Positions 1 to 64,000 of a stretch of DNA of 64,000 bases are shown piece after piece. Where the stretch lies: NCBI GenBank assembly GCA_035764005.1, contig DASTZZ010000115.1, positions 62,001 to 126,000 of the forward strand. Reading direction: 5' to 3'. The notes beneath the pieces are model-generated. The model was not told where the DNA came from. It was given only the letters and a program-made list of their open reading frames with translations, and made no database searches. This DNA is from Terriglobales bacterium (lineage in GTDB: Bacteria; Acidobacteriota; Terriglobia; Terriglobales; Acidobacteriaceae). Numbering within the stretch: position 1 is the first letter of the stretch; each line of letters opens with the position of its first letter. Position numbers and translations under genes: made by a program.

Positions 1-105
1 GCGCGCGTCGCCGATTTCAGGAAAGTGGTAGACATTACTCTATTCGTGTGTCGCCAAGCCTATGACGAGTGTCACACGCAAATCAAGAATTCTTCTCTTC
101 CTTCC

Positions 106-1524
106 TCACTCCGACTTTGGCGGAGACGCATTTTTGGCCGAGTACACGAACTGCCGGATCTCAGCTTTCTGCTGATCGATTTCCGCCAAATGCTGCGTTC
201 GCAATTTTTGATAAACATCGAACTGCTGCTGGGCATGTTGCTTGTCACCAGTCCGCACGTACGCTTGCCCAAGCCGGTAGTGCGCGTCGGCTAGATCGGG
301 ATTTTGCGTCAAGGCCTGCATATATTCCGGAATCGCCTCTGCGTAATGCTTCTGGTCGGAATAGAGATTGCCCAACTGGAGATGAGCTTCGGCGAATTTG
401 TTATCGAGCGCGATCGACGATTTCAGAAGCTTCGCGATCTCGCTAAGGTCTTGATCCGTTTGCTGCGCTCGCTTCCCTTTCCACAAGCTCATCGCGTAGT
501 AGTAGAGCGCTCGAGGGTTACGCGGCTGAAGCTGCGCGTAACGATGGAAGCGCTCAATCACTTCATCCGCCTGATTGGGAGAGCTGTCGTAGGCACGCGA
601 CAAGAATAAGTAGCAGCCCGGATCAGACGGATTCAGGTCAGCCGCCCGCAGCAGCGACTTCACCGCATCCTCGTAGTTCCCACGCGCGTACAAAGCCATG
701 CCCAGTCCAACCGCCAGCCGCGCCGATTTGGGATAAAGTTCGGTGGCTTTCTGGAACACTTCAACTGAGGGATCGAGCGTGCGATGCACCAGCAGTTCGC
801 TGCCCCAGTCGAAAAGATTGCTCTCGCTGGGCTCCATATGAGCGGCAGTTTCATATTCATTGGCTGCGGCAACAAACTTGCCTTCCTTCTCCTCTACTTC
901 CGCGAGCAGGTTGTGCAGCTCGGCGGTGTTCTTCCTCGCAATGAGTGAACCGATCGTCTCGCGCGCCTCATTCGTCTTGCCGATGAGCAGATATGCACGC
1001 GCGAGGTCGTATCCGTTGTCATACGAGTCAGGCTCGATCTTCTGCGCCTTCGCCAGAGATTCCGCAGCCTGTTGAAGCTTTCCGCGCTGAATATACAGTT
1101 CGCCGAGATTGTGATTGGCGTCGAAATTGTTCGGCTCCAATTCGACGGCTTTCGCGAACTGAACTTCGGCCAAATCGAGCTTCTTCCGTCGAACGAGGTT
1201 GGCAGCCAGGTTCGTTCTCGCCGCAGCTGAAGCCGGATTGAGGCTCACGGCCTTCTGCAGATGTTCCGTTGCTTTCGCGTTCTGAGATTCCGCGGAATAT
1301 ATGAGACCAAGCAGTTCATGAACATCGAAACTGTTTGGTGCCTGTGGCAGTAGTGCTTCGAGCTTTGAAGCAGCTTGAGGAAAATGACCGGCGTTGTAGT
1401 CAGCGACGGCGGACTGGAAGGATCGATCAAGATTGCGAGATTGCCCATTCGTCTGGGCAGCAAGGAGTCCGCAGGCAACGATTGCCCAAGTAGTAAAGAG
1501 GCCCAGACAGAATCGGAGAGTCAC
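106..1524 (-). CDS. Exported tetratricopeptide-repeat protein
   Basis: 472-aa protein with an N-terminal signal peptide (hydrophobic stretch about residues 4-24, ending near AAQTNGQ). The rest is about ten consecutive TPR units (roughly residues 35-450), recognisable by repeated A-x-x-x-L-G-x-x-Y and L-x-P-x patterns. TPR arrays are protein-interaction scaffolds; no catalytic motif is visible. The GTG start is supported by a GAAGG motif just upstream and by the signal peptide directly after it. It lies downstream of, and on the same strand as, the TonB-dependent receptor, separated by a strong hairpin, so it may be a partner of that receptor. The specific role is unknown. The lowly charged tail ends close to residue 472. 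Confidence 0.85.
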   Translation of the reverse strand: MTLRFCLGLFTTWAIVACGLLAAQTNGQSRNLDRSFQSAVADYNAGHFPQAASKLEALLPQAPNSFDVHELLGLIYSAESQNAKATEHLQKAVSLNPASAAARTNLAANLVRRKKLDLAEVQFAKAVELEPNNFDANHNLGELYIQRGKLQQAAESLAKAQKIEPDSYDNGYDLARAYLLIGKTNEARETIGSLIARKNTAELHNLLAEVEEKEGKFVAAANEYETAAHMEPSESNLFDWGSELLVHRTLDPSVEVFQKATELYPKSARLAVGLGMALYARGNYEDAVKSLLRAADLNPSDPGCYLFLSRAYDSSPNQADEVIERFHRYAQLQPRNPRALYYYAMSLWKGKRAQQTDQDLSEIAKLLKSSIALDNKFAEAHLQLGNLYSDQKHYAEAIPEYMQALTQNPDLADAHYRLGQAYVRTGDKQHAQQQFDVYQKLRTQHLAEIDQQKAEIRQFVYSAKNASPPKSE

Positions 1525-1596
1525 AGCCTTCGCATGCTATCACCGTATTGTGGAGCACGCGACCACATGATCGAAAAGGAAAACCGTTGTGCTACT

Positions 1597-1628
1597 GGCG
1601 GAGAGGCTTCCCCTGAAGCCTCTCCGCC
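1597..1628 (-). terminator. 14-bp perfect hairpin between receptor and TPR gene
   Basis: Inverted repeat with arms GGCGGAGAGGCTTC (1597-1610) and its exact complement (1615-1628) around a CCCT tetraloop, 8 nt beyond the receptor stop codon. On the minus strand it is followed by CAGTAGCAC and only later by TTTT, so it lacks an immediate U-tract. It could be a terminator or attenuator, or an mRNA-stabilising 3' structure that lowers expression of the downstream TPR gene. Confidence 0.6.
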
Positions 1629-1635
1629 TCTACGG

Positions 1636-4600
1636 CTAGTAATACAACTTCAAAGCAAACTGAATCTGTCGCGGGTCGTAGGGAGCATCGCGAGTCGATC
1701 CAATCGCCCCAAAGTTCGAGTTCGTGAAGTTAGTTGATCCAGGAATGGCGACCACACCGTTCCCGCCGAATCCCGGAGCGTTGAAGTTCGGGTGATTAAG
1801 GATGTTGAACATCTCCGCCCGGAACTGCAGGTGAAAGCGCTCCTTAATCGGGAATTCCTTGAACATTGAGAAATCGAGGCGATGGAATCCCGGCCCCTCA
1901 AGTTCGTTGATTCCGCCCAACGCAGCATTCCCGGTAAGCGGGACGCATCCGGCGGGCTGATTTGGAATGGGAGCGCCTCCGGCTCCCAAAACGCACGGCT
2001 GCGTGAATGCCTTGGGGTTGAAGAATTGAGTAACGTTATGTGGGCCAGCATAAGGATCCTGCCCAGGAATCTTCAAAGATTGGCAGCCCACCCCAGCAGC
2101 CACACCGGTGGGACAACCAATTGTGACCGGCTGTCCACCCTGTAGTGTGGCCGACCAGACAATACTCCAGCCTCCAAGCATGCCATTGGTCGCGGCGCTG
2201 GATGAGTTCATATAGCGTTTGCCGTTGCCGAATGGAAGTTGGTACGTGCCGCTGAAATGAAAGACGTTACGAATATCGAACGGAGCCAAGGCGTAATCTG
2301 CCTTGATTCCCATTCCGGGAACGCCCGGAGCCCGGTAGCCAGAAACGCTGCCGCCGTTGAGCAAGTCACGGGCGTCACTGCGCACTTGCGACCACGTGTA
2401 GGTTGCGAGGAAGTTCAGGCCTCCTGAAAATCGCTTTTCAGCTTTGGTCTGCAGCCCGTGATACGCGCTCGCTCCCTCGGTAATCGCATAGCTAGATCCA
2501 CGAGCAAAGTCAGGGAATGGAATGAACTGATTCGCGTTCGCCGACGCGGGCAAGATCTGCGTGACGATGTTCGATCCGGGGAACACCTCCAAGTGGCGCG
2601 CCAGGGACGTCACGTAACCAGCCTGTACGGCGAAGGTGGGCGTAACCTCATATTCCAAGGTTAGATTGCCCCCCATGGAGTAGGGCGTTGCATAGTTGAA
2701 CTGAATGCCGCGCAGGTTCAGTCCGTTCGCATTCACTAGCAGCGGATTCAGCGGGGTACAGGAGAATCCAGTCTCGAATGTCGCAGTGCCACCGGGACCA
2801 GCAGTGCTGCAGCCGGAAAACACTGGCGCATTCCCCGCGCTATTCAGGATCGGATTCGCATCGTTCGGGCTGTTAAACGTGAAATTAAATTGGAAAGGAT
2901 AGTTCTCTCCGAGATTTGGCGAAAATCCGCGATTCTCGAACCCGTTGTAGAAGATGCCGAATCCCGCCCTTGCTACCAGCTTCGGGGTGACTTGATAGGC
3001 GAAACCGACCCGCGGAGCGAAATTGTTCTTTTGCGAGTTTCCGAGACCCTGCCCATAAGCATTTGTGATTGCGAGCTTGATCCCATCCTTGGTTAAGAGA
3101 TCAGTGAAGCAAGTTGCGCAACCCGAAGACAAGTTATTGGCGTTGGGCCCAACTGGGATTATGTACATCGGTCCTCCAGTTGGAGGGCCACCGGGCACAA
3201 AGTTCGCCTGGTTTTCATGATGCTCGCCGACCAACCCGAAGAAGTCATAACGGAGACCGAGATTCACAGTCAGCTTTGACGTAGCTTTCCAGTCATCCTG
3301 GAGATAGCCTCCGTAATACTCCTTACCGTTATCAGTCAGCGAGATGTTCGAAATTTGGACGGTCGTCGCACCGCCCACGAAGTTGATTCCACCGGGTACC
3401 GTGGATGCAGTTGGACTTAGCAGGAATGCCGCGCGCCCGGTATTGCCACCCCCAACGTTGGGGATATCAGTGTAGTTGCCGTTGTAATCGAACTCGCCAT
3501 GCGACCAGGGTGGCTGGAGAGTCGAGAACTTTACGTGCTGGAACTCGAATCCCATTTTGAAAGTGTGCTTGCCGTAGATCTTCGTCAGATCGTCAGTCGC
3601 CTGGAATGTGGAAGTCACCTCATCGGAAGGCAAGAATGCATTGCTTCCCAAGGTCTGAAGGCCGTTAATGCCGAAAGCCGGAAGACCACCATTGTTGTTT
3701 TGTTGAGGAATTCCCTGGATTCCATATTGAGCCGGGATGTTGCTCAGATCAGTCGCAACCGGACCCGCGCGGGTAGTGTGCAGATAGTTGAGGCCTGCTC
3801 GAGCAACGTTGACCAGAGTTGATGAGAAAACGTGCGTCTCCGCTAGAGCAGCCTGCTCAGCAAGAGCGGTTTGATTGCCTTGGAAAAATCCACCACCATC
3901 GGCTATTCCGCCAAAGATGCTTGGGATGAAGATGGGATCATCGACGAGGCTAAACCGGAAGAACGTCTGATCTTTTGCGCTGAAGTTGACATCCATTCTC
4001 GAGTCAAATGCATTCCGATGCTCATTCAGCTTTGGCGAATTAGTGAAATTCTGGAAAAGGCTCGAGCCCGTCGGCTGAGGATAAAGACTCAGCAGCTTAA
4101 TGGCATTGGGATCCAAGCGACCCGCGGGCAGTACATTGAGGCCACAAGTAGCAAGGGTAAAGGTAGTTGTGCTCGCGGGACAGCTCCCAAACGGATCACG
4201 AACAAAGCCTGTCGCTGTAGCGACAATGCCCGAGACAGGATCCGCTACGCCTTTCGTGACCGCCCTTGTTGTTGCAGGATCCAGAATCGTACCTAGTGGA
4301 ATTGATCTTCCCAGCGCATCGGTGCGAGCATTGCCGGACTGACCAGTGATCAGATCAGTAAAGTTCGTGAAGTTGCTATTCCGTTCAGCTAGTGTCGGGA
4401 CTGAGCCACTCAGAATGGTGCCTTGAATTCTCCGCGTACCTTCATAGTCGGCAAAGAAGAAAACCTTATCCCGACCGTTGAATAATTTGGGAATCACAAC
4501 AGGTCCGCCAACAGAGAATCCAAATTGATTCTGCCGGAGTTCGCCTTTGTGGGTGGTGCAGGCTCCGTTATTGCAAGTCCGCTCGAAATAATCAGCAGCA

Positions 4601-5412
4601 TCAAATTTGTCGTTACGCAGGAACTCCCAGATTGTTCCATGCACGCTGTTGGTTCCTGACTTAATGGTGGCATTCAGAACCGCGGCGCCCGAGCGTCCAT
4701 ACTCCGCGCTGAAATCGGAAGTCTGGACTTTGAACTCTTGAATCGCGTCTGGAGGAGGCAGCACGACGTAGTTCGTTCCATTCAGGAAATCGACGGTATC
4801 AGAGTTATTGTCGATACCATCGAGCAAATAGTTGTTCTGCGCTGGACGCAGACCGTTAGCCGAAAAGGCTCCACTGGCGGCATTGCCGCGCGTGTCGGCC
4901 TGCGGAGTGTTTACGCCGGCGGCGAGCTGGGCCAGGAAGGTAAAGTTTCGTCCATTCAACGGCAGACTGTCGACATTCTGGCGATCGATAACCTGACCAA
5001 CCGATGCGCTCTGGGTCTCCAGCACCGGCGCGCTGCCAGTGACTTCGACTACTTCGGTCACATTGCCCGGCTTAAGCGCGAAGTTCGCCTGTACATGGGA
5101 ACTAACGTCCACGACGATGTTGCGCTGGCTGGAGGTTTGGAACCCAGGCGCGGATACGTCGATCTTGTAGTTCCCTACCCTGACAGGCGTAAACGTGTAG
5201 GTACCGTCCGATCCGCTGGTGGTCGAGAGCGTGGCGTTGGTGCCGAGGTTGGTAAGAGTGGCCTTGGCGCCTGAAACCACCGCGCCGGAGGGATCGGTCA
5301 CCGTTCCCGAAATGGTACCGGTGTCCACTTGAGCTTGAACCGAGATCAAGCCGAAAGAAACGAAAGCGACGAGCAACAACGAACGGACCCAGGAAACGGC
5401 TCCAGGCTTCAT
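1636..5412 (-). CDS. TonB-dependent receptor with carboxypeptidase-regulatory-like domain (Oar-like)
   Basis: 1258-aa outer-membrane receptor of the large acidobacterial type. After a signal peptide (MKPGAVSWVRSLLLVAFVSF, ending near VQAQ) comes a carboxypeptidase-regulatory-like beta-sandwich (about residues 28-115, beginning GTISGTVTDPSGAVVSGAK). Next is a plug domain with LPLNGRNF (about 150-165), then a long beta-barrel ending in an aromatic C-terminus (ALKLYY), as expected for BAM-dependent outer-membrane insertion. The start was set at the internal ATG because GAGGAGG precedes it and the signal peptide follows; an upstream in-frame start would place charged residues ahead of it. Such receptors import carbohydrates or other large ligands; the substrate cannot be told from sequence. 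The divergent LacI-type gene suggests regulation by a sugar-related ligand. Confidence 0.93.
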   Translation of the reverse strand: MKPGAVSWVRSLLLVAFVSFGLISVQAQVDTGTISGTVTDPSGAVVSGAKATLTNLGTNATLSTTSGSDGTYTFTPVRVGNYKIDVSAPGFQTSSQRNIVVDVSSHVQANFALKPGNVTEVVEVTGSAPVLETQSASVGQVIDRQNVDSLPLNGRNFTFLAQLAAGVNTPQADTRGNAASGAFSANGLRPAQNNYLLDGIDNNSDTVDFLNGTNYVVLPPPDAIQEFKVQTSDFSAEYGRSGAAVLNATIKSGTNSVHGTIWEFLRNDKFDAADYFERTCNNGACTTHKGELRQNQFGFSVGGPVVIPKLFNGRDKVFFFADYEGTRRIQGTILSGSVPTLAERNSNFTNFTDLITGQSGNARTDALGRSIPLGTILDPATTRAVTKGVADPVSGIVATATGFVRDPFGSCPASTTTFTLATCGLNVLPAGRLDPNAIKLLSLYPQPTGSSLFQNFTNSPKLNEHRNAFDSRMDVNFSAKDQTFFRFSLVDDPIFIPSIFGGIADGGGFFQGNQTALAEQAALAETHVFSSTLVNVARAGLNYLHTTRAGPVATDLSNIPAQYGIQGIPQQNNNGGLPAFGINGLQTLGSNAFLPSDEVTSTFQATDDLTKIYGKHTFKMGFEFQHVKFSTLQPPWSHGEFDYNGNYTDIPNVGGGNTGRAAFLLSPTASTVPGGINFVGGATTVQISNISLTDNGKEYYGGYLQDDWKATSKLTVNLGLRYDFFGLVGEHHENQANFVPGGPPTGGPMYIIPVGPNANNLSSGCATCFTDLLTKDGIKLAITNAYGQGLGNSQKNNFAPRVGFAYQVTPKLVARAGFGIFYNGFENRGFSPNLGENYPFQFNFTFNSPNDANPILNSAGNAPVFSGCSTAGPGGTATFETGFSCTPLNPLLVNANGLNLRGIQFNYATPYSMGGNLTLEYEVTPTFAVQAGYVTSLARHLEVFPGSNIVTQILPASANANQFIPFPDFARGSSYAITEGASAYHGLQTKAEKRFSGGLNFLATYTWSQVRSDARDLLNGGSVSGYRAPGVPGMGIKADYALAPFDIRNVFHFSGTYQLPFGNGKRYMNSSSAATNGMLGGWSIVWSATLQGGQPVTIGCPTGVAAGVGCQSLKIPGQDPYAGPHNVTQFFNPKAFTQPCVLGAGGAPIPNQPAGCVPLTGNAALGGINELEGPGFHRLDFSMFKEFPIKERFHLQFRAEMFNILNHPNFNAPGFGGNGVVAIPGSTNFTNSNFGAIGSTRDAPYDPRQIQFALKLYY

Positions 5413-5617
5413 GACCTTGCCCTCCTCGGTTCTTCCGGATTCCTGGCCGAAAGACCGCGTCTGCTGTTTGCACAACCCTATGGATGACAGAGTTCTTGAC
5501 TGCGGCACAGACGAAACGTCAGACAGGCTCGACCTAGTCCGAGAGTCGGCAAGTAGCGGCGCTCGGGGACCAGCGCGAGGAGTCTGCTTACTTGGGGCCC
5601 AACTGCTTAAGACAACC

Positions 5618-5638
5618 GCCGTTTTCTTTCGAAACGGC
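5618..5638. promoter_or_regulatory. Perfect 7-bp inverted repeat, candidate operator
   Basis: GCCGTTT (5618-5624) and AAACGGC (5632-5638) form a perfect interrupted palindrome with a 7-nt centre. It lies upstream of the receptor gene and ahead of the divergent LacI-family gene, a typical position for an operator. Which protein binds it is not shown by sequence. Confidence 0.4.
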
Positions 5639-5647
5639 TAAAACAAC

Positions 5648-5659
5648 TTAAACGCTTAA
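5648..5659. promoter_or_regulatory. LacI-type operator candidate with central CG
   Basis: TTAAACGCTTAA is a palindrome with one mismatch around a central CG, the usual architecture of LacI/GalR-family operators. It sits between the receptor and the LacI-family gene. A related 9/12 match, CCAAACGATTAA, occurs at 16815-16826 in the acid-sugar divergent promoter region. Confidence 0.5.
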
Positions 5660-5698
5660 CCTGCGTTGGTGTCTTGGGATATCACGTTGATTTGAACA

Positions 5699-5727
5699 TT
5701 GTCAAGATTTTTTTGATCGTCTATACT
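5699..5727 (+). promoter_or_regulatory. Sigma-70-type promoter of the LacI-family gene
   Basis: TTGTCA (5699-5704), a 17-nt spacer and TATACT (5722-5727): each hexamer matches 5 of 6 consensus positions. The predicted transcript start is near 5734, about 38 nt ahead of the TTG start codon of the regulator. Confidence 0.65.
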
Positions 5728-5771
5728 CCGCCGCATCTCTGCTGGGCCCAATTGATACAACGGGAAATCGC

Positions 5772-6848
5772 TTGCCAACCCCGCCGAACAATCGCGCGAA
5801 GAGCCTCACCATTCTCGACGTTGCAAAAGCTGCGGGCGTCTCGACTGCAACTGTTTCGAACGTGCTGAACAAGACCGGCAAGGTCGGCGAGAAGACGCAG
5901 AGGCTCGTTCTCTCTACGGTGAAATTGTTGGGATATGTTCCCGACGCGCATGCGCGCAGACTTGCATCTGGCGCGGGGAAAACGTTTGGCATCATCGTTT
6001 CCGATATCGAAAACCCGTTCTTCCCGGAAGTGATCAAGAGCTTTGAAACACGCGCGCGGCAACTCGGATACGAAGCGATCCTGAGCGATACAAATTACGA
6101 TCCGCGACGCACGCGTGAAGCCGCCGAGCGCATGATGGAACACAAGGTCCGCGGTGTCGCCGTGATGACTTCCGAGATTAGCTTGAAGTTGATTCACGAA
6201 CTGGCGCGCCGGCGAATCGCGGTTACGTTTCTCGATCTCGCTCCCGTGCGCGAGTACGTGAGCAAACTGAAGATCGATTACGTAGCCGGCATTCAGCAGA
6301 TAGTGCAATACCTCTACGGACTTGGACATCGCCGGATTGCATTTATTGCCGGCCGACCTGGTTTGAAATCGAATGTGGTGCGCCTGAAGGCCTATGAGAA
6401 ATCGATGCGAGCGGTAGGACTCGAGCCAGGACCAATCCTGCGCGGTGATCTCCGTTTCGAAGGTGGATTAGCCGCAGGCCATGCCGTTGCAAAACTCAAT
6501 CCGCGACCCACGGCAGTAATGGCAATCAATGATCTCACTGCGGTCGGCGTGATCAAGGGACTGTTCCAAGCAGGAGTTCGCGTACCCGACGAAATTTCCA
6601 TAACCGGTTTCGATAAGACGCGGTTGGCCGAATACAGCAACCCCACCATTACCACGGTTGATGTCCATCGCGAGATGCTCGGCAAGATCGCTGCCGATGC
6701 CCTGCACGAACTTTCGGTGTCGTCAAATCCACAGGGTAAGGAGTATCTAATTGGGGCGGAGCTGATCGTCGGCGAGTCGTCTGGGCCAGCGCCGGTTGAA
6801 GAGCGCTCACCAATGCACGCCGCTTTCGTACCGATTCCGCCAATCTAA
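5772..6848 (+). CDS. LacI-family transcriptional regulator
   Basis: 358-aa regulator. The N-terminal LacI helix-turn-helix with hinge is at about residues 12-60 (ILDVAKAAGVSTATVSNVLN followed by ARRLASG). The periplasmic-binding-protein-like sensor domain spans about residues 68-335 (FGIIVSDIENPFFPEV; AVMAINDLTAVGVI; PDEISITGFDKTRLAEYSNP). The start is TTG; it places the HTH at the usual distance from the N-terminus. It is transcribed away from the TonB-dependent receptor. The ligand is probably a sugar or sugar acid, inferred from the family and from the catabolic genes 10 kb downstream, not from residues. Confidence 0.93.
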   Translation: MPTPPNNRAKSLTILDVAKAAGVSTATVSNVLNKTGKVGEKTQRLVLSTVKLLGYVPDAHARRLASGAGKTFGIIVSDIENPFFPEVIKSFETRARQLGYEAILSDTNYDPRRTREAAERMMEHKVRGVAVMTSEISLKLIHELARRRIAVTFLDLAPVREYVSKLKIDYVAGIQQIVQYLYGLGHRRIAFIAGRPGLKSNVVRLKAYEKSMRAVGLEPGPILRGDLRFEGGLAAGHAVAKLNPRPTAVMAINDLTAVGVIKGLFQAGVRVPDEISITGFDKTRLAEYSNPTITTVDVHREMLGKIAADALHELSVSSNPQGKEYLIGAELIVGESSGPAPVEERSPMHAAFVPIPPI

Positions 6849-6850
6849 CG

Positions 6851-7055
6851 TGGAGCCGGGCGCCCTCGCCCGGGTTTTGCTGTTGCGTTCTGTCATTCCA
6901 AAGCACGGCTGTCAATGTGAGGAATGCCTACGGATTTACAGAATCCCACGTGTATGAATGCGCCATGGATTCTCCGCTTCTGCTCATGCGAAAAGCACGC
7001 CTGAGGCCACGGCGGGATGGGAAAGCAACACCCGGGCGATGGCGCCCGGCCCCAC
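6851..7055. repeat. Element bounded by inverted copies of a GC-rich palindrome
   Basis: The GC-rich palindrome at 6853-6880 recurs in inverted orientation at 7029-7052; both share CCGGGCGCC and CGCCCGGG blocks. A third copy with the same core is at 32669-32696. The interior also holds a degenerate half (6891-6931, TGTCATTCC ... GAGGAATGCC) of the TGTCATTCC repeat family described at 27481 and 60034. No coding sequence is convincing here. Confidence 0.55.
6856..6878 (+). terminator. Hairpin plus T-run downstream of the LacI-family gene
   Basis: CCGGGCG (6856-6862), loop CCCT and CGCCCGG (6867-6873) are followed by GTTTT. It lies 8 nt after the regulator stop codon. The same palindrome recurs as a repeat family, so this terminator may be part of a dispersed element. 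Confidence 0.55.
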
Positions 7056-7126
7056 GTCGTTGGTGTTTCGCTTTCAAGCGCGCAAATGCTAGCATCCGAG
7101 CACACCACCCCGGGCGCAATTGAGGA

Positions 7127-10100
7127 ATGTCGGCTTCTCACAAATCAATCACAATTTCCCGCCGAACATTGCTCAAACAGTTACGCTGGGCGCCAGTGCT
7201 CTTTCTGCCTGGAAGGCTTGCCGGCCTTCCCTTTCGTTCGACAGACCGAAATCGAATAGGCTCAGATTGCGAGTTTCACGACCGTCATTTAATTCCGCAC
7301 TACGCAACCAAGCCTCCCATTGAAGATATGTTCGTTCAACTCCTGCCCGGAGCCGATGAATTCTTCAGCGAGAAATATGCTGCGGAACTCGAAGCAGTAC
7401 TAGCGGAGTGGTCGCGCGAACTGAAGGCGGGCGGATCTTCTTCCATTTTGGGAAAACACTTTGGTTCGCGGGTGGAAGCGATTTCCTTTTCTCCAGTTCG
7501 CGACAGCGTGGTTCGCTCGCTGTATGAAATGGAAGTGCGGCGGCGGCAGTTCGGGAGTGCGCAAGACGTCAAAGCCGAGGCTGTAATTCGCAATTTCGAT
7601 TTGTTTTTTAAGGCCTTTAATCAGATCGAGGTTGCTGAGTTTCATCTCCTCTCCCTGCATGAAAGCTCTCCATCTCAATTCGAAACGCGAATTCGATATG
7701 AAATTGCCGGTCAGCAGGCGCAGGGCGCTTGCGAGCAGCGAATCGGACATTGGCGGATGCAGTGGTCGCGTGCCGGCGAAGGTCAATGGCGAATCCTGAA
7801 ATGGGAAGCCGAGGAAGAGAGTGCCGCTCGCGTTCGCGCTCCGCTCTTCGCAGACATCACGGACAAAGCGCTCGGTGCAAACGACTCCTATAAACATCAA
7901 CTCCTGCACGGAAACGACTACTGGCGCACCGTTCTCGATGGTGCTTGCGGAATCGACGTCTATGGAAACAACGGCATTGCCGTGGGCGATTTCGATGGGG
8001 ATGGATTCGATGATCTCTATATCTGCCAGCCCGCAGGCTTACCCAATCGTCTCTATCGCAACCGGGGCGATGGCACGTTTGAAGATGCAACTGAAAGTTC
8101 TGGACTAGGCGTTCTCGACAATACCTCCTGCGCGCTCTTTGCTGATTTTGAAAACAAAGGAGTCCAGGATCTGCTCGTAGTTTGTGGAAGTGGTCCCCTG
8201 CTCCTTCTGAACGACGGCAAAGGCAAGTACTCGCTCAAGCCTGACGCATTCAAGTTTCAACGGCCTCCGGAAGGCACCTTCACCCACGCCGCTCTTGCTG
8301 ACTACGACCACGACGGCCGCCTCGAAATCTATTTTTGCCTCTACAACTACTATTTAGGCCTCGATCAGTATCACTATCCAGCTCCGTATTTCGATGCCCG
8401 AAATGGGCCTCCTAATTTCCTCATGCACAACGAGGGCAATGGCACCTTCATTGACCGCACCGACGCTGCTGGTTTGAATGTCGAAAATGATCGCTACAGC
8501 TTTGCCTGTGCGTGGGGCGACATGAACGGAAATGGCTGGCCGGATCTGTACGTCGCCAACGACTTCGGCCGCAGCAATCTGTATCGCAATAACGGCGATG
8601 GAACCTTCACCGCCATTTCCTCGGACGCTCACGCCAACGATGCTGGCGCAGGCATGAGTGCGTGCTGGTTCGACTACGACAATGATGGTAAGCAGGACAT
8701 CTATGTCGCAAATATGTGGTCGGCGGCAGGAATGCGCATTTCCGAGGAGCAGGTTTTTCATCAGAACGATTCAGAAGAAGTACGCGCCGACTATCGACGG
8801 CATGCTCGCGGCAATTCTTTGTACAGGAATGTCGGAACTAACAAATTTGAAAATGCCGCTGCAACTGCAAATGCCGCCGTAGGCCGCTGGGCCTGGTCGT
8901 CGGACGCATGGGACTTCGACCATGACGGCTATTCAGATCTCTACATTGCCAACGGTTACATTTCGGGCTTCGACGCGCAAGATGCCTCGAGTTTTTTCTG
9001 GAGACATGTCGTCGCCAGGTCGCCCGCTTCGGCGACTCCGAGTTCCCCTTATGAACTAGGTTGGAACGCAATCAATGAACTCATCCGCTCGGATCGTTCG
9101 TGGAATGGGCCGGAACGAAATGTCTTTTATCTGAATAATCGCGACGGCAGCTTCTCCGATATCTCTGCGGCCGCGGGCCTCGATTTTGCCGACGACGCCC
9201 GATCATTTGCCTTACTCGATCTCGATCACGACGGCCGGCCTGAAGTCGTAATCAAGAACCGCAACGCGCCGCAGGTGCGTGTGCTGCGAAATGTAATGAC
9301 TGAGCTTGGGCACTCGATCAGCTTTCGCCTGCGCGGCACAAAGAGCAATCGCGATGCGGTCGGCGCTGCAGTAACGATCGAGGCTCCGCATCGGCAGACG
9401 AAATACGTGCAAGCCGGTTCGGGATTTTTGTCGCAACACACCAAGGAGCTTTTCTTTGGTTTGGGAGATTCCTCCGCACCGATTCGAGCCGTTGTTCACT
9501 GGCCCAGCGGACTCACGCAGACCTTTGCCGATCTGCCTATAAATTCCCGAATTGAGATCGAGGAGGGATCCGACAGGTTCGCTGCCAAGCCGTTTGCTGC
9601 CCAAGCCCGTTTCGGTCCGGAGGCTGCCCGGGATAACAGCGACCCGCTGCCGGATTCCGTAGAGACTTGGCTGATTCAGCCGTTAAAGGCTCCAGATTTT
9701 GGGCTCCCAGATCTGAACGGCAAATCCTGGCAGCTTGCATCGCTTCGTGGCTCTTGGGTGTTGCTGCATTTTTGGACGAAATCGTCCAGCGCGTGCAGCA
9801 AACATCTTCAGTTGCTAGAGCAGCACAGGGCGGACCTAAGCAGCGTTGGTCTGAAGGTCGCGTCCGTTAACGTTGACGATGCGCAGGATCAAAGCTCTAT
9901 TAAGACGTTTGCTGCGACAACTGGCCTCCTCTCGTTTCCCATCCTGCTCGCGAGTCCGGAGATCGCGGGAATTTACAACGTGACCTTCCGCTACCTTTTC
10001 GATCGCCATCGCGATCTGCCGATTCCTTCAGCGTTTCTCGTCGATCCGGCAGGAATGATCGTGAAAGTTTTTCAGGGCGACGTGAATCCCGACCAGCTGG

Positions 10101-10939
10101 TTCGCGACATACGCTCCACCTCGCCTGGAGATGAATCTCGCATCACGAAAGCTCTTCCCTTTCCGGGAACACTTCATCTCGGCACATTTGGCCGCAACGA
10201 CTTCACCTACGGCGTAGCGCTGTTTCAGCGCGGCTATCTCGATGAGGCGGTCGAGTCCTTCAAACAGGTGATCGCAGCCAAACCGCAGGAACCGGAGGCG
10301 TATTACAACCTCGGCACTCTGTATCTGCGAAAAAATGATTTCGATCAGGCGCGCCAATATCTGGAACAGACGGTGAAGCTGCGCCCCACGCACGCGGAAG
10401 CATGGAACAATCTGGGAATGCTGGCTGCGCAAACAGGCCAGACTGAAGAAGGGGTTCGCGACTTCCAGCAATCGCTGAGCATTAAGCCGAACTATGCGAC
10501 GGCTCTGTTGAACTTAGGAAATCTGTATCGCCGGGCACGCAATTTTTCGGAGGCCGAGGATCTTCTTGGTCGCGCTCTGGAGGCCGAACCTGATAATCCG
10601 GAGGCGAACTACAACCTGGGCATGGTCTATGCACAACAGAATCAGTTTCCGAAAGCTTCTGAATACTTCGAACGAGCTTTAGCCCTGCGGCCCGATTATC
10701 CTGACGCACTCAACAATCTCGGCGTTCTTCTCGTGCGCCAGGGACATTACGCAGAAGCACAAGAGAAGTTCGCAAGCTGCATTCGCGTCGCGCCCAATCT
10801 GGATCAGGGATATCTCAATCTCGCGCGTCTCTACGCCGTGATGAACGACAAGGAGAAAGCCAGATCGGTGTTGCAGGACTTGTTACAGCGTCAACCGGAA
10901 AACAAAATCGCCCAGCAATCACTAGAAATGCTAAAGTGA
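7127..10939 (+). CDS. Exported FG-GAP/UnbV protein fused to redoxin-like domain and TPR array
   Basis: 1270-aa multidomain exported protein. Its N-terminus has a twin-arginine motif (ISRRTLLKQ, residues 9-17) before a hydrophobic stretch, indicating Tat export. Residues about 40-240 are unassigned. FG-GAP/VCBS beta-propeller repeats run about 270-710 with many D-x-D-G-D calcium-binding-like loops (GDFDGDGFDDLY, DYDNDGKQDIY, DFDHDGYSDLY). An ASPIC/UnbV domain lies at about 725-800. A thioredoxin/redoxin-like fold at about 845-1000 has only one cysteine in the active-site loop (KSSSACSKH), so the CxxC pair is missing. Six or seven TPR units fill about 1020-1270. A GAGGA motif lies unusually close to the ATG. 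Function is unknown; the architecture suggests a cell-surface or periplasmic scaffold. Confidence 0.88.
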   Translation: MSASHKSITISRRTLLKQLRWAPVLFLPGRLAGLPFRSTDRNRIGSDCEFHDRHLIPHYATKPPIEDMFVQLLPGADEFFSEKYAAELEAVLAEWSRELKAGGSSSILGKHFGSRVEAISFSPVRDSVVRSLYEMEVRRRQFGSAQDVKAEAVIRNFDLFFKAFNQIEVAEFHLLSLHESSPSQFETRIRYEIAGQQAQGACEQRIGHWRMQWSRAGEGQWRILKWEAEEESAARVRAPLFADITDKALGANDSYKHQLLHGNDYWRTVLDGACGIDVYGNNGIAVGDFDGDGFDDLYICQPAGLPNRLYRNRGDGTFEDATESSGLGVLDNTSCALFADFENKGVQDLLVVCGSGPLLLLNDGKGKYSLKPDAFKFQRPPEGTFTHAALADYDHDGRLEIYFCLYNYYLGLDQYHYPAPYFDARNGPPNFLMHNEGNGTFIDRTDAAGLNVENDRYSFACAWGDMNGNGWPDLYVANDFGRSNLYRNNGDGTFTAISSDAHANDAGAGMSACWFDYDNDGKQDIYVANMWSAAGMRISEEQVFHQNDSEEVRADYRRHARGNSLYRNVGTNKFENAAATANAAVGRWAWSSDAWDFDHDGYSDLYIANGYISGFDAQDASSFFWRHVVARSPASATPSSPYELGWNAINELIRSDRSWNGPERNVFYLNNRDGSFSDISAAAGLDFADDARSFALLDLDHDGRPEVVIKNRNAPQVRVLRNVMTELGHSISFRLRGTKSNRDAVGAAVTIEAPHRQTKYVQAGSGFLSQHTKELFFGLGDSSAPIRAVVHWPSGLTQTFADLPINSRIEIEEGSDRFAAKPFAAQARFGPEAARDNSDPLPDSVETWLIQPLKAPDFGLPDLNGKSWQLASLRGSWVLLHFWTKSSSACSKHLQLLEQHRADLSSVGLKVASVNVDDAQDQSSIKTFAATTGLLSFPILLASPEIAGIYNVTFRYLFDRHRDLPIPSAFLVDPAGMIVKVFQGDVNPDQLVRDIRSTSPGDESRITKALPFPGTLHLGTFGRNDFTYGVALFQRGYLDEAVESFKQVIAAKPQEPEAYYNLGTLYLRKNDFDQARQYLEQTVKLRPTHAEAWNNLGMLAAQTGQTEEGVRDFQQSLSIKPNYATALLNLGNLYRRARNFSEAEDLLGRALEAEPDNPEANYNLGMVYAQQNQFPKASEYFERALALRPDYPDALNNLGVLLVRQGHYAEAQEKFASCIRVAPNLDQGYLNLARLYAVMNDKEKARSVLQDLLQRQPENKIAQQSLEMLK

Positions 10940-11000
10940 GCCTGCATTTTCGCGCGTACGAAAACCAGAGAACCAGAGGCCCAAAAGGCCGAAAGATGCG

Positions 11001-11237
11001 GAGCCCAGGGGCGTGAGCCCTGGTTGATAAAAGGCAGTTCTGCCTGAGCCCTGAAAGGGCGACACGTATTATCGATCAGAACTAGACAGTTGTTGCGGCG
11101 TGAAAAGACCTTCCTCAGAATTGAACTCCATTAACGGCTCCCGGCGAACGATATTTGGCACTGGGGCAATGAAATGTCGCCCTTTCAGGGCTCGACCATT
11201 CGGATTTGTCTACCCAGGGTTTACGCCGCTGGGCTCC
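11001..11237. repeat. Long imperfect inverted repeat overlapping the 5' end of a TPR gene
   Basis: The left arm (11001-11066) begins GAGCCCAGGGGCGTGAGCCC and ends CTGAAAGGGCGACA. The right arm (11174-11237) is its imperfect reverse complement, beginning TGTCGCCCTTTCAGGGCTC and ending near GCCGCTGGGCTCC. The two outer blocks are well conserved and the middle has diverged. A small palindrome CCGGCCCTTCGGGCCTGG follows at 11244-11261. It resembles the palindromic intergenic repeats common in acidobacterial genomes and encodes no transposase. Confidence 0.65.
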
Positions 11238-13784
11238 GCTTATTCCGGCCCTTCGGGCCTGGCAGTTGTATCAGGAGCCGAACCAAGAAGACCATTTTGG
11301 AACCGCTGTGCATTCCTGAGTCTCTGCTGGATTCTCCTCATCCTTTGTGGTCAGGCTCTCGCACAAAAAGCGCCCCACTCATCTCAAAATCGCGACCCAC
11401 TCCTGGTAGAAGCGGAAACGCTGATGAGCCAGGGCCAGACCGCCGAAGCCAAAGAGAAGCTGACGCAGGCAATCGCGGAAAATCCGTCGAGTGTCGAAGC
11501 CTACAACCTGCTGGGGATCATCTACACCGGCGAGAAGGACTTCTCCAATGCCTCCAACGCACTGCAGCACGCTCTCAAGCTGGATGCGAACTCGGCGGGA
11601 ACGCGTATCAACTTGGGAAACTTGTACATCGCGGAAGGCAAATCTGCTCTTGCTGAGCAGGAATTCCGGAGAGTCTTACAGAGCCAGCCGGCGAATGCCG
11701 AGGCAAACTACGACCTTGGCGTCCTGCTCCTAAGTTCCGGCAAGCCGGCCGAGGCCATTCTGCGCTTCAAACGCGTGCAGCCACAGAATGTACAAAGCCA
11801 GATGAATCTGGTTCGCGCGTATCTTCACGCACGCCATACAGCTCAAGCTCTGGCGCTCGCAAAGCAACTTTCGGCTGCGCACAAAGACCAGGTACAGGTG
11901 CATTTCACGCTGGGCATGCTGTTAGCGGGAGAAAAACAATATCGTCCGGCATTACTCGAGCTTGAAACCGCCGACGCACTCGCGCCCGAAACCTTCGAGA
12001 TCCTGCGTAACCTGGGAGAGACCTATTTTCGCGCTGGAGACTACGCGAAATCGGAGATCGCGCTCAACCGCGCACTCAAGATCAAGCCTGAGTCGGCGGA
12101 TACGTTGTACGTGCTCGGCGAGGTTTATGCCGGCCAGGGACGCTCCGTTGATGCGCTCGATGCCTTGGTACGCGCGCACAAGCTCGCGCCGGAGAACCTC
12201 GACATCATCCTTCTGCTCGGACGCAGCAGCATCGCGCAAAACTACTTCGAAGATGCGATTCCCCTTTTGGAATCGGGTGTCAAGCTGGCTCCCCAGCGGG
12301 CGGATTTGCGCGCCGCCCTGGGTGAGGGTTATTTCCTTTCTGGAAAGGTCGAAAAATCTCTCGATGAATTCCAATCGTTAGTTTCTCTCGATCCTTCGGC
12401 TCGCTCTTATGCGCTTCTCGGGCTCACGTACCGCCATTTGGGCCGATTCGCAGAGGCGTCAAAGTATTTTCACGAAGGGCTCAAGCACGATCCTCGCAAC
12501 GCATTCTGCATTTTTAACCTCGGATATATCGAAGAGCGGCAAGGCAACACGGCGAAGGCCGAAGTACTGTTTCGTGATTCCTTGCGATTGAATCCAAACC
12601 TGGCGGACGCGCTGCTGGAATTGGCCGATCTCCGCATCGCGAGCAAGAATTTCGCGGAAGCGGCGCAGATGCTGCGGCGCTATGTAAAGCTCAGTCCGAA
12701 TCCCGCTTCGGGATACTACAAGCTCGCAATGGTCGAGCGCAGCCTGCATCAGACTGAGGCAGCAGACCGAGACCTCGCGACCTTTCAAACGCTTTCAAAA
12801 GATACTTCCGCAGGCGCATATCATCCCCACCTGTTCGATTATCTGGATGATCGCGCGAGTCTTAGCCCGCAAGCTCGCGCCGAAGTCGATGTCGCAGAGT
12901 TAAAAGAGCGAGTTCAGCAGCATCCCGACAGCACGCAGGACCTTTATCTGTTGGCCGGCACGCAGTTCAAATTGGGAAATCGCGCGGAGGCGCTGCAGGC
13001 CATCGCGCAGCTCGATCAGCTCAGCAAGGGCGATGAACGTTTGCAGACTGCGCTGGGAGTGCTGCTGGCCCGATATCATCTGTACCAACCCGCCATTCAG
13101 CATTTTCAAACCGCACTGCAAGTCAATTCCGAATCCGACGACGTGAAGTTTGACTTGGCGGAAGCGTATTTCCGGACCGGCAACTATACCGAGGCACTGG
13201 CTTCCGCCAAGACAATTTCCGAGTCTGCGCAGCAGGAAGACGCATATCTCGCCCTCGCAGGTGATATCGAGGCTCACCTTGGCAACACTGACGATGCGAT
13301 CGCGGCGTTTCATAAAGCCCTTCAGCGGAGTCCAGACAACGATCAGTATTACCTCTCCCTGGGTCTCGCCCAGCTCCGCCGAAGCGACCTAGACGCAGCG
13401 AGGAGCACGCTTTCGCAAGGACTGGCCAGGATTCCTAATTCAGGAAAGCTGCTGTGGGGCATGGGCCTGGTCGCCGTCCTTGAGGGCAAGGACGCCGAAG
13501 CAGCCGATCGGCTGGAGCGCTCGGTAGATCTGCTGCCGGAATGGCCGGGGAGCTATGCGACGTTAGGCGTCTTCTACTATCAAACCGGCCAGATCGCGAA
13601 AGCTCGTGAGGTCTTGCAGAGGTTCAAGTCCAGCGACACGAGCAGCGGGTTGGATATTGGTCGTATCGAGCAGGTTCTAGCCAGCGCGCCTGCGTCCAAT
13701 GAACATCCGCGATCGACGATCACGCCCGAAGCTCGCCAGCAACTGCTTCAGTTCGCTCTCTTGGTCGCTGATCGGACCTTATAA
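11169..13784 (+). CDS. Large exported TPR protein
   Basis: About 871 aa, almost entirely TPR repeats (20 or more units) from the segment starting DPLLVEAETLMSQGQTAEAK. The ORF is open from a GTG at 11100, but the first 50-60 codons come from a palindromic repeat, giving a low-complexity, non-conserved-looking N-terminus. The true secretion signal is probably the hydrophobic stretch CAFLSLCWILLILCGQALAQ encoded at about 11304-11366. No ATG, GTG or TTG lies just before it, so the start is uncertain; ATG 11169 was chosen. It sits between two FG-GAP/UnbV genes on the same strand, suggesting a shared extracytoplasmic complex. No catalytic motif is seen. Confidence 0.8.
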   Translation: MKCRPFRARPFGFVYPGFTPLGSAYSGPSGLAVVSGAEPRRPFWNRCAFLSLCWILLILCGQALAQKAPHSSQNRDPLLVEAETLMSQGQTAEAKEKLTQAIAENPSSVEAYNLLGIIYTGEKDFSNASNALQHALKLDANSAGTRINLGNLYIAEGKSALAEQEFRRVLQSQPANAEANYDLGVLLLSSGKPAEAILRFKRVQPQNVQSQMNLVRAYLHARHTAQALALAKQLSAAHKDQVQVHFTLGMLLAGEKQYRPALLELETADALAPETFEILRNLGETYFRAGDYAKSEIALNRALKIKPESADTLYVLGEVYAGQGRSVDALDALVRAHKLAPENLDIILLLGRSSIAQNYFEDAIPLLESGVKLAPQRADLRAALGEGYFLSGKVEKSLDEFQSLVSLDPSARSYALLGLTYRHLGRFAEASKYFHEGLKHDPRNAFCIFNLGYIEERQGNTAKAEVLFRDSLRLNPNLADALLELADLRIASKNFAEAAQMLRRYVKLSPNPASGYYKLAMVERSLHQTEAADRDLATFQTLSKDTSAGAYHPHLFDYLDDRASLSPQARAEVDVAELKERVQQHPDSTQDLYLLAGTQFKLGNRAEALQAIAQLDQLSKGDERLQTALGVLLARYHLYQPAIQHFQTALQVNSESDDVKFDLAEAYFRTGNYTEALASAKTISESAQQEDAYLALAGDIEAHLGNTDDAIAAFHKALQRSPDNDQYYLSLGLAQLRRSDLDAARSTLSQGLARIPNSGKLLWGMGLVAVLEGKDAEAADRLERSVDLLPEWPGSYATLGVFYYQTGQIAKAREVLQRFKSSDTSSGLDIGRIEQVLASAPASNEHPRSTITPEARQQLLQFALLVADRTL

Positions 13785-13818
13785 TTTGTTCACTCCCAAT
13801 GGTTGATCCGCTACCTAC

Positions 13819-15594
13819 ATGATCCTCTCCCGGCGACGGTTCCTCGGCTCCTCCTTATTCGCACTCAGCAGCACGATGCTTGACGCGCTGACCACGCCGT
13901 TGTGGAGATGGAGAAATTCAGTATCCATTGAGACCAAGCCGAAGGTCTCTGCGGCAACCCCCGTCACTTTTGTCGATGTCGCACGCGAAGCTGGATTAAA
14001 CGCGCCGAACGTCTGGGGAGCGGTCGATCGCAAGCGCTACATCATCGAGGCGAAGGGCAGCGGGTTGGCCTTCTTCGACTATGACAACGACGGATGGCTG
14101 GATATCTATCTGACGAACGGCACTCGTCTCGAAACGAAGTGGCCTGCGGGAAAGGCGCCCGCCTCGCATCTTTACAAGAACAATCGCGACGGCACCTTCA
14201 CCGACGTGACAGAAAAATCCGGCCTCGCGCGCACCGGATGGCAGACCGGCGTCTGCGTTGGCGACTACGACAACGACGGTTGGGACGACCTCTTCTGCAC
14301 CTTCTGGGGGCACAACATTCTGTTCCACAACAATGGTGACGGAACTTTTGCGGACGTAACCCAGAAAGCGGGACTCTACAACGAGCAGATTCGCTGGGGA
14401 GCCGGCTCCTGTTGGCTGGATTACGATCGCGACGGCCGTTTAGATCTCTTCGTCTGCAACTACATCAAGCTCGATCCGGAGAAGCTGCCGTCCCAAAATG
14501 ACATTTACTGCCAGTGGAAAGGTATTCCGGTAATGTGCGGCCCGCGGGGCCTGACCGGCGACACGAACATCCTCTATCACAACAACGGCGACGGCACCTT
14601 CACAGACGTGAGCGACAAAGCGGGGATTCTCAAGCCCGGCCCTCGATATTCGATCACTCCGGTCTCGTACGACTTTGACAACGACGGCTGGCCCGACATC
14701 TACGTTGCCGTCGACTCGGAGCCGAGCATTCTCTTCCACAATAACCACGATGGCACGTTTACCGACATTGCAGTCATGGCAGGCTGCGCTTACAGCGCTG
14801 ATGGACACGAGCAATCAGGGATGGGCGTTGCAGTAGCCGACTACGATTGCGATGGCTGGTTCGACATCTTCAAAACCAACTTTGCCGATGATACCTGCAA
14901 TCTGTACCACAACAATGGCGATGGCACCTTCAGCGACGTGACCTTTGCATCAGGCGTGGGAATCAACAACCGCTACGTAGCCTGGGGCTGCGGATTCATC
15001 GACTACGACAACGATGGCTGGGCCGACATCCTGCAGGTCAATGGTCATGTGTACCCTGAAATCGACTCGCACGACGTCGGACAGACCTTCAAGAACCCAC
15101 GACTGATCTACAAGAACCTCGGCAACGGCAAATTCAGAGACGTCTCTGCGGAAATGGGACCAGGAATCAGCGAGAAGTTCTCAAGCCGCGGCGCAGCCTT
15201 CGGCGATTACGACAACGATGGCGACATCGACACGCTAATTCTCAATATGAACGATCTGCCTTCCCTGCTGCGCAACGACGGCGGCAACGCGAAGAACTGG
15301 ATCAAGCTCAAGTTGGTCGGCACGCACTGCAATCGCACGGCGATTGGAGCGCGCGTGCGAGTGATCACAGGTAAACACGCGCAAATGGACGAAGTACACA
15401 GCGGCGGGAGCGTGATGTCGCAAAGCGATCTCCGCCTGCACTTCGGATTGGGAAGCGCTCAAAGCGTCGATCTGATCGAGGTGAAGTGGCCGACGACGCA
15501 GAAAATCGAGCGCTTCACCCAAATAGCAGCGAACCAGATACTCACAATCCGCGAAGGCGACGGAATCGTGAAACGATCAAAGGCGGGCAAATGA
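13819..15594 (+). CDS. Tat-exported FG-GAP/UnbV (CRTAC1-like) protein
   Basis: 591-aa protein. A Tat signal (SRRRFLGSSLFALSS, residues 4-18) is followed by six or seven FG-GAP/VCBS repeats at about residues 50-480. These carry regularly spaced calcium-binding-like loops such as FFDYDNDGWLDIY, GDYDNDGWDDLF, DYDRDGRLDLF and GDYDNDGDIDTL, each preceded by HNNGDGTFTDV strands. An ASPIC/UnbV domain follows at about 495-575 (NRTAIGARVRV; GGSVMSQSDLRLHFGLG). The family builds beta-propellers similar to the cartilage acidic protein CRTAC1; its bacterial function is not established. It is the third gene of a co-directional exported trio and is closely related in its propeller to the 1270-aa fusion upstream. 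Confidence 0.9.
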   Translation: MILSRRRFLGSSLFALSSTMLDALTTPLWRWRNSVSIETKPKVSAATPVTFVDVAREAGLNAPNVWGAVDRKRYIIEAKGSGLAFFDYDNDGWLDIYLTNGTRLETKWPAGKAPASHLYKNNRDGTFTDVTEKSGLARTGWQTGVCVGDYDNDGWDDLFCTFWGHNILFHNNGDGTFADVTQKAGLYNEQIRWGAGSCWLDYDRDGRLDLFVCNYIKLDPEKLPSQNDIYCQWKGIPVMCGPRGLTGDTNILYHNNGDGTFTDVSDKAGILKPGPRYSITPVSYDFDNDGWPDIYVAVDSEPSILFHNNHDGTFTDIAVMAGCAYSADGHEQSGMGVAVADYDCDGWFDIFKTNFADDTCNLYHNNGDGTFSDVTFASGVGINNRYVAWGCGFIDYDNDGWADILQVNGHVYPEIDSHDVGQTFKNPRLIYKNLGNGKFRDVSAEMGPGISEKFSSRGAAFGDYDNDGDIDTLILNMNDLPSLLRNDGGNAKNWIKLKLVGTHCNRTAIGARVRVITGKHAQMDEVHSGGSVMSQSDLRLHFGLGSAQSVDLIEVKWPTTQKIERFTQIAANQILTIREGDGIVKRSKAGK

Positions 15595-15604
15595 GAGCCG
15601 AACT

Positions 15605-16777
15605 TTACTCAATAATGGCGAACTTCTTCAGCGCATCCTCCTGAATGGTGAGGCCCAATCCGGGAATCTCATCGCTTAAATCGATGGAGCCGTTCACTGG
15701 AGTCGGTTCTCCCCTAAAGATGTACCAGAACAGTTCGTTCCCAACTTCAACATCAACGATCGGAAAGAATTCAGCCATCGGGGAATTCAGGCTCGCCATC
15801 ACCACATGAAAGTTGTGCATTTGTCCGGCATGAGGTACTACGGGCACCGAGTAAGCCTCGGCAAGCGCTGCAATCTTGCGAGCCTGTGTGATGCCGCCGA
15901 CTCGGTTCGTATCGAATTGGATGTAGTCCACGGCCTTCGCATCGAGCAACTCGCGAAATCCGTATAAAGTGAACTCGTGTTCCCCGCTCGCGATGGGTAT
16001 CGTTCCCAGGGCTTTGAGCGCAGCGAGTCCGCCGATGTCATCTGGAATTACCGCTTCTTCGAGCCATCGCAGTTGATATGGTTCCAGAAGAGGAATCATG
16101 CGGCGCGCATAATCTAGGTTCCAGCCCATGTATGCGTCGGCCATCAGATCGAGGTCATAGCCAACGACTTCACGAACCGTCTTCACCAGATCCACATTCT
16201 TTTGCATGCCTGCTGCGCCATCGAGTGGTCCCCATCCAAAGCGCAGCTTCATCGCGGTGTAGCCCTGGTCTTTGTAGCCCTTTGCCTCGCCGGCGAGTTG
16301 ATCGAGCGGCTGGCTGTAAAGACGGCTCGCGTAAACAGGAATTCGCTTTTTTGTTCTGCCTCCAAGCAAACGAAAGACCGGCAGCTTCGTGGCTTTGCCC
16401 ATCAAATCCCAAATAGCAATATCGACTGCGCTGATCGCTGCCATGCCAGCGCCCTTGCGACCGAACGCAATCGTCTGCCGATACATGTGCTGCCAGAGAA
16501 ACTCGTTGTCGAAAGGGTCTTTCCCGATCAAAAGAGGCGTGAGATAGATGTCGATCAGTTGTTTTGTTACTCTCGGTGATAGCGCAGCATTGCCGATTCC
16601 AACATGCCCATCGTCGGTAAACACTTCTACGATGAGCCAACCATGGAAGCGAAAGCTGGCCATAGCGTCGCCGCCAAGATCGAGCACGTCTATCGGGTTT
16701 GTGCAGAAATGCGGTTGCGGAGGAACACTCGGGCCGCGCCATTCGACAACCCTTGTTCGAACTTCCGTGATCTTCAT
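15605..16777 (-). CDS. Acid-sugar dehydratase of the enolase superfamily (L-rhamnonate dehydratase-like)
   Basis: 390 aa, the usual length for mandelate-racemase/muconate-lactonizing enzymes. Visible active-site features are the K177-x-R179 motif (TAMKLRFGWGP), metal ligands D214 (LMADAYMGW), E240 (RWLEEA) and E266 (ASGEHEFT), and general base H316 (VVPHAG). The blocks GWGPLDGAAGMQK, PYQLRWLEE, SGEHEFTLYGF and EPTPVNG match my recollection of L-rhamnonate dehydratase (RhmD). It should therefore dehydrate an aldonic acid to a 2-keto-3-deoxy acid; the exact sugar acid is inferred, not read from sequence. It is divergent from the transporter operon, with AAAGGACC ahead of the ATG. Confidence 0.87.
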   Translation of the reverse strand: MKITEVRTRVVEWRGPSVPPQPHFCTNPIDVLDLGGDAMASFRFHGWLIVEVFTDDGHVGIGNAALSPRVTKQLIDIYLTPLLIGKDPFDNEFLWQHMYRQTIAFGRKGAGMAAISAVDIAIWDLMGKATKLPVFRLLGGRTKKRIPVYASRLYSQPLDQLAGEAKGYKDQGYTAMKLRFGWGPLDGAAGMQKNVDLVKTVREVVGYDLDLMADAYMGWNLDYARRMIPLLEPYQLRWLEEAVIPDDIGGLAALKALGTIPIASGEHEFTLYGFRELLDAKAVDYIQFDTNRVGGITQARKIAALAEAYSVPVVPHAGQMHNFHVVMASLNSPMAEFFPIVDVEVGNELFWYIFRGEPTPVNGSIDLSDEIPGLGLTIQEDALKKFAIIE

Positions 16778-16814
16778 GGTCCTTTGCTCTCGAAATTCGA
16801 CTGAGTGTACCAGT

Positions 16815-16826
16815 CCAAACGATTAA
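16815..16826. promoter_or_regulatory. Possible LacI-family operator in the acid-sugar divergent region
   Basis: CCAAACGATTAA shares 9 of 12 positions, including the AAACG core and TTAA end, with the operator candidate at 5648-5659. It lies in the 123-bp interval between the divergent dehydratase and MFS transporter genes. A TTGACA at 16863-16868 may be a -35 element for the transporter, but the matching -10 is poor. Confidence 0.3.
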
Positions 16827-16900
16827 AACCTTTTCTGCCGGATCGTTTCTGAAGTTTCTGAGTTGACAGCTATCGATGCAGGCACTAGGAATCTTTATTC

Positions 16901-18169
16901 ATGCGATTACGCTGGAAAATCGCAATGCTGGTCAGCGCTGCAGTCGCTATCAGCTATCTCGACCGCCAGACTGTTTCCGTCGCGATCGCGGCAATACAGC
17001 GCGATATTCCAATCTCCAACATACAGTTCTCGCAATTGCAGGCGGCGTTTCTGGTAGCGTACGCGTTGATGTACGTCGGAGGCGGACGCCTGCTCGACGT
17101 GCTCGGAACCAGGCGCGGTTTCGCATTGATCATGATTTGGTGGTCAATCGCTTGCGCTGGTCATGCTCTCGCGACTGGAGTTGCCGTGCTCACAGTGTTT
17201 CGATTTTTGCTGGGCATGGGCGAAGGCGGAACTTTTCCTGCCGCCACGAAGGCCGTTGCGGAATGGTTTCCCGCCCGAGAACGCTCTCTGGCAATGGGCA
17301 TCATTAACGCGGGCACTGCGGTAGGAGCTGTCGCAGCGCCACCAGCCATCGCAGCAATCATCATGACGGCCGGCTGGCGCTGGGTATTTGTGGCGGTTGG
17401 AATTCTCGGCCCTCTTTGGGCGCTCTGGTGGTGGCGCGACTACTTTCCCGCTTCGGAACATGCAAAGCTCACCGATAGTGAACGTGTAGAAATCAGAGAA
17501 GTCTTCTCTGAGCCGAGCATGTCGGGCCGGACTTCGTGGTTCAAGCTCTTCTCATTCGTAGAGGTCTGGGGATTAGTCATCGCCAAGTTCCTCAGCGACG
17601 CCGGCTGGTACTTCTACCTGTTCTGGCTGCCCAAGTATCTGTATGACGTGCGCGGATTCGACACCAAGAAAGTCGGATATTACGCCTGGATTCCCTATGC
17701 CGCAGCCGGTGTGGGCTGTCTCGTTGGCGGGTGGTTTTCCGGATGGCTGATTGGAAGAGGGCGTTCTCTAGACTTCGCGCGAAAGGCCGCTTTGGGCGCA
17801 AGTGCTGCCGTGATGCCTTTGATCGTCTTTGTTCCGCGGGTTCCCGTTCAGTGGGCGATTGTACTGTTTAGCATTGCGTTTTTCGGACAGCAGTCATGGT
17901 CAACGCTGGTGATGATCGTTCCGACGGATCTCTTTCCACGTCGCATCGTGGGCTCAGTCGCGGGTCTGGTTGGCTTCGGCGGATCGATGGGCGGGGTGGT
18001 ATTCGGAATCGTGGTCGGATATCTGCTCGACCACGGCTTCGGCTACGGCGCCGTGTTTGCGATCGTGAGTACATTTCATGTCGCGGCGTTCTGTCTTATC
18101 CTGCTTACGGTTCGACGCATACAACCTCTGATTGTTTCTGAATCGCAATATTCAATGGTTCGTGCGTAA
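16901..18169 (+). CDS. MFS transporter, ACS family (hexuronate/acid-sugar type)
   Basis: 422 aa with about 12 predicted transmembrane helices, beginning WKIAMLVSAAVAISYLDRQT. The signature FRFLLGMGEGGTFPAATKAV and the following NAGTAVGAV are typical of the anion:cation symporter (ACS) subfamily, which includes hexuronate and galactonate transporters. Its likely role is proton-coupled uptake of a sugar acid across the inner membrane. It is the first gene of a plus-strand trio with the dehydrogenase and the AraD1-like enzyme, and is divergent from the dehydratase, which fits a sugar-acid catabolic locus. The substrate is inferred from neighbours. Confidence 0.88.
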   Translation: MRLRWKIAMLVSAAVAISYLDRQTVSVAIAAIQRDIPISNIQFSQLQAAFLVAYALMYVGGGRLLDVLGTRRGFALIMIWWSIACAGHALATGVAVLTVFRFLLGMGEGGTFPAATKAVAEWFPARERSLAMGIINAGTAVGAVAAPPAIAAIIMTAGWRWVFVAVGILGPLWALWWWRDYFPASEHAKLTDSERVEIREVFSEPSMSGRTSWFKLFSFVEVWGLVIAKFLSDAGWYFYLFWLPKYLYDVRGFDTKKVGYYAWIPYAAAGVGCLVGGWFSGWLIGRGRSLDFARKAALGASAAVMPLIVFVPRVPVQWAIVLFSIAFFGQQSWSTLVMIVPTDLFPRRIVGSVAGLVGFGGSMGGVVFGIVVGYLLDHGFGYGAVFAIVSTFHVAAFCLILLTVRRIQPLIVSESQYSMVRA

Positions 18170-18223
18170 TCACTTCCCAGTCTGGGACAGGAGAAATCGA
18201 GCAGATCGAGGGTCTTTTCATTT

Positions 18224-19084
18224 ATGGAGCAGATTGGGTTCATCGGACTAGGAATTATGGGCTCAGGCATGGCCAGCCGACTGTTGAAAGCAGGCTATCC
18301 CGTGAAGGTCTACAACCGGACGCTATCACGAGCAGCGCCGCTGCAAAATATGGACGCGCATGTTGCAGCCACACCGGCCGAGGCAGCGAGAGCTTCTGAT
18401 GTAGTGATCTCAATGGTGGCAGATGATGCGGCATCGCGAAGCGTGTGGCTTGGCGAGAATGGCATTCTGTCTTCGATCAAACCCGGCGCAGTCGCGCTGG
18501 AGTGCAGCACTCTCTCTCCTAAGTGGATTCGAGAACTCGCACAAGCTGCGAAGGAGCGCGGTTGCGAGTTCCTCGATGCTCCAGTCACCGGCAGTAAATC
18601 CCAGGCTACCGCCGGAGAACTTCAGTTTCTCATCGGCGGCCACGCTGCCGCGGTGGAACGAATCCGGCCGGTGCTCTCGGTGATGAGCCGCAACGTCATC
18701 CATCTCGGAGACAACGGCAGTGGAGCGCTCTTGAAGTTGATCAATAACTATCTCTGCGGAGTGCAGGTGGCTTCCCTGGCCGAGGCTTTGGCTGCGATTG
18801 AGCACAGCGGCTTAAATCGGGAGCGAGCGCTCGAAATGCTCAACAAAGGCGCACCCGGCAGTCCATTAATCAACGCGCTCTCAGCTCGCATGGTATCGCG
18901 AAGCTACGACGTAAATTTTGTCCTCCATCTCATGGAGAAAGATCTCACATACGCCATCAGCGAAGCGCGCAACCATGGCGTGCAGTTTGAGACGGGCCGC
19001 GCCGCTCTGAAACTCTTCGAGCTTGCTCGCGCGCGCGGATGGGGGGAACAAGACTTCTCGGCGGTGGTGGAAGCTTTGCGATGA
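18224..19084 (+). CDS. NAD-dependent beta-hydroxyacid dehydrogenase (GarR/3-hydroxyisobutyrate dehydrogenase family)
   Basis: 286 aa, the usual family length. The N-terminal Rossmann motif is at residues 4-16 (IGFIGLGIMGSGM). The substrate-binding signature is around residues 121-137 (DAPVTGSKSQATAGE). The catalytic lysine lies in LLKLINNYL at about residue 169. Members reduce tartronate semialdehyde or oxidise 3-hydroxyacids. In this context a tartronate- or succinate-semialdehyde-like role in acid-sugar breakdown is likely but inferred. It lies 54 bp after the transporter and overlaps the next gene by 4 bp (ATGA), so the pair is translationally coupled. Confidence 0.88.
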   Translation: MEQIGFIGLGIMGSGMASRLLKAGYPVKVYNRTLSRAAPLQNMDAHVAATPAEAARASDVVISMVADDAASRSVWLGENGILSSIKPGAVALECSTLSPKWIRELAQAAKERGCEFLDAPVTGSKSQATAGELQFLIGGHAAAVERIRPVLSVMSRNVIHLGDNGSGALLKLINNYLCGVQVASLAEALAAIEHSGLNRERALEMLNKGAPGSPLINALSARMVSRSYDVNFVLHLMEKDLTYAISEARNHGVQFETGRAALKLFELARARGWGEQDFSAVVEALR

Positions 19085-20076
19085 GATTGCTGCAACTGAA
19101 AGATAGAACAGGCCGCCGGGGTGTCGGAGTAGTCGAGGATGAGCGCGTACATCTGCTCAGCCGAGTTGATTCTATTTACGCACTCGCCCAGCAGGCGCTC
19201 GCCGTACACGAATCCCTCGTTGATCAAGCCAAGAAACTCCGCGCAAGCGACTCGCTTTCGTACGATGACATTTACGCAGGCAGTTCGGACTGGCGCATCA
19301 TGCCAGCCATCGATCATCCACATGAGCCCGCTCGATGTCTTCTAAGCGGGACTGGGTTAACTCACCTCAAGAGTGCTCAAAGTCGCCAGGCCATGCATGC
19401 CTCGGGAAATGCCCCAAGCGACAGTATGCGCATGTACGAGTGGGGAATCGAGGGAGGACGCCCTGCGCACGGACAAATCGGCACCTCGCCTGAGTGGTTC
19501 TACAAGGGCTGTGGGACGATGTTGCGGGCTCATGGAGAGCCATTGCTGATTCCACCTCACGCCGAGGACGGTGGTGAAGAGGCAGAGATCGCGGGTATCT
19601 ACATCATCGACGCAGCCGGATCACCGCGCCGCCTCGGAATGGCAATTGGAAACGAGTTCTCCGATCATGTCGTGGAAAAGAAAAACTACCTCTATCTTGC
19701 GGCTTCCAAGCTCATGTTTTGCGCGATCGGGCCGGAGTTGGTGACCGATGCGCAGTTCGACTCTCTGGCCGGTGAGGTCGCGATCAAGCGCGACGGGGAA
19801 CTTCTATGGCAACGCGAGATTCACAGCGGCGAGAAGGCTATGTGCCATAGCCTCGCGAATATCGAATACCACCACTTCAAACATGGGCTGCATCGTCGCC
19901 CTGGAGATGTGCACGTCCACTTCTTCGGCGCCGACGCTTTCAGTTCAGGGGAGGACGTAAAGCTCAAAGATGGAGATGTAATGCGCATTACCTTTGAAGG
20001 TATGGGGCGTGCACTAATGAATCCTGTCGCTGTAGACGCGAACCCACAAGCCCACTTTTGCGCGTCGCCGCTTTAG
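19081..20076 (+). CDS. AraD1/GguC-like protein (fumarylacetoacetate-hydrolase fold)
   Basis: 331 aa from an ATG that overlaps the preceding stop codon as ATGA. The sequence MRLLQLKDRTGRRGVGVVED, the TGLTHLKSAQSR block, the metal-site segments EEAEIAGIYIID and GNEFSDHVVEKKNYLYLAASK, and the end GDVMRITFEGMGRALMNPV match the GguC/AraD1 group. AraD1-type enzymes act on 2-keto-3-deoxy sugar acids such as 2-keto-3-deoxy-L-arabonate, and would follow the dehydratase at 15605-16777. The upstream in-frame start at 19039 was rejected because it lies in the dehydrogenase gene and adds a glycine-rich non-family extension. The assignment is from memory of the family. Confidence 0.82.
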   Translation: MRLLQLKDRTGRRGVGVVEDERVHLLSRVDSIYALAQQALAVHESLVDQAKKLRASDSLSYDDIYAGSSDWRIMPAIDHPHEPARCLLSGTGLTHLKSAQSRQAMHASGNAPSDSMRMYEWGIEGGRPAHGQIGTSPEWFYKGCGTMLRAHGEPLLIPPHAEDGGEEAEIAGIYIIDAAGSPRRLGMAIGNEFSDHVVEKKNYLYLAASKLMFCAIGPELVTDAQFDSLAGEVAIKRDGELLWQREIHSGEKAMCHSLANIEYHHFKHGLHRRPGDVHVHFFGADAFSSGEDVKLKDGDVMRITFEGMGRALMNPVAVDANPQAHFCASPL

Positions 20077-20215
20077 GCGCTAAGGCCTGGTGCCAATAGC
20101 TACCCCCTGTCCTCGGTTCCGATAGTAACCGCCCCTTCCTGACCTCCTATATTTCCGGGGCTCTGGGCAGTCCGTATCCATTGAGCGAGTGCCTCCCCCA
20201 CCCAGAGCGACCTTT
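20077..20215. other. Intergenic interval after the acid-sugar operon
   Basis: Start of the 433-bp interval between the AraD1-like gene and thiD, which are convergent. No repeat or clear intrinsic terminator was found here. The remainder (20216-20455) holds a weak small CxxC ORF listed separately. Confidence 0.4.
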
Positions 20216-20455
20216 ATGCTTATGCGTAGGAGAAAGCCTCAGCTGCTGATGACGGCAGAAACCTCGACCGACGTCAATGGGTCGTGTTCAGCCTGCCTCC
20301 GCAGCTTCCATGTGTACGTGCGCGGTGCGAGATCGACCGCGCTGCGGCGTTTGCGGCAAAGCTTCAATCTGCATTGTCGGCTGTGCCACAAGCATCTCCG
20401 GGCTGGATGCGGAAGAGGGTGGAGTGCGCCTTTTTCTGGACCGCCCACGAGCTGA
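20216..20455 (+). CDS. Doubtful small CxxC-motif protein, possibly frameshifted
   Basis: A 79-aa ORF beginning MLMRRRKPQLLMTAETSTDV, with CSAC at residues 24-27 and CRLCHKH near residue 60. The start TAETSTDVNGSCSACLRSF resembles short acidobacterial proteins of unknown function with a CxxC knuckle. The C-terminal half does not look like them and the other frames stay open, so the gene may be frameshifted or degenerate. No clear ribosome-binding site precedes the ATG. It could also be a chance ORF. Confidence 0.3.
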   Translation: MLMRRRKPQLLMTAETSTDVNGSCSACLRSFHVYVRGARSTALRRLRQSFNLHCRLCHKHLRAGCGRGWSAPFSGPPTS

Positions 20456-20509
20456 CCGTGATGGCCCCGTTTCAGGTCGCAGTGAAACCCACACCGTTCT
20501 AAGAAAAGC

Positions 20510-21316
20510 TCAACTTCGAAACAGGTGGTTAACGGGATTTACTCCCTTGCCGATCGCATACGAATTCTCTAACGCTCCTTTGACGTAGCTCTTTGAGGCT
20601 TGAACCGCTTCGGTCAGCGGGAGTCCCTGCGCCAGATTGCATGCCAACGAGGCCGAAAACGCACACCCGGTTCCATGGGTATTCATGGTTGCGATCTTCT
20701 CGCCAACGAAGGTTCGACATGCCACGCCGCCGTTGGGCTCCGATTCGGCGAGCAAGTCAGTCGCATCGTCGAGATGGCCCCCGGTTATCACTACCGATTT
20801 CGCGCCTCCCCGGACCAGGATGCCGGCCGCCTCCCTCATGGAAGGTAGGTCGCGAACTGGCACTCCGGCCAGGAAACCTGCCTCTTCGAGGTTCGGCGTG
20901 ATCACATCAGCGGAGGCAAAAAGTCGACGCTGGAGAACCTCCCAGCCGGTCCCGTCAAGCAGTTCAGTGCCTGAAGATGACCGCAACACTGGATCAAGCA
21001 CGACATTGGGCAAACGGAACGACTTGAGAAAGTCGGCCACCGTCTCAGCGATTTCCCCAGATCCCAGCATGCCTATTTTCACGGCAGCGGGCGGAACGTC
21101 GGCGATCAGGGTTTCCAAAGTCTCCCAAACCAGCGTCGGATCGACCGGCTGAACCCGACTGACTCCCTGGGTGCTTTGGACGGTTAGAGCAGTGATGCAG
21201 GCGATCCCATATAGATGATGGGCCGCGATGGTCTTCAGATCGGCCGTGATGCCGGCACCCGAGGAGGGGTCAAAACCGGCAATGGTCAGAACGACTTTCG
21301 GCGGATCTTCGCTCAT
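20510..21316 (-). CDS. thiD: Hydroxymethylpyrimidine/phosphomethylpyrimidine kinase
   Basis: 268 aa from MSEDPPKVVLTIAGFDPSSG, the usual length for ThiD. The N-terminal GFDPSSGAGITADLKT and the C-terminal anion-hole motif NTHGTGCAFSASLA of the ribokinase-like fold are present. It phosphorylates HMP and HMP-P to HMP-PP for thiamine synthesis in the cytoplasm. A longer open frame exists upstream but its extra 48 residues are not family-like. No Shine-Dalgarno precedes this ATG; instead a TATATT hexamer lies 9 nt upstream, so a leaderless transcript is possible. No other thiamine gene is adjacent. Confidence 0.92.
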   Translation of the reverse strand: MSEDPPKVVLTIAGFDPSSGAGITADLKTIAAHHLYGIACITALTVQSTQGVSRVQPVDPTLVWETLETLIADVPPAAVKIGMLGSGEIAETVADFLKSFRLPNVVLDPVLRSSSGTELLDGTGWEVLQRRLFASADVITPNLEEAGFLAGVPVRDLPSMREAAGILVRGGAKSVVITGGHLDDATDLLAESEPNGGVACRTFVGEKIATMNTHGTGCAFSASLACNLAQGLPLTEAVQASKSYVKGALENSYAIGKGVNPVNHLFRS

Positions 21317-21521
21317 GCAGAGGTAAATATAACAAAACAAGCCCGCTAAAGCTCTGTTTTTGACCGTGTACAGGTGCAACTCTCGACAGGCCCGGGGAGC
21401 TCTAAATTCGGAGCGTTCGCCACCGTCAAACCGCCGAATTGGGAACCACAACTGATGCAAAAATGCAACAGTTATTTTCGCGTTCTTAAAATAAAAAGTA
21501 ACGACAGCTGCTTTGTTTTCT

Positions 21522-21527
21522 TATAAT
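21522..21527 (+). promoter_or_regulatory. Consensus -10 box upstream of the rlpA-like gene
   Basis: TATAAT sits in an AT-rich tract 41 nt ahead of the GTG start. At 17-nt spacing the -35 position reads TAACGA, a poor match, so an extra factor or UP-like AT tract (21487-21500) may help. Confidence 0.45.
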
Positions 21528-21568
21528 TACTGCAGGCGAATCGGAGAGAATTGATTCGGGAGTTTAAG

Positions 21569-22072
21569 GTGAAACGCGTACACAAAGTCGTGCTTAACAC
21601 CATCGCCGTCGGAGCATTTGTCTCCGGCTCGATGGCTGCGTCTGCGCCTACTCGTTCTGATCATGAGATTACTCCAAACGCTCAGCCGAGTCAGCGCACG
21701 GAAGTACACAAACCAACGCGCGTGAAGCGCACCAAGCCCTTCGACGTAGGCACTGCTTCCTGGTATGGATCCTATTTTGAAGGTAGGCCGACCGCCAGTG
21801 GCGAGCCGTACGATATGTACGAGCTCACCGCCGCGCATCGCACGCTGCGGCTCGGCACGTGGGTGAAGGTCACCAACCTTCGCAACCACCGCTGGGTTCT
21901 GGTTCGGATCAATGACCGCGGCCCGGTACCAACCGATCGAATCATCGACCTCTCCTACGGAGCCGCCAGGATTCTTAAAATGAGCGGTCGCGGGCTAGCC
22001 AAAGTCCGACTCGATGTAGTCGAAACGCCAGAAGCGACCTCCGATCTGGCAATGCTCAACTCCCCTCGATAA
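21569..22072 (+). CDS. rlpA: RlpA-like double-psi beta-barrel protein
   Basis: 167 aa from a GTG preceded by GGGAG. A short basic-hydrophobic leader (residues 1-25) is followed by a linker and a double-psi beta-barrel domain (about 58-150). Core segments are GTASWYGSYFEGRPTASGE, HRTLRLGTWVKVTNL, INDRGP and RIIDLSYGAA; the aspartates of INDRGP and RIIDLS are the conserved catalytic-type residues. RlpA proteins are septal-ring lytic transglycosylases that cleave denuded peptidoglycan. No SPOR domain is present, so this is the short single-domain form. The activity is inferred from the family. Confidence 0.87.
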   Translation: MKRVHKVVLNTIAVGAFVSGSMAASAPTRSDHEITPNAQPSQRTEVHKPTRVKRTKPFDVGTASWYGSYFEGRPTASGEPYDMYELTAAHRTLRLGTWVKVTNLRNHRWVLVRINDRGPVPTDRIIDLSYGAARILKMSGRGLAKVRLDVVETPEATSDLAMLNSPR

Positions 22073-22181
22073 TTCCCAAGTGGCTCAATACCTCCGCGGT
22101 AGCAGGACGGGTGTGTCTGCATTGACTTCTTGACCCATCCGTTACCGCGGACGGTACTGACTTTCGCGCTAGAATGCCAGC

Positions 22182-22928
22182 GTGACCTCCCCAAAAGACC
22201 GCCTGATCGTCGCCTTGGACGTGCCTTCCGCCGTCGATGCGCAGGAGATCGTCTATGAGCTCGGCGACTCGGTTTCCTTCTACAAGGTCGGTCTTCAGCT
22301 CTTCACCGCTGAGGGGCCAAAGATCGTTTCTGAGCTGGTCAACTCCGGGCGCAAAGTCTTCCTCGACCTGAAACTCCACGACATCCCGAACACCGTGGCC
22401 GGAGCCGTCAAGGCGGCTTCCGAGTTGGGTGTCACCATGCTCACGGTTCATGCTGCAGGAGGAAGCAAGATGCTGACGGTAGCCACTGAAGCCGCAAAGC
22501 AAGCTCCGCAGCCTTTAACTATCTTGGCTGTGACCGTGCTCACCAGCTTGGCACAAGAGGACCTTCGAGAATCAGGAGTGCAAGGCTCCATGCCCGATCA
22601 GGTTCTGCGGCTGGCGATGTTGGCGAAGTCGACGGGATGTGGCGGGATTGTCAGTTCGCCGCAGGAATCTAAGAAGCTGCGCTCCGCGCTGGGTCCGGAG
22701 ATGGCGATCGTGACTCCCGGCATCCGTCCAGTGGGAGCAAATCTCGGCGATCAATCTCGTGTGGCGACGCCCACTGCAGCCATCCAGGCGGGAGCATCGC
22801 ATATCGTCGTAGGACGTCCAATACTTTCCGCCCCGAACCGCAATGAGGCAGCGGCCGCAATCGTCCGCGAGCTGAGCTCGGCGCTGCGCACGGCAGAAAT
22901 GGAAATGGCCGGCATGCGGCCGGCCTGA
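22182..22928 (+). CDS. pyrF: Orotidine 5'-phosphate decarboxylase
   Basis: 248 aa, the typical length for the subtype 1 enzyme. The catalytic tetrad is visible: K35 (FYKVGLQL) and D62-K64-x-x-D67 in FLDLKLHDIPNTV. The phosphate-binding end is VTPGIRPVGANLGDQ and VVGRPILSAPN. It catalyses UMP formation in pyrimidine biosynthesis. The GTG start has no Shine-Dalgarno; TAGAAT ends exactly 6 nt before it, so the mRNA may be leaderless. Neighbours are unrelated, so pyrF stands alone here. Confidence 0.95.
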   Translation: MTSPKDRLIVALDVPSAVDAQEIVYELGDSVSFYKVGLQLFTAEGPKIVSELVNSGRKVFLDLKLHDIPNTVAGAVKAASELGVTMLTVHAAGGSKMLTVATEAAKQAPQPLTILAVTVLTSLAQEDLRESGVQGSMPDQVLRLAMLAKSTGCGGIVSSPQESKKLRSALGPEMAIVTPGIRPVGANLGDQSRVATPTAAIQAGASHIVVGRPILSAPNRNEAAAAIVRELSSALRTAEMEMAGMRPA

Positions 22929-22946
22929 TCCAATCTCGAAAGCCCG

Positions 22947-23126
22947 CTAGAGCTTTTCGTAAAACTCGCACGCTGAGCAAGAGATGAATACCCCTCCGCC
23001 CACACCGCGTTCGCGATCTTTCACCCGCTTCACAATGCGGGTCGGCTTGCCGCACTTGGGGCAATCCGTGCTCTTGGATGTGTCCATGACCTTCTTACGG
23101 TCCGCTGTCTTGGCGATCTTTGCCAT
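22947..23126 (-). CDS. 59-aa zinc-ribbon protein
   Basis: A short gene encoding 59 residues, beginning MAKIAKTADRKKVMDTSKS. It carries two metal-knuckle pairs, CPKC (residues 22-25) and CSAC (50-53), separated by a basic, glycine-rich strand (TRIVKRVKDRERGVGGGVF). That is a zinc-ribbon layout. It ends CEFYEKL, convergent with pyrF, 18 bp from its stop. Similar small zinc-ribbon proteins are widespread, and the fold is used for nucleic-acid or protein binding; the specific role is unknown. The ribosome-binding site is weak (GGAG about 17 nt upstream). Confidence 0.7.
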   Translation of the reverse strand: MAKIAKTADRKKVMDTSKSTDCPKCGKPTRIVKRVKDRERGVGGGVFISCSACEFYEKL

Positions 23127-23413
23127 GTCTTATTGGTGACTCCAGAAAGGAAATTACGTTCTTATTGTACGCGAGGAAATCAGTTCGCCGAGCGTCAATC
23201 AGGGGAAGCAGAAGCCAAAACCTGACGCGGATTTCGCGGATTGGACGCGGATCAACGCAGAGGTTTGAAATGAGATCGTTCACTCCAGAAACACCAATGC
23301 CGTTTTGCATTGGAATTAGCAATGTGAAGATCCCCTAGATCCGCGGGCGAAGCATCCACGCAACCCCGTCAGATTTGCAATTTGGATTTATTTCACTTCG
23401 CCCGATCACCCGA
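23127..23413. other. Intergenic interval with short repeats
   Basis: 287 bp without a convincing gene. It contains a GCGGAT-spaced motif (GCGGATTTCGCGGATTGGAC, from 23227) and, at 23399-23415 next to the stop codon of the following gene, a copy of the ATCACCCG octamer repeat also seen at 58131-58285. Confidence 0.4.
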
Positions 23414-24649
23414 TTACTTTGGATCGACCGGCGGCAAGGATCCGGCCCCAGGCAACGGCGCATCCGGAGAACTAGTCGTTGGACTCTGCGGATTCTGCGC
23501 GGGTCCGGTCTGTGCTGCGCCCGTCGTCGTCGGTGCTGGCTTCGTTCCCCATTCCGGCTCTTGCGTCGATCCTCCAGCCGGAATCGGCTTCGAACCTAGC
23601 TCGCCCGGCATCGTCGATGCAGCCTTCTGATCCTCGGGCTCCTCGCCCGCACGACGCAGTGTTGGAGGCTTCGGCGGTTTCTTGGCTTCCGCAGTCTGGG
23701 TCTGTTCGGGTTGCGCCGCTGTTGCCGTTTGCGGTGAGTTGGGATCGATCATCGTCGCCGCGCCGGTTACGGCGTTTACCTTCACCTCGCGCGCGGTCTT
23801 GATCGTGGTCTCGCCGCCAACCTGGCTGTGCTCCACGCGAATGACCTCTTCGTTCACGAAGCGAATAAACTGCACATCCCCCGGCGGCTCGCCATAGATC
23901 CATTCTTCGTAATCGACATTGTTGTCAGACTCGCGAATGCGCTTCGGTGGACGGCCGAGAGCGTCGATCACCATCTCCTTGCTCATCCCAACCAGCGCCT
24001 CATGGTTCTGGATCGAGGTCTTCAGCTTCGGTGGAAGCGTGTCGAGGTATGCCTGCGTGGGCGATTTCACAGAAAAATCGATAACTGGCTCGAGCAGCTT
24101 TTTCACATCTGCGGTAGTCATCTCCGGGACATACTTCGGGAAGACCAGCGACAGCGTGCATCCGGGGTTGGCAGCGCCCTTTTCCTGATGGATCGGAGTC
24201 ATTCCACCGCCGCCGCCCACTTCGATGTGATCGTACCAATGCCCTTTGCGCCTAGATCCGCCATTAATGTCGAACACGATCTCGCTGCCCTTGATTACGA
24301 CATCCGTGATTTGCAGCTTGTCGCCCGGACGCGCCGCAGGGCCGTTCGCTGCCACCTGCATCATGATGGCCTGATCGTCCGGGGAAATCTGGCCCGAGGT
24401 GGTCAGTTGAAGTCCCTTATCGCCTTTGGGAAAGAGCTTCTTCGCAAATCCAAACTCCGCCTGCAAGGTGCGGATCAGTTCAATGCGGGTTTGCTTCGAG
24501 ACCGGCGGACGCCCCTGCAAGTCAGGCGGCAATTCAGTCGGTTTGGCTGCAGCTTTGGCTGGTTCCTTATCTGGCGTTGTAATCGTTACTTGCCCATAAG
24601 TGAGCGAAGCGAAGATCAACAGGGAACAGAGTAGGCGGAAGTACTTCAT
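23414..24649 (-). CDS. Exported proline/threonine-rich protein with BamE/SmpA-like segment
   Basis: 411 aa from the ATG preceded by GAGG. Signal peptide MKYFRLLCSLLIFASLTYGQ. The middle region (about residues 40-300) is globular and unassigned. The stretch HEALVGMSKEMVIDALGRPP (about 218-237), followed by YEEWIYGE and FVNEEVIRVE, resembles the GM-x-x-x-V-x-x-x-LG-x-P signature of SmpA/BamE-like folds. The last 110 residues are low-complexity P, T, A and E with little predicted structure. It is divergent from the rhodanese gene. It is probably a periplasmic or envelope-attached protein; function unknown. Confidence 0.75.
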   Translation of the reverse strand: MKYFRLLCSLLIFASLTYGQVTITTPDKEPAKAAAKPTELPPDLQGRPPVSKQTRIELIRTLQAEFGFAKKLFPKGDKGLQLTTSGQISPDDQAIMMQVAANGPAARPGDKLQITDVVIKGSEIVFDINGGSRRKGHWYDHIEVGGGGGMTPIHQEKGAANPGCTLSLVFPKYVPEMTTADVKKLLEPVIDFSVKSPTQAYLDTLPPKLKTSIQNHEALVGMSKEMVIDALGRPPKRIRESDNNVDYEEWIYGEPPGDVQFIRFVNEEVIRVEHSQVGGETTIKTAREVKVNAVTGAATMIDPNSPQTATAAQPEQTQTAEAKKPPKPPTLRRAGEEPEDQKAASTMPGELGSKPIPAGGSTQEPEWGTKPAPTTTGAAQTGPAQNPQSPTTSSPDAPLPGAGSLPPVDPK

Positions 24650-24797
24650 AAAAGCCTCGGGACGAAACGGGCAGCCGCAAGTACTCACATTCTTTTGGAT
24701 GCGCCGCTGGGCCTATGATTCGCCTGTTTCTGCAGAAAAGCAATATCCACATGCGCCAGAGTTGGCGAGTTACCATAGCTCTGCAGGAGGTCCTGGC

Positions 24798-25217
24798 ATG
24801 AGCTTCACCCCCGACGACGTTCGCAGAAATGCCGACTACTTCGCTCACAAGCTGCACGCCGAGAAGCAGCGCAATGACGTGCTCAAAGCGGTGGAAGGCA
24901 GCGGCAAGTACGATTTCGTGCTCCTCGACACGCGCGGCCGCGACGCCTTCAACAGCGGCCATATTCCCGGCGCCTGGCTGGTTCCCGATTCAGGAATTGA
25001 CCAGATCGCCTCTACCCTTCCCAAAGACAAGGAAATCGTGACCTACTGCTGGAGTCATGATTGACAGCTCTCCGCAAAAGCAGCTTTGCAGTTGGCAAAG
25101 CAAGGATTCTTCGCCAAGGAAATGAACGTCGGCTGGAAAGAGTGGACTTACAACCGCCATCCCACGCACCAGGAGAAAGTCGGCGCGGATGGCGTTCATT
25201 GCTCGTGCAGTAAATAG
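24798..25217 (+). CDS. Rhodanese-like protein with in-frame TGA at codon 89 (candidate selenoprotein)
   Basis: 139 codons if the TGA at 25062-25064 is read through; otherwise truncated at 88 aa. The ATG follows a consensus AGGAGG (24785-24790) at 7-nt spacing. The rhodanese domain shows YDFVLLDTRGRDAFNSGHIP (residues 39-58) and the active-site loop IVTYCWSHD (80-88) with catalytic Cys84. The TGA is followed in frame by QLSAKAALQLAKQGFFAKEM, VGWKEWTYNRHPTH and a CSCSK end, all expected for the domain, with a TAG at 25215. The TGA occupies the position where I recall relatives having a second cysteine (C-W-x-x-x-C). A hairpin with an AGTTG loop lies 18 nt later. A nonsense mutation is the alternative. 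Confidence 0.75.
25083..25101 (+). promoter_or_regulatory. Candidate bacterial SECIS hairpin after the in-frame TGA
   Basis: GCTTTGC (25083-25089), loop AGTTG and GCAAAGC (25095-25101) form a perfect 7-bp stem. The apical loop starts 25 nt after the TGA and has G in its second position. Published descriptions of bacterial SECIS elements, as I remember them, ask for a loop about 16-37 nt after UGA with a G among its first two bases; both hold. The hairpin lies in coding sequence, as bacterial SECIS elements do. Confidence 0.5.
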
Positions 25218-25274
25218 TACCTAACCGAACCGCCGCCGATTCCGAGATCCTTAGGTGAGCGCCGATTGCTCTGA

Positions 25275-25384
25275 CCGGGGTTAACACGAAGGTCACGAAG
25301 TTTGGAAAGCAAGTTCACGAAGATAGTTTGCGATTTCTCCGTGACCTTGACATTCAAACTTCGTGACCTTCGTGTTAACCCCGG
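25275..25384. repeat. Perfect 30-bp inverted repeat upstream of the hexosaminidase
   Basis: The left arm 25275-25304 starts CCGGGGTTAACACGAAGGTC; the right arm 25355-25384 is its exact reverse complement, with a 50-bp loop that contains a further CACGAAG/CCGTGACC partial pairing. It shares the ACACGAAGGNCAC motif with the elements at 34621-34855 and 36474-36613. It is intergenic and carries no ORF of its own; as RNA it would form a very stable hairpin between the rhodanese and GH20 genes. Confidence 0.75.
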
Positions 25385-25430
25385 GTGTTTTCGTTCGTGC
25401 CGACAGCCTTCTTTGATACCCTTTCTCCCG

Positions 25431-27470
25431 ATGAAATTCCTTTGCGTGCTGTTACTGTTCCCTGCGGCCCTGCTGTTCGCTCAACAACCCACGACAACTT
25501 CAACTCAACAAGGCCCGCCGTGGAACCTGATGCCCGTGCCTGCCAAGATTCAGCCGGGCACCGGACAATGGCTCGTCAATCAGGCGCTCACGATTTCCAT
25601 TAGCGGCGCCGACGATCCTCGGGTGCACTCTGCTGCAGTTCGCTTCGTCGATCGCCTTTCGCGCGCTACCGGCATTCCTCTGCGCTACCAATCCGCCGAG
25701 GAAGGCAAGGCGACGGTCGCGATCCACTGCGATAAGCCTGGCGAAAAAATACAGAAGCTCGGTGAAGACGAATCCTACGTTCTCGACGTCAGCGACTCCG
25801 GGGCGAAGCTCACAGCGCCAAATCCGTTAGGCTTGATTCATGGGCTGCAAACGTTATTGCAACTAGTCGAGCCAAGCCAGCAAGGATTCGCCGCGCCCGC
25901 CGTCCACATCGAAGATGCACCGCGCTTTCCCTGGCGCGGATTGCTGCTCGACGCATGCCGCCACTGGATGCCGATGGACGTGGTCAAACGCACCCTCGAT
26001 GGCCTCGAAGCCGTGAAGATGAACGTCCTGCACTTCCATCTGAGCGAGTACCAGGCGTTCCGCATCGAGAGCAAGAAATTCCCAAAACTGCAAGAGATGG
26101 GCTCCAATGGCCTCTATTACACGCAGGACGAAATCAAAGAGATCATTGCCTATGCGCGCGATCGCGGCATCCGCGTGATGCCTGAATTCGACATGCCCGG
26201 ACACAGCACCAGCTGGTTCGTCGGCTATCCCGAATTGGCATCCGGCCCCGGACCGTATGAACTCGAAAAACATTGGGGCGTCTTCGATCCGGCCATGGAC
26301 CCGACCAAGGAATCGACATATAAGTTCCTGGAAAAGTTCATTGGCGAAATGGCCGAGCTCTTCCCCGACGACTTCTTTCACCTCGGCGGCGACGAGGTCA
26401 ACGGCAAGCAGTGGGACCGCAATCCGGAAATTCAGAGCTTCATGAAATCCCACAACATGAAGACCAATGCCGATCTGCAGACCTACTTCAACCAGCACGT
26501 GGTGAAAATCATCGAGAAGCACAAGAAGACCCCGGTCGGCTGGGATGAGGTCCTCACGCCCGACCTGCCGAAGGACGTGGTCGTTCAGTCGTGGCGCGGG
26601 CCGGAGTCAGAAGCAAAGGCCGTGCAGGACGGCCATCGCGCCCTGCTCTCGAATGGCTACTACCTCGATCTCGCCCAATCGGCGGAGAAGCACTACGCGG
26701 TCGACCCGCTCGGCGGAGCCGCAGCGCAGCTTTCTCCTGAACAGCAGAAGATGATTCTCGGCGGCGAAGCCTGTATGTGGTCGGAGATGGTCGATGCAGA
26801 GAACGTGGATTCGCGCATATGGCCGCGCAATGCTGCCGTAGCCGAGCGATTGTGGTCGCCTGGCGACGTTCGCGACGTCAACTCGATGTATCAGCGCATG
26901 CAGGTTCTGAGCGAGCGCCTCGATACGCTAGGCCTCACGCACCATTCCGCTCTGCGCACCATGCAGGAGCGGCTCGCGCCGGAGCATGTTGATGCTTTGC
27001 GCATTCTCGGCAACGCTGTTGAACCGGCAAAAGGCTACGCTCGCGCGAGCAGCCATCGCTACGACGTCGATGCGCCACTGAATCACCTTCCCGATTCGGT
27101 ACCGCCGGAGAGCTTCGAGTCACGCAAGTTTTCGCAGCTCATCGACCGCATCGTCGCGGGTAGTCCGTCACCAGATGACGTAGCGCAAGCGCGCGATTTG
27201 ATGACGGCATGGAAGACCAACCACGATCGCCTTGCTGCAGCATTGCAGAATGAGCTGCTGGCAGAAGATGCACCGGTCTCTCAGAATCTGACGACTGCCG
27301 GAACAATCGGCCTGCAGGCGTTAGATCTGTTCACCTCGCACTCAGCCCCGCAGCCAGGCTGGGCCGATCAGCAGATCGCACAGCTCGAACAGATGAAGAA
27401 GCCGCAATCAGAATTGTTGCTGATGATCGTGCCGGGAGTGGAGAAGCTGGTGCAAAGCTTGGGACGTTGA
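25431..27470 (+). CDS. Exported beta-N-acetylhexosaminidase, glycoside hydrolase family 20
   Basis: 679 aa. Signal peptide MKFLCVLLLFPAALLFAQQ. An N-terminal GH20b-like domain (about residues 30-165) precedes the catalytic TIM barrel (about 168-510). Diagnostic segments are LLDACRHWMPMDVVKRTLDG, MNVLHFHLSEYQAFRIE, PEFDMPGHS and FHLGGDEV, whose D321-E322 form the catalytic pair for substrate-assisted hydrolysis. The alpha-helical C-terminal region (about 545-679) is non-catalytic. It removes terminal GlcNAc or GalNAc from chitin- or glycan-derived oligosaccharides outside the cytoplasm. An in-frame upstream start at 25302 lies inside an inverted repeat and was rejected. Confidence 0.92.
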   Translation: MKFLCVLLLFPAALLFAQQPTTTSTQQGPPWNLMPVPAKIQPGTGQWLVNQALTISISGADDPRVHSAAVRFVDRLSRATGIPLRYQSAEEGKATVAIHCDKPGEKIQKLGEDESYVLDVSDSGAKLTAPNPLGLIHGLQTLLQLVEPSQQGFAAPAVHIEDAPRFPWRGLLLDACRHWMPMDVVKRTLDGLEAVKMNVLHFHLSEYQAFRIESKKFPKLQEMGSNGLYYTQDEIKEIIAYARDRGIRVMPEFDMPGHSTSWFVGYPELASGPGPYELEKHWGVFDPAMDPTKESTYKFLEKFIGEMAELFPDDFFHLGGDEVNGKQWDRNPEIQSFMKSHNMKTNADLQTYFNQHVVKIIEKHKKTPVGWDEVLTPDLPKDVVVQSWRGPESEAKAVQDGHRALLSNGYYLDLAQSAEKHYAVDPLGGAAAQLSPEQQKMILGGEACMWSEMVDAENVDSRIWPRNAAVAERLWSPGDVRDVNSMYQRMQVLSERLDTLGLTHHSALRTMQERLAPEHVDALRILGNAVEPAKGYARASSHRYDVDAPLNHLPDSVPPESFESRKFSQLIDRIVAGSPSPDDVAQARDLMTAWKTNHDRLAAALQNELLAEDAPVSQNLTTAGTIGLQALDLFTSHSAPQPGWADQQIAQLEQMKKPQSELLLMIVPGVEKLVQSLGR

Positions 27471-27480
27471 CCTCTGCGCC

Positions 27481-27579
27481 TTGTCATTCCGAGCGAAGCG
27501 AGGAATCCCTATCTCTACCCATCCCGCATGGGAGTGGATAGGGATTCCTCGCCGCACAAACCGCGGCTCGGAATGACAA
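27481..27579. repeat. 99-bp palindromic element, TGTCATTCC family, copy 1
   Basis: Terminal inverted repeats TTGTCATTCCGAG and CTCGGAATGACAA are perfect over 13 bp. An inner pair, GCGAGGAATCCCTATC and GATAGGGATTCCTCGC, is also perfect, with a small ATCCCGCATGGGAG hairpin in the centre. It lies between the GH20 gene and alaS. The same architecture is found at 60034-60168. It has no coding capacity, so it is MITE- or REP-like. Confidence 0.8.
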
Positions 27580-27652
27580 AACGACCGCATTCCTCCGTGC
27601 CTCCGTGTCTCCGTGGTGAAAATGGATCCCTTGCTAAACTAAATAGATTCCT

Positions 27653-30439
27653 ATGCGTCACCTCTCCGGTTCTGAAGCGCGCGAGACTTTCTTACGCTTC
27701 TTCGAAAGCAAAGGACACCGTCGCGTGCACTCATCGTCGCTGGTTCCGGCGAACGATCCTACGCTGTTGTTCACCAATGCCGGCATGAACCAGTTCAAGG
27801 ACGTCTTCCTCGGCATCGAGAAGCGCGACTACTCGCGCGCGACGACCTCGCAGAAATGCGTCCGCGCCGGCGGCAAGCACAACGATCTGGAGAACGTCGG
27901 CTTCACCCGCCGCCACCACACATTTTTCGAGATGCTGGGGAACTTCTCCTTCGGTGACTACTTCAAGAAGGATGCGGTCGCTTACGCATGGGAGCTGGTC
28001 ACATCCGACGAGTGGTACGGCCTGCCGAAAGACAAGCTCTACTGCACGATCTTCAAAGGCGAGCAGGGCGTTCCCAAAGACGAAGAAGCCGAGCGCTACT
28101 GGCGCGATCAGGGCGTTCCGCAGGAGCGCATCTTCGCCATGGGCATGAAGGACAACTTCTGGGCAATGGGCGACACCGGTCCGTGCGGCCCCTGCAGCGA
28201 GATTCACTACGACATGGGTCCGGCGGCGTCCGATGCCGGCCACACCGACTGCAAGTTTCCCTGCGACTGCGGACGCTACGTCGAGATCTGGAACCTCGTC
28301 TTCATGCAGTTCGACCGCAACGCCCAAGGCCAGCTCACACCGTTGCCCAAGCCGTCCATCGATACCGGAATGGGACTGGAGCGCGTGTCGGCTGTGCTGC
28401 AAGGCGTTCTGTCGAATTACGACACCGATCTGTTCAGAAAAATCATAGAAAAGCCGGCTAGTCGGAAGGCATACAGATATGGCTCCGATCCAAAAAAGGA
28501 CGCCTCGTTACGCATTATCGCCGACCATGCGCGCGCAGCCACCTTCTTGATTTCTGATGGCGTGCTACCGAGCAACGAGCGGAGAGGTTATGTCCTGAGA
28601 AAGATCATGCGCCGGGCCTTCCGACACATCATGCTATTTGGCATTGAAGAAATTTTCTTGGCCGAGGTTGCGCAGCGAGTCTATGAGTTAATGGGCGCTC
28701 CAGATAGCGACCTGCGAGAGCCGGGAGAAAAGCCAGCATATCCCGAACTGCAACACTCAATCTCTCAAGTCAAGACCGTCATCAGGACAGAAGAGCATCG
28801 GTTTCGCATGACTCTTGGCGCGGCCCTACCTCGCCTTGACGAGGATCTCAAACCACTAGTTGAGCTGAGAGCACAACAAGACGCATGGCTGTACAAAAAG
28901 CGGATGAGTGTCCCGAGCGAAGCTCCAATGCCGGCGCCGCTTTATCCAGGAGAAAAGGCGTTTAGGCTTTACGATACGTTCGGCCTTCCTCTTGATTTCA
29001 TGATCGATGCAACGAGGGATCAAGGAATTCAATTCGATCAAGCTGGCTTTGATCGCGCCATGCAGGAGCAGCGCGAGCGCGCTCGTGCTTCTTGGAAAGG
29101 CGGAGCGAAGCAGTCCGCGAGTCCCGTCTATCGCAATCTCGACAAGACCGTCTTCGAAGGCTATCGACAAACTTCCTCTCCCGATTGCGAAGTAGTCGCC
29201 ATCGTCAAAGACGGCCAGGGCGTTCCCGAATTGAAAGCGGGCGAGGAAGGCGAGGTCGTGCTCGATCACACGCCCTTCTACGCCGATTCCGGCGGACAGG
29301 TTGGCGACATCGGCGTCTTCCGCGACAGCTCCGGGAACGTGATCGCTGAAGTGAATGGATGCGTGATGCCAGTTCAAGGCGTACGCGCGCACAAAGTCAA
29401 AGCACGGCAGCCGATTCATCTTGGAGAGAAAGTTGAAGCCGTGGTTCACGCCGACGTGCGTGAGGCGACCAAGCGCAATCACACCGGCACACATCTGCTT
29501 CATGCTGCGCTGCGCGAGACATTAGGCAAGCAAGTGAAGCAGGCGGGATCGCTGGTTGAGCCTGGCCATCTTCGCTTCGACTTTTCACACTTCACTGCAG
29601 TCGCCGACGAAGAATTGCAAGATATCGAAGACCTGATCAACCGCGAGGTGCTGAAGAACAGGCGCGTCGAGACGCTCGAAGACGTTCCGATTGACGTGGC
29701 CATCAATGAGTACAAAGCCATGGCGCTCTTCGGCGAGAAGTACGGCGAGCGCGTGCGCGTGGTGAAGATCGGCGACTTCTCCACCGAACTCTGTGGCGGT
29801 ACGCATACCTCGGCCACCGGCGAAATCGGCTTGCTCAAGATTTTGCGCGAAGGCAGCGTGTCGTCGGGTGTGCGACGCGTAGAAGCCGTGAGCGGCGAAG
29901 GCTCACTGCAGCATTTCCGCAAAGATCATCAGCTCGAGCACGTGGTCTCGACCTTCATCGGACGCGCCGACGAGTCGCCCGCACAGGCTCTGAAAACGGA
30001 ACTCGAACGCCGCGATGAAGAAATTCGCCGTCTGCGCAAGGAACTGGAGCAGATGCGCATGAAGTCGGCTGCATCTGCTGTGTCTTCCGCCGCAGATCAT
30101 GTGGAGGAAGCCAATGGCATTAAAGTTCTCACTCAGCGCGTCGACAATCTCGAACGCAACCAGATGCGCACGCTGGTGGACAACATGCGCAACAAACTCG
30201 GCTCAGGCGTGGTCGTGCTAGGGTCCGTGCAGGACGGCAAAGTCGCTCTGATCGTCGGCGTGACTAAAGACCTCACCCAACGCGTGCAGGCAGGCAAGAT
30301 CATCGCCGAGGTCGCGAAGAAGGTAGGCGGCAAAGGCGGCGGCCGTCCTGATCTCGCGGAAGCCGGCGGCTCCGAGCCTGGCGCGCTCGATTCCGCACTG
30401 AAGAGTTCGGTAGACGTGGTAAAGCAGTTGGCATCGTAG
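27653..30439 (+). CDS. alaS: Alanyl-tRNA synthetase
   Basis: 928 aa, slightly longer than the usual 870-880. The class II catalytic core starts at [16 protein letters not shown] (residues about 41-56), with [20 protein letters not shown] and [12 protein letters not shown]. The editing domain has the zinc site H610-x-x-x-H614 (HTGTH) and C714-x-x-x-H718 (CGGTH). A coiled coil (about 780-810) and the glycine-rich C-Ala domain ([12 protein letters not shown]) follow. It charges tRNA-Ala and clears mischarged Ser and Gly. Residues about 261-470 differ from the rest in codon use (AGA/AGG arginine codons, A/T-rich third positions) and contain an extra segment ending before [20 protein letters not shown], suggesting a mosaic gene. 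Confidence 0.96.
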
Positions 30440-30580
30440 GCTTCCCACAGTCAGCCGATCGCCGAATGCCGACACCCGGGATGTAGAAATGCGGGACGAA
30501 TCTGTCGGCCCGGGAACCATGCTCCAGGCGCGTCCGTACTTAATTCGAAGGTGTAGCATGATTTCCCGCGGAGGAATCTC

Positions 30581-31150
30581 GTGAACAAAAGACTATGTTT
30601 TGTGTTGGCTGCCGTGATGGCGCTGCCCGGTGCTGTACTCGCGCAGGAGAAGGCACAGGCGCAATCCGCGCCGCCGGCGAACCCGATTACGACGAGTGAA
30701 AAAGGTCTGTACTCGTTCGTGAGTGCAGCCGTGGTCGCTGCAGCGCAGAAGATGCCCGAAGAAAACTACTCGTTTAGACCGACACCCGAAGTTCGGAGTT
30801 TTGGCCAGATCGTTGGCCACGTAGCCGACGCTCAGTACATGTTCTGCTCGCTGGCGTCCGGCCAACCCAATCCTTCAAAGGGAATCGAGAAAACGAAGAC
30901 TTCGAAGTCTGATCTTGTTGCAGCGCTGAAGGACGCCGTTGCATATTGCAACGACACGTACGACGGCATGACCGACGCAAAAGGGAGTGAGCTGGCAAAA
31001 TTCATGAACTACAACCTTGCCAAGCTCACGATACTCTCGCTCAATACAGCGCACGCTGATGAGCACTACGGGAACATCGTCACGTATCTCCGAATCAAGG
31101 GAATCGTGCCGCCGACAAGCGAAAATCCGCCCGCGCGCTCGCCGAAATAA
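30581..31150 (+). CDS. Exported DinB-like protein
   Basis: 189 aa from a GTG preceded by GGAGG. The signal peptide (residues 1-22) is cut near AVLAQE. The remainder is a four-helix bundle of the DinB/YfiT type: H80 (IVGHVADAQY), H158 and H162 (NTAHADEHYGNIVTYLRIKG) are placed like the three-histidine metal site of that fold. Cytoplasmic DinB-family proteins include metal-dependent thiol transferases; an exported version is common in Acidobacteria but uncharacterised. The last 15 residues are proline-rich. Neighbours give no functional hint. Confidence 0.82.
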   Translation: MNKRLCFVLAAVMALPGAVLAQEKAQAQSAPPANPITTSEKGLYSFVSAAVVAAAQKMPEENYSFRPTPEVRSFGQIVGHVADAQYMFCSLASGQPNPSKGIEKTKTSKSDLVAALKDAVAYCNDTYDGMTDAKGSELAKFMNYNLAKLTILSLNTAHADEHYGNIVTYLRIKGIVPPTSENPPARSPK

Positions 31151-31282
31151 ACGAGCGACACTCCATAACTCAGGACAAAACCGGCCGGACAGGAAACGCA
31201 TTCTGATATTTTTCCGATTTAGGAACCCGTTCCCTTGTCCCCAGTTTTAAATGGTCGGGTATGGCACGTCCTGGCGCGCTCC

Positions 31283-31314
31283 AAAACAAAAGGCGGCCCT
31301 CATCGGACCGCCTT
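31283..31314 (-). terminator. Intrinsic terminator of the M48 protease gene
   Basis: On the minus strand AAGGCGG-T-CC, loop GATGA, and GG-G-CCGCCTT are followed directly by TTGTTTT. The stem has seven outer and two inner base pairs around one mismatch. It lies 18 nt after the protease stop codon. Confidence 0.8.
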
Positions 31315-31332
31315 CGTTCAGTCGAGCTGAAG

Positions 31333-32394
31333 CTAGTTGTTGTCGCGCTTGTGCAGCGTTGGACGATCGTCGTCGGTGGATTTGCCTTTGTCGTCGGTCT
31401 TGTTCGAAGCACGACGAAGCGAGGGCTTGTTCGCGTCCTTGTCGTCCGTAACCTTTTTGCGATTCTCGAGGGCTGCGAGGCGAGCTTTCACCTGGTCGAA
31501 CTCCGAGGTCGTGACTACATACTCGTCCTTCGGAGGTAGGATTTTGGCGATTTCGTCTTGCGTATGCTCTACGCGATCCGGAGTTGCTGGATGCGAGGCA
31601 AAGGCCTTCGCTAACGCGCCAGGCTTCTTCTTTTCTGTAGCCTCGATCTTCTCGAAAAAGTCGACCATGGCTTGCGGATCGTATCCGCTGGCGTAGAGAT
31701 ACTGCGTGCCGAGGTAGTCAGCCTGGGCTTCGAATCCACGCGAGAACTTCATGAACGTTAAGGGGATGCCGATACCGGCCGCTTCATATGCCGCGTATCC
31801 GATGCCGCCGCCAATGAAGATCAGCGGGATCGTCGCGAAGTTCGCCCAGTTGGCGCGGGTCATCTGCCGCATCGCATGGCGAGCGCAGACGTGCGCGATC
31901 TCGTGTGCCATCACGCCGGCGAGTTCGGATTCATCGTCAGCCGCGAGGATCGTGCCGGTATTGACGTAAAAAAATCCGCCGGGAAGCGCGAAGGCATTGA
32001 TCTGGTCGTCGTCGATGACCTTGATTGTGAACGGAACCTTCGCGTCGGAGTGGCGAACGAGGTTCTGGCCGATGCGGTTCACATACTCGGTAATCACCGG
32101 GTCGGTGATCAATTTTGCGCTCTGCTCCACCTGCTGCGCGTACTGCTTGCCCATGGCAACTTCCTTCTCAAGCGAGTACCAGTTGCCAAGGCCCTTGCCT
32201 CCGATGTCGCGGTTGCCGATGGCGTTGACGTCATCGAGACTGCCCTTTTTTACTTTGTCGTAGCTTGGGACTGGTTCGATCTTCGGGTCTTTTGAATCTT
32301 CCTTGTCCTTGGACTTGTCTTTGGGCTGAGCGACAGCGGGAACAACCATGGAGATTGAGAGGACTCCGGCCAGCAACTTGGATAGGAATTTCAT
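31333..32394 (-). CDS. Exported M48-family metalloprotease
   Basis: 353 aa. Signal peptide MKFLSKLLAGVLSISMVVPA, cleavage near AVAQP. The peptidase M48 domain spans about residues 75-300, with the zinc motif H164-E-x-x-H168 (VMAHEIAHVCARHAMRQ) and a third ligand in FSRGFEAQADYLG. The C-terminal 60 residues are highly charged and disordered-looking. It is BepA/YfgC-like without a visible TPR region, so it probably acts in periplasmic proteolysis or outer-membrane quality control. It is monocistronic: GGAG precedes the ATG and a clear intrinsic terminator follows. Confidence 0.92.
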   Translation of the reverse strand: MKFLSKLLAGVLSISMVVPAVAQPKDKSKDKEDSKDPKIEPVPSYDKVKKGSLDDVNAIGNRDIGGKGLGNWYSLEKEVAMGKQYAQQVEQSAKLITDPVITEYVNRIGQNLVRHSDAKVPFTIKVIDDDQINAFALPGGFFYVNTGTILAADDESELAGVMAHEIAHVCARHAMRQMTRANWANFATIPLIFIGGGIGYAAYEAAGIGIPLTFMKFSRGFEAQADYLGTQYLYASGYDPQAMVDFFEKIEATEKKKPGALAKAFASHPATPDRVEHTQDEIAKILPPKDEYVVTTSEFDQVKARLAALENRKKVTDDKDANKPSLRRASNKTDDKGKSTDDDRPTLHKRDNN

Positions 32395-32577
32395 GATGCT
32401 TTACTCCGTTCGCGCGCGGCAGTTCCGAGACACGGATGCCTAACCTGTATAGACGTAAGTTTTGGCAGCTAAGTTTCGGTTTAAACGCACTTAATTCTGC
32501 TGGCCCGTCCCCGATCGCGCCAGTCTTTAGTGTACCCCCAGTGGCAAGCTGCTGATGCAGATTTCTGGATTCGATTC

Positions 32578-32697
32578 GGGACGGGGGCCGGCCGCCCCCG
32601 GCTGGGTTTTCGGCGAATAGCGAAATGCATTGGGGCGTATTGAAGACCCCCTTTATTGGCTCTCCCACGGAACACCCGGGCGAGGGCGCCCGTCTCC
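32578..32697. repeat. GC-rich palindromic element
   Basis: It is bounded by GGGGGCCGGCCGCCCCCGGC on the left (from 32583) and CCCGGGCGAGGGCGCCCG on the right (32673-32690). The right end, read in reverse, matches the palindrome family at 6853 and 7029, including the GGGTGTTCC flank. It occupies most of the 315-bp gap between the M48 gene and the small exported protein; no ORF is convincing. Confidence 0.5.
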
Positions 32698-32709
32698 AAG
32701 CTGCTGTGC

Positions 32710-33087
32710 TTAAATCCGCAGTCTGACCTGATCCACGGCAGGCAGTTTAAGGATGAGTATGTCCGAGGCGATCCACTCGCCGTGGCTGTCTTCGTCAGCG
32801 GTAACGCGGATTTCCGCGTTGTCTCGCAGCGATTCGGCGGCGCTTTGTAACCTCTGGGACGAAGGGACACCATCGCCAAATCGCACCCGGCAGCGCTGAA
32901 TATTGACCCGCCGTAAGTAGCCTGTCTTTCCAGCAACATAGATGTACTTGCCCGCTTCGCGCTTGGTCCCCTCAACCACGAGGCCCTGGAAAATGCCCTT
33001 GGTCGCAAATAGTGGAAGCGTAGCGAAGAGGCAAAGTGCCAGCGAGAGGTGTTTCGTGCCGATCCGCCAATGTAAGCAGCCGTGCAT
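32710..33087 (-). CDS. Small exported protein of unknown function
   Basis: 125 aa from an ATG that places a signal-like segment (about residues 9-30, HLSLALCLFATLPLFATKG) correctly at the N-terminus. The mature part is a beta-rich small domain: IFQGLVVEGTKREAGKYIYV, then VNIQRCRVRFGDGVP, a polar helix, and EWIASDILILKLPAVDQVRLRI. No catalytic motif or known domain was recognised. The frame is open further upstream but that extension is not signal-like. It is 104 bp downstream of the inositol-phosphate synthase gene on the same strand. Confidence 0.6.
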   Translation of the reverse strand: MHGCLHWRIGTKHLSLALCLFATLPLFATKGIFQGLVVEGTKREAGKYIYVAGKTGYLRRVNIQRCRVRFGDGVPSSQRLQSAAESLRDNAEIRVTADEDSHGEWIASDILILKLPAVDQVRLRI

Positions 33088-33191
33088 CTGTGGGTGAGAT
33101 GCACATCTTACGTCGGGAGATGACGACTGCTCTTTAGCGAAAAAACCGAGTGCCGAGTTAGGCATCCAGAGGCTGGCGATCGGGGCTCACC

Positions 33192-34529
33192 TCAGTCGTA
33201 ATACTCCAGCCCCAAGTGCGTGATCATCTCTTCGCCGCGCAGATGGCGCAGCGTGTTCTTCAGCTTCATCGACTGAATGAAGAGATCATGTTCTGGATAG
33301 AGTCCAGGCGCAGTCATCGGCGATTTGAAGAAAAAGCTCAGCCATTCCTGAATGCCGATTCCCTGCAACTCAGGCGTCCGGTGAGCTAAATCGAGGAATA
33401 GAACCAGGTCAAGGACGATCGGAGCTGCAAGGATCGAGTCTCGGCAGAGGAAATCGACCTTGATCTGCATCGGGTAGTTGAGCCAACCGAAGATGTCGAT
33501 GTTGTCCCAGCCTTCTTTGTTATCGCCGCGCGGTGGGTAGTAGTTGATCCGGACCTTGTGAAAGATATTGCCGTAGAGCTCGGGATAGAGATCGGGCTGG
33601 AGGATGTGCTCTAGGACGCCGAGCTTGGATTCTTCTTTGGTTTTGAATGACTCGGGATCGTCGAGTACCTCGCCGTCGCGATTCCCCAGGATATTCGTCG
33701 AGTACCAGCCGCTCACGCCTAACATGCGGGCTTTGAAAGTTGGAGCAAGCACAGTTTTGATGAGCGTCTGTCCCGTTTTGAAATCCTTGCCGCATATTGG
33801 TGCGCTATTGCGACGGGAGAGCTCCTGCATGGCTGGAATGTCGACCGTCAGATTCGGGGCGCCGTTTGCGAAAGGCACACCTTCCGAGAGCGCCGCGTAG
33901 GCGTAGATCATCGAGGGAGCGATGTCCTGACTGTTCTGCTGCAGAGCTTTTTCGAATGTTTTTACCGAAGTGTGCGCCTCGGTCTGCTGCATGAAGATCT
34001 CAGTCGATCCGCACCAGATCATCACCAGACGATCCGCGCCGGAACTTTTTTTGAACTCGCGAATGTCAGCGCGGACCTGCTCGGCGAGGTCCATCTTCGA
34101 CTTGCCTTTCTTCACGTTGTGGCCGTCGAGTTTCTTCACGTAGTGCCGGTCGAAGACAGCCTGGCGCGGCTTCACCGATTGCAGGAACGGCTTCACTTTG
34201 TCGAGCAAATCTTTCTCGATCACGCCCGCCTTGCTGGCGGCGGTGTACATGTCATCTTCGAAGATATCCCAGCCGGTAAAGACGAGATCGTTGAGGCCGG
34301 CGAGCGGAACGAATTCCTTTACCTTCGGTGTGCGGCCCTCGGTGCGCTTGCCCAAACGCACCGTGCCCATTTGCGTCATCGAGCCGATTGGCTTTGCGTG
34401 TCCTTTACGGACGGCTTCGACTCCGGCAACGAACGTGGTTGCCACTGCTCCCATTCCGGGAATCATGATGCCTAGCTTGCCCTTGGCAGCTGCAATCTTG
34501 TCGCTGGCAGTCTTCTTCTCTTTCGCCAT
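33192..34529 (-). CDS. ino1: Myo-inositol-1-phosphate synthase
   Basis: 445 aa. The N-terminal nucleotide-binding motif is LGIMIPGMGAVATTFVAGVE (residues 19-38). Family segments are VFTGWDIFEDDMYTAA, MIWCGSTEIF, ICGKDFKTGQTLIKTVLAPT, LGNRDGEVLDDPESFKTKEESK and YYPPRGDNKEGWDNID; the lysine-rich part is the expected active site. The enzyme converts glucose-6-phosphate to inositol-3-phosphate with an internal NAD redox cycle, feeding inositol lipids or compatible solutes. No phosphatidylinositol synthase gene lies next to it. Confidence 0.93.
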   Translation of the reverse strand: MAKEKKTASDKIAAAKGKLGIMIPGMGAVATTFVAGVEAVRKGHAKPIGSMTQMGTVRLGKRTEGRTPKVKEFVPLAGLNDLVFTGWDIFEDDMYTAASKAGVIEKDLLDKVKPFLQSVKPRQAVFDRHYVKKLDGHNVKKGKSKMDLAEQVRADIREFKKSSGADRLVMIWCGSTEIFMQQTEAHTSVKTFEKALQQNSQDIAPSMIYAYAALSEGVPFANGAPNLTVDIPAMQELSRRNSAPICGKDFKTGQTLIKTVLAPTFKARMLGVSGWYSTNILGNRDGEVLDDPESFKTKEESKLGVLEHILQPDLYPELYGNIFHKVRINYYPPRGDNKEGWDNIDIFGWLNYPMQIKVDFLCRDSILAAPIVLDLVLFLDLAHRTPELQGIGIQEWLSFFFKSPMTAPGLYPEHDLFIQSMKLKNTLRHLRGEEMITHLGLEYYD

Positions 34530-34887
34530 TCTCGGCTCGTCACTCCTGGTGAATTTTCGAGGTGAAGTGCAAAGGATTTATGTTCTCGTAACCAGAGTTG
34601 ATTTGCAAACTTCTGGGATTGAACACGGAGGACACGAAGGACACAGAGGAACTTTCTTGTCTTGTGATTCCGAACCGTAGTTGGGGTTAGGAATGTGTAT
34701 AAATCAAACCAGCGTATGCATTGGGCTATTGGAGGGCGAACATCTGTCTGTCCAAATGCAACGGTTTTGATGATTCTAGAGATTCGTGCGGAGGACGACG
34801 AGTTTGGAGCTGCGATGAATCAATCCTTCGTCCCCTCCGTGTCCTCCGTGTTCGCTCTTTCGCCGGTGGCAGCTACAATTCCAGCGC
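34530..34887. repeat. Intergenic element bounded by ACGGAGGACACGAAGG inverted repeats
   Basis: The left arm, from 34621, reads GAACACGGAGGACACGAAGG. The right arm at 34826-34853, read in reverse, gives GAACACGGAGGACACGGAGG. The arms flank about 175 bp without a convincing gene. A TACAAT box ends 8 nt before the next start codon (34874-34879). The element belongs to the same family as 25275-25384 and 36474-36613. Confidence 0.6.
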
Positions 34888-35742
34888 ATGAATACGAAGA
34901 GAGTCGCAGTCGTTACCGGCAGCTCCAGCGGCTTTGGCTTGCTGACGGTCGTGGAACTCGCAAAAGCTGGACATTTCGTTGTTGCGACCATGCGCGATGT
35001 GAATCGGCGCGAGCGATTGGACGCTGCGCTCGCGTCTGCCGGAAAACTGGCTGATCGAGTCGAGGTGCGACAGCTTGACATAACAGAATTCGAGAAAATT
35101 CCTTCAGTAATCTCCGATATAGCTCGCGATCACAGTCGCATTGATGTTCTCGTGAATAACGCAGGCTTTGCCGTCGGTGGCTTTGCGGAAGATGTCGCCC
35201 TCGACGAACTGCGGCTGCAGCTCGATACAAACTTCTTCGGGCAAGTTGCCGTGACAAAGGCCGTGCTTCCAACGATGCGCGCGCAACGATCCGGGCACAT
35301 CATTATGGTCTCTTCCATTTTGGGACTAATCGGACAGCCGATGGTTTCGAGCTACTGCGCTTCGAAGCACGCCCTCGAAGGATGGGCTGAAGCGTTACGC
35401 ATCGAAGTTCGGTCGCTTGGAATCAAAGTTGTGTTGGTCGAACCAGGCGGCTACAAAACAGACATCTGGACTCGCAATGTTCTGGTCAGTCGAGCATCGA
35501 CGGACGGCACGTCTCCGAACAAAGAACGTAGCAGGAGGTACGTCGATGGCGTGAAGGAGTCGCATCGAGAGTTGCCGGACCCGATCGATGTGGCAAGCCT
35601 GATCGTTCGCGTCTCGCAGGATCCGAATCCAAAGCTGCGCTACCGCTCAGGACGGGACGCCAAGATGGGCTACTTCATGCGCGCGATGCTGCCCTGGAGC
35701 GTTTGGGAGCGTATGGTGGAAAGGCGAACGAAGATTGGTTGA
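34888..35742 (+). CDS. Short-chain dehydrogenase/reductase
   Basis: 284 aa, classical SDR. Cofactor motif TGSSSGFG (residues 10-17), NNAG at about 87-90, and catalytic S-Y-K (VSSILGLIG; YCASKHALEGWAEALR). The acidic residue D64 (QLDITE) is the conserved adenine-contact position. The substrate is unknown. The end (about 230-284) is longer than in minimal SDRs and basic. The ATG has no Shine-Dalgarno; TACAAT lies 8 nt upstream, so leaderless translation is possible. It is followed after 10 bp by a second SDR in the same operon. Confidence 0.9.
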   Translation: MNTKRVAVVTGSSSGFGLLTVVELAKAGHFVVATMRDVNRRERLDAALASAGKLADRVEVRQLDITEFEKIPSVISDIARDHSRIDVLVNNAGFAVGGFAEDVALDELRLQLDTNFFGQVAVTKAVLPTMRAQRSGHIIMVSSILGLIGQPMVSSYCASKHALEGWAEALRIEVRSLGIKVVLVEPGGYKTDIWTRNVLVSRASTDGTSPNKERSRRYVDGVKESHRELPDPIDVASLIVRVSQDPNPKLRYRSGRDAKMGYFMRAMLPWSVWERMVERRTKIG

Positions 35743-35752
35743 GGAGAAGCTT

Positions 35753-36469
35753 GTGAGTGCTCCATTGCAGGACAAAGTCGCCATCGTAACCGGTGGAAGC
35801 CGCGGCATCGGCCTGGCGATTGCCGAGAAGCTTGCCGGAATGGGATGCGAGGTCGTAATCACTGCGCGCAAGCGCGACGAATTGGAAAAGGTCGCGCAGA
35901 GTATTCGCAAGACTGGCGGCAAATGCGAAGGCGTGCCTTGTGACGTGAGCTCGCTATCCGACGTGCAGCAACTCGCGGGCAAGATCGGCGATCGCCCGAA
36001 GAAGCTCAAGATCGTGATCAACAACGCCGGAATCGGCGGCTTTTCGTCACCGCTGCACGAGACCGATCCTGAGACTTGGGACAAAATCATCAATACCAAT
36101 CTGCGTGGTGTGTACTACATGATCCGCGCATTTGCCCCCATCTTGATCGCGAACGGCGGAGGCGACATCGTCAACATCTCCTCGCTCGCGGGCAAGAACG
36201 CGTTGCCGAATGGCGCGACTTACTCGGCTTCGAAATGGGGCCTGAACGGATTGTCGTACTCGGTTGCAGAAGAGCTGCGGGCGCACAACATTCGCGTGAC
36301 CGTGGTCTGTCCCGGATCGGTGAACACAGACCTGAGTCCGCACACCGGAAAGAATCTCAGCAAAATGCTGCAACCGGCCGACGTGGCGCATGTCGTGGCG
36401 ATGGTCGTTACGCAGGCGCCACAGTCTTTCGCTAGCGAGATCCTTCTGCGGCCTACGCAAAAACCTTAA
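35753..36469 (+). CDS. Short-chain dehydrogenase/reductase (3-oxoacyl-reductase-like)
   Basis: 238 aa from a GTG with GAGGAG at 6-nt spacing. TGGSRGIG (about residues 14-21) is the cofactor loop, NNAGIGG the structural motif, and SSLAGKNALPNGATYSASKWG carries the catalytic Ser, Tyr and Lys. The end VVCPGSVNTDLSPH is typical of FabG-like SDRs. It is probably co-transcribed with the preceding SDR. The substrate cannot be deduced. Confidence 0.9.
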   Translation: MSAPLQDKVAIVTGGSRGIGLAIAEKLAGMGCEVVITARKRDELEKVAQSIRKTGGKCEGVPCDVSSLSDVQQLAGKIGDRPKKLKIVINNAGIGGFSSPLHETDPETWDKIINTNLRGVYYMIRAFAPILIANGGGDIVNISSLAGKNALPNGATYSASKWGLNGLSYSVAEELRAHNIRVTVVCPGSVNTDLSPHTGKNLSKMLQPADVAHVVAMVVTQAPQSFASEILLRPTQKP

Positions 36470-36473
36470 AGCT

Positions 36474-36613
36474 GAACACGGAGGACACGAAGGACACAGA
36501 GGTTGTCACCGGCGTCGACACCAATGTCGTGCATGCGACGAACTCTCTATCTATAAGAAGAGATTTGCAACAAACTCTGACAATCCTTCGTGACCTCCGT
36601 GACCTCCGTGTTC
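36474..36613. repeat. Inverted-repeat element, ACGGAGGACACGAAGG family
   Basis: The left arm starts GAACACGGAGGACACGAAGG (36474-36493). The right arm (36585-36613), read in reverse, starts GAACACGGAGGTCACGGAGG. It fills the gap between the second SDR and a HAD hydrolase gene, beginning 5 nt after the SDR stop, so it may also act as that transcript's 3' structure. Confidence 0.65.
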
Positions 36614-36623
36614 AATCCGCCGT

Positions 36624-37361
36624 TTGATTTATTCTCAAGTCGTGTCAGCCCACCTCCAGAACGGAACGCCGCAAACGCTGCTCATCGACGCGGATGACAC
36701 GCTCTGGGAGAACAACATCTACTTCGAGCGCGCGATTGCAGATTTCATCTCTTTCCTCAATCATCACGCGTTCACGCCGGAGCAGGTTCGCGCGCGGCTG
36801 AACGAAGTCGAGAGGGAGTCGATCAAGACGCACGGATACGGCATTCGCAGTTTTGCCAACGCGCTCTGCAAGACATTCGAGTGTCTGAGCGTCGAAGCAT
36901 TGACAGGAGAGCTGCGCGATAAAATCCATGCGTTTGCATTTCGGATTGCCGAGTATCCGGTAGAAGTTATCGCGGGAGTTCCAGAAACGCTCAAGCATCT
37001 CAACGCGCGAGAGCATCACCTCATCCTGATGACCAAAGGCAATCCTGCCGAGCAGATTTCCAAAGTGGAACGATCGGGATTGCAGGAGTACTTCGCTGCC
37101 GTGGAAGTTGTGGCAGAGAAGAATGCGGGAGCCTATCACGGCGTCGCTGAAAAGTATGGTCTTGATCAGGAGGTTACATGGATGGTCGGCAACAGCCCGC
37201 GTTCCGACGTGAATCCGGCGCTGGAGGCTGGCTTGCACGCCGTGTTTGTGCCGCATGACATGACTTGGGTCCTGGAGCACGAAGAGATCGGCACCCCCTC
37301 ACGTTCGGGACAGAGATTGCTGACTCTGGGGCGATTTACCGAGCTTCAGAAGCACTTCTGA
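36624..37361 (+). CDS. HAD-superfamily hydrolase
   Basis: 245 aa. The nucleophile motif DADDTLWEN gives D22 and D24. Motif II is LILMTKGN, the lysine lies near VVAEKN, and motif IV is WMVGNSPRSDVNPA. The cap is all-helical (about residues 30-110). This is a phosphatase-type HAD; the N-terminal DDTLWEN variant and GNSPRSD are typical of YjjG/5'-nucleotidase-like members. The substrate is unknown. The start could be TTG 36624 or GTG 36642; neither has a good ribosome-binding site. Confidence 0.85.
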   Translation: MIYSQVVSAHLQNGTPQTLLIDADDTLWENNIYFERAIADFISFLNHHAFTPEQVRARLNEVERESIKTHGYGIRSFANALCKTFECLSVEALTGELRDKIHAFAFRIAEYPVEVIAGVPETLKHLNAREHHLILMTKGNPAEQISKVERSGLQEYFAAVEVVAEKNAGAYHGVAEKYGLDQEVTWMVGNSPRSDVNPALEAGLHAVFVPHDMTWVLEHEEIGTPSRSGQRLLTLGRFTELQKHF

Positions 37362-37557
37362 AGCTGAACGTTAATCATTGCTGATACAGGCGTTCCCGCC
37401 CTAACCGTCATAAGTCTCGGACGGTCAAAGCGTTAGCTCAAAAGCCGCGATTACTGCCGGCGAGTCTTCTGGTGCACGATTCCTGAAACTTTCATCTGTT
37501 TTCGGGTTTTAATCAGGGGACGAACTGCTGTACTGTCGCACCTGGAGAGACGTTCCT

Positions 37558-39630
37558 ATGCACAAGAATCGGAAGCTATTGGCCTCGCTGCTTCTGCTTC
37601 TAACGCTGACTTCGGCGCTCGCCGTCGTCGCCGCCGACAAGAAGAAAAACAAAAAATCAAAAGCTCAGGCCAACGCTGCTGCGATGCAGATGGACGAGCA
37701 GAAGCGGGCGATCCACGTGCTCAATCGCTTTACCTTTGGCCCACGGCCGGGCGACGTGCAGCGTGTCGAAGCCATAGGCATCGACAACTGGTTCGAGCAA
37801 CAGCTTCATCCGGAGAAGATCGACGACTCGGCGCTCGAAGCGCGGCTAGCTCCGTTTCGAACGCTCAAGATGAGCACGAATGAGCTCGTGCGGGACTTCC
37901 CTCCTCCGCAGGTGATCAAGGCAGTCGAAAAAGGCAAGGCTTCGATCCCACGTGATCCGCAGGAAAAGGCGATCTACGAAGCAGCACTTGATCGTCAGCG
38001 CCAGAAGCAGGAAGCCAAGCAGGACGCTGCGAATGCTCAAGCCGCGGCGCAGAATGGCGACACCCAGGCCCCACCAGATGCCAGAGGAGGAAAACGACGT
38101 AGAGGCGGCGCCGATATGGAAGATCGCATGTACGCGTCGCTCAGCGCCGACTCTCTAATGGACGAGCCTCCTGACCAGCGCTTCAAAGATCTGATGAAGA
38201 TGGGGCCCGATGACATGCGCGCGGTTGCACGATCGCTGAATCAGCAGGAGCGCGAGCGACTGGTCGACGGCTTCACACCGCAGCAAAAGGAAACCTTGCT
38301 GGCAATGGTGAATCCGCAGCAAGTGGTGCAGGGCGAGCTTATCCAGGCGAAGCTGCTGCGCGCGATCTACAGCGAGCGCCAGCTTGATGAAGTGATGACC
38401 GACTTCTGGATGAACCACTTCAACGTCTTCATCAACAAAGGCGCTGATCGTTACATGCTCACCGCGTATGAGCGGGATGTGATTCGTCCGCATGCGCTGG
38501 GCAAATTCAAAGATCTGCTGGTGGCTACGGCGAAGAGCCCAGCGATGCTCTTCTACCTCGACAACTGGCAAAGCATTGGACCCGATTCCGATTTCGCGCG
38601 CTTCGGTGGAGAGCGCCAAAGGCCTGGCCGTTTGCGCCGCGGTCCGTTTGGAATGATCGTGTACGATCCGCCACGGCCGCGTCGCGAGCAGAATCCAGAA
38701 CAAAAGAAAAAACGTGCGAGTGGACTGAACGAGAACTACGCGCGCGAGATTATGGAGCTGCACACGCTCGGGGTCGATGGCGGCTACACACAGAAAGACG
38801 TCACGGAACTCGCGAAGGTGTTGACCGGCTGGACCATCGATAAGCCGCAACAGGGCGGCGAATTTAAGTTTGACGAGCGCCGTCACGAGCCGGGCACGAA
38901 GATCGTGCTTGGCAAGAAATTCAAAGAGGACGGCGAGAACGAAGGCATGAAGGCGCTCGACATGCTCGCGCACTATCCTTCGACGGCTCGCTTCATCTCC
39001 AAAAAGCTCGCGATGCGATTCGTCTCTGACGATCCACCGCAGTCGTTAGTGGATCACATGGCGAAAACTTTCTTGGACTCCGACGGCGACATCCGCGAAG
39101 TTCTGCGCACGATGTATCACTCGCCTGAGTTTTGGGCTCCGCAGACATATCGGGCAAAGGTAAAGACTCCGCTGGAATTTGTGGTTTCGGCGATCAGGGC
39201 GTCAGGTGCGGATGTGCAGACTCCGCAAGCTCTAAATAACCAATTGCAAAAGCTCGGCATGCCGCTGTATGCGATGCAGCCTCCCACCGGTTATTCGATG
39301 AAGGCCGACGCGTGGGTGAACTCTGCGGCGCTGCTGAATCGCATGAACTTCGGTTTGGCGCTGGCATCAGGAAAGCTGCCGGGCATTCAGTGGAATCCGT
39401 CGGCAACGTTGAACGAGAACCAAATGCCGCATGATCCTGACGGAGCATTAGCCAATTTCGAGAACGCGTTGCTCGACGGTGACGTATCGAAGCAGACGCA
39501 TGCGACGATTCTGAACGAATTGAATGATCCCCAAGCTGCAGCGCGCAACAACGTTCCGGCAGCCGAGGGTACAAATTTGCGACTAATCGCTGGATTGCTT
39601 CTGGGATCACCGGAGTTCCAGCGTCGATAG
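37558..39630 (+). CDS. Exported DUF1800 protein
   Basis: 690 aa with signal peptide (residues 5-26) and GGAGAG ahead of the ATG. The DUF1800 signature runs from HVLNRFTFGPRPGDVQRVEAIG through LDEVMTDFWMNHFNVFINKG, GLNENYAREIMELHTLGVDG and YTQKDVTELAKVLTGW to the end. A lysine/alanine/glutamine-rich insertion (about residues 140-185, with GGKRRRGGADMED) interrupts the conserved part. DUF1800 genes are usually paired with a DUF1501 gene, as here (45-bp gap). Biochemical function is unknown; both are exported. Confidence 0.88.
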   Translation: MHKNRKLLASLLLLLTLTSALAVVAADKKKNKKSKAQANAAAMQMDEQKRAIHVLNRFTFGPRPGDVQRVEAIGIDNWFEQQLHPEKIDDSALEARLAPFRTLKMSTNELVRDFPPPQVIKAVEKGKASIPRDPQEKAIYEAALDRQRQKQEAKQDAANAQAAAQNGDTQAPPDARGGKRRRGGADMEDRMYASLSADSLMDEPPDQRFKDLMKMGPDDMRAVARSLNQQERERLVDGFTPQQKETLLAMVNPQQVVQGELIQAKLLRAIYSERQLDEVMTDFWMNHFNVFINKGADRYMLTAYERDVIRPHALGKFKDLLVATAKSPAMLFYLDNWQSIGPDSDFARFGGERQRPGRLRRGPFGMIVYDPPRPRREQNPEQKKKRASGLNENYAREIMELHTLGVDGGYTQKDVTELAKVLTGWTIDKPQQGGEFKFDERRHEPGTKIVLGKKFKEDGENEGMKALDMLAHYPSTARFISKKLAMRFVSDDPPQSLVDHMAKTFLDSDGDIREVLRTMYHSPEFWAPQTYRAKVKTPLEFVVSAIRASGADVQTPQALNNQLQKLGMPLYAMQPPTGYSMKADAWVNSAALLNRMNFGLALASGKLPGIQWNPSATLNENQMPHDPDGALANFENALLDGDVSKQTHATILNELNDPQAAARNNVPAAEGTNLRLIAGLLLGSPEFQRR

Positions 39631-39675
39631 GTTACGCAGAGACGTTTTCTCAGCAGTAAGAATTGGAGTAGATAT

Positions 39676-40929
39676 ATGGCAATCACAAGAAGAGCATTCC
39701 TGAAGGGTGGCGCGATGGCGCTTGTGGGAACCTCGGCGATCCCGAGCTTCCTCACCCGGGCGGTCTATGGATCCACGGCTCCCATAACGGGAAAGAAGCG
39801 CCTGGTGGTGCTCTTTCAGCGCGGCGCCGCGGACGGTCTGAACATCGTCGTGCCGCACGGCGAGCAGGCGTATTACTCGATGCGTCCGACGATTGCTATT
39901 CCTCGTCCTTCAACCGGTCAGCTCTCGGCCATCGATCTCGATGGATTCTTTGGACTGCATCCTGCGATGGAATCTTTCAAGCCACTGTGGGATCAGGGAC
40001 ATCTCGCGATCATTCACGCTGCCGGCTCTCCCGACGAAACACGCTCGCACTTCGACGCGCAGGATTTCATGGAGTCGGGCACACCAGGATTGAAGTCCAC
40101 CGAAGATGGCTGGCTGAACCGCGCGATGCAGACGCTCCAGGAACAGCACTCTCCGTTTAGCGCAGTCGCGTTGAGCACAGCGCTGCCGCGTACGCTTGCG
40201 GGAAAATTTCCCGCAGTCGCGTTGAGCAACATCAATGACTTCGGCGTCGGCGGTCGCAATCCGAATGCAGCGCCGATCAGCAACACGTTCGAGGCGATGT
40301 ACGCGCAGTCGGTGGATAGCATCCTTCATGGCACCGGCCAAGAGACCTTCGAAGCCGTGAAGATGCTCAAGGCCGCCGATCCGGCGCGGTACACGCCGGC
40401 TCCCGGAGCAAATTATCCGCGTGGCCGATTTGGAGACAGCCTGCGACAAGTTGCACAACTGCTGAAAGCCGATCTTGGAGTAGAAGTGGCGTTCGCCGAT
40501 ATTGGCGGGTGGGACCATCATGTAAACGAAGGCAGCACACAAGGTCAGCTCGCTAACGTGCTGCGCGAGTTCTCGCAATCTATCGCAGCGTTCTGGAACG
40601 ACCTCGGCGATCTCGGCGAAAACACCGTGCTGGTTTCAATGTCAGAGTTCGGGCGCACCGCGCGTCAGAATGGCAACGGTGGCACGGACCACGGACACGC
40701 TAACGTGATGTTCGTTGTAGGTGGTCCAGTGCGCGGCGGAAAAGTGTACGGCCGCTGGCCGGGTCTCGATCAATCGCAGCTCTATCAAGGCCGCGACCTT
40801 GCGCTGACAACCGATTTCCGCCAGGTGCTCGGAGAAATGGTCGATCGCCACTTGGGAAATCGCGATCTCGCGCAGGTGTTCCCGGGATTCCAGAGTTCTT
40901 CGAACAAATTCTTGAGAATTTTGGGATAA
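39676..40929 (+). CDS. Tat-exported DUF1501 protein
   Basis: 417 aa. Tat signal TRRAFLKGGAMALVGTSAIP (residues 4-23), with GGAG ahead of the ATG. DUF1501 has a sulfatase/alkaline-phosphatase-like fold: the core shows LVVLFQRGAADGLNIVVPHG, AGSPDETRSHFDAQDFMESG, VAFADIGGWDHHVNEGST and VLVSMSEFGRTARQNGNGGT with the DHGHANVMFVVGG metal-type segment. It is downstream of the DUF1800 gene and likely functions with it on the outside of the cytoplasmic membrane; the reaction is not established. Confidence 0.9.
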   Translation: MAITRRAFLKGGAMALVGTSAIPSFLTRAVYGSTAPITGKKRLVVLFQRGAADGLNIVVPHGEQAYYSMRPTIAIPRPSTGQLSAIDLDGFFGLHPAMESFKPLWDQGHLAIIHAAGSPDETRSHFDAQDFMESGTPGLKSTEDGWLNRAMQTLQEQHSPFSAVALSTALPRTLAGKFPAVALSNINDFGVGGRNPNAAPISNTFEAMYAQSVDSILHGTGQETFEAVKMLKAADPARYTPAPGANYPRGRFGDSLRQVAQLLKADLGVEVAFADIGGWDHHVNEGSTQGQLANVLREFSQSIAAFWNDLGDLGENTVLVSMSEFGRTARQNGNGGTDHGHANVMFVVGGPVRGGKVYGRWPGLDQSQLYQGRDLALTTDFRQVLGEMVDRHLGNRDLAQVFPGFQSSSNKFLRILG

Positions 40930-40987
40930 CCGACGTCCCAAGCACTACTCGTCATCGCCGATTCGGGAGGACTGTTAACATAGGGGC

Positions 40988-41185
40988 ATGACACCAAGAG
41001 CACAGGATTTGCTCATCGCATTTGAGCACCTCGAAGCCGAGGAGAAGCGAGAATTCGCTGGCGAAATCCTGCGCCGGTGCTTGCCTTTTGATTCGGGTCC
41101 GCTAGCTGATAGCGAGATCGGCGCTGCGTCCTCTGCTCTCTTCCGTACACTCGCCGACGAAGATGCCGATACCAAGTCGCGGTGA
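40988..41185 (+). CDS. Putative antitoxin partner of the MazF-like toxin
   Basis: 65 aa, acidic, beginning MTPRAQDLLIAFEHLEAEEK with a helical amphipathic N-terminus and a polar tail. No clear DNA-binding motif is visible. It overlaps the toxin gene by 23 bp, a typical toxin-antitoxin arrangement that sets stoichiometry. The function is inferred from this position only. Confidence 0.65.
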   Translation: MTPRAQDLLIAFEHLEAEEKREFAGEILRRCLPFDSGPLADSEIGAASSALFRTLADEDADTKSR

Positions 41186-41486
41186 GGTTTGGCTCATCGA
41201 TTTTGGTTTCGCCGGCAAGACCAGACCTGCGCTCGTCGTTAGCGTCTCGTTTGGGGATCAGGATCGGGCACTAATCACTGTTGTACCTCACACGACTTCG
41301 CTGCGGGGTTCGCAATTTGAAGTCACGGTTCCAGCGTCATTCCTGAAACCGGGCGCATTCCTTGTTCAAGGAGTGACCACTTTTCCGTCAGCCACGGCGT
41401 TGCACAAACTAGGTGCGCTCCGTCCTGAAGCTTTCGAAGAAGTGCTTTCCGCCTTGCTGCGCTGGCTGGGGTACTCGAAACCGTAG
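41163..41486 (+). CDS. MazF/PemK-like endoribonuclease toxin
   Basis: 107 aa. The N-terminus PSRGEVWLIDFGFAGKTRPALVVS matches the PemK/MazF beta-barrel start, with the family's RG-x-(V/I)-W motif followed by G-x-x-RP-x-(L/V)VVS. VVPHTTSLRG corresponds to the second conserved strand. These toxins cleave mRNA in a sequence-specific way and are neutralised by the overlapping upstream antitoxin. The active-site arginine of MazF is expected in the RPALVVS segment. The toxin start lies inside the antitoxin gene. Confidence 0.85.
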   Translation: MPIPSRGEVWLIDFGFAGKTRPALVVSVSFGDQDRALITVVPHTTSLRGSQFEVTVPASFLKPGAFLVQGVTTFPSATALHKLGALRPEAFEEVLSALLRWLGYSKP

Positions 41487-41539
41487 GAGTTGTTACGCCC
41501 GATTTCTTCGGGAAGTCCTTGCGTTCGGACTAAGGGAAC

Positions 41540-42046
41540 ATGACAGGCACAAAGTTGTATTGGATTGATGGCCCATGGCCAGGACAACTTGCGATTGCAT
41601 CGCGACCTCGAGGTGGAGAATGGCTCGCGGATGAAATGTTGACTTGGCGTCGGGCCGGAATCAGTCACATTGTCTCTTTGCTCACTTCCGAAGAAGAAAG
41701 AGATTTGAGTCTGACAAAGGAAGTTCGCGAAGCCGAATCGCAAGGAATGACATTCACATCTTTTCCGATTGCCGATCGTCGCATTCCAACTTCCGAAGCA
41801 TCGATAAGAAGCTTAGTCGAGAGGCTCAAGTCGGAACTTTTGAGTGGAGAAAAAGTTGTGATTCACTGCAGACAAGGAGTAGGTCGCAGCGGTTTGCTGG
41901 CTGCATCGATTCTTATCGGAAGAGGCTTTAGTCCCGGGACAGCTACCGATCAACTCAGCCATATTCGTGGAGTTGCAGTCCCTGAAACGGTCGAACAACG
42001 CGCATGGCTTGATCGTTTCGCATCGACCACCGTCACTTCGAAATAA
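41540..42046 (+). CDS. Dual-specificity/tyrosine-type protein phosphatase
   Basis: 168 aa. The PTP signature HCRQGVGRSG (residues 109-118) supplies nucleophile C110 and R116; D79 in PIADRRIP is the likely general acid. The start WIDGPWPGQLAIASRPRGGEWL resembles bacterial and archaeal cyclin-dependent-kinase-inhibitor-like phosphatases. It hydrolyses phosphotyrosine or other phosphomonoesters in the cytoplasm. It lies 53 bp after the toxin gene; co-transcription is possible but no link is known. Confidence 0.87.
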   Translation: MTGTKLYWIDGPWPGQLAIASRPRGGEWLADEMLTWRRAGISHIVSLLTSEEERDLSLTKEVREAESQGMTFTSFPIADRRIPTSEASIRSLVERLKSELLSGEKVVIHCRQGVGRSGLLAASILIGRGFSPGTATDQLSHIRGVAVPETVEQRAWLDRFASTTVTSK

Positions 42047-42383
42047 TTCCTCAGCTCAGAAATCCTGAATACGCATTCCCGGTGTCCAACTCAGAGGGAA
42101 ACTTCTCCACTCAGCAAAGGACTCCGCCCTGTGCATTCTGTGGAAGCTCTGAACAAAACTTCTCGCAGAAAATTTGCGCTGATGCCCAGCAATTCTTCAA
42201 GCGACACTGCAACATCTCTCTGCAGATTCTCGGAACGAACAACTTCTCGGAAGTTTTTCTCATGCTCCATCACATTTTTTTCTTTCACGCAAGTGATTGA
42301 ACGTTTATTGCTCACCAAGTCATCTCCGGATGCGTTGACAAAAATTCCGTGCGGGTTAGAATACGAATGCTTCCTGTCACTTC
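42047..42383. other. Intergenic region upstream of purC
   Basis: 337 bp without a convincing gene. A 59-codon minus-strand frame (42091-42270, starting MEHEKNFREVVRSENLQR) is open but has no ribosome-binding site and no recognisable motif. The purC promoter lies at its right end. Confidence 0.4.
42335..42362 (+). promoter_or_regulatory. Strong sigma-70-type promoter for purC
   Basis: TTGACA (42335-42340), a perfect -35, then a 16-nt spacer and TAGAAT (42357-42362). The predicted transcript start lies near 42369, about 15 nt ahead of the TTG at 42384. Confidence 0.7.
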
Positions 42384-43295
42384 TTGAGTAGAAATCACCC
42401 GACCTTGAATTCAGTGCTGACCCAACCCGACCTTCCCGCGACGTTGCATGCTCAGGGCAAGGTGCGGGACATCTACGAGGCGGGTGAGCATCTCCTCTTC
42501 GTCGCTTCGGACAGAATCTCGGCCTTCGACCACATTCTCGCCAGCACAATTCCCGATAAGGGAAAAGTTCTCACGCAGCTCTCGCTCTTCTGGTTTGATT
42601 TTCTGCGCAACGTGGTTCCGAATCACGTGATCACGGCGCGAGTGGAAGATTATCCCGAGCCGCTGCGTGAATTTGGCGAGCAACTTCGTGGAAGATCGAT
42701 GCTCGTGCGTCGCGCGAAGATGTTTCCAGTCGAGTGCGTGGCTCGCGGATACCTTTCCGGCTCCGGCTGGAAGGAATATCAACAGACCGGAGCGGTCTGT
42801 GGAATCAAACTTCCCGCGGGACTGCGCGAATCCGACCGCTTGCCGGAACCGATCTTCACTCCGGCGAGAAAATCGACGAGTGGACACGACATCAACATTC
42901 CATTTGCCGAAATGATGAAAATGGTCGGACAAACCACCGCAGAGAAGCTGCGCGATCTCACGCTTCGCATCTACTCGCTCGCGGTTGAGCACGCGAAAAA
43001 ACGCGGCATTGTCATTGCTGATACAAAGTTTGAATTCGGCCTGATCGATGGAAACATCGCTCTCGCCGACGAAGTACTCACTCCCGACTCCTCGCGCTTC
43101 TGGCCGGCCGAGAGCTACCGTCCTGGAGGACAGCAGCTCTCCTACGATAAGCAATTCGTGCGCGACTATCTTGAATCCATTCGGTGGGACAAGAACCCAC
43201 CGGCTCCCGCGCTTCCTGACCACATTGTTCAGAAGACGCGCGAGAAATACATTCAGGCGTACCGCCAACTCTCCGGCAAGGAGCTCGAACTGTGA
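42384..43295 (+). CDS. purC: Phosphoribosylaminoimidazole-succinocarboxamide synthase
   Basis: 303 aa, the longer form found in Acidobacteria and yeast. Family motifs include GKVRDIYEAGEHLLFVASDRISAFD, the central VECVARGYLSGSGWKEYQ, and DTKFEFGLIDGNIALADEVLTPDSSRFWP. It makes SAICAR from CAIR, aspartate and ATP in purine biosynthesis. The start is uncertain: TTG 42384, TTG 42405 or GTG 42411; none has a strong ribosome-binding site. It overlaps cvpA by 4 bp (GTGA), so the two are coupled. Confidence 0.95.
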   Translation: MSRNHPTLNSVLTQPDLPATLHAQGKVRDIYEAGEHLLFVASDRISAFDHILASTIPDKGKVLTQLSLFWFDFLRNVVPNHVITARVEDYPEPLREFGEQLRGRSMLVRRAKMFPVECVARGYLSGSGWKEYQQTGAVCGIKLPAGLRESDRLPEPIFTPARKSTSGHDINIPFAEMMKMVGQTTAEKLRDLTLRIYSLAVEHAKKRGIVIADTKFEFGLIDGNIALADEVLTPDSSRFWPAESYRPGGQQLSYDKQFVRDYLESIRWDKNPPAPALPDHIVQKTREKYIQAYRQLSGKELEL

Positions 43296-43864
43296 CGCTC
43301 GTTGACTGGGCCATCGTTGGCGTGATTTTGCTTTCGATCCTGTTGTCGGCTGCTCAAGGGTTCTTGTACGAGATCTTCTCTCTGGCCGGAGTGGTTCTCG
43401 GATACTTGAGCGCGGTTTGGGGATATCACCGTCTCTCGGGCGTATACCGCCCATACGTCAACGCAACTCAATACGCTGACATCGCCGCCTTCCTGACGAT
43501 CTTTTTCGCTGTGTTGATCCTCGCAGGAATGGTCGGACGCCTCGCACGTTGGGCGATGAAGGAAGTGGGATTCAGTTGGGTTGACCGTCTGCTCGGAGGA
43601 GCCTTCGGACTCGTTCGAGGCGTCGCTATCGTCACCGTCGGCGTGCTTGCGATCGCCGCATTTGCTCCTGACAATCAAGCCCTTGCCCGGTCGAGCATGG
43701 GCGGCTACTTCCTAGTGGCTGCTCGCACTGCGACCTGGGTTGCGCCTTACGATTTGCGCGCGCGTGTGCGCGCCGGGGCGCAGGCGATTGGCAAATGGCA
43801 GGAGGATGCGGAGTTGCGCGCCGAGTCTGGGAAGAAAGCTGTTCCGGCGGGGACAGCCAAGTAG
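43292..43864 (+). CDS. CvpA-family inner-membrane protein
   Basis: 190 aa with four predicted transmembrane segments (about residues 3-22, 26-46, 64-84 and 100-125). The family signature DWAIVGVILLSILLSAAQGF opens the protein and DRLLGGAFGLVRG lies mid-protein. CvpA-like proteins are linked to colicin V export and envelope stress in enterics; the general role is unclear. The start codon GTG overlaps the purC stop. The soluble C-terminus (about 145-190) is charged. Confidence 0.85.
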   Translation: MTLVDWAIVGVILLSILLSAAQGFLYEIFSLAGVVLGYLSAVWGYHRLSGVYRPYVNATQYADIAAFLTIFFAVLILAGMVGRLARWAMKEVGFSWVDRLLGGAFGLVRGVAIVTVGVLAIAAFAPDNQALARSSMGGYFLVAARTATWVAPYDLRARVRAGAQAIGKWQEDAELRAESGKKAVPAGTAK

Positions 43865-43940
43865 TTTTCATTCGCTCATACCCTGCGGCCTTGTGGCTGC
43901 CTGCTGTTGACTTGATTTATTGGCGTGTTTTGGAGGCTCT

Positions 43941-44225
43941 GTGAAGAACCAGCTTGAGGCACTCGTCGCGCAAATGCATGAGTCCGGCATTCTCTATTCT
44001 GAAGCAGTCCGGGAATTCAAGAAGCGCTTCATCATGAATGTGCTTGACCGCAATCATGGCAATCAGAGCAAGGCAGCCCGCGAGCTCGGGATGCACCGCA
44101 ATACCCTCAGCCGCACCATCTCTGAACTGAATCTCGACTTAGGAGAGCTGCGCAACGGCGCTCGCCGTCCTCCACGCAGCGCTCGCCCCGAATTGGAACC
44201 GCTGGAGAGAAAAGCTGTACGATGA
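43941..44225 (+). CDS. Small Fis-type helix-turn-helix protein
   Basis: 94 aa from a GTG preceded by GGAGG. The C-terminal Fis-type HTH is at about residues 27-64 (FIMNVLDRNHGNQSKAARELGMHRNTLSR), with a helical N-terminus that could dimerise (LEALVAQMHESGILYSEAVREFKK). This is the DNA-binding module of NtrC-like activators without receiver or AAA+ domain, so it is probably a nucleoid-type or local regulator. The basic tail (about 70-94) is arginine/proline-rich. The stop is 4 nt from the next start, suggesting an operon with the HAD gene. Confidence 0.85.
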   Translation: MKNQLEALVAQMHESGILYSEAVREFKKRFIMNVLDRNHGNQSKAARELGMHRNTLSRTISELNLDLGELRNGARRPPRSARPELEPLERKAVR

Positions 44226-44229
44226 GGAG

Positions 44230-45054
44230 ATGAAGCTTCGCCAAGCCGACGACGAGGCAATCGGGACACAATCAACGCAAGAGCATTTACCCACAGTATC
44301 TGGTCCGAAACTGAAGACCGGGTGGGCAGGTGCTGCCGAAATTCCCACGAGCCAGGCACCTTCGATTCATATAAAACCTGGAGTCGATTGGAAGGCGGCA
44401 GACGCTTACCTATTCGATATCGACGGAACACTGCTAAACAGCCGTGATGCTGTTCATTACTTCGCGTTTCATCACGCTGTACAACAAGTCTTCGGACTTG
44501 ACTTCCGCATCGACGGTGTCCCTGTTCACGGAAACACCGATGTCGGCATACTTCGCGCTTACCTCGAAGTAGCGGGAGTGCCTGAGAGCGAATGGCGACC
44601 TAAATTGCCTTCTGTATTGCGAATCATGACAGATGAGGTCGAGCGCAACGCCGCCGATCTTCGTCCAGAGCTTTGTCCGTCCATTCGGGAATTGGTTGAA
44701 CACCTGTCAGCAGAAGGAAAGCTACTCGGTGTAGCGTCAGGCAATCTCGAACCCGTTGGCTGGGCAAAGCTCCGTGCCTGCGGCCTGCGCGATTACTTCT
44801 CGTTCGGAGCCTTCTCCGGAGAGAGGGAAAAACGAGACGACATCATCGCCTTCGGAGTACAGACCGCGCGTGAGCTTCGCGGCTCAAAAGCCAAAGTGTA
44901 CGTTGTCGGTGACACGCCTGCCGATATTCGCTCGGCGCATGCCAACGAGATCCCAGCGATCGCCGTCGCTACGGGAATCTACAGCTTTGAAGAACTGCTC
45001 GCTCATGCGCCGGAAATCTGCATATCCTGCTGCCGTGATCTCATACAAAGCTAG
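44230..45054 (+). CDS. HAD-superfamily phosphatase
   Basis: 274 aa. A poorly conserved extension of about 57 residues precedes the HAD core: YLFDIDGTLLNS (D63, D65), LLGVASGNLEPVGWAKL for motif II, and VYVVGDTPADIRSAHAN for motif IV. The cap is helical (residues 80-150). It is likely a phosphoglycolate-phosphatase-type enzyme, but the substrate is unknown. A closer family start at MTDEV or IHIKPGVDW cannot be excluded. Confidence 0.82.
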   Translation: MKLRQADDEAIGTQSTQEHLPTVSGPKLKTGWAGAAEIPTSQAPSIHIKPGVDWKAADAYLFDIDGTLLNSRDAVHYFAFHHAVQQVFGLDFRIDGVPVHGNTDVGILRAYLEVAGVPESEWRPKLPSVLRIMTDEVERNAADLRPELCPSIRELVEHLSAEGKLLGVASGNLEPVGWAKLRACGLRDYFSFGAFSGEREKRDDIIAFGVQTARELRGSKAKVYVVGDTPADIRSAHANEIPAIAVATGIYSFEELLAHAPEICISCCRDLIQS

Positions 45055-45109
45055 GCGCAAGAAAGCCTTACTGCTTCGTTCAAAGTTGCAGCTCGACTAG
45101 AATCTCACC

Positions 45110-46900
45110 ATGCGTACATGTCTCGTTCTCATGGCTGGCCTTTGCCTCCTGTGTCCTGCATATGCAGGCAACAAGAACGAGCGCAATCGCAAGAAAGCTG
45201 ACAAAGATTACACCGCCGCAATCGATTCAATTCGAGCTGGCGACTTCGCACGCGCGAAGAATCTCCTTGATGAGGCTATTGAGCTCGACCCAGACAACAT
45301 ACAGGTTCTCACTGCGGAGGAACTGCTTCGCCAGAATGACATCCGTCAAAAGATCAGGCAGGCTACTCAGGATCTTGCTGGAAATCAAAGGGAGCAAGCG
45401 ATCTCAAACTTTCGCGCAGCCCTTGCCCTCGACCCGAAGAATGCCGTCGCGGAGCAAGGATTGCGTTCTGCGCTGGGGGAAACCTCAGCATCGGAACCAA
45501 AGATCCGCTATCGCGATGCAGACGACATATATCTGGAGCCCAAGGACGCGCCGCATGATTTCCACTACAAAGGGGACACTCGCGGGCTGCTGAATGAAGT
45601 TTGGAATGCTTACGGCATACGTCCGCTGATCGACAACTCCGTCACGAGCAAGCAGCAGCGCTTCGATATTGATGGCGCAAGCTTCGCGACCGCGATCACT
45701 ATCGCGTCGCAGATGACCGACACGTTTTATGTTCCAGTTGCCGCCAATCAGGCACTCGTCTTCGCAGACACTCCAGAAAACCGGCGAAACTTCGAACGGC
45801 TCGCAATGCGCACGTTCTACATCGGTGACGCGTCATCAGCACAAGACATCAATGATGCAGTGACGTTGCTGCGCACGATCTTCGATATCCGCTTCGTCAT
45901 GCCTGCAACCAGTTCGAACCAAGTTACTGTACGTGCGCCGATGCCGATGCTCGATGCGGCTACGCGGATTCTGGAGGATCTTTATTCCGGTAAACCGCAG
46001 GTGATGCTGGAGGTGAACGTCTATCAGGTGGAGCAAACTCTGGCGCGCGATCTTGGTTTGCTTATTCCCACTCAGTTCACGCTCTTCAACGTGAACACTG
46101 AAGCGCAGAAGCTTCTGAGCGGAGCAAATCAGGACGTGATCAATCAACTGATTTCCAGCGGCGCTATCAATCAGGCAAACAGCTCCTCGATTGCAGCGCT
46201 CCTTGCGGGACTGGCAGCGGGAGGGCAGAATTCGATTCTGAATCAACCTATCGCAACCTTTGGCGGAGGAATTTCCCGCAGTGGACTCATCGTTCCCGGA
46301 ACTTCGCTGCATGCATCTTTGGATACGTCCTCATTTCGCTCCCTTGATCACGTGCTGCTTCGTGCTGAGCAAGGCGATCCGGCAACATTTCGCGATGGCA
46401 CGCGGTATCCCATTCTGAATGCCAGCTTCGCACCGATCTTTAACACAGCAGCAATTTCTCAGGTTCTCGGTAATGGATCGTTCACGGCTCCGTTTCCGTC
46501 TTTTTCCTACGAAGACCTTGGACTCACGCTGAAAGCCACGCCGACGATTCATGGAGCGCGTGATGTTTCCCTGAAACTCGAATTTCAGCTTCGCGGGCTT
46601 GGGGCAACTCAACTCAACGGCGTGCCGGTGATTACGAACCGCGAATACACGGGGACTATAGGAATACCAATCGGCGCGACTGCAGTGCTAGCGGGAATGG
46701 TGACGAGGCAGGAGCAGCTGAGTTTGCAGGGTCTACCCGGCATCGCTCAGCTTCCGATACTCGGACCGGGCACTTCGCTCCACAATAAGCAAACGGATGA
46801 TGCCGAACTGCTGATTACCATCCGTCCTCATCTCGTCCGCGACTCTCTGCACAACGCGAATGCAAGCACCGTGTTCGTTCCACCACCGAGCAGTCCGTAG
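45110..46900 (+). CDS. TPR-secretin (GspD/PilQ-like) outer-membrane protein
   Basis: 596 aa. Signal peptide MRTCLVLMAGLCLLCPAYAG. TPR-like repeats occupy about residues 28-110 (AIDSIRAGDFARAKNLLDEA; AISNFRAALALDP). N-domain-like ring-building regions follow (about 145-300), then a secretin C-terminal domain (about 300-580) with RDVSLKLEFQLRG, TGTIGIPIGATAVLAGM and LPGIAQLPILGPGTSLHNKQ. It would form a multimeric outer-membrane channel for type II or type IV pilus-like systems; no other secretion genes lie near it. TAGAAT ends 6 nt before the ATG and there is no Shine-Dalgarno. Confidence 0.88.
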   Translation: MRTCLVLMAGLCLLCPAYAGNKNERNRKKADKDYTAAIDSIRAGDFARAKNLLDEAIELDPDNIQVLTAEELLRQNDIRQKIRQATQDLAGNQREQAISNFRAALALDPKNAVAEQGLRSALGETSASEPKIRYRDADDIYLEPKDAPHDFHYKGDTRGLLNEVWNAYGIRPLIDNSVTSKQQRFDIDGASFATAITIASQMTDTFYVPVAANQALVFADTPENRRNFERLAMRTFYIGDASSAQDINDAVTLLRTIFDIRFVMPATSSNQVTVRAPMPMLDAATRILEDLYSGKPQVMLEVNVYQVEQTLARDLGLLIPTQFTLFNVNTEAQKLLSGANQDVINQLISSGAINQANSSSIAALLAGLAAGGQNSILNQPIATFGGGISRSGLIVPGTSLHASLDTSSFRSLDHVLLRAEQGDPATFRDGTRYPILNASFAPIFNTAAISQVLGNGSFTAPFPSFSYEDLGLTLKATPTIHGARDVSLKLEFQLRGLGATQLNGVPVITNREYTGTIGIPIGATAVLAGMVTRQEQLSLQGLPGIAQLPILGPGTSLHNKQTDDAELLITIRPHLVRDSLHNANASTVFVPPPSSP

Positions 46901-46906
46901 CCATGA

Positions 46907-47833
46907 CTATTTCTTCTGTGATTCGCTGGCTTCGAAGTCGATCATTTGTTTGAGAACTTCAACCGGCGTGTCATTCACATTTTCGATCTTCCTGCCGTTC
47001 AGGAACAGCGTAGGCGTGGCATTCACTCCAACCGAAACGCCTAACTCGTACTGCTGATTCACGCGAGTCTTCGTTTCTGGTGAGTTCGCGCACGTAGCGG
47101 TGGCGCCAGCATCGACCCCAGCATCGGTAGCAAGAGCGCTCAGCTTGCTTGCAGCCGTTTCGGCGGTGATCTGTTCCTGCTGATCGAAAACCGAATGGAA
47201 AAACTTCCAGAACTTGTCGGGATTACTGCGCGCGACGCAATCCGCATAGGCCGCAGCCAAATCGGCCCATTTGTGGATACTTGAAAGAGGGAAGTTCTCA
47301 AAGACGAGACGCGCATTGGGCGACTCGTTCATGAGTTGTTCCAGTTTTGGCTGCGCCTTCTTGCAGTGGGGACATTCGAAATCGCTGAATTCTACGATCT
47401 CAACCGGAGCGCTCGCGCTCCCTTGAACCGGGCCTTTGGCTTCAGCAGCGAGCTTGTTCCGCACCGGGCCAAACGGATCAGCTCCGAAAGGAATGATCTG
47501 GCCGATAAAGGCGTGCTCCAGATCGCTGCCGACATAAAAAGCCGTTCGCTGCTGCGGAGGCTCTCCGAAGGTGACAACGACCTCCGTGATGCCGGGCACT
47601 TCGGAAGGTCGCACACTCTCGACCTTCCACTTGATCATCGGATCGTAGCCAAACATGTGATGCATGAAAGAATTCAGCATCTCCATGCTTGGACGTTTAA
47701 CCGTAATCGTCGCAGCTGTCGATTCCTTCGCGGCAGGAGCAGCTTTTTGAGTGCGAGCGGACTTTGCGGTCTGAGCGGAGACAATGCTGGCAAAAAGTAC
47801 AGCAAAGCAAACAACGCGAATTGTCGTCTTCAA
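46907..47833 (-). CDS. Exported DsbA/thioredoxin-family protein
   Basis: 308 aa from a TTG with GGGG upstream. A signal peptide (residues 1-20, ending near VSAQT) is followed by an alanine-rich linker. The N-terminal half (about 45-135) is an unassigned domain. The C-terminal thioredoxin/DsbA fold has FSDFECPHCKKAQP with the active site C154-P-H-C157 and VGVNATPTLFLNGR, whose cis-proline loop is typical. It belongs to the BdbD/DsbG-like group with one more Cys pair (CVARSN; CANSPE). It probably forms disulfides in exported proteins. It is 6 bp from the convergent secretin gene, which may be coincidental. Confidence 0.88.
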   Translation of the reverse strand: MKTTIRVVCFAVLFASIVSAQTAKSARTQKAAPAAKESTAATITVKRPSMEMLNSFMHHMFGYDPMIKWKVESVRPSEVPGITEVVVTFGEPPQQRTAFYVGSDLEHAFIGQIIPFGADPFGPVRNKLAAEAKGPVQGSASAPVEIVEFSDFECPHCKKAQPKLEQLMNESPNARLVFENFPLSSIHKWADLAAAYADCVARSNPDKFWKFFHSVFDQQEQITAETAASKLSALATDAGVDAGATATCANSPETKTRVNQQYELGVSVGVNATPTLFLNGRKIENVNDTPVEVLKQMIDFEASESQKK

Positions 47834-47866
47834 GGTTTCCCCTTTGATGAAATTGTTTCCGGAAAA

Positions 47867-49513
47867 TCAGCATTCGCCTTCGTATTTGGCAGCAATGGGA
47901 AAACGCCGCCCTGTGCCGAAGGCTTTCTGGCTGATCTTCAAAACTGGCGCCGCCTGCTGGCGCTTGTATTCGCTGCGCTCGATCATTCGAATAACGGACA
48001 TTACCACCTTGCAATCGTAGCCATGCTCTTTAGCAATTTCTTCAGCGGTTTTATATTCCTCGACGAAGCCTTCAAGAATGCAATCGATTACGTCATATGG
48101 AGGCAGCGTGTCTTGATCAGTTTGATTGGGACGCAGCTCTGCCGATGGTACCTTCTGGATCGTCGAGCGCGGGATCACTGGAGAGATCCCATTTCGGTAT
48201 TCGCTCAGACGATACACCATAGTCTTGGGTACATCCGCGATAACCGCCAGGGCTCCGCACATATCGCCATATAGCGTGCAATATCCGACCGCCATTTCAG
48301 ATTTGTTGCCTGTCGTAAGCACGAGCGCTCCGAATTTATTGGACAGAGCCATCAATGTGGATCCGCGAAGGCGCGATTGCAGATTCTCTTCCGTGAAATC
48401 TTCAGGTAGACCCGTGAAAGAGGGGTTAAGCACTTCACGGAAAGCATCGAATACCGAGGTGATCGGAATGACTTCGTATCTGATTCCGAGATTTCGAGCC
48501 AACTCGCGGGCGTCGTCCTTGCTACCCTGTGATGAATAGGGACCCGGCATCGAAACTCCGGCCACGTTGTCTTTCCCTAGAGCATCGCAGGCTATGGCCG
48601 CAGTCAGGGCACTATCGATGCCTCCACTCAGCCCAACCACCACTTTCTTGAAGCCGCACTTGCGAACGTAATCGCGCGTTCCAAGTACTAACGCCGCATA
48701 AGCTTCGGCGTCGGGTCCAACTGGCTGCTCATGCATATCTCCGGTCAGAGTCTCGGTATCGAAGAACACGAGATCTTCTTCGAAGGACTTGGCTTGGGCG
48801 AGCACGCGACCATCAGCGCCTATTACGAGACTCGATCCGTCGAAGATCAATCCGTCATTACCGCCGACTTGATTGCACATCACGACGGGAATCTTGAAAT
48901 CTGCAGCAATGGCTTGCAGCATCTTCAGGCGAATTTCCCGTTTGTGAACTGTGAATGGCGAAGCCGAGATGTTAATCACCAGATTTCCGCCGGCGCGGAC
49001 TAACTCTTCGACGGGATCAATGTTGTACAGCCGCTTTTGCCAGAAGTGTTTGTCATTCCATGCGTCTTCGCAGATCGTGAGCGCAACTTTTGAGCCATTG
49101 AAGGCAAAGATCTCTTGCTTTCGGGCGGGAGCAAAGTAGCGATCTTCGTCGAAAACGTCGTAGGTGGGCAGCAGCATCTTCGATTGCATGAATTCGACGT
49201 GCCCATCACGCAGCCAGGCGGCAGAGTTCATCACTGACTTCCCGGTTTCGCTTTTCGCCGGCGTCACCAGACCGCAGACGATGGAAATCCCCTGAGCTTC
49301 CCGAGCGAGGCGGGCAAGCGTATTGCCGCTTTGAGTGACAAAAGATGGCTTCTCAACCAGGTCACGCGGGGGATAACCGCAAATTGCCAATTCGGGAAAA
49401 AGAATGAGATCGGCGCCGCGTTCCCGAGCCTCTCGTGTGTAGGAAATAATCTTGGAGGCGTTTCCGCAGAAATCCCCTACCGTGGGATTAATCTGACCAA
49501 GGGCAATCTTCAT
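47867..49513 (-). CDS. nadE: Glutamine-dependent NAD+ synthetase
   Basis: 548 aa, two-domain form. The N-terminal nitrilase-like glutaminase carries the triad E41 (FPELAICGY), K112 (MQSKMLLPTYD) and C148 (LTICEDAWND). The C-terminal NAD synthase has the P-loop-like GLSGGIDSALTAA and the ATP/NaAD segments ALSNKFGALVLTTGNKSEMAVGY. It amidates deamido-NAD using glutamine nitrogen, in the cytoplasm. The start ATG is close to a second ATG (49517); the latter is out of frame. The gap to the next minus-strand gene is 33 bp. Confidence 0.95.
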   Translation of the reverse strand: MKIALGQINPTVGDFCGNASKIISYTREARERGADLILFPELAICGYPPRDLVEKPSFVTQSGNTLARLAREAQGISIVCGLVTPAKSETGKSVMNSAAWLRDGHVEFMQSKMLLPTYDVFDEDRYFAPARKQEIFAFNGSKVALTICEDAWNDKHFWQKRLYNIDPVEELVRAGGNLVINISASPFTVHKREIRLKMLQAIAADFKIPVVMCNQVGGNDGLIFDGSSLVIGADGRVLAQAKSFEEDLVFFDTETLTGDMHEQPVGPDAEAYAALVLGTRDYVRKCGFKKVVVGLSGGIDSALTAAIACDALGKDNVAGVSMPGPYSSQGSKDDARELARNLGIRYEVIPITSVFDAFREVLNPSFTGLPEDFTEENLQSRLRGSTLMALSNKFGALVLTTGNKSEMAVGYCTLYGDMCGALAVIADVPKTMVYRLSEYRNGISPVIPRSTIQKVPSAELRPNQTDQDTLPPYDVIDCILEGFVEEYKTAEEIAKEHGYDCKVVMSVIRMIERSEYKRQQAAPVLKISQKAFGTGRRFPIAAKYEGEC

Positions 49514-49580
49514 TCATTATTGAGTGTAAGGCTCGCGCGAAAAGCTGTCATGTGTGAGTCAAGTCGTGCTCTGAATAGAA

Positions 49581-49602
49581 CAGGGCGTCCGAGGACGCCC
49601 TG
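49581..49602. terminator. Hairpin downstream of the GH71/GH99-like gene
   Basis: CAGGGCGTCC and GGACGCCCTG form a 10-bp perfect palindrome around GA. It lies between the divergent nadE start and the stop codon of the hydrolase gene. On the minus strand TTCTATTC follows, a weak U-tract; it ends transcription of the hydrolase most plausibly. Confidence 0.5.
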
Positions 49603-49622
49603 TCGCGTTTGCGATTGTTGTT

Positions 49623-52451
49623 TTACTGTGCAGTGACGGTAGCCGTCTGCATATAGGCAGCACCGGCACTGTCCCAGGCTTTCAAAGCCACAAGATGGCT
49701 TCCTGGAGAAACATTCAGATATGTATCCACCTGGCTCAAGGCGTTCTGATAAATGAGCGCGCCATCTATGTAAATCTGCATGGCAACAATCCCGATTGGG
49801 GAAGTTGAATATCCTTGGACGCGCATCGAGAGAGGTACCACACTATTGGCGAGTGGCGACTGCATCACCACACCTGCTTTAGCTTGTACAGTGACTGCTA
49901 CCGAACCGGCGGATACCGATTTCACCGCGTCTGCTGCCTGGGCCGTAACCGTGTAAGTACCGGCTGAACCATATGTATGCGAAGCCATGGGACCAGGAGA
50001 CTGAGTTCCATCTCCCCAGTAGATGGATGAATTCCCAATCGCTCCTGAAGCAGCCGACACAGTGGCCTGCACGCTGCTGCCAACGCTAACCGTTGTTGGG
50101 CTGACCGACAAAGAGGCGACCAGCGGCGCAAGCACTGTAACACTTATGCTCTTCTTGTAAGGGTTTCCGAGTTTATCCCACAATTTCACCACTACGGCGT
50201 GCGTACCTTTGCTCGCGGCAACTGTTGTGTCGAAAGATGCAGCATTTATCTGATAAACCAGGGCTCCATCAAGGTAAATCTGCATAGCATCGACGCCGCT
50301 GGGAGCCGACCCACTGGCGACCACGTGTATTGGCGAGTACGTGGAAGCTCCATTGGCAGGTTGCGCGACGTTGAGCGTAACAGTCTGAGCACTAACGTTT
50401 ACAGTCGCCCTAGCCTGCGCCGTGGCGCCCTGGGTGCTGGTCGCAGAAGCTGAGACCGTATAGGTACCAGCTTGGGCATAGACGTGCGAAGCCGAAGGAC
50501 CCGCAGAGCTCGTGCCGTCTCCCCATGCGATTTGTGAGCTGGCGATCGTTCCCGAACTGGAGCTCACGGTTGCAGTCACGCTCGATCCCACAGAAGTCGT
50601 GGTTGGGTTCAGGGAAAGCGAAGCCGAAAACGAAGGAGCAACAGTGACGTTAAGTGACTGCATGTAAGCATTGCCGAGCTTGTCCCAGAGCTTGAGGACA
50701 AGCAAGTGAGTGCCCGCCGCTGCACTCACTGTGGTGTCCATGGAGCTTGCATTGATCTGATACACGAGAGTGTGGTCGAGATAAATCTGGAGAGCATCCA
50801 CACCGCTCGGAGCGGATCCGTTCGCCACGACATGAATGGGACCGGGCACCGTCGAATTGTTAAGCGGCTGAGTCACCGTGAGTGTCGGGTTCGCCGTTAC
50901 GCTCACTGTAGCCGTCGCTTGCGCCTGCAGGTTCAGAGCGTCAGTCACCGTCGCCGAAACCGTGTACTTGCCAGTGTTGGCGTAGGTGTGGGAAGCAATG
51001 GGACCTGCGGCACTCGCACCGTCTCCGAAATTAATCGTCGAAGTAAGAGCGCTGCCCTGCGGATCGGTCGAGGAGGAAGTCGAGGCTGTAACGGTCAGGG
51101 GCGCCGTTCCTGATCCGGGACTTAGAGAGAGCCTCGCCACCGGGGGCTGAGGCTGTCCACCTCCTCCGCTGAGGTATGTGGCTGCTGCGGAGATATGATT
51201 CAGAATCGAGGGCTTTCCTACCGCCTTTACATACACCGAGTACGTTCCCGCATTGAAACCAAAGCTTGACAGATCGAGCGAATGTGTCCCGACTGGGAAA
51301 TCTCCCAAAGACATCAGGTTCTGCCCGTCGCTGCTGATAAATATGGTGTAGTGATCGAGCGTGTTCTCGTTTCCGGTGATGCTCCAATTCAAGGTGCTTC
51401 CGGACACCGACGCGTTGACGCTCACGCAATTGTCAATTCCCGTTTCAATTTCCGTGGCTTCCTCGTAATCGTTCCAGGTGACAAGCTGAAACCACGCAAG
51501 CTGTTTCGAAGTCGACCACATGCTGTTAGCTTTCGCAAAGCTGCTGAGCCAAGTTTGACCGCATTGCTGTTGCATGATGCGATTGGCGCTCCAGGAAGCG
51601 AGCGTGTCGTTGAAACCTTTGTAGGAAGCTCCCACAGGAAGCTTGGCAGGATACTGCTGCGCGGTCGAGTAGAAGTCGGTCAGATAGTTCAGCGACATTG
51701 GATCGCTCTGCGTCACATTGGAAGGCTGCACCCAGGAGAATCCACCATTCGAGTACGAGCGCGTAAATCCGCCGTCATTTTCAAAGACGAACTGAAGATT
51801 ACCGGCAGTGTTCGCGCGAACGCGCGTCCAGTCAATCGGGTACGACTCGACGCCAAAATAGAACACGACCGGATTGCCATTCCAGCGAATGTAGGCCGGC
51901 GAACTGATGTAGGTTTGCGTAATGTAGTTGAGGTCGGAGATAAGCGCCGCAGTAACGTCGCAGCCGCTGGTGTTGGCGCAGTTGCTGATGGCACCGGCGT
52001 CTTCCATAATGGCGAATTGGAATGCCCCGTTTCGGGATTGAGCCTCATTCGCCATTGCCAATGTCGTTGCATTTTCCTGAGAAGCATTCGGACCGTACCA
52101 GTCGATGATTACGCCGGCGATGCCGCGGCTGATCATGTCATCGACCTGCTTTTTTACCTGCGTCGGATCGGCCGAGTTATAGCCCACGTTCATGTGATAG
52201 CTCACACCGAACCACGGCATGAAGTGTGCATAGACTGCGGTGGTCGAACCGCTGTAGAGCAGCGTGCTGGTCGCAACCTTGCTTACATTTCCTGGGGTTG
52301 CGTTGCCGTTGCTCTGAGCTTGAAAACTTGGAGCCGCGCTGGTGTTGTTGCCGGATTCAGCGGCTAGAGTTGTGGTCGGTGTAATGTTGGTAGCTGAAAA
52401 TGCCTGTACCGCGGAAAGAAAAATACAAACGAGCCCAATGCGCAAACGCAC
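49623..52451 (-). CDS. Exported GH71/GH99-like glycoside hydrolase with three PKD/Ig-like module pairs
   Basis: 942 aa from a GTG with GGAGG. After a signal peptide comes a catalytic-like domain (about residues 65-345). VYAHFMPWFGVSYHMNVGYN, GIAGVIIDWYGP and FQLVTWNDYEEATEIETG resemble the alpha-glucanase/mannosidase groups GH71 and GH99. A small Ig-like domain (about 350-430) and a GGGGQPQPP linker follow. From about 440 on, three repeats of PKD domain (GDGASAAGPIASHTYANTG-like) plus Ig-like domain (GVDALQIYLDHTLVYQIN, THLLVLKLWDKLGN) alternate to the C-terminus. It probably hydrolyses extracellular polysaccharide; PKD modules aid cell-surface or substrate attachment. The GH family assignment is not certain. 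Confidence 0.85.
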   Translation of the reverse strand: MRLRIGLVCIFLSAVQAFSATNITPTTTLAAESGNNTSAAPSFQAQSNGNATPGNVSKVATSTLLYSGSTTAVYAHFMPWFGVSYHMNVGYNSADPTQVKKQVDDMISRGIAGVIIDWYGPNASQENATTLAMANEAQSRNGAFQFAIMEDAGAISNCANTSGCDVTAALISDLNYITQTYISSPAYIRWNGNPVVFYFGVESYPIDWTRVRANTAGNLQFVFENDGGFTRSYSNGGFSWVQPSNVTQSDPMSLNYLTDFYSTAQQYPAKLPVGASYKGFNDTLASWSANRIMQQQCGQTWLSSFAKANSMWSTSKQLAWFQLVTWNDYEEATEIETGIDNCVSVNASVSGSTLNWSITGNENTLDHYTIFISSDGQNLMSLGDFPVGTHSLDLSSFGFNAGTYSVYVKAVGKPSILNHISAAATYLSGGGGQPQPPVARLSLSPGSGTAPLTVTASTSSSTDPQGSALTSTINFGDGASAAGPIASHTYANTGKYTVSATVTDALNLQAQATATVSVTANPTLTVTQPLNNSTVPGPIHVVANGSAPSGVDALQIYLDHTLVYQINASSMDTTVSAAAGTHLLVLKLWDKLGNAYMQSLNVTVAPSFSASLSLNPTTTSVGSSVTATVSSSSGTIASSQIAWGDGTSSAGPSASHVYAQAGTYTVSASATSTQGATAQARATVNVSAQTVTLNVAQPANGASTYSPIHVVASGSAPSGVDAMQIYLDGALVYQINAASFDTTVAASKGTHAVVVKLWDKLGNPYKKSISVTVLAPLVASLSVSPTTVSVGSSVQATVSAASGAIGNSSIYWGDGTQSPGPMASHTYGSAGTYTVTAQAADAVKSVSAGSVAVTVQAKAGVVMQSPLANSVVPLSMRVQGYSTSPIGIVAMQIYIDGALIYQNALSQVDTYLNVSPGSHLVALKAWDSAGAAYMQTATVTAQ

Positions 52452-52798
52452 TACTGCCTCCGAGAAAGAGCCGGGAACATCGGGGCGCGTCTCGGCCTCG
52501 CGCCTGATCTCCGGTTGTAAGTAGCTGGATTTGCGAAGGATTCTAGACTCAGGAAACCATGGGAGGATTCCGGTTTACTACTTAGTACCGTATTCGAAGT
52601 GTCTTAATTGTTCGAATGGAGACCTCGATTACAGAAGCTCGAGTGTTTGAAATCAGTGACTTACGAATTCAGCAAAGAGCACTCGTGCCGTGTCCTGAAA
52701 AGCGAGGTAACCACACCTGAGTTACGCAAACAACTAAAACCGTTGATTTTGCCTCTAAGCAAGTGGGAACTTCTACCCTCAAATGCGGGAAGGTTAAG
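52452..52798. other. Intergenic region between hydrolase and DHp-like gene
   Basis: 347 bp between divergent genes. Near the hydrolase start, CCGAGA (52460-52465) can pair with TCTCGG (52490-52495). On the hydrolase mRNA this stem would cover part of the GGAGG ribosome-binding site, a possible but weak translational control. Nothing else was recognised. Confidence 0.4.
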
Positions 52799-53044
52799 AT
52801 GTCTGCACAGACTCAGATGGAACCAACTTCCAAGATTCCCTCCGACATCAGTACCGAACTTCGCCGTTTGGCGCATGATTTGAGCAACTCGCTGGAGACG
52901 ATCATGCAGGCGTCGTACCTGCTCAGCCAATCCAAACTGGATGAGACCTCAAAGCGGTGGGCTGGCCTGATCGACAACGCCACACGCGACGCCGCCCGCA
53001 TCAATCGTGAGGTGAGAGAGATTCTGCGGTCGCGCAGTACATAG
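52799..53044 (+). CDS. 81-aa orphan histidine-kinase-type dimerisation/phosphoacceptor-like protein
   Basis: 81 aa from an ATG after GGAAGG. The segment LRRLAHDLSNSLETIMQASYLL (about residues 22-43) resembles the HisKA box (H-D/E-L-x-x-L/P) with His27 in the phosphoacceptor position, followed by a second helix (SKRWAGLIDNATRDAARINREVREIL). There is no ATPase domain. It might be a phosphotransfer or dimerisation partner, or simply resemble that helix hairpin. It is 5 bp from the convergent GDPD gene. Confidence 0.6.
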   Translation: MSAQTQMEPTSKIPSDISTELRRLAHDLSNSLETIMQASYLLSQSKLDETSKRWAGLIDNATRDAARINREVREILRSRST

Positions 53045-53049
53045 CAAAC

Positions 53050-53751
53050 CTATTTCGCGATTTCGTGATTTCGCGATTTCGGGATTTGCAGACCTGAGTT
53101 CCCCTCATTCCTTGGCCTGATAGTCGCGACGAGCAGCTTAGTGTCGTCTGAGATGATTCCATCGACGCCGAGCTCCCTGAGCCGTTCCATTTCTCGCCTG
53201 CTATTCACAGTCCAGATGAAGGTCTGCAACCGAGCCGAGTGAAGTTCGTCAATCAAGCTCTTATCCGCGAGACGCCAGTTCATGATGACTGCGCCAATGG
53301 GCAACTTCGGCCAGCGTCGAAGTTGCCGGAAGGTTTCGCAAATCAGACCAAGCGGAACATCTACGTTCTCGGCTGCAACACGATGCAGTACTTCTGGGAG
53401 AAATGAAGAAATGATGTAGTGTTTTGCTCGCGCTTCGGCGAGGGCACGCAAGATTGGACCAGCATCGCCCGGCGTCTTCAATTCAATATCCAGAAAAGCG
53501 CGCGAGCCGTACTTCTGGATTACTTCTTCGGCATCGGGGAGGCTCAGTTCAGCAAACGAACGGCTGACGATTCGTCGACGCCGATAAAGTGCATCGTGGC
53601 AAATCACACAGCGCGCGTCTCGCGTGTAGCGCACGTCGAATTCGAAGCCGTCGCAGCCGTGTTCTATAGCGAGATCAAAAGCTGCGAATGAGTTCTCAGC
53701 TGCATATTTGCGCGCACCGCGGTGTCCGAGCAGGAGCGGACGAGAGTTCAT
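53050..53751 (-). CDS. Glycerophosphodiester phosphodiesterase
   Basis: 233 aa. The GDPD motif LGHRGARKYAAENSFAAFDLA gives H10, R11 and E19-N20; DGFEFDVRYTRD supplies metal ligands E37 and D39; HDALYRR supplies H52. ISDDTKLL closes the barrel. The enzyme hydrolyses glycerophosphodiesters to glycerol-3-phosphate. No signal peptide is seen, so it is the cytoplasmic type. The last residues (LQIPKSRNHEIAK) are encoded by an octamer tandem repeat, indicating that a repeat has run into the 3' end of the gene. Confidence 0.88.
   Translation of the reverse strand: MNSRPLLLGHRGARKYAAENSFAAFDLAIEHGCDGFEFDVRYTRDARCVICHDALYRRRRIVSRSFAELSLPDAEEVIQKYGSRAFLDIELKTPGDAGPILRALAEARAKHYIISSFLPEVLHRVAAENVDVPLGLICETFRQLRRWPKLPIGAVIMNWRLADKSLIDELHSARLQTFIWTVNSRREMERLRELGVDGIISDDTKLLVATIRPRNEGNSGLQIPKSRNHEIAK
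53058..53088. repeat. GATTTCGN octamer tandem repeat
   Basis: Four consecutive 8-bp units (GATTTCGT, GATTTCGC, GATTTCGG and a partial GATTT) overlap the 3' end of the GDPD gene. Similar 8-bp tandem arrays with another unit occur at 23399-23415 and 58131-58285. Confidence 0.6.
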
Positions 53752-53766
53752 TTCGGAAATCGCTGG

Positions 53767-54831
53767 CTAGCCTTCCCAGACAAAGGCATCGAATATTCGT
53801 CGAGTGTGGAATCCCAAGCGGCGATATAGATCCACTGCGTTCCGATTTCCTTCCGTCACTGTAAGTGACAACTCGCTAAATCGCCGGTCCAGCAGACTGC
53901 GCAGACATGCCTTCATCATGGCGCGCGCCAGCCCTTGCCCTCGAAATTCGGGTAAGAGACAGACCTGAGTCACGTGTCCCACGTCGTCACGCACGCGCGA
54001 GCAGAGGAGCATTCCCACAACCGCACGAGAAGAATTGTGAACAGCAGTAAACGAGGATGCAGGATCGAAGGTTCCGCATCCGGGAAAACGCACAATGTTG
54101 TTCAAGAAGCGCAAGGAGCCGGCAATGCTGCGGTACTGGTCGTTGATTTCCGAATCGATGTGTCCGGCATACGCCTGCATAATCACGTTTGCCGCAGGCT
54201 GAAAATCCTGCTCCGCCCATGGACGAAGGGTGATGTTCATCAGCTCAGGCGCCTGAAATACAGGCGCTTGACGCAAAGGAAGTGACATGAAGAGCCGCGG
54301 AAATCGACGGAATCCCCGCTGCAGGAACGGAGAAGAGGTCGTACCGGCATCGTGCAGTAATAATTGAGCTTCAATGCGATGAATGCCGGGAGAGTTTTGC
54401 AGTGTCTCGGCTACATGGTCCAGCAGACGTGCGCCAAGATCGCGATCCGCGCGCGCCGACGTAAACATATCGCCCACTACACCCTTGCTGCCTTCATACA
54501 CAAAAAACGAATAGCCAAGAGTGCGTCCGTCGTCCACGGCCGCATAGCCGGGAAGAATCTTCGAATCCAGATAGCGCAGGATCATCTCGGCGGAGCTTTG
54601 GTAATCCCAACTCATGCGCTCTGACCATAGCCGCGCCTCCTCCATCAGTAGCGGACGAAGCTCCACCGCGCCAAAATGTCGCAGATCGATAATTTCCACG
54701 GGCTCACATTCCGCAACCTGGCGGACCTGTCTCACGGCTGCTGCGCTTCTGCTGTTTCTCAAAGGCAAAATCGTACTCCCCTGGAGTCTGAAACGAGTCT
54801 TTGCCGCCGGTGGGCGAAACGCCGGCTGCAA
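53767..54831 (-). CDS. Protein with two GNAT acetyltransferase-like domains
   Basis: 354 aa, though the first 30-45 residues look non-conserved and GTG starts at 54735 or 54699 are possible. The first GNAT-like half (about 50-185) is divergent. The C-terminal half (about 195-350) has the acetyl-CoA motif VCLLPEFRGQGLARAMMKAC and LSLTVTEGNRNAVDLYRRLGF, with the final FVWEG strand. It likely acetylates a small molecule or protein N-terminus; the substrate is unknown. The gene lies between GDPD and the ArnT-like gene on the same strand, 15 bp from GDPD. Confidence 0.82.
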   Translation of the reverse strand: MQPAFRPPAAKTRFRLQGSTILPLRNSRSAAAVRQVRQVAECEPVEIIDLRHFGAVELRPLLMEEARLWSERMSWDYQSSAEMILRYLDSKILPGYAAVDDGRTLGYSFFVYEGSKGVVGDMFTSARADRDLGARLLDHVAETLQNSPGIHRIEAQLLLHDAGTTSSPFLQRGFRRFPRLFMSLPLRQAPVFQAPELMNITLRPWAEQDFQPAANVIMQAYAGHIDSEINDQYRSIAGSLRFLNNIVRFPGCGTFDPASSFTAVHNSSRAVVGMLLCSRVRDDVGHVTQVCLLPEFRGQGLARAMMKACLRSLLDRRFSELSLTVTEGNRNAVDLYRRLGFHTRRIFDAFVWEG

Positions 54832-54923
54832 AAGGTCGGGAACCAGAGTCTAAGAGCAGTCCGGCCTTGGCGAAAAGCCTTTTCCGAAGCAGGAACCACG
54901 GCGTACAGCCGTAACCACTCAGC

Positions 54924-56609
54924 TTACCTTGTCAGAGAGTCACTTGACGAAACCCAGAGCACCTCCAAATGCTGCGGATTCTCTACATCCCGAAACGGGG
55001 AACCAAAGGACACGAACTTTCGCGTTGGTCCGAGCAGCTTTGCAATCGCCGCGTGCTCGCCTTCCCGCGCCACCAGGATGTGTTCGCTTTTGGGAATTTC
55101 ACCGCGCTCATACCGATCGATTGGTTCGTCAAGATAAAAGCCGAGACCATACTCGACGTCACGACGCGCCTGGAAAACCGCCACCGGTCGAAATTGTGGT
55201 GGGACATGTTGCTGTTCAACCTTCTCGATGAACGCGGCAACCTGCCGGCTTGAATAGGCCTCCCCTAAGATTCGTCCTGAATAGTGGAGCAGAAAGAAGA
55301 CTCCGAAAGCTACGGGAACGATCGTGGTCCAGAGCAGCATTCGGTGTCCGCGTCGCTTTACCAGAAAAAAGATGAAGCAGAATACCGCTGCCCCAATCGC
55401 GCAGGCATACGCGAGTGCATCGGCCGGCGGAACCGATTTGGGATCTAGAACAAGATGCGGAACCAGCAGGACGGCCACTGTAAGGAGGGCAGTCAGCAGC
55501 GCATGTGCAAACACGAGTCCGATGCGCATCGCCTGCTTTCTCCTTCGGCGCAAATAGTCCGCGGTCAAAATCGTGCAGGGCGGGATCGCAGGGAGGATGT
55601 ATCCCGGCAGCTTTGACTGCGAAAACGAAAAGAACACGACGGGAAACAGCGCCCAGATCACCAGGAATTCGGGGAACGAGTCCCCCACCTGCTCACTTTC
55701 CCTGACTTGTCCCGGAGCGGAGTTGCGCCATTCGCGCCAGGTCTGCTTGGCGGCCGAGAGCAGTGCGGTGATCGCATAGACTGTCCACGGCATCAGTGAA
55801 AGTATCAGAACGGGAATGTAGTACCAGAAGGGCTGGCGATGCTGGAAGAGGTCCGTCGCGAAGCGTTCGAGATTGTGTTGCAGGAAGAAAACCTTGAAGA
55901 AATCGTTGTTCGCTCGCTGGACCGCGATGTACCAGGGAAGCACAATAGCCGAATAGATGACCACTCCCGGCCACCAGAATGTCTTCCACAGCGTTCGGAA
56001 ATCCCGCCGCACCGCGGCAAAGATGAGAAGGATAAAAAATGCGAGCCCTGGAGCCACTGGTCCTTTGGCCAGAGTGCCTACAGCCAAAAAGAAGTAGAGG
56101 TCGAACAGCCAGAACTTGCTTCCCGTTTCGAACCAGGCATACCAGCCCAGCATAGCGAACGCGAATGGCGCCGCCAGCTGCATGTCGGTAGAAGCGCCGC
56201 GTGAAAATCCAATGATCGCTGCTGAGGCACCCGTAATGAGTGCGGCTCCGAACTGAGCGCCAGGACGGAAGCGCCGCATGTGGAAATAAATGATGATAAC
56301 GAGGGCCAGAGCGAAGGTCGCAGAAGGGAGGCGCGCCGCCCAGTCATGCACCCCAAATGTTCTGAACGCCGCCGCGGCACGCCAGTAGTAGAGCGCGGGT
56401 TTCTCCAGCCACGGATTCCCATGCAAAGTGGGGGTTACGAAGTCGTTGTTGCGCAGCATCTCGCGGGCTATCTGCGCATAACGGGGTTCATCCGCGCCCG
56501 CTAATCCAAAATTTCCGAGACCATAAAAGAAAAGCAGCAAGGATAGAGCAACAACGGTGGTGATCTCAATCACCAAAATGCGCAGATTGGATGTGCTGCT
56601 CTCGGGCAT
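54924..56609 (-). CDS. ArnT-like membrane glycosyltransferase (GT39/GT83 group)
   Basis: 561 aa with about 12 predicted membrane helices. The hallmark first periplasmic loop GLAGADEPRYAQIAREML (about residues 34-51) contains the acidic DE catalytic pair of dolichyl/undecaprenyl-phosphate-sugar transferases. Further signatures are GNPWLEKPALYYW and FSFSQSKLPGYILPAIPP. Such enzymes add sugars from polyprenyl phosphate to lipid A or other envelope molecules on the periplasmic side. The start at MPESSTSN agrees with the 16-bp gap to nrnA upstream on the same strand; a longer frame would overlap nrnA. Confidence 0.92.
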   Translation of the reverse strand: MPESSTSNLRILVIEITTVVALSLLLFFYGLGNFGLAGADEPRYAQIAREMLRNNDFVTPTLHGNPWLEKPALYYWRAAAAFRTFGVHDWAARLPSATFALALVIIIYFHMRRFRPGAQFGAALITGASAAIIGFSRGASTDMQLAAPFAFAMLGWYAWFETGSKFWLFDLYFFLAVGTLAKGPVAPGLAFFILLIFAAVRRDFRTLWKTFWWPGVVIYSAIVLPWYIAVQRANNDFFKVFFLQHNLERFATDLFQHRQPFWYYIPVLILSLMPWTVYAITALLSAAKQTWREWRNSAPGQVRESEQVGDSFPEFLVIWALFPVVFFSFSQSKLPGYILPAIPPCTILTADYLRRRRKQAMRIGLVFAHALLTALLTVAVLLVPHLVLDPKSVPPADALAYACAIGAAVFCFIFFLVKRRGHRMLLWTTIVPVAFGVFFLLHYSGRILGEAYSSRQVAAFIEKVEQQHVPPQFRPVAVFQARRDVEYGLGFYLDEPIDRYERGEIPKSEHILVAREGEHAAIAKLLGPTRKFVSFGSPFRDVENPQHLEVLWVSSSDSLTR

Positions 56610-56625
56610 TATGTTTTCACTGAGC

Positions 56626-57600
56626 TTAGACGGTGGCTTCCGGCATGTGTCCGTGAAGCGGAGCGGCGCCGCGCAATTGACTGAGAATCGCTTCCAATGA
56701 AGCAGCGAGTGGCCCAGCGACCGCGCATCCGCTGGCGCAGCTGTGTCCACCACCCCCGAAGCGTTCGGCGATGGCCGCGACGTTGACCTGCCCCTTGCTG
56801 CGCAAGCTCACACGATAGCGTCCGTCAGCGAGTTCGCGAAAGAACAATGCCACCTCGACTCCTTGAATACTCAGAGCATAGTTGACGATGCCTTCGCAGT
56901 CCTCCTCCAACCCTCCGCTGCGTTCCATTTCGGAAAGCGAGAGATGCATATAGGCCAGCGAGCCTTCGCGATGAAGATTCGAGAGCGCAGCTCCAAGCAG
57001 CCGCATCTTCGCCGTGGGATTGGAGAAATACACGTTGTACGCGATGTCCACCGGCTTGGCTCCATTTCGAACCAACTCCAGAGCGATCTCAAACGTATGG
57101 GCATTCGTACCCGTGAAGCAGAAGGACCCGGTGTCAGTGAGGACTGCCGTGTACAGGCAGGTAGCCATTTCGGGAGTCATTGGAACGCTTGCGGCACGGC
57201 CTAACCGGTAAACCATCTCTGCCACGGCGCATGCTTTTTCATCGATCCAATTCAAGTGCGCAAATTCGCGCGCGCTGTTGTGATGATCGATGTTGATCAG
57301 AAAACGGCCTTCCAAGCCTTGCAGTCTAGTACGCTGAATGCTGTCACATTCAAGAATGATGGCCACTTCAGGAGCTTCCGCCGGGACTGTTGACGAATGT
57401 TCGATCACGTGTGCGTGCGGTAGTCCGTTATAGATCAGCGGCACTGGATCGCTCATCACCACGCGCGCAGTCTTCCCAAGGTAGATCAGTATCTGATAGA
57501 GGCCGAGCAGGGACCCAATCGCGTCACCGTCAGGGCGCGCGTGCGAGGTTAGCAGGAACGCATCGCGCTGCTGGATTTCCTTGAGCACCTGGTCAATCAT
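56626..57600 (-). CDS. nrnA: DHH-family bifunctional oligoribonuclease/PAP phosphatase
   Basis: 324 aa. The DHH domain has SHARPDGDAIGS (H20, D24, D26), ILECDS (D86) and the namesake NIDHHNSA (D105-H106-H107). The DHHA1 domain ends with the substrate motif RFGGGGHSCASGC. It degrades nano-RNA and dephosphorylates pAp. In many bacteria it sits in the nusA-infB-rbfA cluster, as here (117 bp after rbfA). The gene order rbfA, nrnA, ArnT-like is all on the minus strand and could be one transcript. Confidence 0.93.
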   Translation of the reverse strand: MIDQVLKEIQQRDAFLLTSHARPDGDAIGSLLGLYQILIYLGKTARVVMSDPVPLIYNGLPHAHVIEHSSTVPAEAPEVAIILECDSIQRTRLQGLEGRFLINIDHHNSAREFAHLNWIDEKACAVAEMVYRLGRAASVPMTPEMATCLYTAVLTDTGSFCFTGTNAHTFEIALELVRNGAKPVDIAYNVYFSNPTAKMRLLGAALSNLHREGSLAYMHLSLSEMERSGGLEEDCEGIVNYALSIQGVEVALFFRELADGRYRVSLRSKGQVNVAAIAERFGGGGHSCASGCAVAGPLAASLEAILSQLRGAAPLHGHMPEATV

Positions 57601-57717
57601 GGCGAGCGGAAACGAGCGACTTCCGATGACAGTCGGCGCTCGGCTAGCAAGCTCCTCTGCTGTTTTGAACAGATTCGCTACTGGCCGAGGTACGACGGTC
57701 GAAAGCTGATAGCCCTT

Positions 57718-58086
57718 TCATGATTTTTTTTTCCTCTTCGTTCGCCCCAGGAGCTCGTCAATGCGCGACGAGTACTGCTCGGAGCGGTCGATCACAAACA
57801 GAAGCTCGGGAGCGTGTCGCAACCCCATACGTTCCGCGAGTTGGTGGCGAATGAAACCTTTGGCCGCGTTCAGTCCTTCCAAGGTCTGCTCAGCTTCTTC
57901 ATCATCTCCATCGACGCGAACGAACACGCGAGCTGTCTTTCCGCCTGGCGCAAGCATAATTTCGGTCACGGCCGCCAGGCCGATCCTGGGATCACCGAGC
58001 TCGCCTTCGAGGATGAGATCGATCTCCTCCCGCAAGGCCTCCACCCGCCGCTCACGTTGGTGTTTCGGAGGGCGCGGTTCAACCAT
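57718..58086 (-). CDS. rbfA: Ribosome-binding factor A
   Basis: 122 aa. The KH-like RbfA pattern includes RRVEALREEIDLILEGELGDPR near the N-terminus, ARVFVRVDGDDEEAEQTLEGL in the middle and GLRHAPELLFVIDRSEQYSSRIDELL, typical of the family. RbfA binds 16S rRNA helix 1 during 30S maturation. A GGGAG precedes the ATG at suitable spacing. It normally follows infB; here infB and ylxP are separated from it by two plus-strand genes and two repeat elements. Confidence 0.93.
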   Translation of the reverse strand: MVEPRPPKHQRERRVEALREEIDLILEGELGDPRIGLAAVTEIMLAPGGKTARVFVRVDGDDEEAEQTLEGLNAAKGFIRHQLAERMGLRHAPELLFVIDRSEQYSSRIDELLGRTKRKKKS

Positions 58087-58123
58087 GAAAAACTCCCATG
58101 AAGATAAAACTCATGAGAATAAC

Positions 58124-58286
58124 AGAATCGGATGATCGGGTGATCGGGTCATCGGGTGATCTGAAAGCGACTGGTTATTTCACGCATTGGAAACGAACCT
58201 GATACTTTTCCGCTCGACTGATTTGAGAGAAACTGCGACTGAGGCGTGGGTTTTAGATCACCCGATGACCCGATCGCCCGATTCCC
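58124..58286. repeat. Inverted repeat of GATCGGGT octamer arrays
   Basis: The left arm (58124-58161) and the right arm (58255-58286) are inverted copies agreeing in about 23 of 24 positions around the shared core GATCGGGTCATCGGGTGATC, with about 93 bp between. The arms are themselves built of 8-bp GATCGGGT-like units. The right arm ends directly at the ATG of the nuclease-like gene, so it forms the whole leader of that gene. Confidence 0.7.
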
Positions 58287-58826
58287 ATGACTCACTCTCG
58301 CCTAGTCGATGCCGCCGTAAGCTGGCTACGTTCGAAGTACCGTTGTGGAATTGTCCTCTCCGAACAGAGCTGCGCCAGCGGAGAGACTCCCGATGCGATT
58401 GGATGGAAGGGCAAGAACCACTCCGTGGTGGTGGAATGCAAAATCTCGCGAGCAGACTTCCTGGCCGATGCAGCCAAGCCGTGGCGCCTTCAATCGGAAT
58501 CGGCACTTGGATGCGAGCGCTTTTATCTCGCTCCCGCCGGGATAATCTCGTGCAATGAACTTCCCTCCGGTTGGGGATTGCTCGAGATTCGCGGGCACGA
58601 GATTTGCATTGCGCGCAAATCGAAGAAGAACCTGCGCGGTGCCGAAGGACTCGTCAATGAAATGAATCTTCTCCTTGCCAGCTTGCGCCGCGTCGAGGTA
58701 CGTATTGAGCCCCAGACGATAACTGACTTCCTGAAATGGAAAAACAGAATGGCGAAGTATAACGGCGGAAGCTTGCCATTAGGAATTGTCTCCGACCGCG
58801 ACGAACGAAATGGCTATTTGACGTAA
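58287..58826 (+). CDS. PD-(D/E)xK nuclease-like protein
   Basis: 179 aa. The spacing E26 ... P35-D36 ... E50-x-K52 (SEQSCASGETPDAIGW; VVVECKISRADFLADAAKPWR) fits the restriction-endonuclease-like fold. The following LGCERFYLAPAGIIS and ELPSGWGLLEIRG are conserved-looking strands. No DNA methyltransferase or helicase is nearby. It may be a small DNA-repair-type nuclease; the role is not established. It starts immediately after an inverted-repeat arm and has no classical ribosome-binding site. Confidence 0.75.
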   Translation: MTHSRLVDAAVSWLRSKYRCGIVLSEQSCASGETPDAIGWKGKNHSVVVECKISRADFLADAAKPWRLQSESALGCERFYLAPAGIISCNELPSGWGLLEIRGHEICIARKSKKNLRGAEGLVNEMNLLLASLRRVEVRIEPQTITDFLKWKNRMAKYNGGSLPLGIVSDRDERNGYLT

Positions 58827-58831
58827 CATCG

Positions 58832-59695
58832 TTGGGAACCCCTTTGGAATCTCCGCAAGTGAGTTCTACTCTGGGAATCCGATCTCGAATTAGATTGCTC
58901 CTCGCTCATCTTGTCTGCTTTGCGCTGCCTGCTTCCTTGCTCTCTCAATCCAAGCCACATCTACCACGTGCAACTCCCGAATACACCTACAAGGTGATAC
59001 ACATCTTCCCGCATGACGCCACCGCGTTTACGCAGGGGCTGACGTATAAAAACGGCTTCCTCTATGAAGGCACAGGCCTCAACGGCCACTCTTCCATCAG
59101 AAAAGTACGCCTCGAAACCGGCGAGGTCATCGAGAAAAGAGATCTGCCTTCGGAATTTTTCGGCGAAGGAGTTGCAGTCTTTAACAAGGAAATCGTCCAA
59201 CTCACCTGGCTCTCGCACAAGGGGTTCGTTTACACCCTCAACGGTTTTGCTCCTGAACGTACATTCACTTATTCGGGCGAAGGTTGGGGCCTGGCTACCG
59301 ACGGTCCGGTGCTGTTCATGAGCGACGGAACTTCAACCATTCGAGTTCTCAATCCGACGACATTTCGAGAAGAGCGCCACATAAACGTAAGCGACCACGG
59401 ACAACCGGTGACTCAGCTCAATGAACTGGAAGTCGTGGAAGGAGAACTCTTTGCTAACGTCTGGCAGACGGACCGGATCGCGAGAATCTCTCCACGGGAC
59501 GGCCACGTTAGCGGATGGATCAACTTGGCAGGACTACTGAGTCCGATGTACCGCCGCAGTTCAGACGCGGTCCTTAACGGCATTGCCTATGACGCGCAGC
59601 AAAGACGGTTATTCGTGACTGGCAAGCTTTGGCCGAGCATTTTTGAAATTCGCGTCGTCAAAGCAGCGAAACAAAGTACGAACGTGAGCCAGTAA
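58832..59695 (+). CDS. Exported glutaminyl-peptide cyclotransferase
   Basis: 287 aa. A long hydrophobic signal (about residues 15-40, LLLAHLVCFALPASLLSQS) precedes a five-bladed propeller of the plant/bacterial glutamine cyclotransferase family: FPHDATAFTQGLTYKNGFLYEGTGLNG, GEGVAVFNKEIVQLTW, GWGLATDGPVLFMSDGTSTIR and LNELEVVEGELFANVWQTDRIARI. It converts N-terminal glutamine to pyroglutamate. The start is uncertain (TTG 58832, TTG 58844 or GTG 58859). It follows the nuclease-like gene after 5 bp. Confidence 0.9.
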   Translation: MGTPLESPQVSSTLGIRSRIRLLLAHLVCFALPASLLSQSKPHLPRATPEYTYKVIHIFPHDATAFTQGLTYKNGFLYEGTGLNGHSSIRKVRLETGEVIEKRDLPSEFFGEGVAVFNKEIVQLTWLSHKGFVYTLNGFAPERTFTYSGEGWGLATDGPVLFMSDGTSTIRVLNPTTFREERHINVSDHGQPVTQLNELEVVEGELFANVWQTDRIARISPRDGHVSGWINLAGLLSPMYRRSSDAVLNGIAYDAQQRRLFVTGKLWPSIFEIRVVKAAKQSTNVSQ

Positions 59696-59726
59696 TTTCA
59701 TTGAGGTCCGGAGTTCCCAGCCAAAG

Positions 59727-60017
59727 CTAGTCCATCTCCACAAAGCTGTCCGTCACCTCAGCCCCATTGTCGTTCGCGATGCGCGTGGCTGCGCGCTCGA
59801 CCTGCTGCATCAGTCCAGAAAGATAATCGCGCGAGCTCGAGATACTCACGACTCCGATGGTTGCGCGCTGCCACAAATCAGTTTGATCGAGTTCAGCCAC
59901 TGATACGTTGAAGCCGGAGCGAAGTTTGTCTTTCAGGCTGCGCAGCACCTGGCGCTTGTCCTTGAGCGAGTGGGCGCCTTCAATGCGGATTTCCAGGGTG
60001 AGAGTCGCGATGGGCAT
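59727..60017 (-). CDS. ylxP: DUF503/YlxP-family protein
   Basis: 96 aa. LTLEIRIEGAHSLKDKRQVLRSLKDKL is the family signature (VxLxIxxxxSLKxKRxVLxSLxxRL), followed by VSVAELDQTDLWQRATIGVVSIS, and it ends EVTDSFVEMD. YlxP proteins are small ferredoxin-like-fold proteins linked to ribosome maturation by gene neighbourhood; biochemical function unknown. It sits after infB on the minus strand, with a palindromic element in the 164-bp gap. Confidence 0.88.
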   Translation of the reverse strand: MPIATLTLEIRIEGAHSLKDKRQVLRSLKDKLRSGFNVSVAELDQTDLWQRATIGVVSISSSRDYLSGLMQQVERAATRIANDNGAEVTDSFVEMD

Positions 60018-60033
60018 TAAGCGGCTAGCAGTC

Positions 60034-60168
60034 TGTCATTCCGAACGGATGCTCACGCAGTTTGCGTGAGCAGGAGTGAGGAATCCCTATCGGTTGCATG
60101 AACTCCAGGCCAGCAGCATAGAAGTTGATAGGGATTCCTCACGCCAAAACCGGGCGTTCGGAATGACA
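60034..60168. repeat. 135-bp palindromic element, TGTCATTCC family, copy 2
   Basis: Terminal TGTCATTCCGAAC and GTTCGGAATGACA are perfect inverted repeats of 13 bp; inner GTGAGGAATCCCTATC pairs with GATAGGGATTCCTCAC. A nested hairpin GCTCACGCA-GTT-TGCGTGAGC (60051-60071) is absent from copy 1 at 27481-27579. The element lies inside the infB-ylxP interval of a presumed operon. Confidence 0.8.
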
Positions 60169-60181
60169 AAACAATCGAAGC

Positions 60182-63136
60182 TTACTGGTTGACCAACTGC
60201 GGCTTCGCGCCCAGCAGTTCGCCTGCAACTTTCTGCACGCTGAAGGCTTCGATCACGTCGCCTACCTTGACGTCGCCATAGCCGGCGATGCCGATGCCGC
60301 ACTCCATGCCGTTGCGGACCTCGCTTACGTCGTCTTTAAAGCGACGTAGCGAGCCTACGCGACCTTTGAAGACCTGCACGTTATCGCGCAGCAGACGCAC
60401 TTCGGAGTCGCGCTTGATGGTGCCATCCTGCACATAGCAGCCGGCAATTGTTCCAACTTTGGGAACACGGAAAGTTTCGCGAACTTCGGCGCGTCCAAGA
60501 TAAGTCTCCTTGAACACCGGCTCCAGCAAGCCGGCCATGGCTTTGCGAATCTCGTCCTGTAGTTCGTAGATGATGGAGTGCAGACGAATTTCGACGTTTT
60601 CCTGCTCGGCCAGTTCTTGTGCTTTGCGCTCAGGACGAACATTGAAGCCGATGATGATCGCGTTCGAAGCAGAGGCCAGAAGCACGTCGCTCTCGGTGAT
60701 CGCCCCTACGCCGGAGCGCAGCACGCGGACTTTCACTTGCTCGTTCGAGAGCTTCTGCAGCGAGTCGGCCAGTACTTCGACCGAGCCCTGCACATCGCCC
60801 TTCAGGATGATCGACAATTCTTTGATTCCGGCAGTCTTGATCTGCTCGGCGAGTCCCTCAAGCGTGACGCGCGACGACTTCGCCAACTGCGCCTCACGGG
60901 CTTTCTGCTCGCGATAGGTGGCGATGTTCTTCGCCTTCTCGCGATCTGCGACAGCGGTGAACGTGTCTCCCGCTTCGGGAATACCTTCCAGACCGAGAAT
61001 CTCGACCGGTGTTGCCGGCGGGGCCGCTTCAACCGTGTTGCCGCGGTCATCGAACATGGCACGAACTTTCCCATAGGTGTTGCCGACGATGAAAGTATCG
61101 CCGGTGTGCAGAGTTCCATTCTGGATCAGAACGGTGGCGACGGCTCCACGTCCGCGGTCGAGCTTCGCTTCAAGCACTGCGCCGCTGGCGGCGCGATCCG
61201 GAGAAGCCTTGAGCTCCTGCAGGTCGGCAACCAGGCAGATCATCTCCATCAGCAGATTCAGATTGGTCTTCTGCTTAGCGGAGACATCGACGAACACGTA
61301 CTTGCCGCCCCAATCTTCCGGCAGATATCCACGATCGGCGAGTTGCTTCTTCACGCGGTCGGGCATGGCTCCGGGCTTGTCAATTTTGTTGACAGCGAAG
61401 ATGAGCGGAACTTTCGCGGCGGTAGCGTGATCGATAGCTTCGAGCGTCTGCGGCATTACGCCGTCATCGGCGGCAACAACGATCACAACGATGTCAGTGA
61501 CCTTTGCTCCGCGAGCGCGCATGCGGGTGAACGCTTCGTGACCAGGCGTATCGAGGAAGACGATCTCGCGACCAAACGCCGGCGAATCTTCCTTCGTGAT
61601 TCTCACCTTGTAGGCACCAATGTGCTGCGTGATACCGCCAGCTTCGCCGCCCGCGACATTGGTTTCGCGGATAGAGTCGAGCAGCGAGGTTTTGCCGTGG
61701 TCGACGTGTCCCATAATGGTCACGACCGGGGGACGCACAACCGCGGCAGTGTCAAGCCCATCGGTGCTGGCAACGCCGGCATCGATGTCCTTCGACATCT
61801 GCTCTTCGAAGGTGATCACGTTGGCTTCAGCACCGAACTGACGGGCCATATCCTTAGCCAGTTCGGCGTCGAGCGTCTGGTTCACCGTCGCCATCACCCC
61901 CCGCAATAGCAGGCGAGCGATGACATCTTTCGCGCGAATTTCGAGCTTTTCGGCAAGATCTTTGACGCTGATACCTTCCGTAATCGTTATCGCGCGCGTG
62001 ATCGGCAGCGGCTCGTTCGAAATCTGCGCACCGTAGCGCGGCGGAGGAGTAAAGCCCTTCATCGGGCCTTCCTTTACTCCGCGTGGAACGTAACGCTGCC
62101 CAGGACGGCGAGCTGGACCGCCGGGACGCCGCGTATCCGGCGTGGGCGGCGGAGGCACGAGGCCTGGCGCACCCATTCCCATTGGTCGTCCACCGGGTGT
62201 TTGCCGCGTTGGATGCATCGGCCGGCGAGCGCCGGGAGGCATGCCAGGACGCTGCCCCGGCTGCGGCTGTCCCATTCCGGGACGACGCTGGAAGATCGGC
62301 TGACCGCGTACGGGCATACCGCCGGCCGGACGTTGACCTGCTTGCGGCGATCCCATCGGCGCTGCAGGACGAGCCTGCTGCGGAGGGGCCGTGTATACGG
62401 GGCGAGGCCCAGTTTGCGGCGTAATTATGCGACGCACTGGAGCAGGGGGCGTTTGCGCGCGCTGCTGCTGAGAGGCGTTGGCGATAGATCCTGCCTGAGC
62501 TGGAGGCGCAGCCGACGGCGGTGTGACCTGTACTGCAGCCGGAGTCTGACTCTGTTGTGCTGCCGGAGGTTGAGCCGCAGCAGGAGTCTTCGGAGCAGCA
62601 ACTGGCGCACTTGGAGCCGCCGCAGTGGGCTTCTCAGGCGCCGGCGGAGCAGCCGGAGGCGGCGCAGCGAACGACGGGCGCTGCCCAAGCATCGGCTTGA
62701 TTACGCGCTTCGCAGGAGCTTCCGGAGCGGCTGCGGGCGGTGCAGCGGCAACCGGCTTTTCAGCAACCGGGGCTGGCGGCGCTGCAGGTTTCGGAGGCGC
62801 AGCGGGCGGCGCAGCGACAGTTTTCGGAATGGGAGGCGCCGAAGCTTCGGCCTTCTTCTTTAGTAGCAGGCTGGCCACGTCGCCAGGCTTGGAGATATGC
62901 GAGAGATCGATCTTGGTCTTGATCTCAGGCTCGCCGGAACGGGAGCTGCCATCGCGTGCGGCAGTTCCGCCGCCCTGACCAGAGAGGTGTTTGCGCACAC
63001 GCTCGGCCTCGTCGGCCTCAATCGAGCTCGAGTGCGTCTTCTTTTCCGTTACTCCGACGAGGGGAAGGACGTCGAGAATCGCCTTGCTCTTGACTTCCAG
63101 TTCCCTTGCTAAATCGTTGATTCGAACTTTACTCAT
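60182..63136 (-). CDS. infB: Translation initiation factor IF-2
   Basis: 984 aa. An N-terminal IF2N domain (residues 1-50, [20 protein letters not shown]) is followed by a proline/alanine/glutamine-rich linker of about 300 residues. A second IF2N domain lies at about 380-435 ([21 protein letters not shown]). The GTPase domain has G1 [10 protein letters not shown] (about 476-485), [22 protein letters not shown] and VSAKQK. The C-terminal domains that bind fMet-tRNA end the protein. IF-2 places initiator tRNA on the 30S subunit. The gene is downstream of nusA and upstream of ylxP. Confidence 0.97.
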
Positions 63137-63263
63137 TCCGCCCTTTGTGTTTCTCCGAAACCTGTTTTAGTCGATCATCACAACCCTCAACTTAGCTGCT
63201 AGCTACTAGCTGCCGGCTGCTAGCCAAAATCTCTGCCGCGCTTGCGCGAGGCAGTTTACACGC

Positions 63264-64000
63264 CTATTCGGCTTCCTCTGATTTATTTGCCGATGCCTGC
63301 TCTTCCGGCTCGACGACTTCATCTTCGCTCGGCGCAGGCTCTTCGCCATGTACGTGCACTTCGGCTTCGTCGGCCGGCGGAGCGTTCTCGACGCCTGCGA
63401 TTTCCGCGGCTTCGAATCCCTGTCCGGTTTCGGCTGCCTCGGCGTACTCTGAGTTCTCGGCATGCACGTTCGGCTGTTCGATGCTCTCCCCTTCGATTTG
63501 ATCGGGAGCAGCATCGACCGCAGCGCCTTCCTGCGCTTCAACCCCTGGCTCAAGGCCTTGACCTTCGCCGGCTTCGAGTGCGGAGAAGTAGTTGTTCACA
63601 GCAATGCTGATCTTCTCGATCGTCTTTGGGCCGATGCCCGGTAACTCCTCGAGCTGCTCCGGAGTCATGTCGGCGAGAGCTTCCACGGTCGTGATGCCGG
63701 CAGCGACCAGCTTCTCGATGACCGTCTCTCCCAATTCGGGAACTTTCTCGAGAGGAGTCGCAGCCGCAGTCGTGAGCGCCTGCATCTGCTGCTCGACTTC
63801 CTGACGCTTCTCTTCCTCGCTCTTGATGTCGATCTTCCACCCGAGGAGCTTGGCGGCAAGACGAACGTTCTGACCTTTCTTGCCGATGGCGAGAGAAAGC
63901 TGTGTGTCATCGACGATGACTTCCAGATGCTTCTCCGTTGGATCGAGCACGGTTACGCGGCTCACCTTGGCCGGCTGCAATGCTTTCTCCGCAAACGTGA
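63264..64000 (-). CDS. nusA: Transcription termination/antitermination factor NusA, C-terminal part (runs off the window)
   Basis: The visible 245 codons start beyond the right edge and enter with FAEKALQPAKVSRVTVLDP, the KH-domain linker. VDDTQLSLAIGKKGQNVRLAAKLLGWKIDI is the second KH domain. A helix-hairpin-helix-like segment (ATPLEKVPELGETVIEKLVAAGITTVEAL; EQLEELPGIGPKTIEKI) follows. The last 70 residues are acidic and rich in E, A and P, ending ASANKSEEAE. NusA binds RNA polymerase to modulate pausing and antitermination. The start lies outside the window. Confidence 0.95.
   Translation of the reverse strand, partial: TFAEKALQPAKVSRVTVLDPTEKHLEVIVDDTQLSLAIGKKGQNVRLAAKLLGWKIDIKSEEEKRQEVEQQMQALTTAAATPLEKVPELGETVIEKLVAAGITTVEALADMTPEQLEELPGIGPKTIEKISIAVNNYFSALEAGEGQGLEPGVEAQEGAAVDAAPDQIEGESIEQPNVHAENSEYAEAAETGQGFEAAEIAGVENAPPADEAEVHVHGEEPAPSEDEVVEPEEQASANKSEEAE

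Follow-up and report, generated by a model that had tools for sequence, protein, structure and literature searches.

The window, the whole 64,000-nucleotide stretch analysed here from a Terriglobales bacterium, carries on its forward strand a candidate rhodanese selenoprotein gene at positions 24798–25217. By direct reading, the frame opens with an ATG at 24798, preceded at a distance of 7 nt by a Shine-Dalgarno-like AGGAGG (24785–24790, forward strand), and closes with a TAG at 25215–25217. It contains a single in-frame TGA, at codon 89 (25062–25064). When this codon is translated, no further stop precedes the TAG, and the product has 139 residues with selenocysteine (Sec) at residue 89. The AGGAGG before the start and the uninterrupted frame beyond the TGA, both claimed in the preliminary description, are borne out by this reading. 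With the TGA read as Cys, residues 35–117, which span codon 89, match the Pfam Rhodanese family PF00581 with 53.8 bits, above the gathering cut-off of 22.2, and the protein is a member of that family. The active-site loop of this one small domain reads C84-W-S-H-D-U89, a C-x4-Sec (CxxxxU) motif. Codon 84 (25047–25049) encodes the Cys at the rhodanese catalytic place, a role assigned by homology, and the C-terminal Cys135-x-Cys137 (25200–25208), on the same strand, is a possible resolving dithiol.

The gene is flanked by a hypothetical-protein gene on the opposite strand and by a beta-hexosaminidase-like gene (read by eye, no family search). The neighbours of its relatives mostly differ across the 10 loci inspected by eye, and this context yields no function. 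Just 3′ of the gene lies a large inverted repeat (25275–25384), with 49-nt arms that are 88% complementary and 12 nt apart. Its core, AACACGAAGGTCACGAAG, or near copies of it are present at five places in the window (none expected by chance), and a 15-nt core recurs in some other loci of the same genome; the repeat looks like a dispersed element.

Downstream of the TGA, a SECIS-like hairpin occupies positions 25083–25101 of the forward strand. Seven perfect pairs between the arms 25083–25089 and 25095–25101 enclose the loop AGTTG (25090–25094), the stem beginning 18 nt and the loop 25 nt past the TGA, exactly as the preliminary description had stated. The accessible text of a 2026 catalogue gives the limits of bacterial SECIS elements as a loop of 3–9 nt, a stem of 4–16 bp, a distance of 16–37 nt from the UGA, a G in the first two loop positions and an energy of at most −7.5 (PMC13188914). 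The window hairpin lies within them (loop 5 nt, 7 bp, 25 nt, energy −8.5 bare and −10 with flanks). We estimated how often such a structure arises by chance, counting Watson–Crick stems of at least 7 bp with a loop of 3–8 nt, placed at 16–37 nt and with G in the first two loop positions. These follow 16 of 2000 TGA triplets in the window (10/1004 on the forward and 6/996 on the reverse strand) and occur in 69 of 5000 sequences made by dinucleotide shuffling of the actual 60 nt after the TGA, while 90 of the 2000 window triplets pass the looser published limits. Taken alone, the hairpin is an event of about 1–4% and only suggestive, so the comparative evidence carries the case.

The genome of origin (5.1 Mb in 131 contigs, 97.5% complete) encodes the machinery for Sec insertion. 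The search that the preliminary description had called for recovered every component: selA (552 bits), selB (381 bits), selD (359.5 bits, with one in-frame TGA) and selC, the tRNA-Sec (65 bits), which ARAGORN reports as tRNA-SeC with anticodon TCA. All four matches exceed curated cut-offs; tRNA-Sec, selA and selD were searched for in this genome and selB in the genomes of relatives as well. The TGA of selD (L030, G000:C98:13144-14070) lies near the N-terminus, and SelD is itself probably a selenoprotein. The genome has nine rhodanese matches, three of them with one TGA and none with TAA or TAG. Two of these three are further rhodanese genes in which the in-frame TGA forms a YCTU sequence, a CxU motif: L004 at position 1684 (G000:C27) and L008 at position 1687 (G000:C56), the latter fused to an N-terminal region that resembles DedA. 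With the NCBIfam model NF041203 they reach 107.3 and 93.8 bits, respectively, under its cut-off of 115. A model-conforming hairpin follows both TGAs, with the loop at 21 nt in L008; in L004 two alternative pairings put it at 21 or 22 nt, and one of them has the loop AGTTT.

Homologues were collected at three taxonomic depths. Among 398 genomes of the family (E up to 1e-15), four have a match: the genome of origin, G285, G126 and G059. Across 396 genomes of the phylum, at the same threshold, there are 16, namely the window gene, two further TGA genes (L041 and L042) and 13 genes with Cys at the site (L043–L055). The 389 genomes of the class (E up to 1e-20) gave 16 places in 15 genomes, 14 of them with one TGA; in the other two the codon-89 site is not visible, owing to a run of Ns in L069 and to the contig end in L070. 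A scan of genome contigs added eight loci, comprising six close relatives from acidobacterial records (L033–L038) and two distant rhodaneses, L039 and L040, from records of Draconibacterium and Flavobacteriaceae. A search of viral contigs found no relative, and all 52 records from a search of plasmids fall below 60% identity. We removed as repeats L056–L060 and L062, whose proteins are the same as those of L034, L036, L033, L038, L037 and L035, respectively, and L068, which is the place of L028.

In the resulting subfamily, codon 89 is covered by 18 distinct genes. All 18 have TGA there and none has Cys, whereas Cys occupies the site in 13/13 of the next relatives from the phylum search. Alignment of homologues, also proposed in the preliminary description, therefore places the TGA where these relatives have the second Cys of a CxxxxC pair, with the catalytic Cys84 retained, in agreement with the Cys-to-Sec replacement suggested there. 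The two distant rhodaneses L039 and L040 have neither Cys nor Sec at the site (Thr and Arg). The 14 full-length genes (the window gene, L033–L038, L041, L061 and L063–L067) have no other stop, and they share C84, W85, H87, the TGA and the two Cys of the C-terminal CxC without exception. The other four are damaged or incomplete: a second in-frame stop (TAG) interrupts L026, the frame is broken in L027 and L028, and the N-terminal half is absent from L042. The window gene is the single intact copy of the four found in its own family, where the gene is patchy. The three broken family copies (L026 in G285, L027 and L028 in G126 and G059) occur in genomes that have selB, which suggests repeated gene loss, with assembly errors as a possible contributor. 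When 28 rows were placed in a tree, all 15 Sec rows fell to the same side of one branch, whose support (86/88) is short of the program's star level; the forks that join the nearest Cys rows (CWGPGC, CDGIGC and CAGPHC) are weak (48/12). Three Cys relatives with the sequence YCDGIGC (L044, L045 and L049) likewise end in a CxC tail; the C-terminal dithiol thus goes together with a second reactive residue outside the Sec group as well.

In 17 of the 18 genes the hairpin recurs with identical geometry, a 5-nt loop at 25 nt, and passes the published limits, the sole failure being the frame-broken L027. Codon usage within it is nearly frozen in the 14 full-length genes: counting from the TGA, Ala +7 is GCT in 14/14, Leu +8 is CTG in 13/14 and Gln +9 is CAG in 14/14, while the invariant Ala +4 and Gly +14 each use four codons. 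Leu +10 and Ala +11, inside the hairpin, use two codons each, and the Cys codon +48, outside it, is likewise always TGC. Pairing is found in 96.6% of cells in the stem, against 30–44% for slid partners, with the outermost stem pair lost in 4/17. Covariation is weak and does not rise above shuffles as proof of the hairpin: one pair differs on both sides, the C-G pair being U-A in the window gene and U-G in L028, and 60 of 500 shuffles match this. Compared with shuffled sequence, only the 26-nt hairpin stands out, with a z of −1.99; longer stretches fold no better than shuffles (51 nt, z −0.02; 80 nt, z 0.87).

The structure was predicted with the TGA read as Cys (7 rows). The best of five models has a mean pLDDT of 78.9, the others ranging from 71.4 to 50.2. 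In the best model a strand (residues 79–84) is closed by Cys84 and followed by a helix (86–101). The best solved match is BH2092 of Bacillus halodurans (3o3w, 3nhv; TM by query 0.56–0.62), which by sequence search has Cys at both places; other solved rhodaneses of that search (6mxv, Alr3790) have no Cys opposite residue 89. The second Cys is often absent in distant rhodaneses.

A probable route of decoding and a possible chemistry can be drawn from these elements. Translation would initiate at the ATG at 24798; the hairpin just 3′ of UGA codon 89 would recruit SelB with Sec-tRNA(Sec), and after insertion of Sec the ribosome would continue to the UAG at 25215, yielding a single-domain rhodanese with a C-terminal C-x-C. 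Cys84 may then take up sulfane sulfur or become oxidised, and Sec89, placed in the opening turn of the following helix, could form a selenenylsulfide with it, to be resolved by the C-terminal CxC or by an external thiol. Such a protein would serve chiefly to reduce persulfides or disulfides and less as a thiosulfate:cyanide sulfurtransferase. By position and by analogy, we put forward this Cys84/Sec89 chemistry, with resolution by the CxC, tentatively.

A different reading of the same selenoprotein is that it is an ordinary sulfurtransferase, or a carrier of selenium or sulfur, in which Sec89 tunes or protects the active site and no Cys84–Sec89 redox pair forms. The intact rhodanese domain and Cys84 are what one would expect of such an enzyme, and the solved rhodaneses that the model resembles are of unknown activity; against this, no Cys version was found among the 18 genes and the C-terminal CxC, invariant in 14/14, suits a redox relay. 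We regard a sulfurtransferase or carrier role as conceivable, if somewhat doubtful. The redox proposal and this role both have Sec inserted at codon 89, and the decoding of that codon can be considered separately.

Apart from Sec insertion, the TGA might be read by another tRNA, of the Trp or Cys type, or might be a true stop between two separately translated pieces. The open frame after the TGA and the in-frame TTG codons a few codons downstream would fit one or other of these. However, a tRNA-Sec with a TCA anticodon is present, and TGA serves as the gene's own final stop in four of the relatives L034–L038, so it does not act as a sense codon throughout. In the Cys relatives the protein is one continuous chain, and by eye no Shine-Dalgarno-like site precedes the in-frame TTG codons. 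Reading by another tRNA or a split gene is accordingly very improbable.

A nonsense mutation would leave a pseudogene whose second half had yet to decay. We compared the two halves in seven full-length genes, over all pairs. Before the TGA, pS is 0.729 and pN 0.223 (pN/pS 0.305); after it, pS is 0.692 and pN 0.143 (pN/pS 0.207), ratios that are rough because pS is near saturation. No stop occurs in frame after the TGA in these genes, and the second half is under protein-level selection in the same frame. The broken copies in G285, G126 and G059 and the occurrence of the gene in 4/398 family genomes are what recurrent decay might look like, but a TGA at the same codon in 18/18 genes, the low pN downstream of it, the 14/18 genes that are full length with no other stop and the presence of the Sec machinery make a pseudogene extremely improbable; the preliminary description, too, had not expected a simple nonsense mutation, unless very recent, to leave the rest of the domain so clean. 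We accordingly reject nonsense mutation, other read-through and a split gene alike. The presence of the same TGA in other assemblies argues against a sequencing error.

Sec decoding was further compared with the distribution of selB across genomes. Nineteen genomes bear the gene: those of the 18 subfamily genes, with the six named twice counted once, and G794, which has a copy without a visible site. A selB match (E below 1e-60) is found in 16 of the 19 and in 11/11 of those that are at least 90% complete; the three bearers without one are 57, 73 and 75% complete, and the match in G564 spans positions 2–345 only. Across the family, selB is found in 175 of 398 genomes, and in 111 of the 256 good ones. 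The bearing genomes are related, so this association is support for Sec decoding and not an independent test of it. From sequence, machinery and conservation together, we predict that 24798–25217 encodes a selenoprotein, with UGA codon 89 very probably decoded as selenocysteine. The comparative evidence thus agrees with the interpretation in the preliminary description, and none of the refuting findings named there that could be examined came up.

Rhodanese selenoproteins are known in several forms. In its accessible text, the 2026 catalogue lists forms 1–5 with the motifs UxxS, UxxG, CxU, UxxG and UxxxxU (PMC13188914). An earlier review, in the part available, has three rhodanese entries, one of them CxU (PMC9312934), and the Sargasso Sea survey, likewise in its available text, includes a rhodanese-related sulfurtransferase family (PMC1088965). 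For the phylum, the available text of a 2006 survey gives three selenoprotein families in Acidobacteria (PMC1794560). The deep-Sep paper reports one acidobacterium with three known and no new selenoproteins, and its main text contains neither ‘rhodanese’ nor ‘sulfurtransferase’ (PMC12013277). The string ‘CxxxxU’ was not found in the main texts searched, mostly of open-access papers, and none of the NCBIfam models reaches its cut-off with the window protein.

Among the closest known forms, form 3 (NF041203, CxU), as far as its available description goes, shares the rhodanese domain, the retained catalytic Cys and a Sec shortly after it. Its Sec lies at +2 from the Cys, in contrast to +5 in the window protein, whose motif is CxxxxU and which scores 52.7 bits against the cut-off of 115. 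TsoB (NF045694), the rhodanese/DsbD fusion-like form 5, has a rhodanese domain and, by its listed motif UxxxxU, equal spacing of the reactive residues. TsoB has two Sec and a DsbD-like part, however, whereas the window protein has Cys-x4-Sec, one Sec and 139 residues, and scores 19.6 bits against a cut-off of 805. A TsoB search of 376 phylum genomes gave nothing over the cut-off, the listed places lying mainly past profile position 150. Forms 1, 2 and 4 (UxxS, UxxG and UxxG) resemble the window protein in having a rhodanese-like domain and one predicted Sec (PMC13188914). By their listed motifs, this Sec has no preceding Cys and perhaps stands at the catalytic place itself, while the Cys is kept in the window protein. 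BH2092 shares the fold region and has Cys at both places, as do the CxxxxC rhodaneses of the phylum (L043–L055); in all of these the second place is Cys, in contrast to Sec in the window protein.

With its CxxxxU motif, the protein thus apparently represents a rhodanese selenoprotein that has yet to be catalogued, and would bring one more motif beside the five forms of the 2026 catalogue. Its distribution in Acidobacteriota is patchy, and some genomes have broken copies. An annotation under the standard code would presumably end the gene at the TGA and lose its second half. We suggest, as a possibility that falls short of a probable conclusion, that it represents a new rhodanese selenoprotein subfamily, seen so far only in Acidobacteriota, whose Sec acts as the resolving residue for the ordinary rhodanese Cys in an intramolecular selenenylsulfide relay. 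Because Sec stands here at the second, non-catalytic place of the loop and no Cys version was found among the subfamily genes, Sec/Cys exchange could test what the second Cys of CxxxxC rhodaneses does. If the relay is real, the C84-x4-Sec89 pair and the C-terminal CxC would turn the rhodanese fold into an oxidoreductase of persulfides or disulfides.
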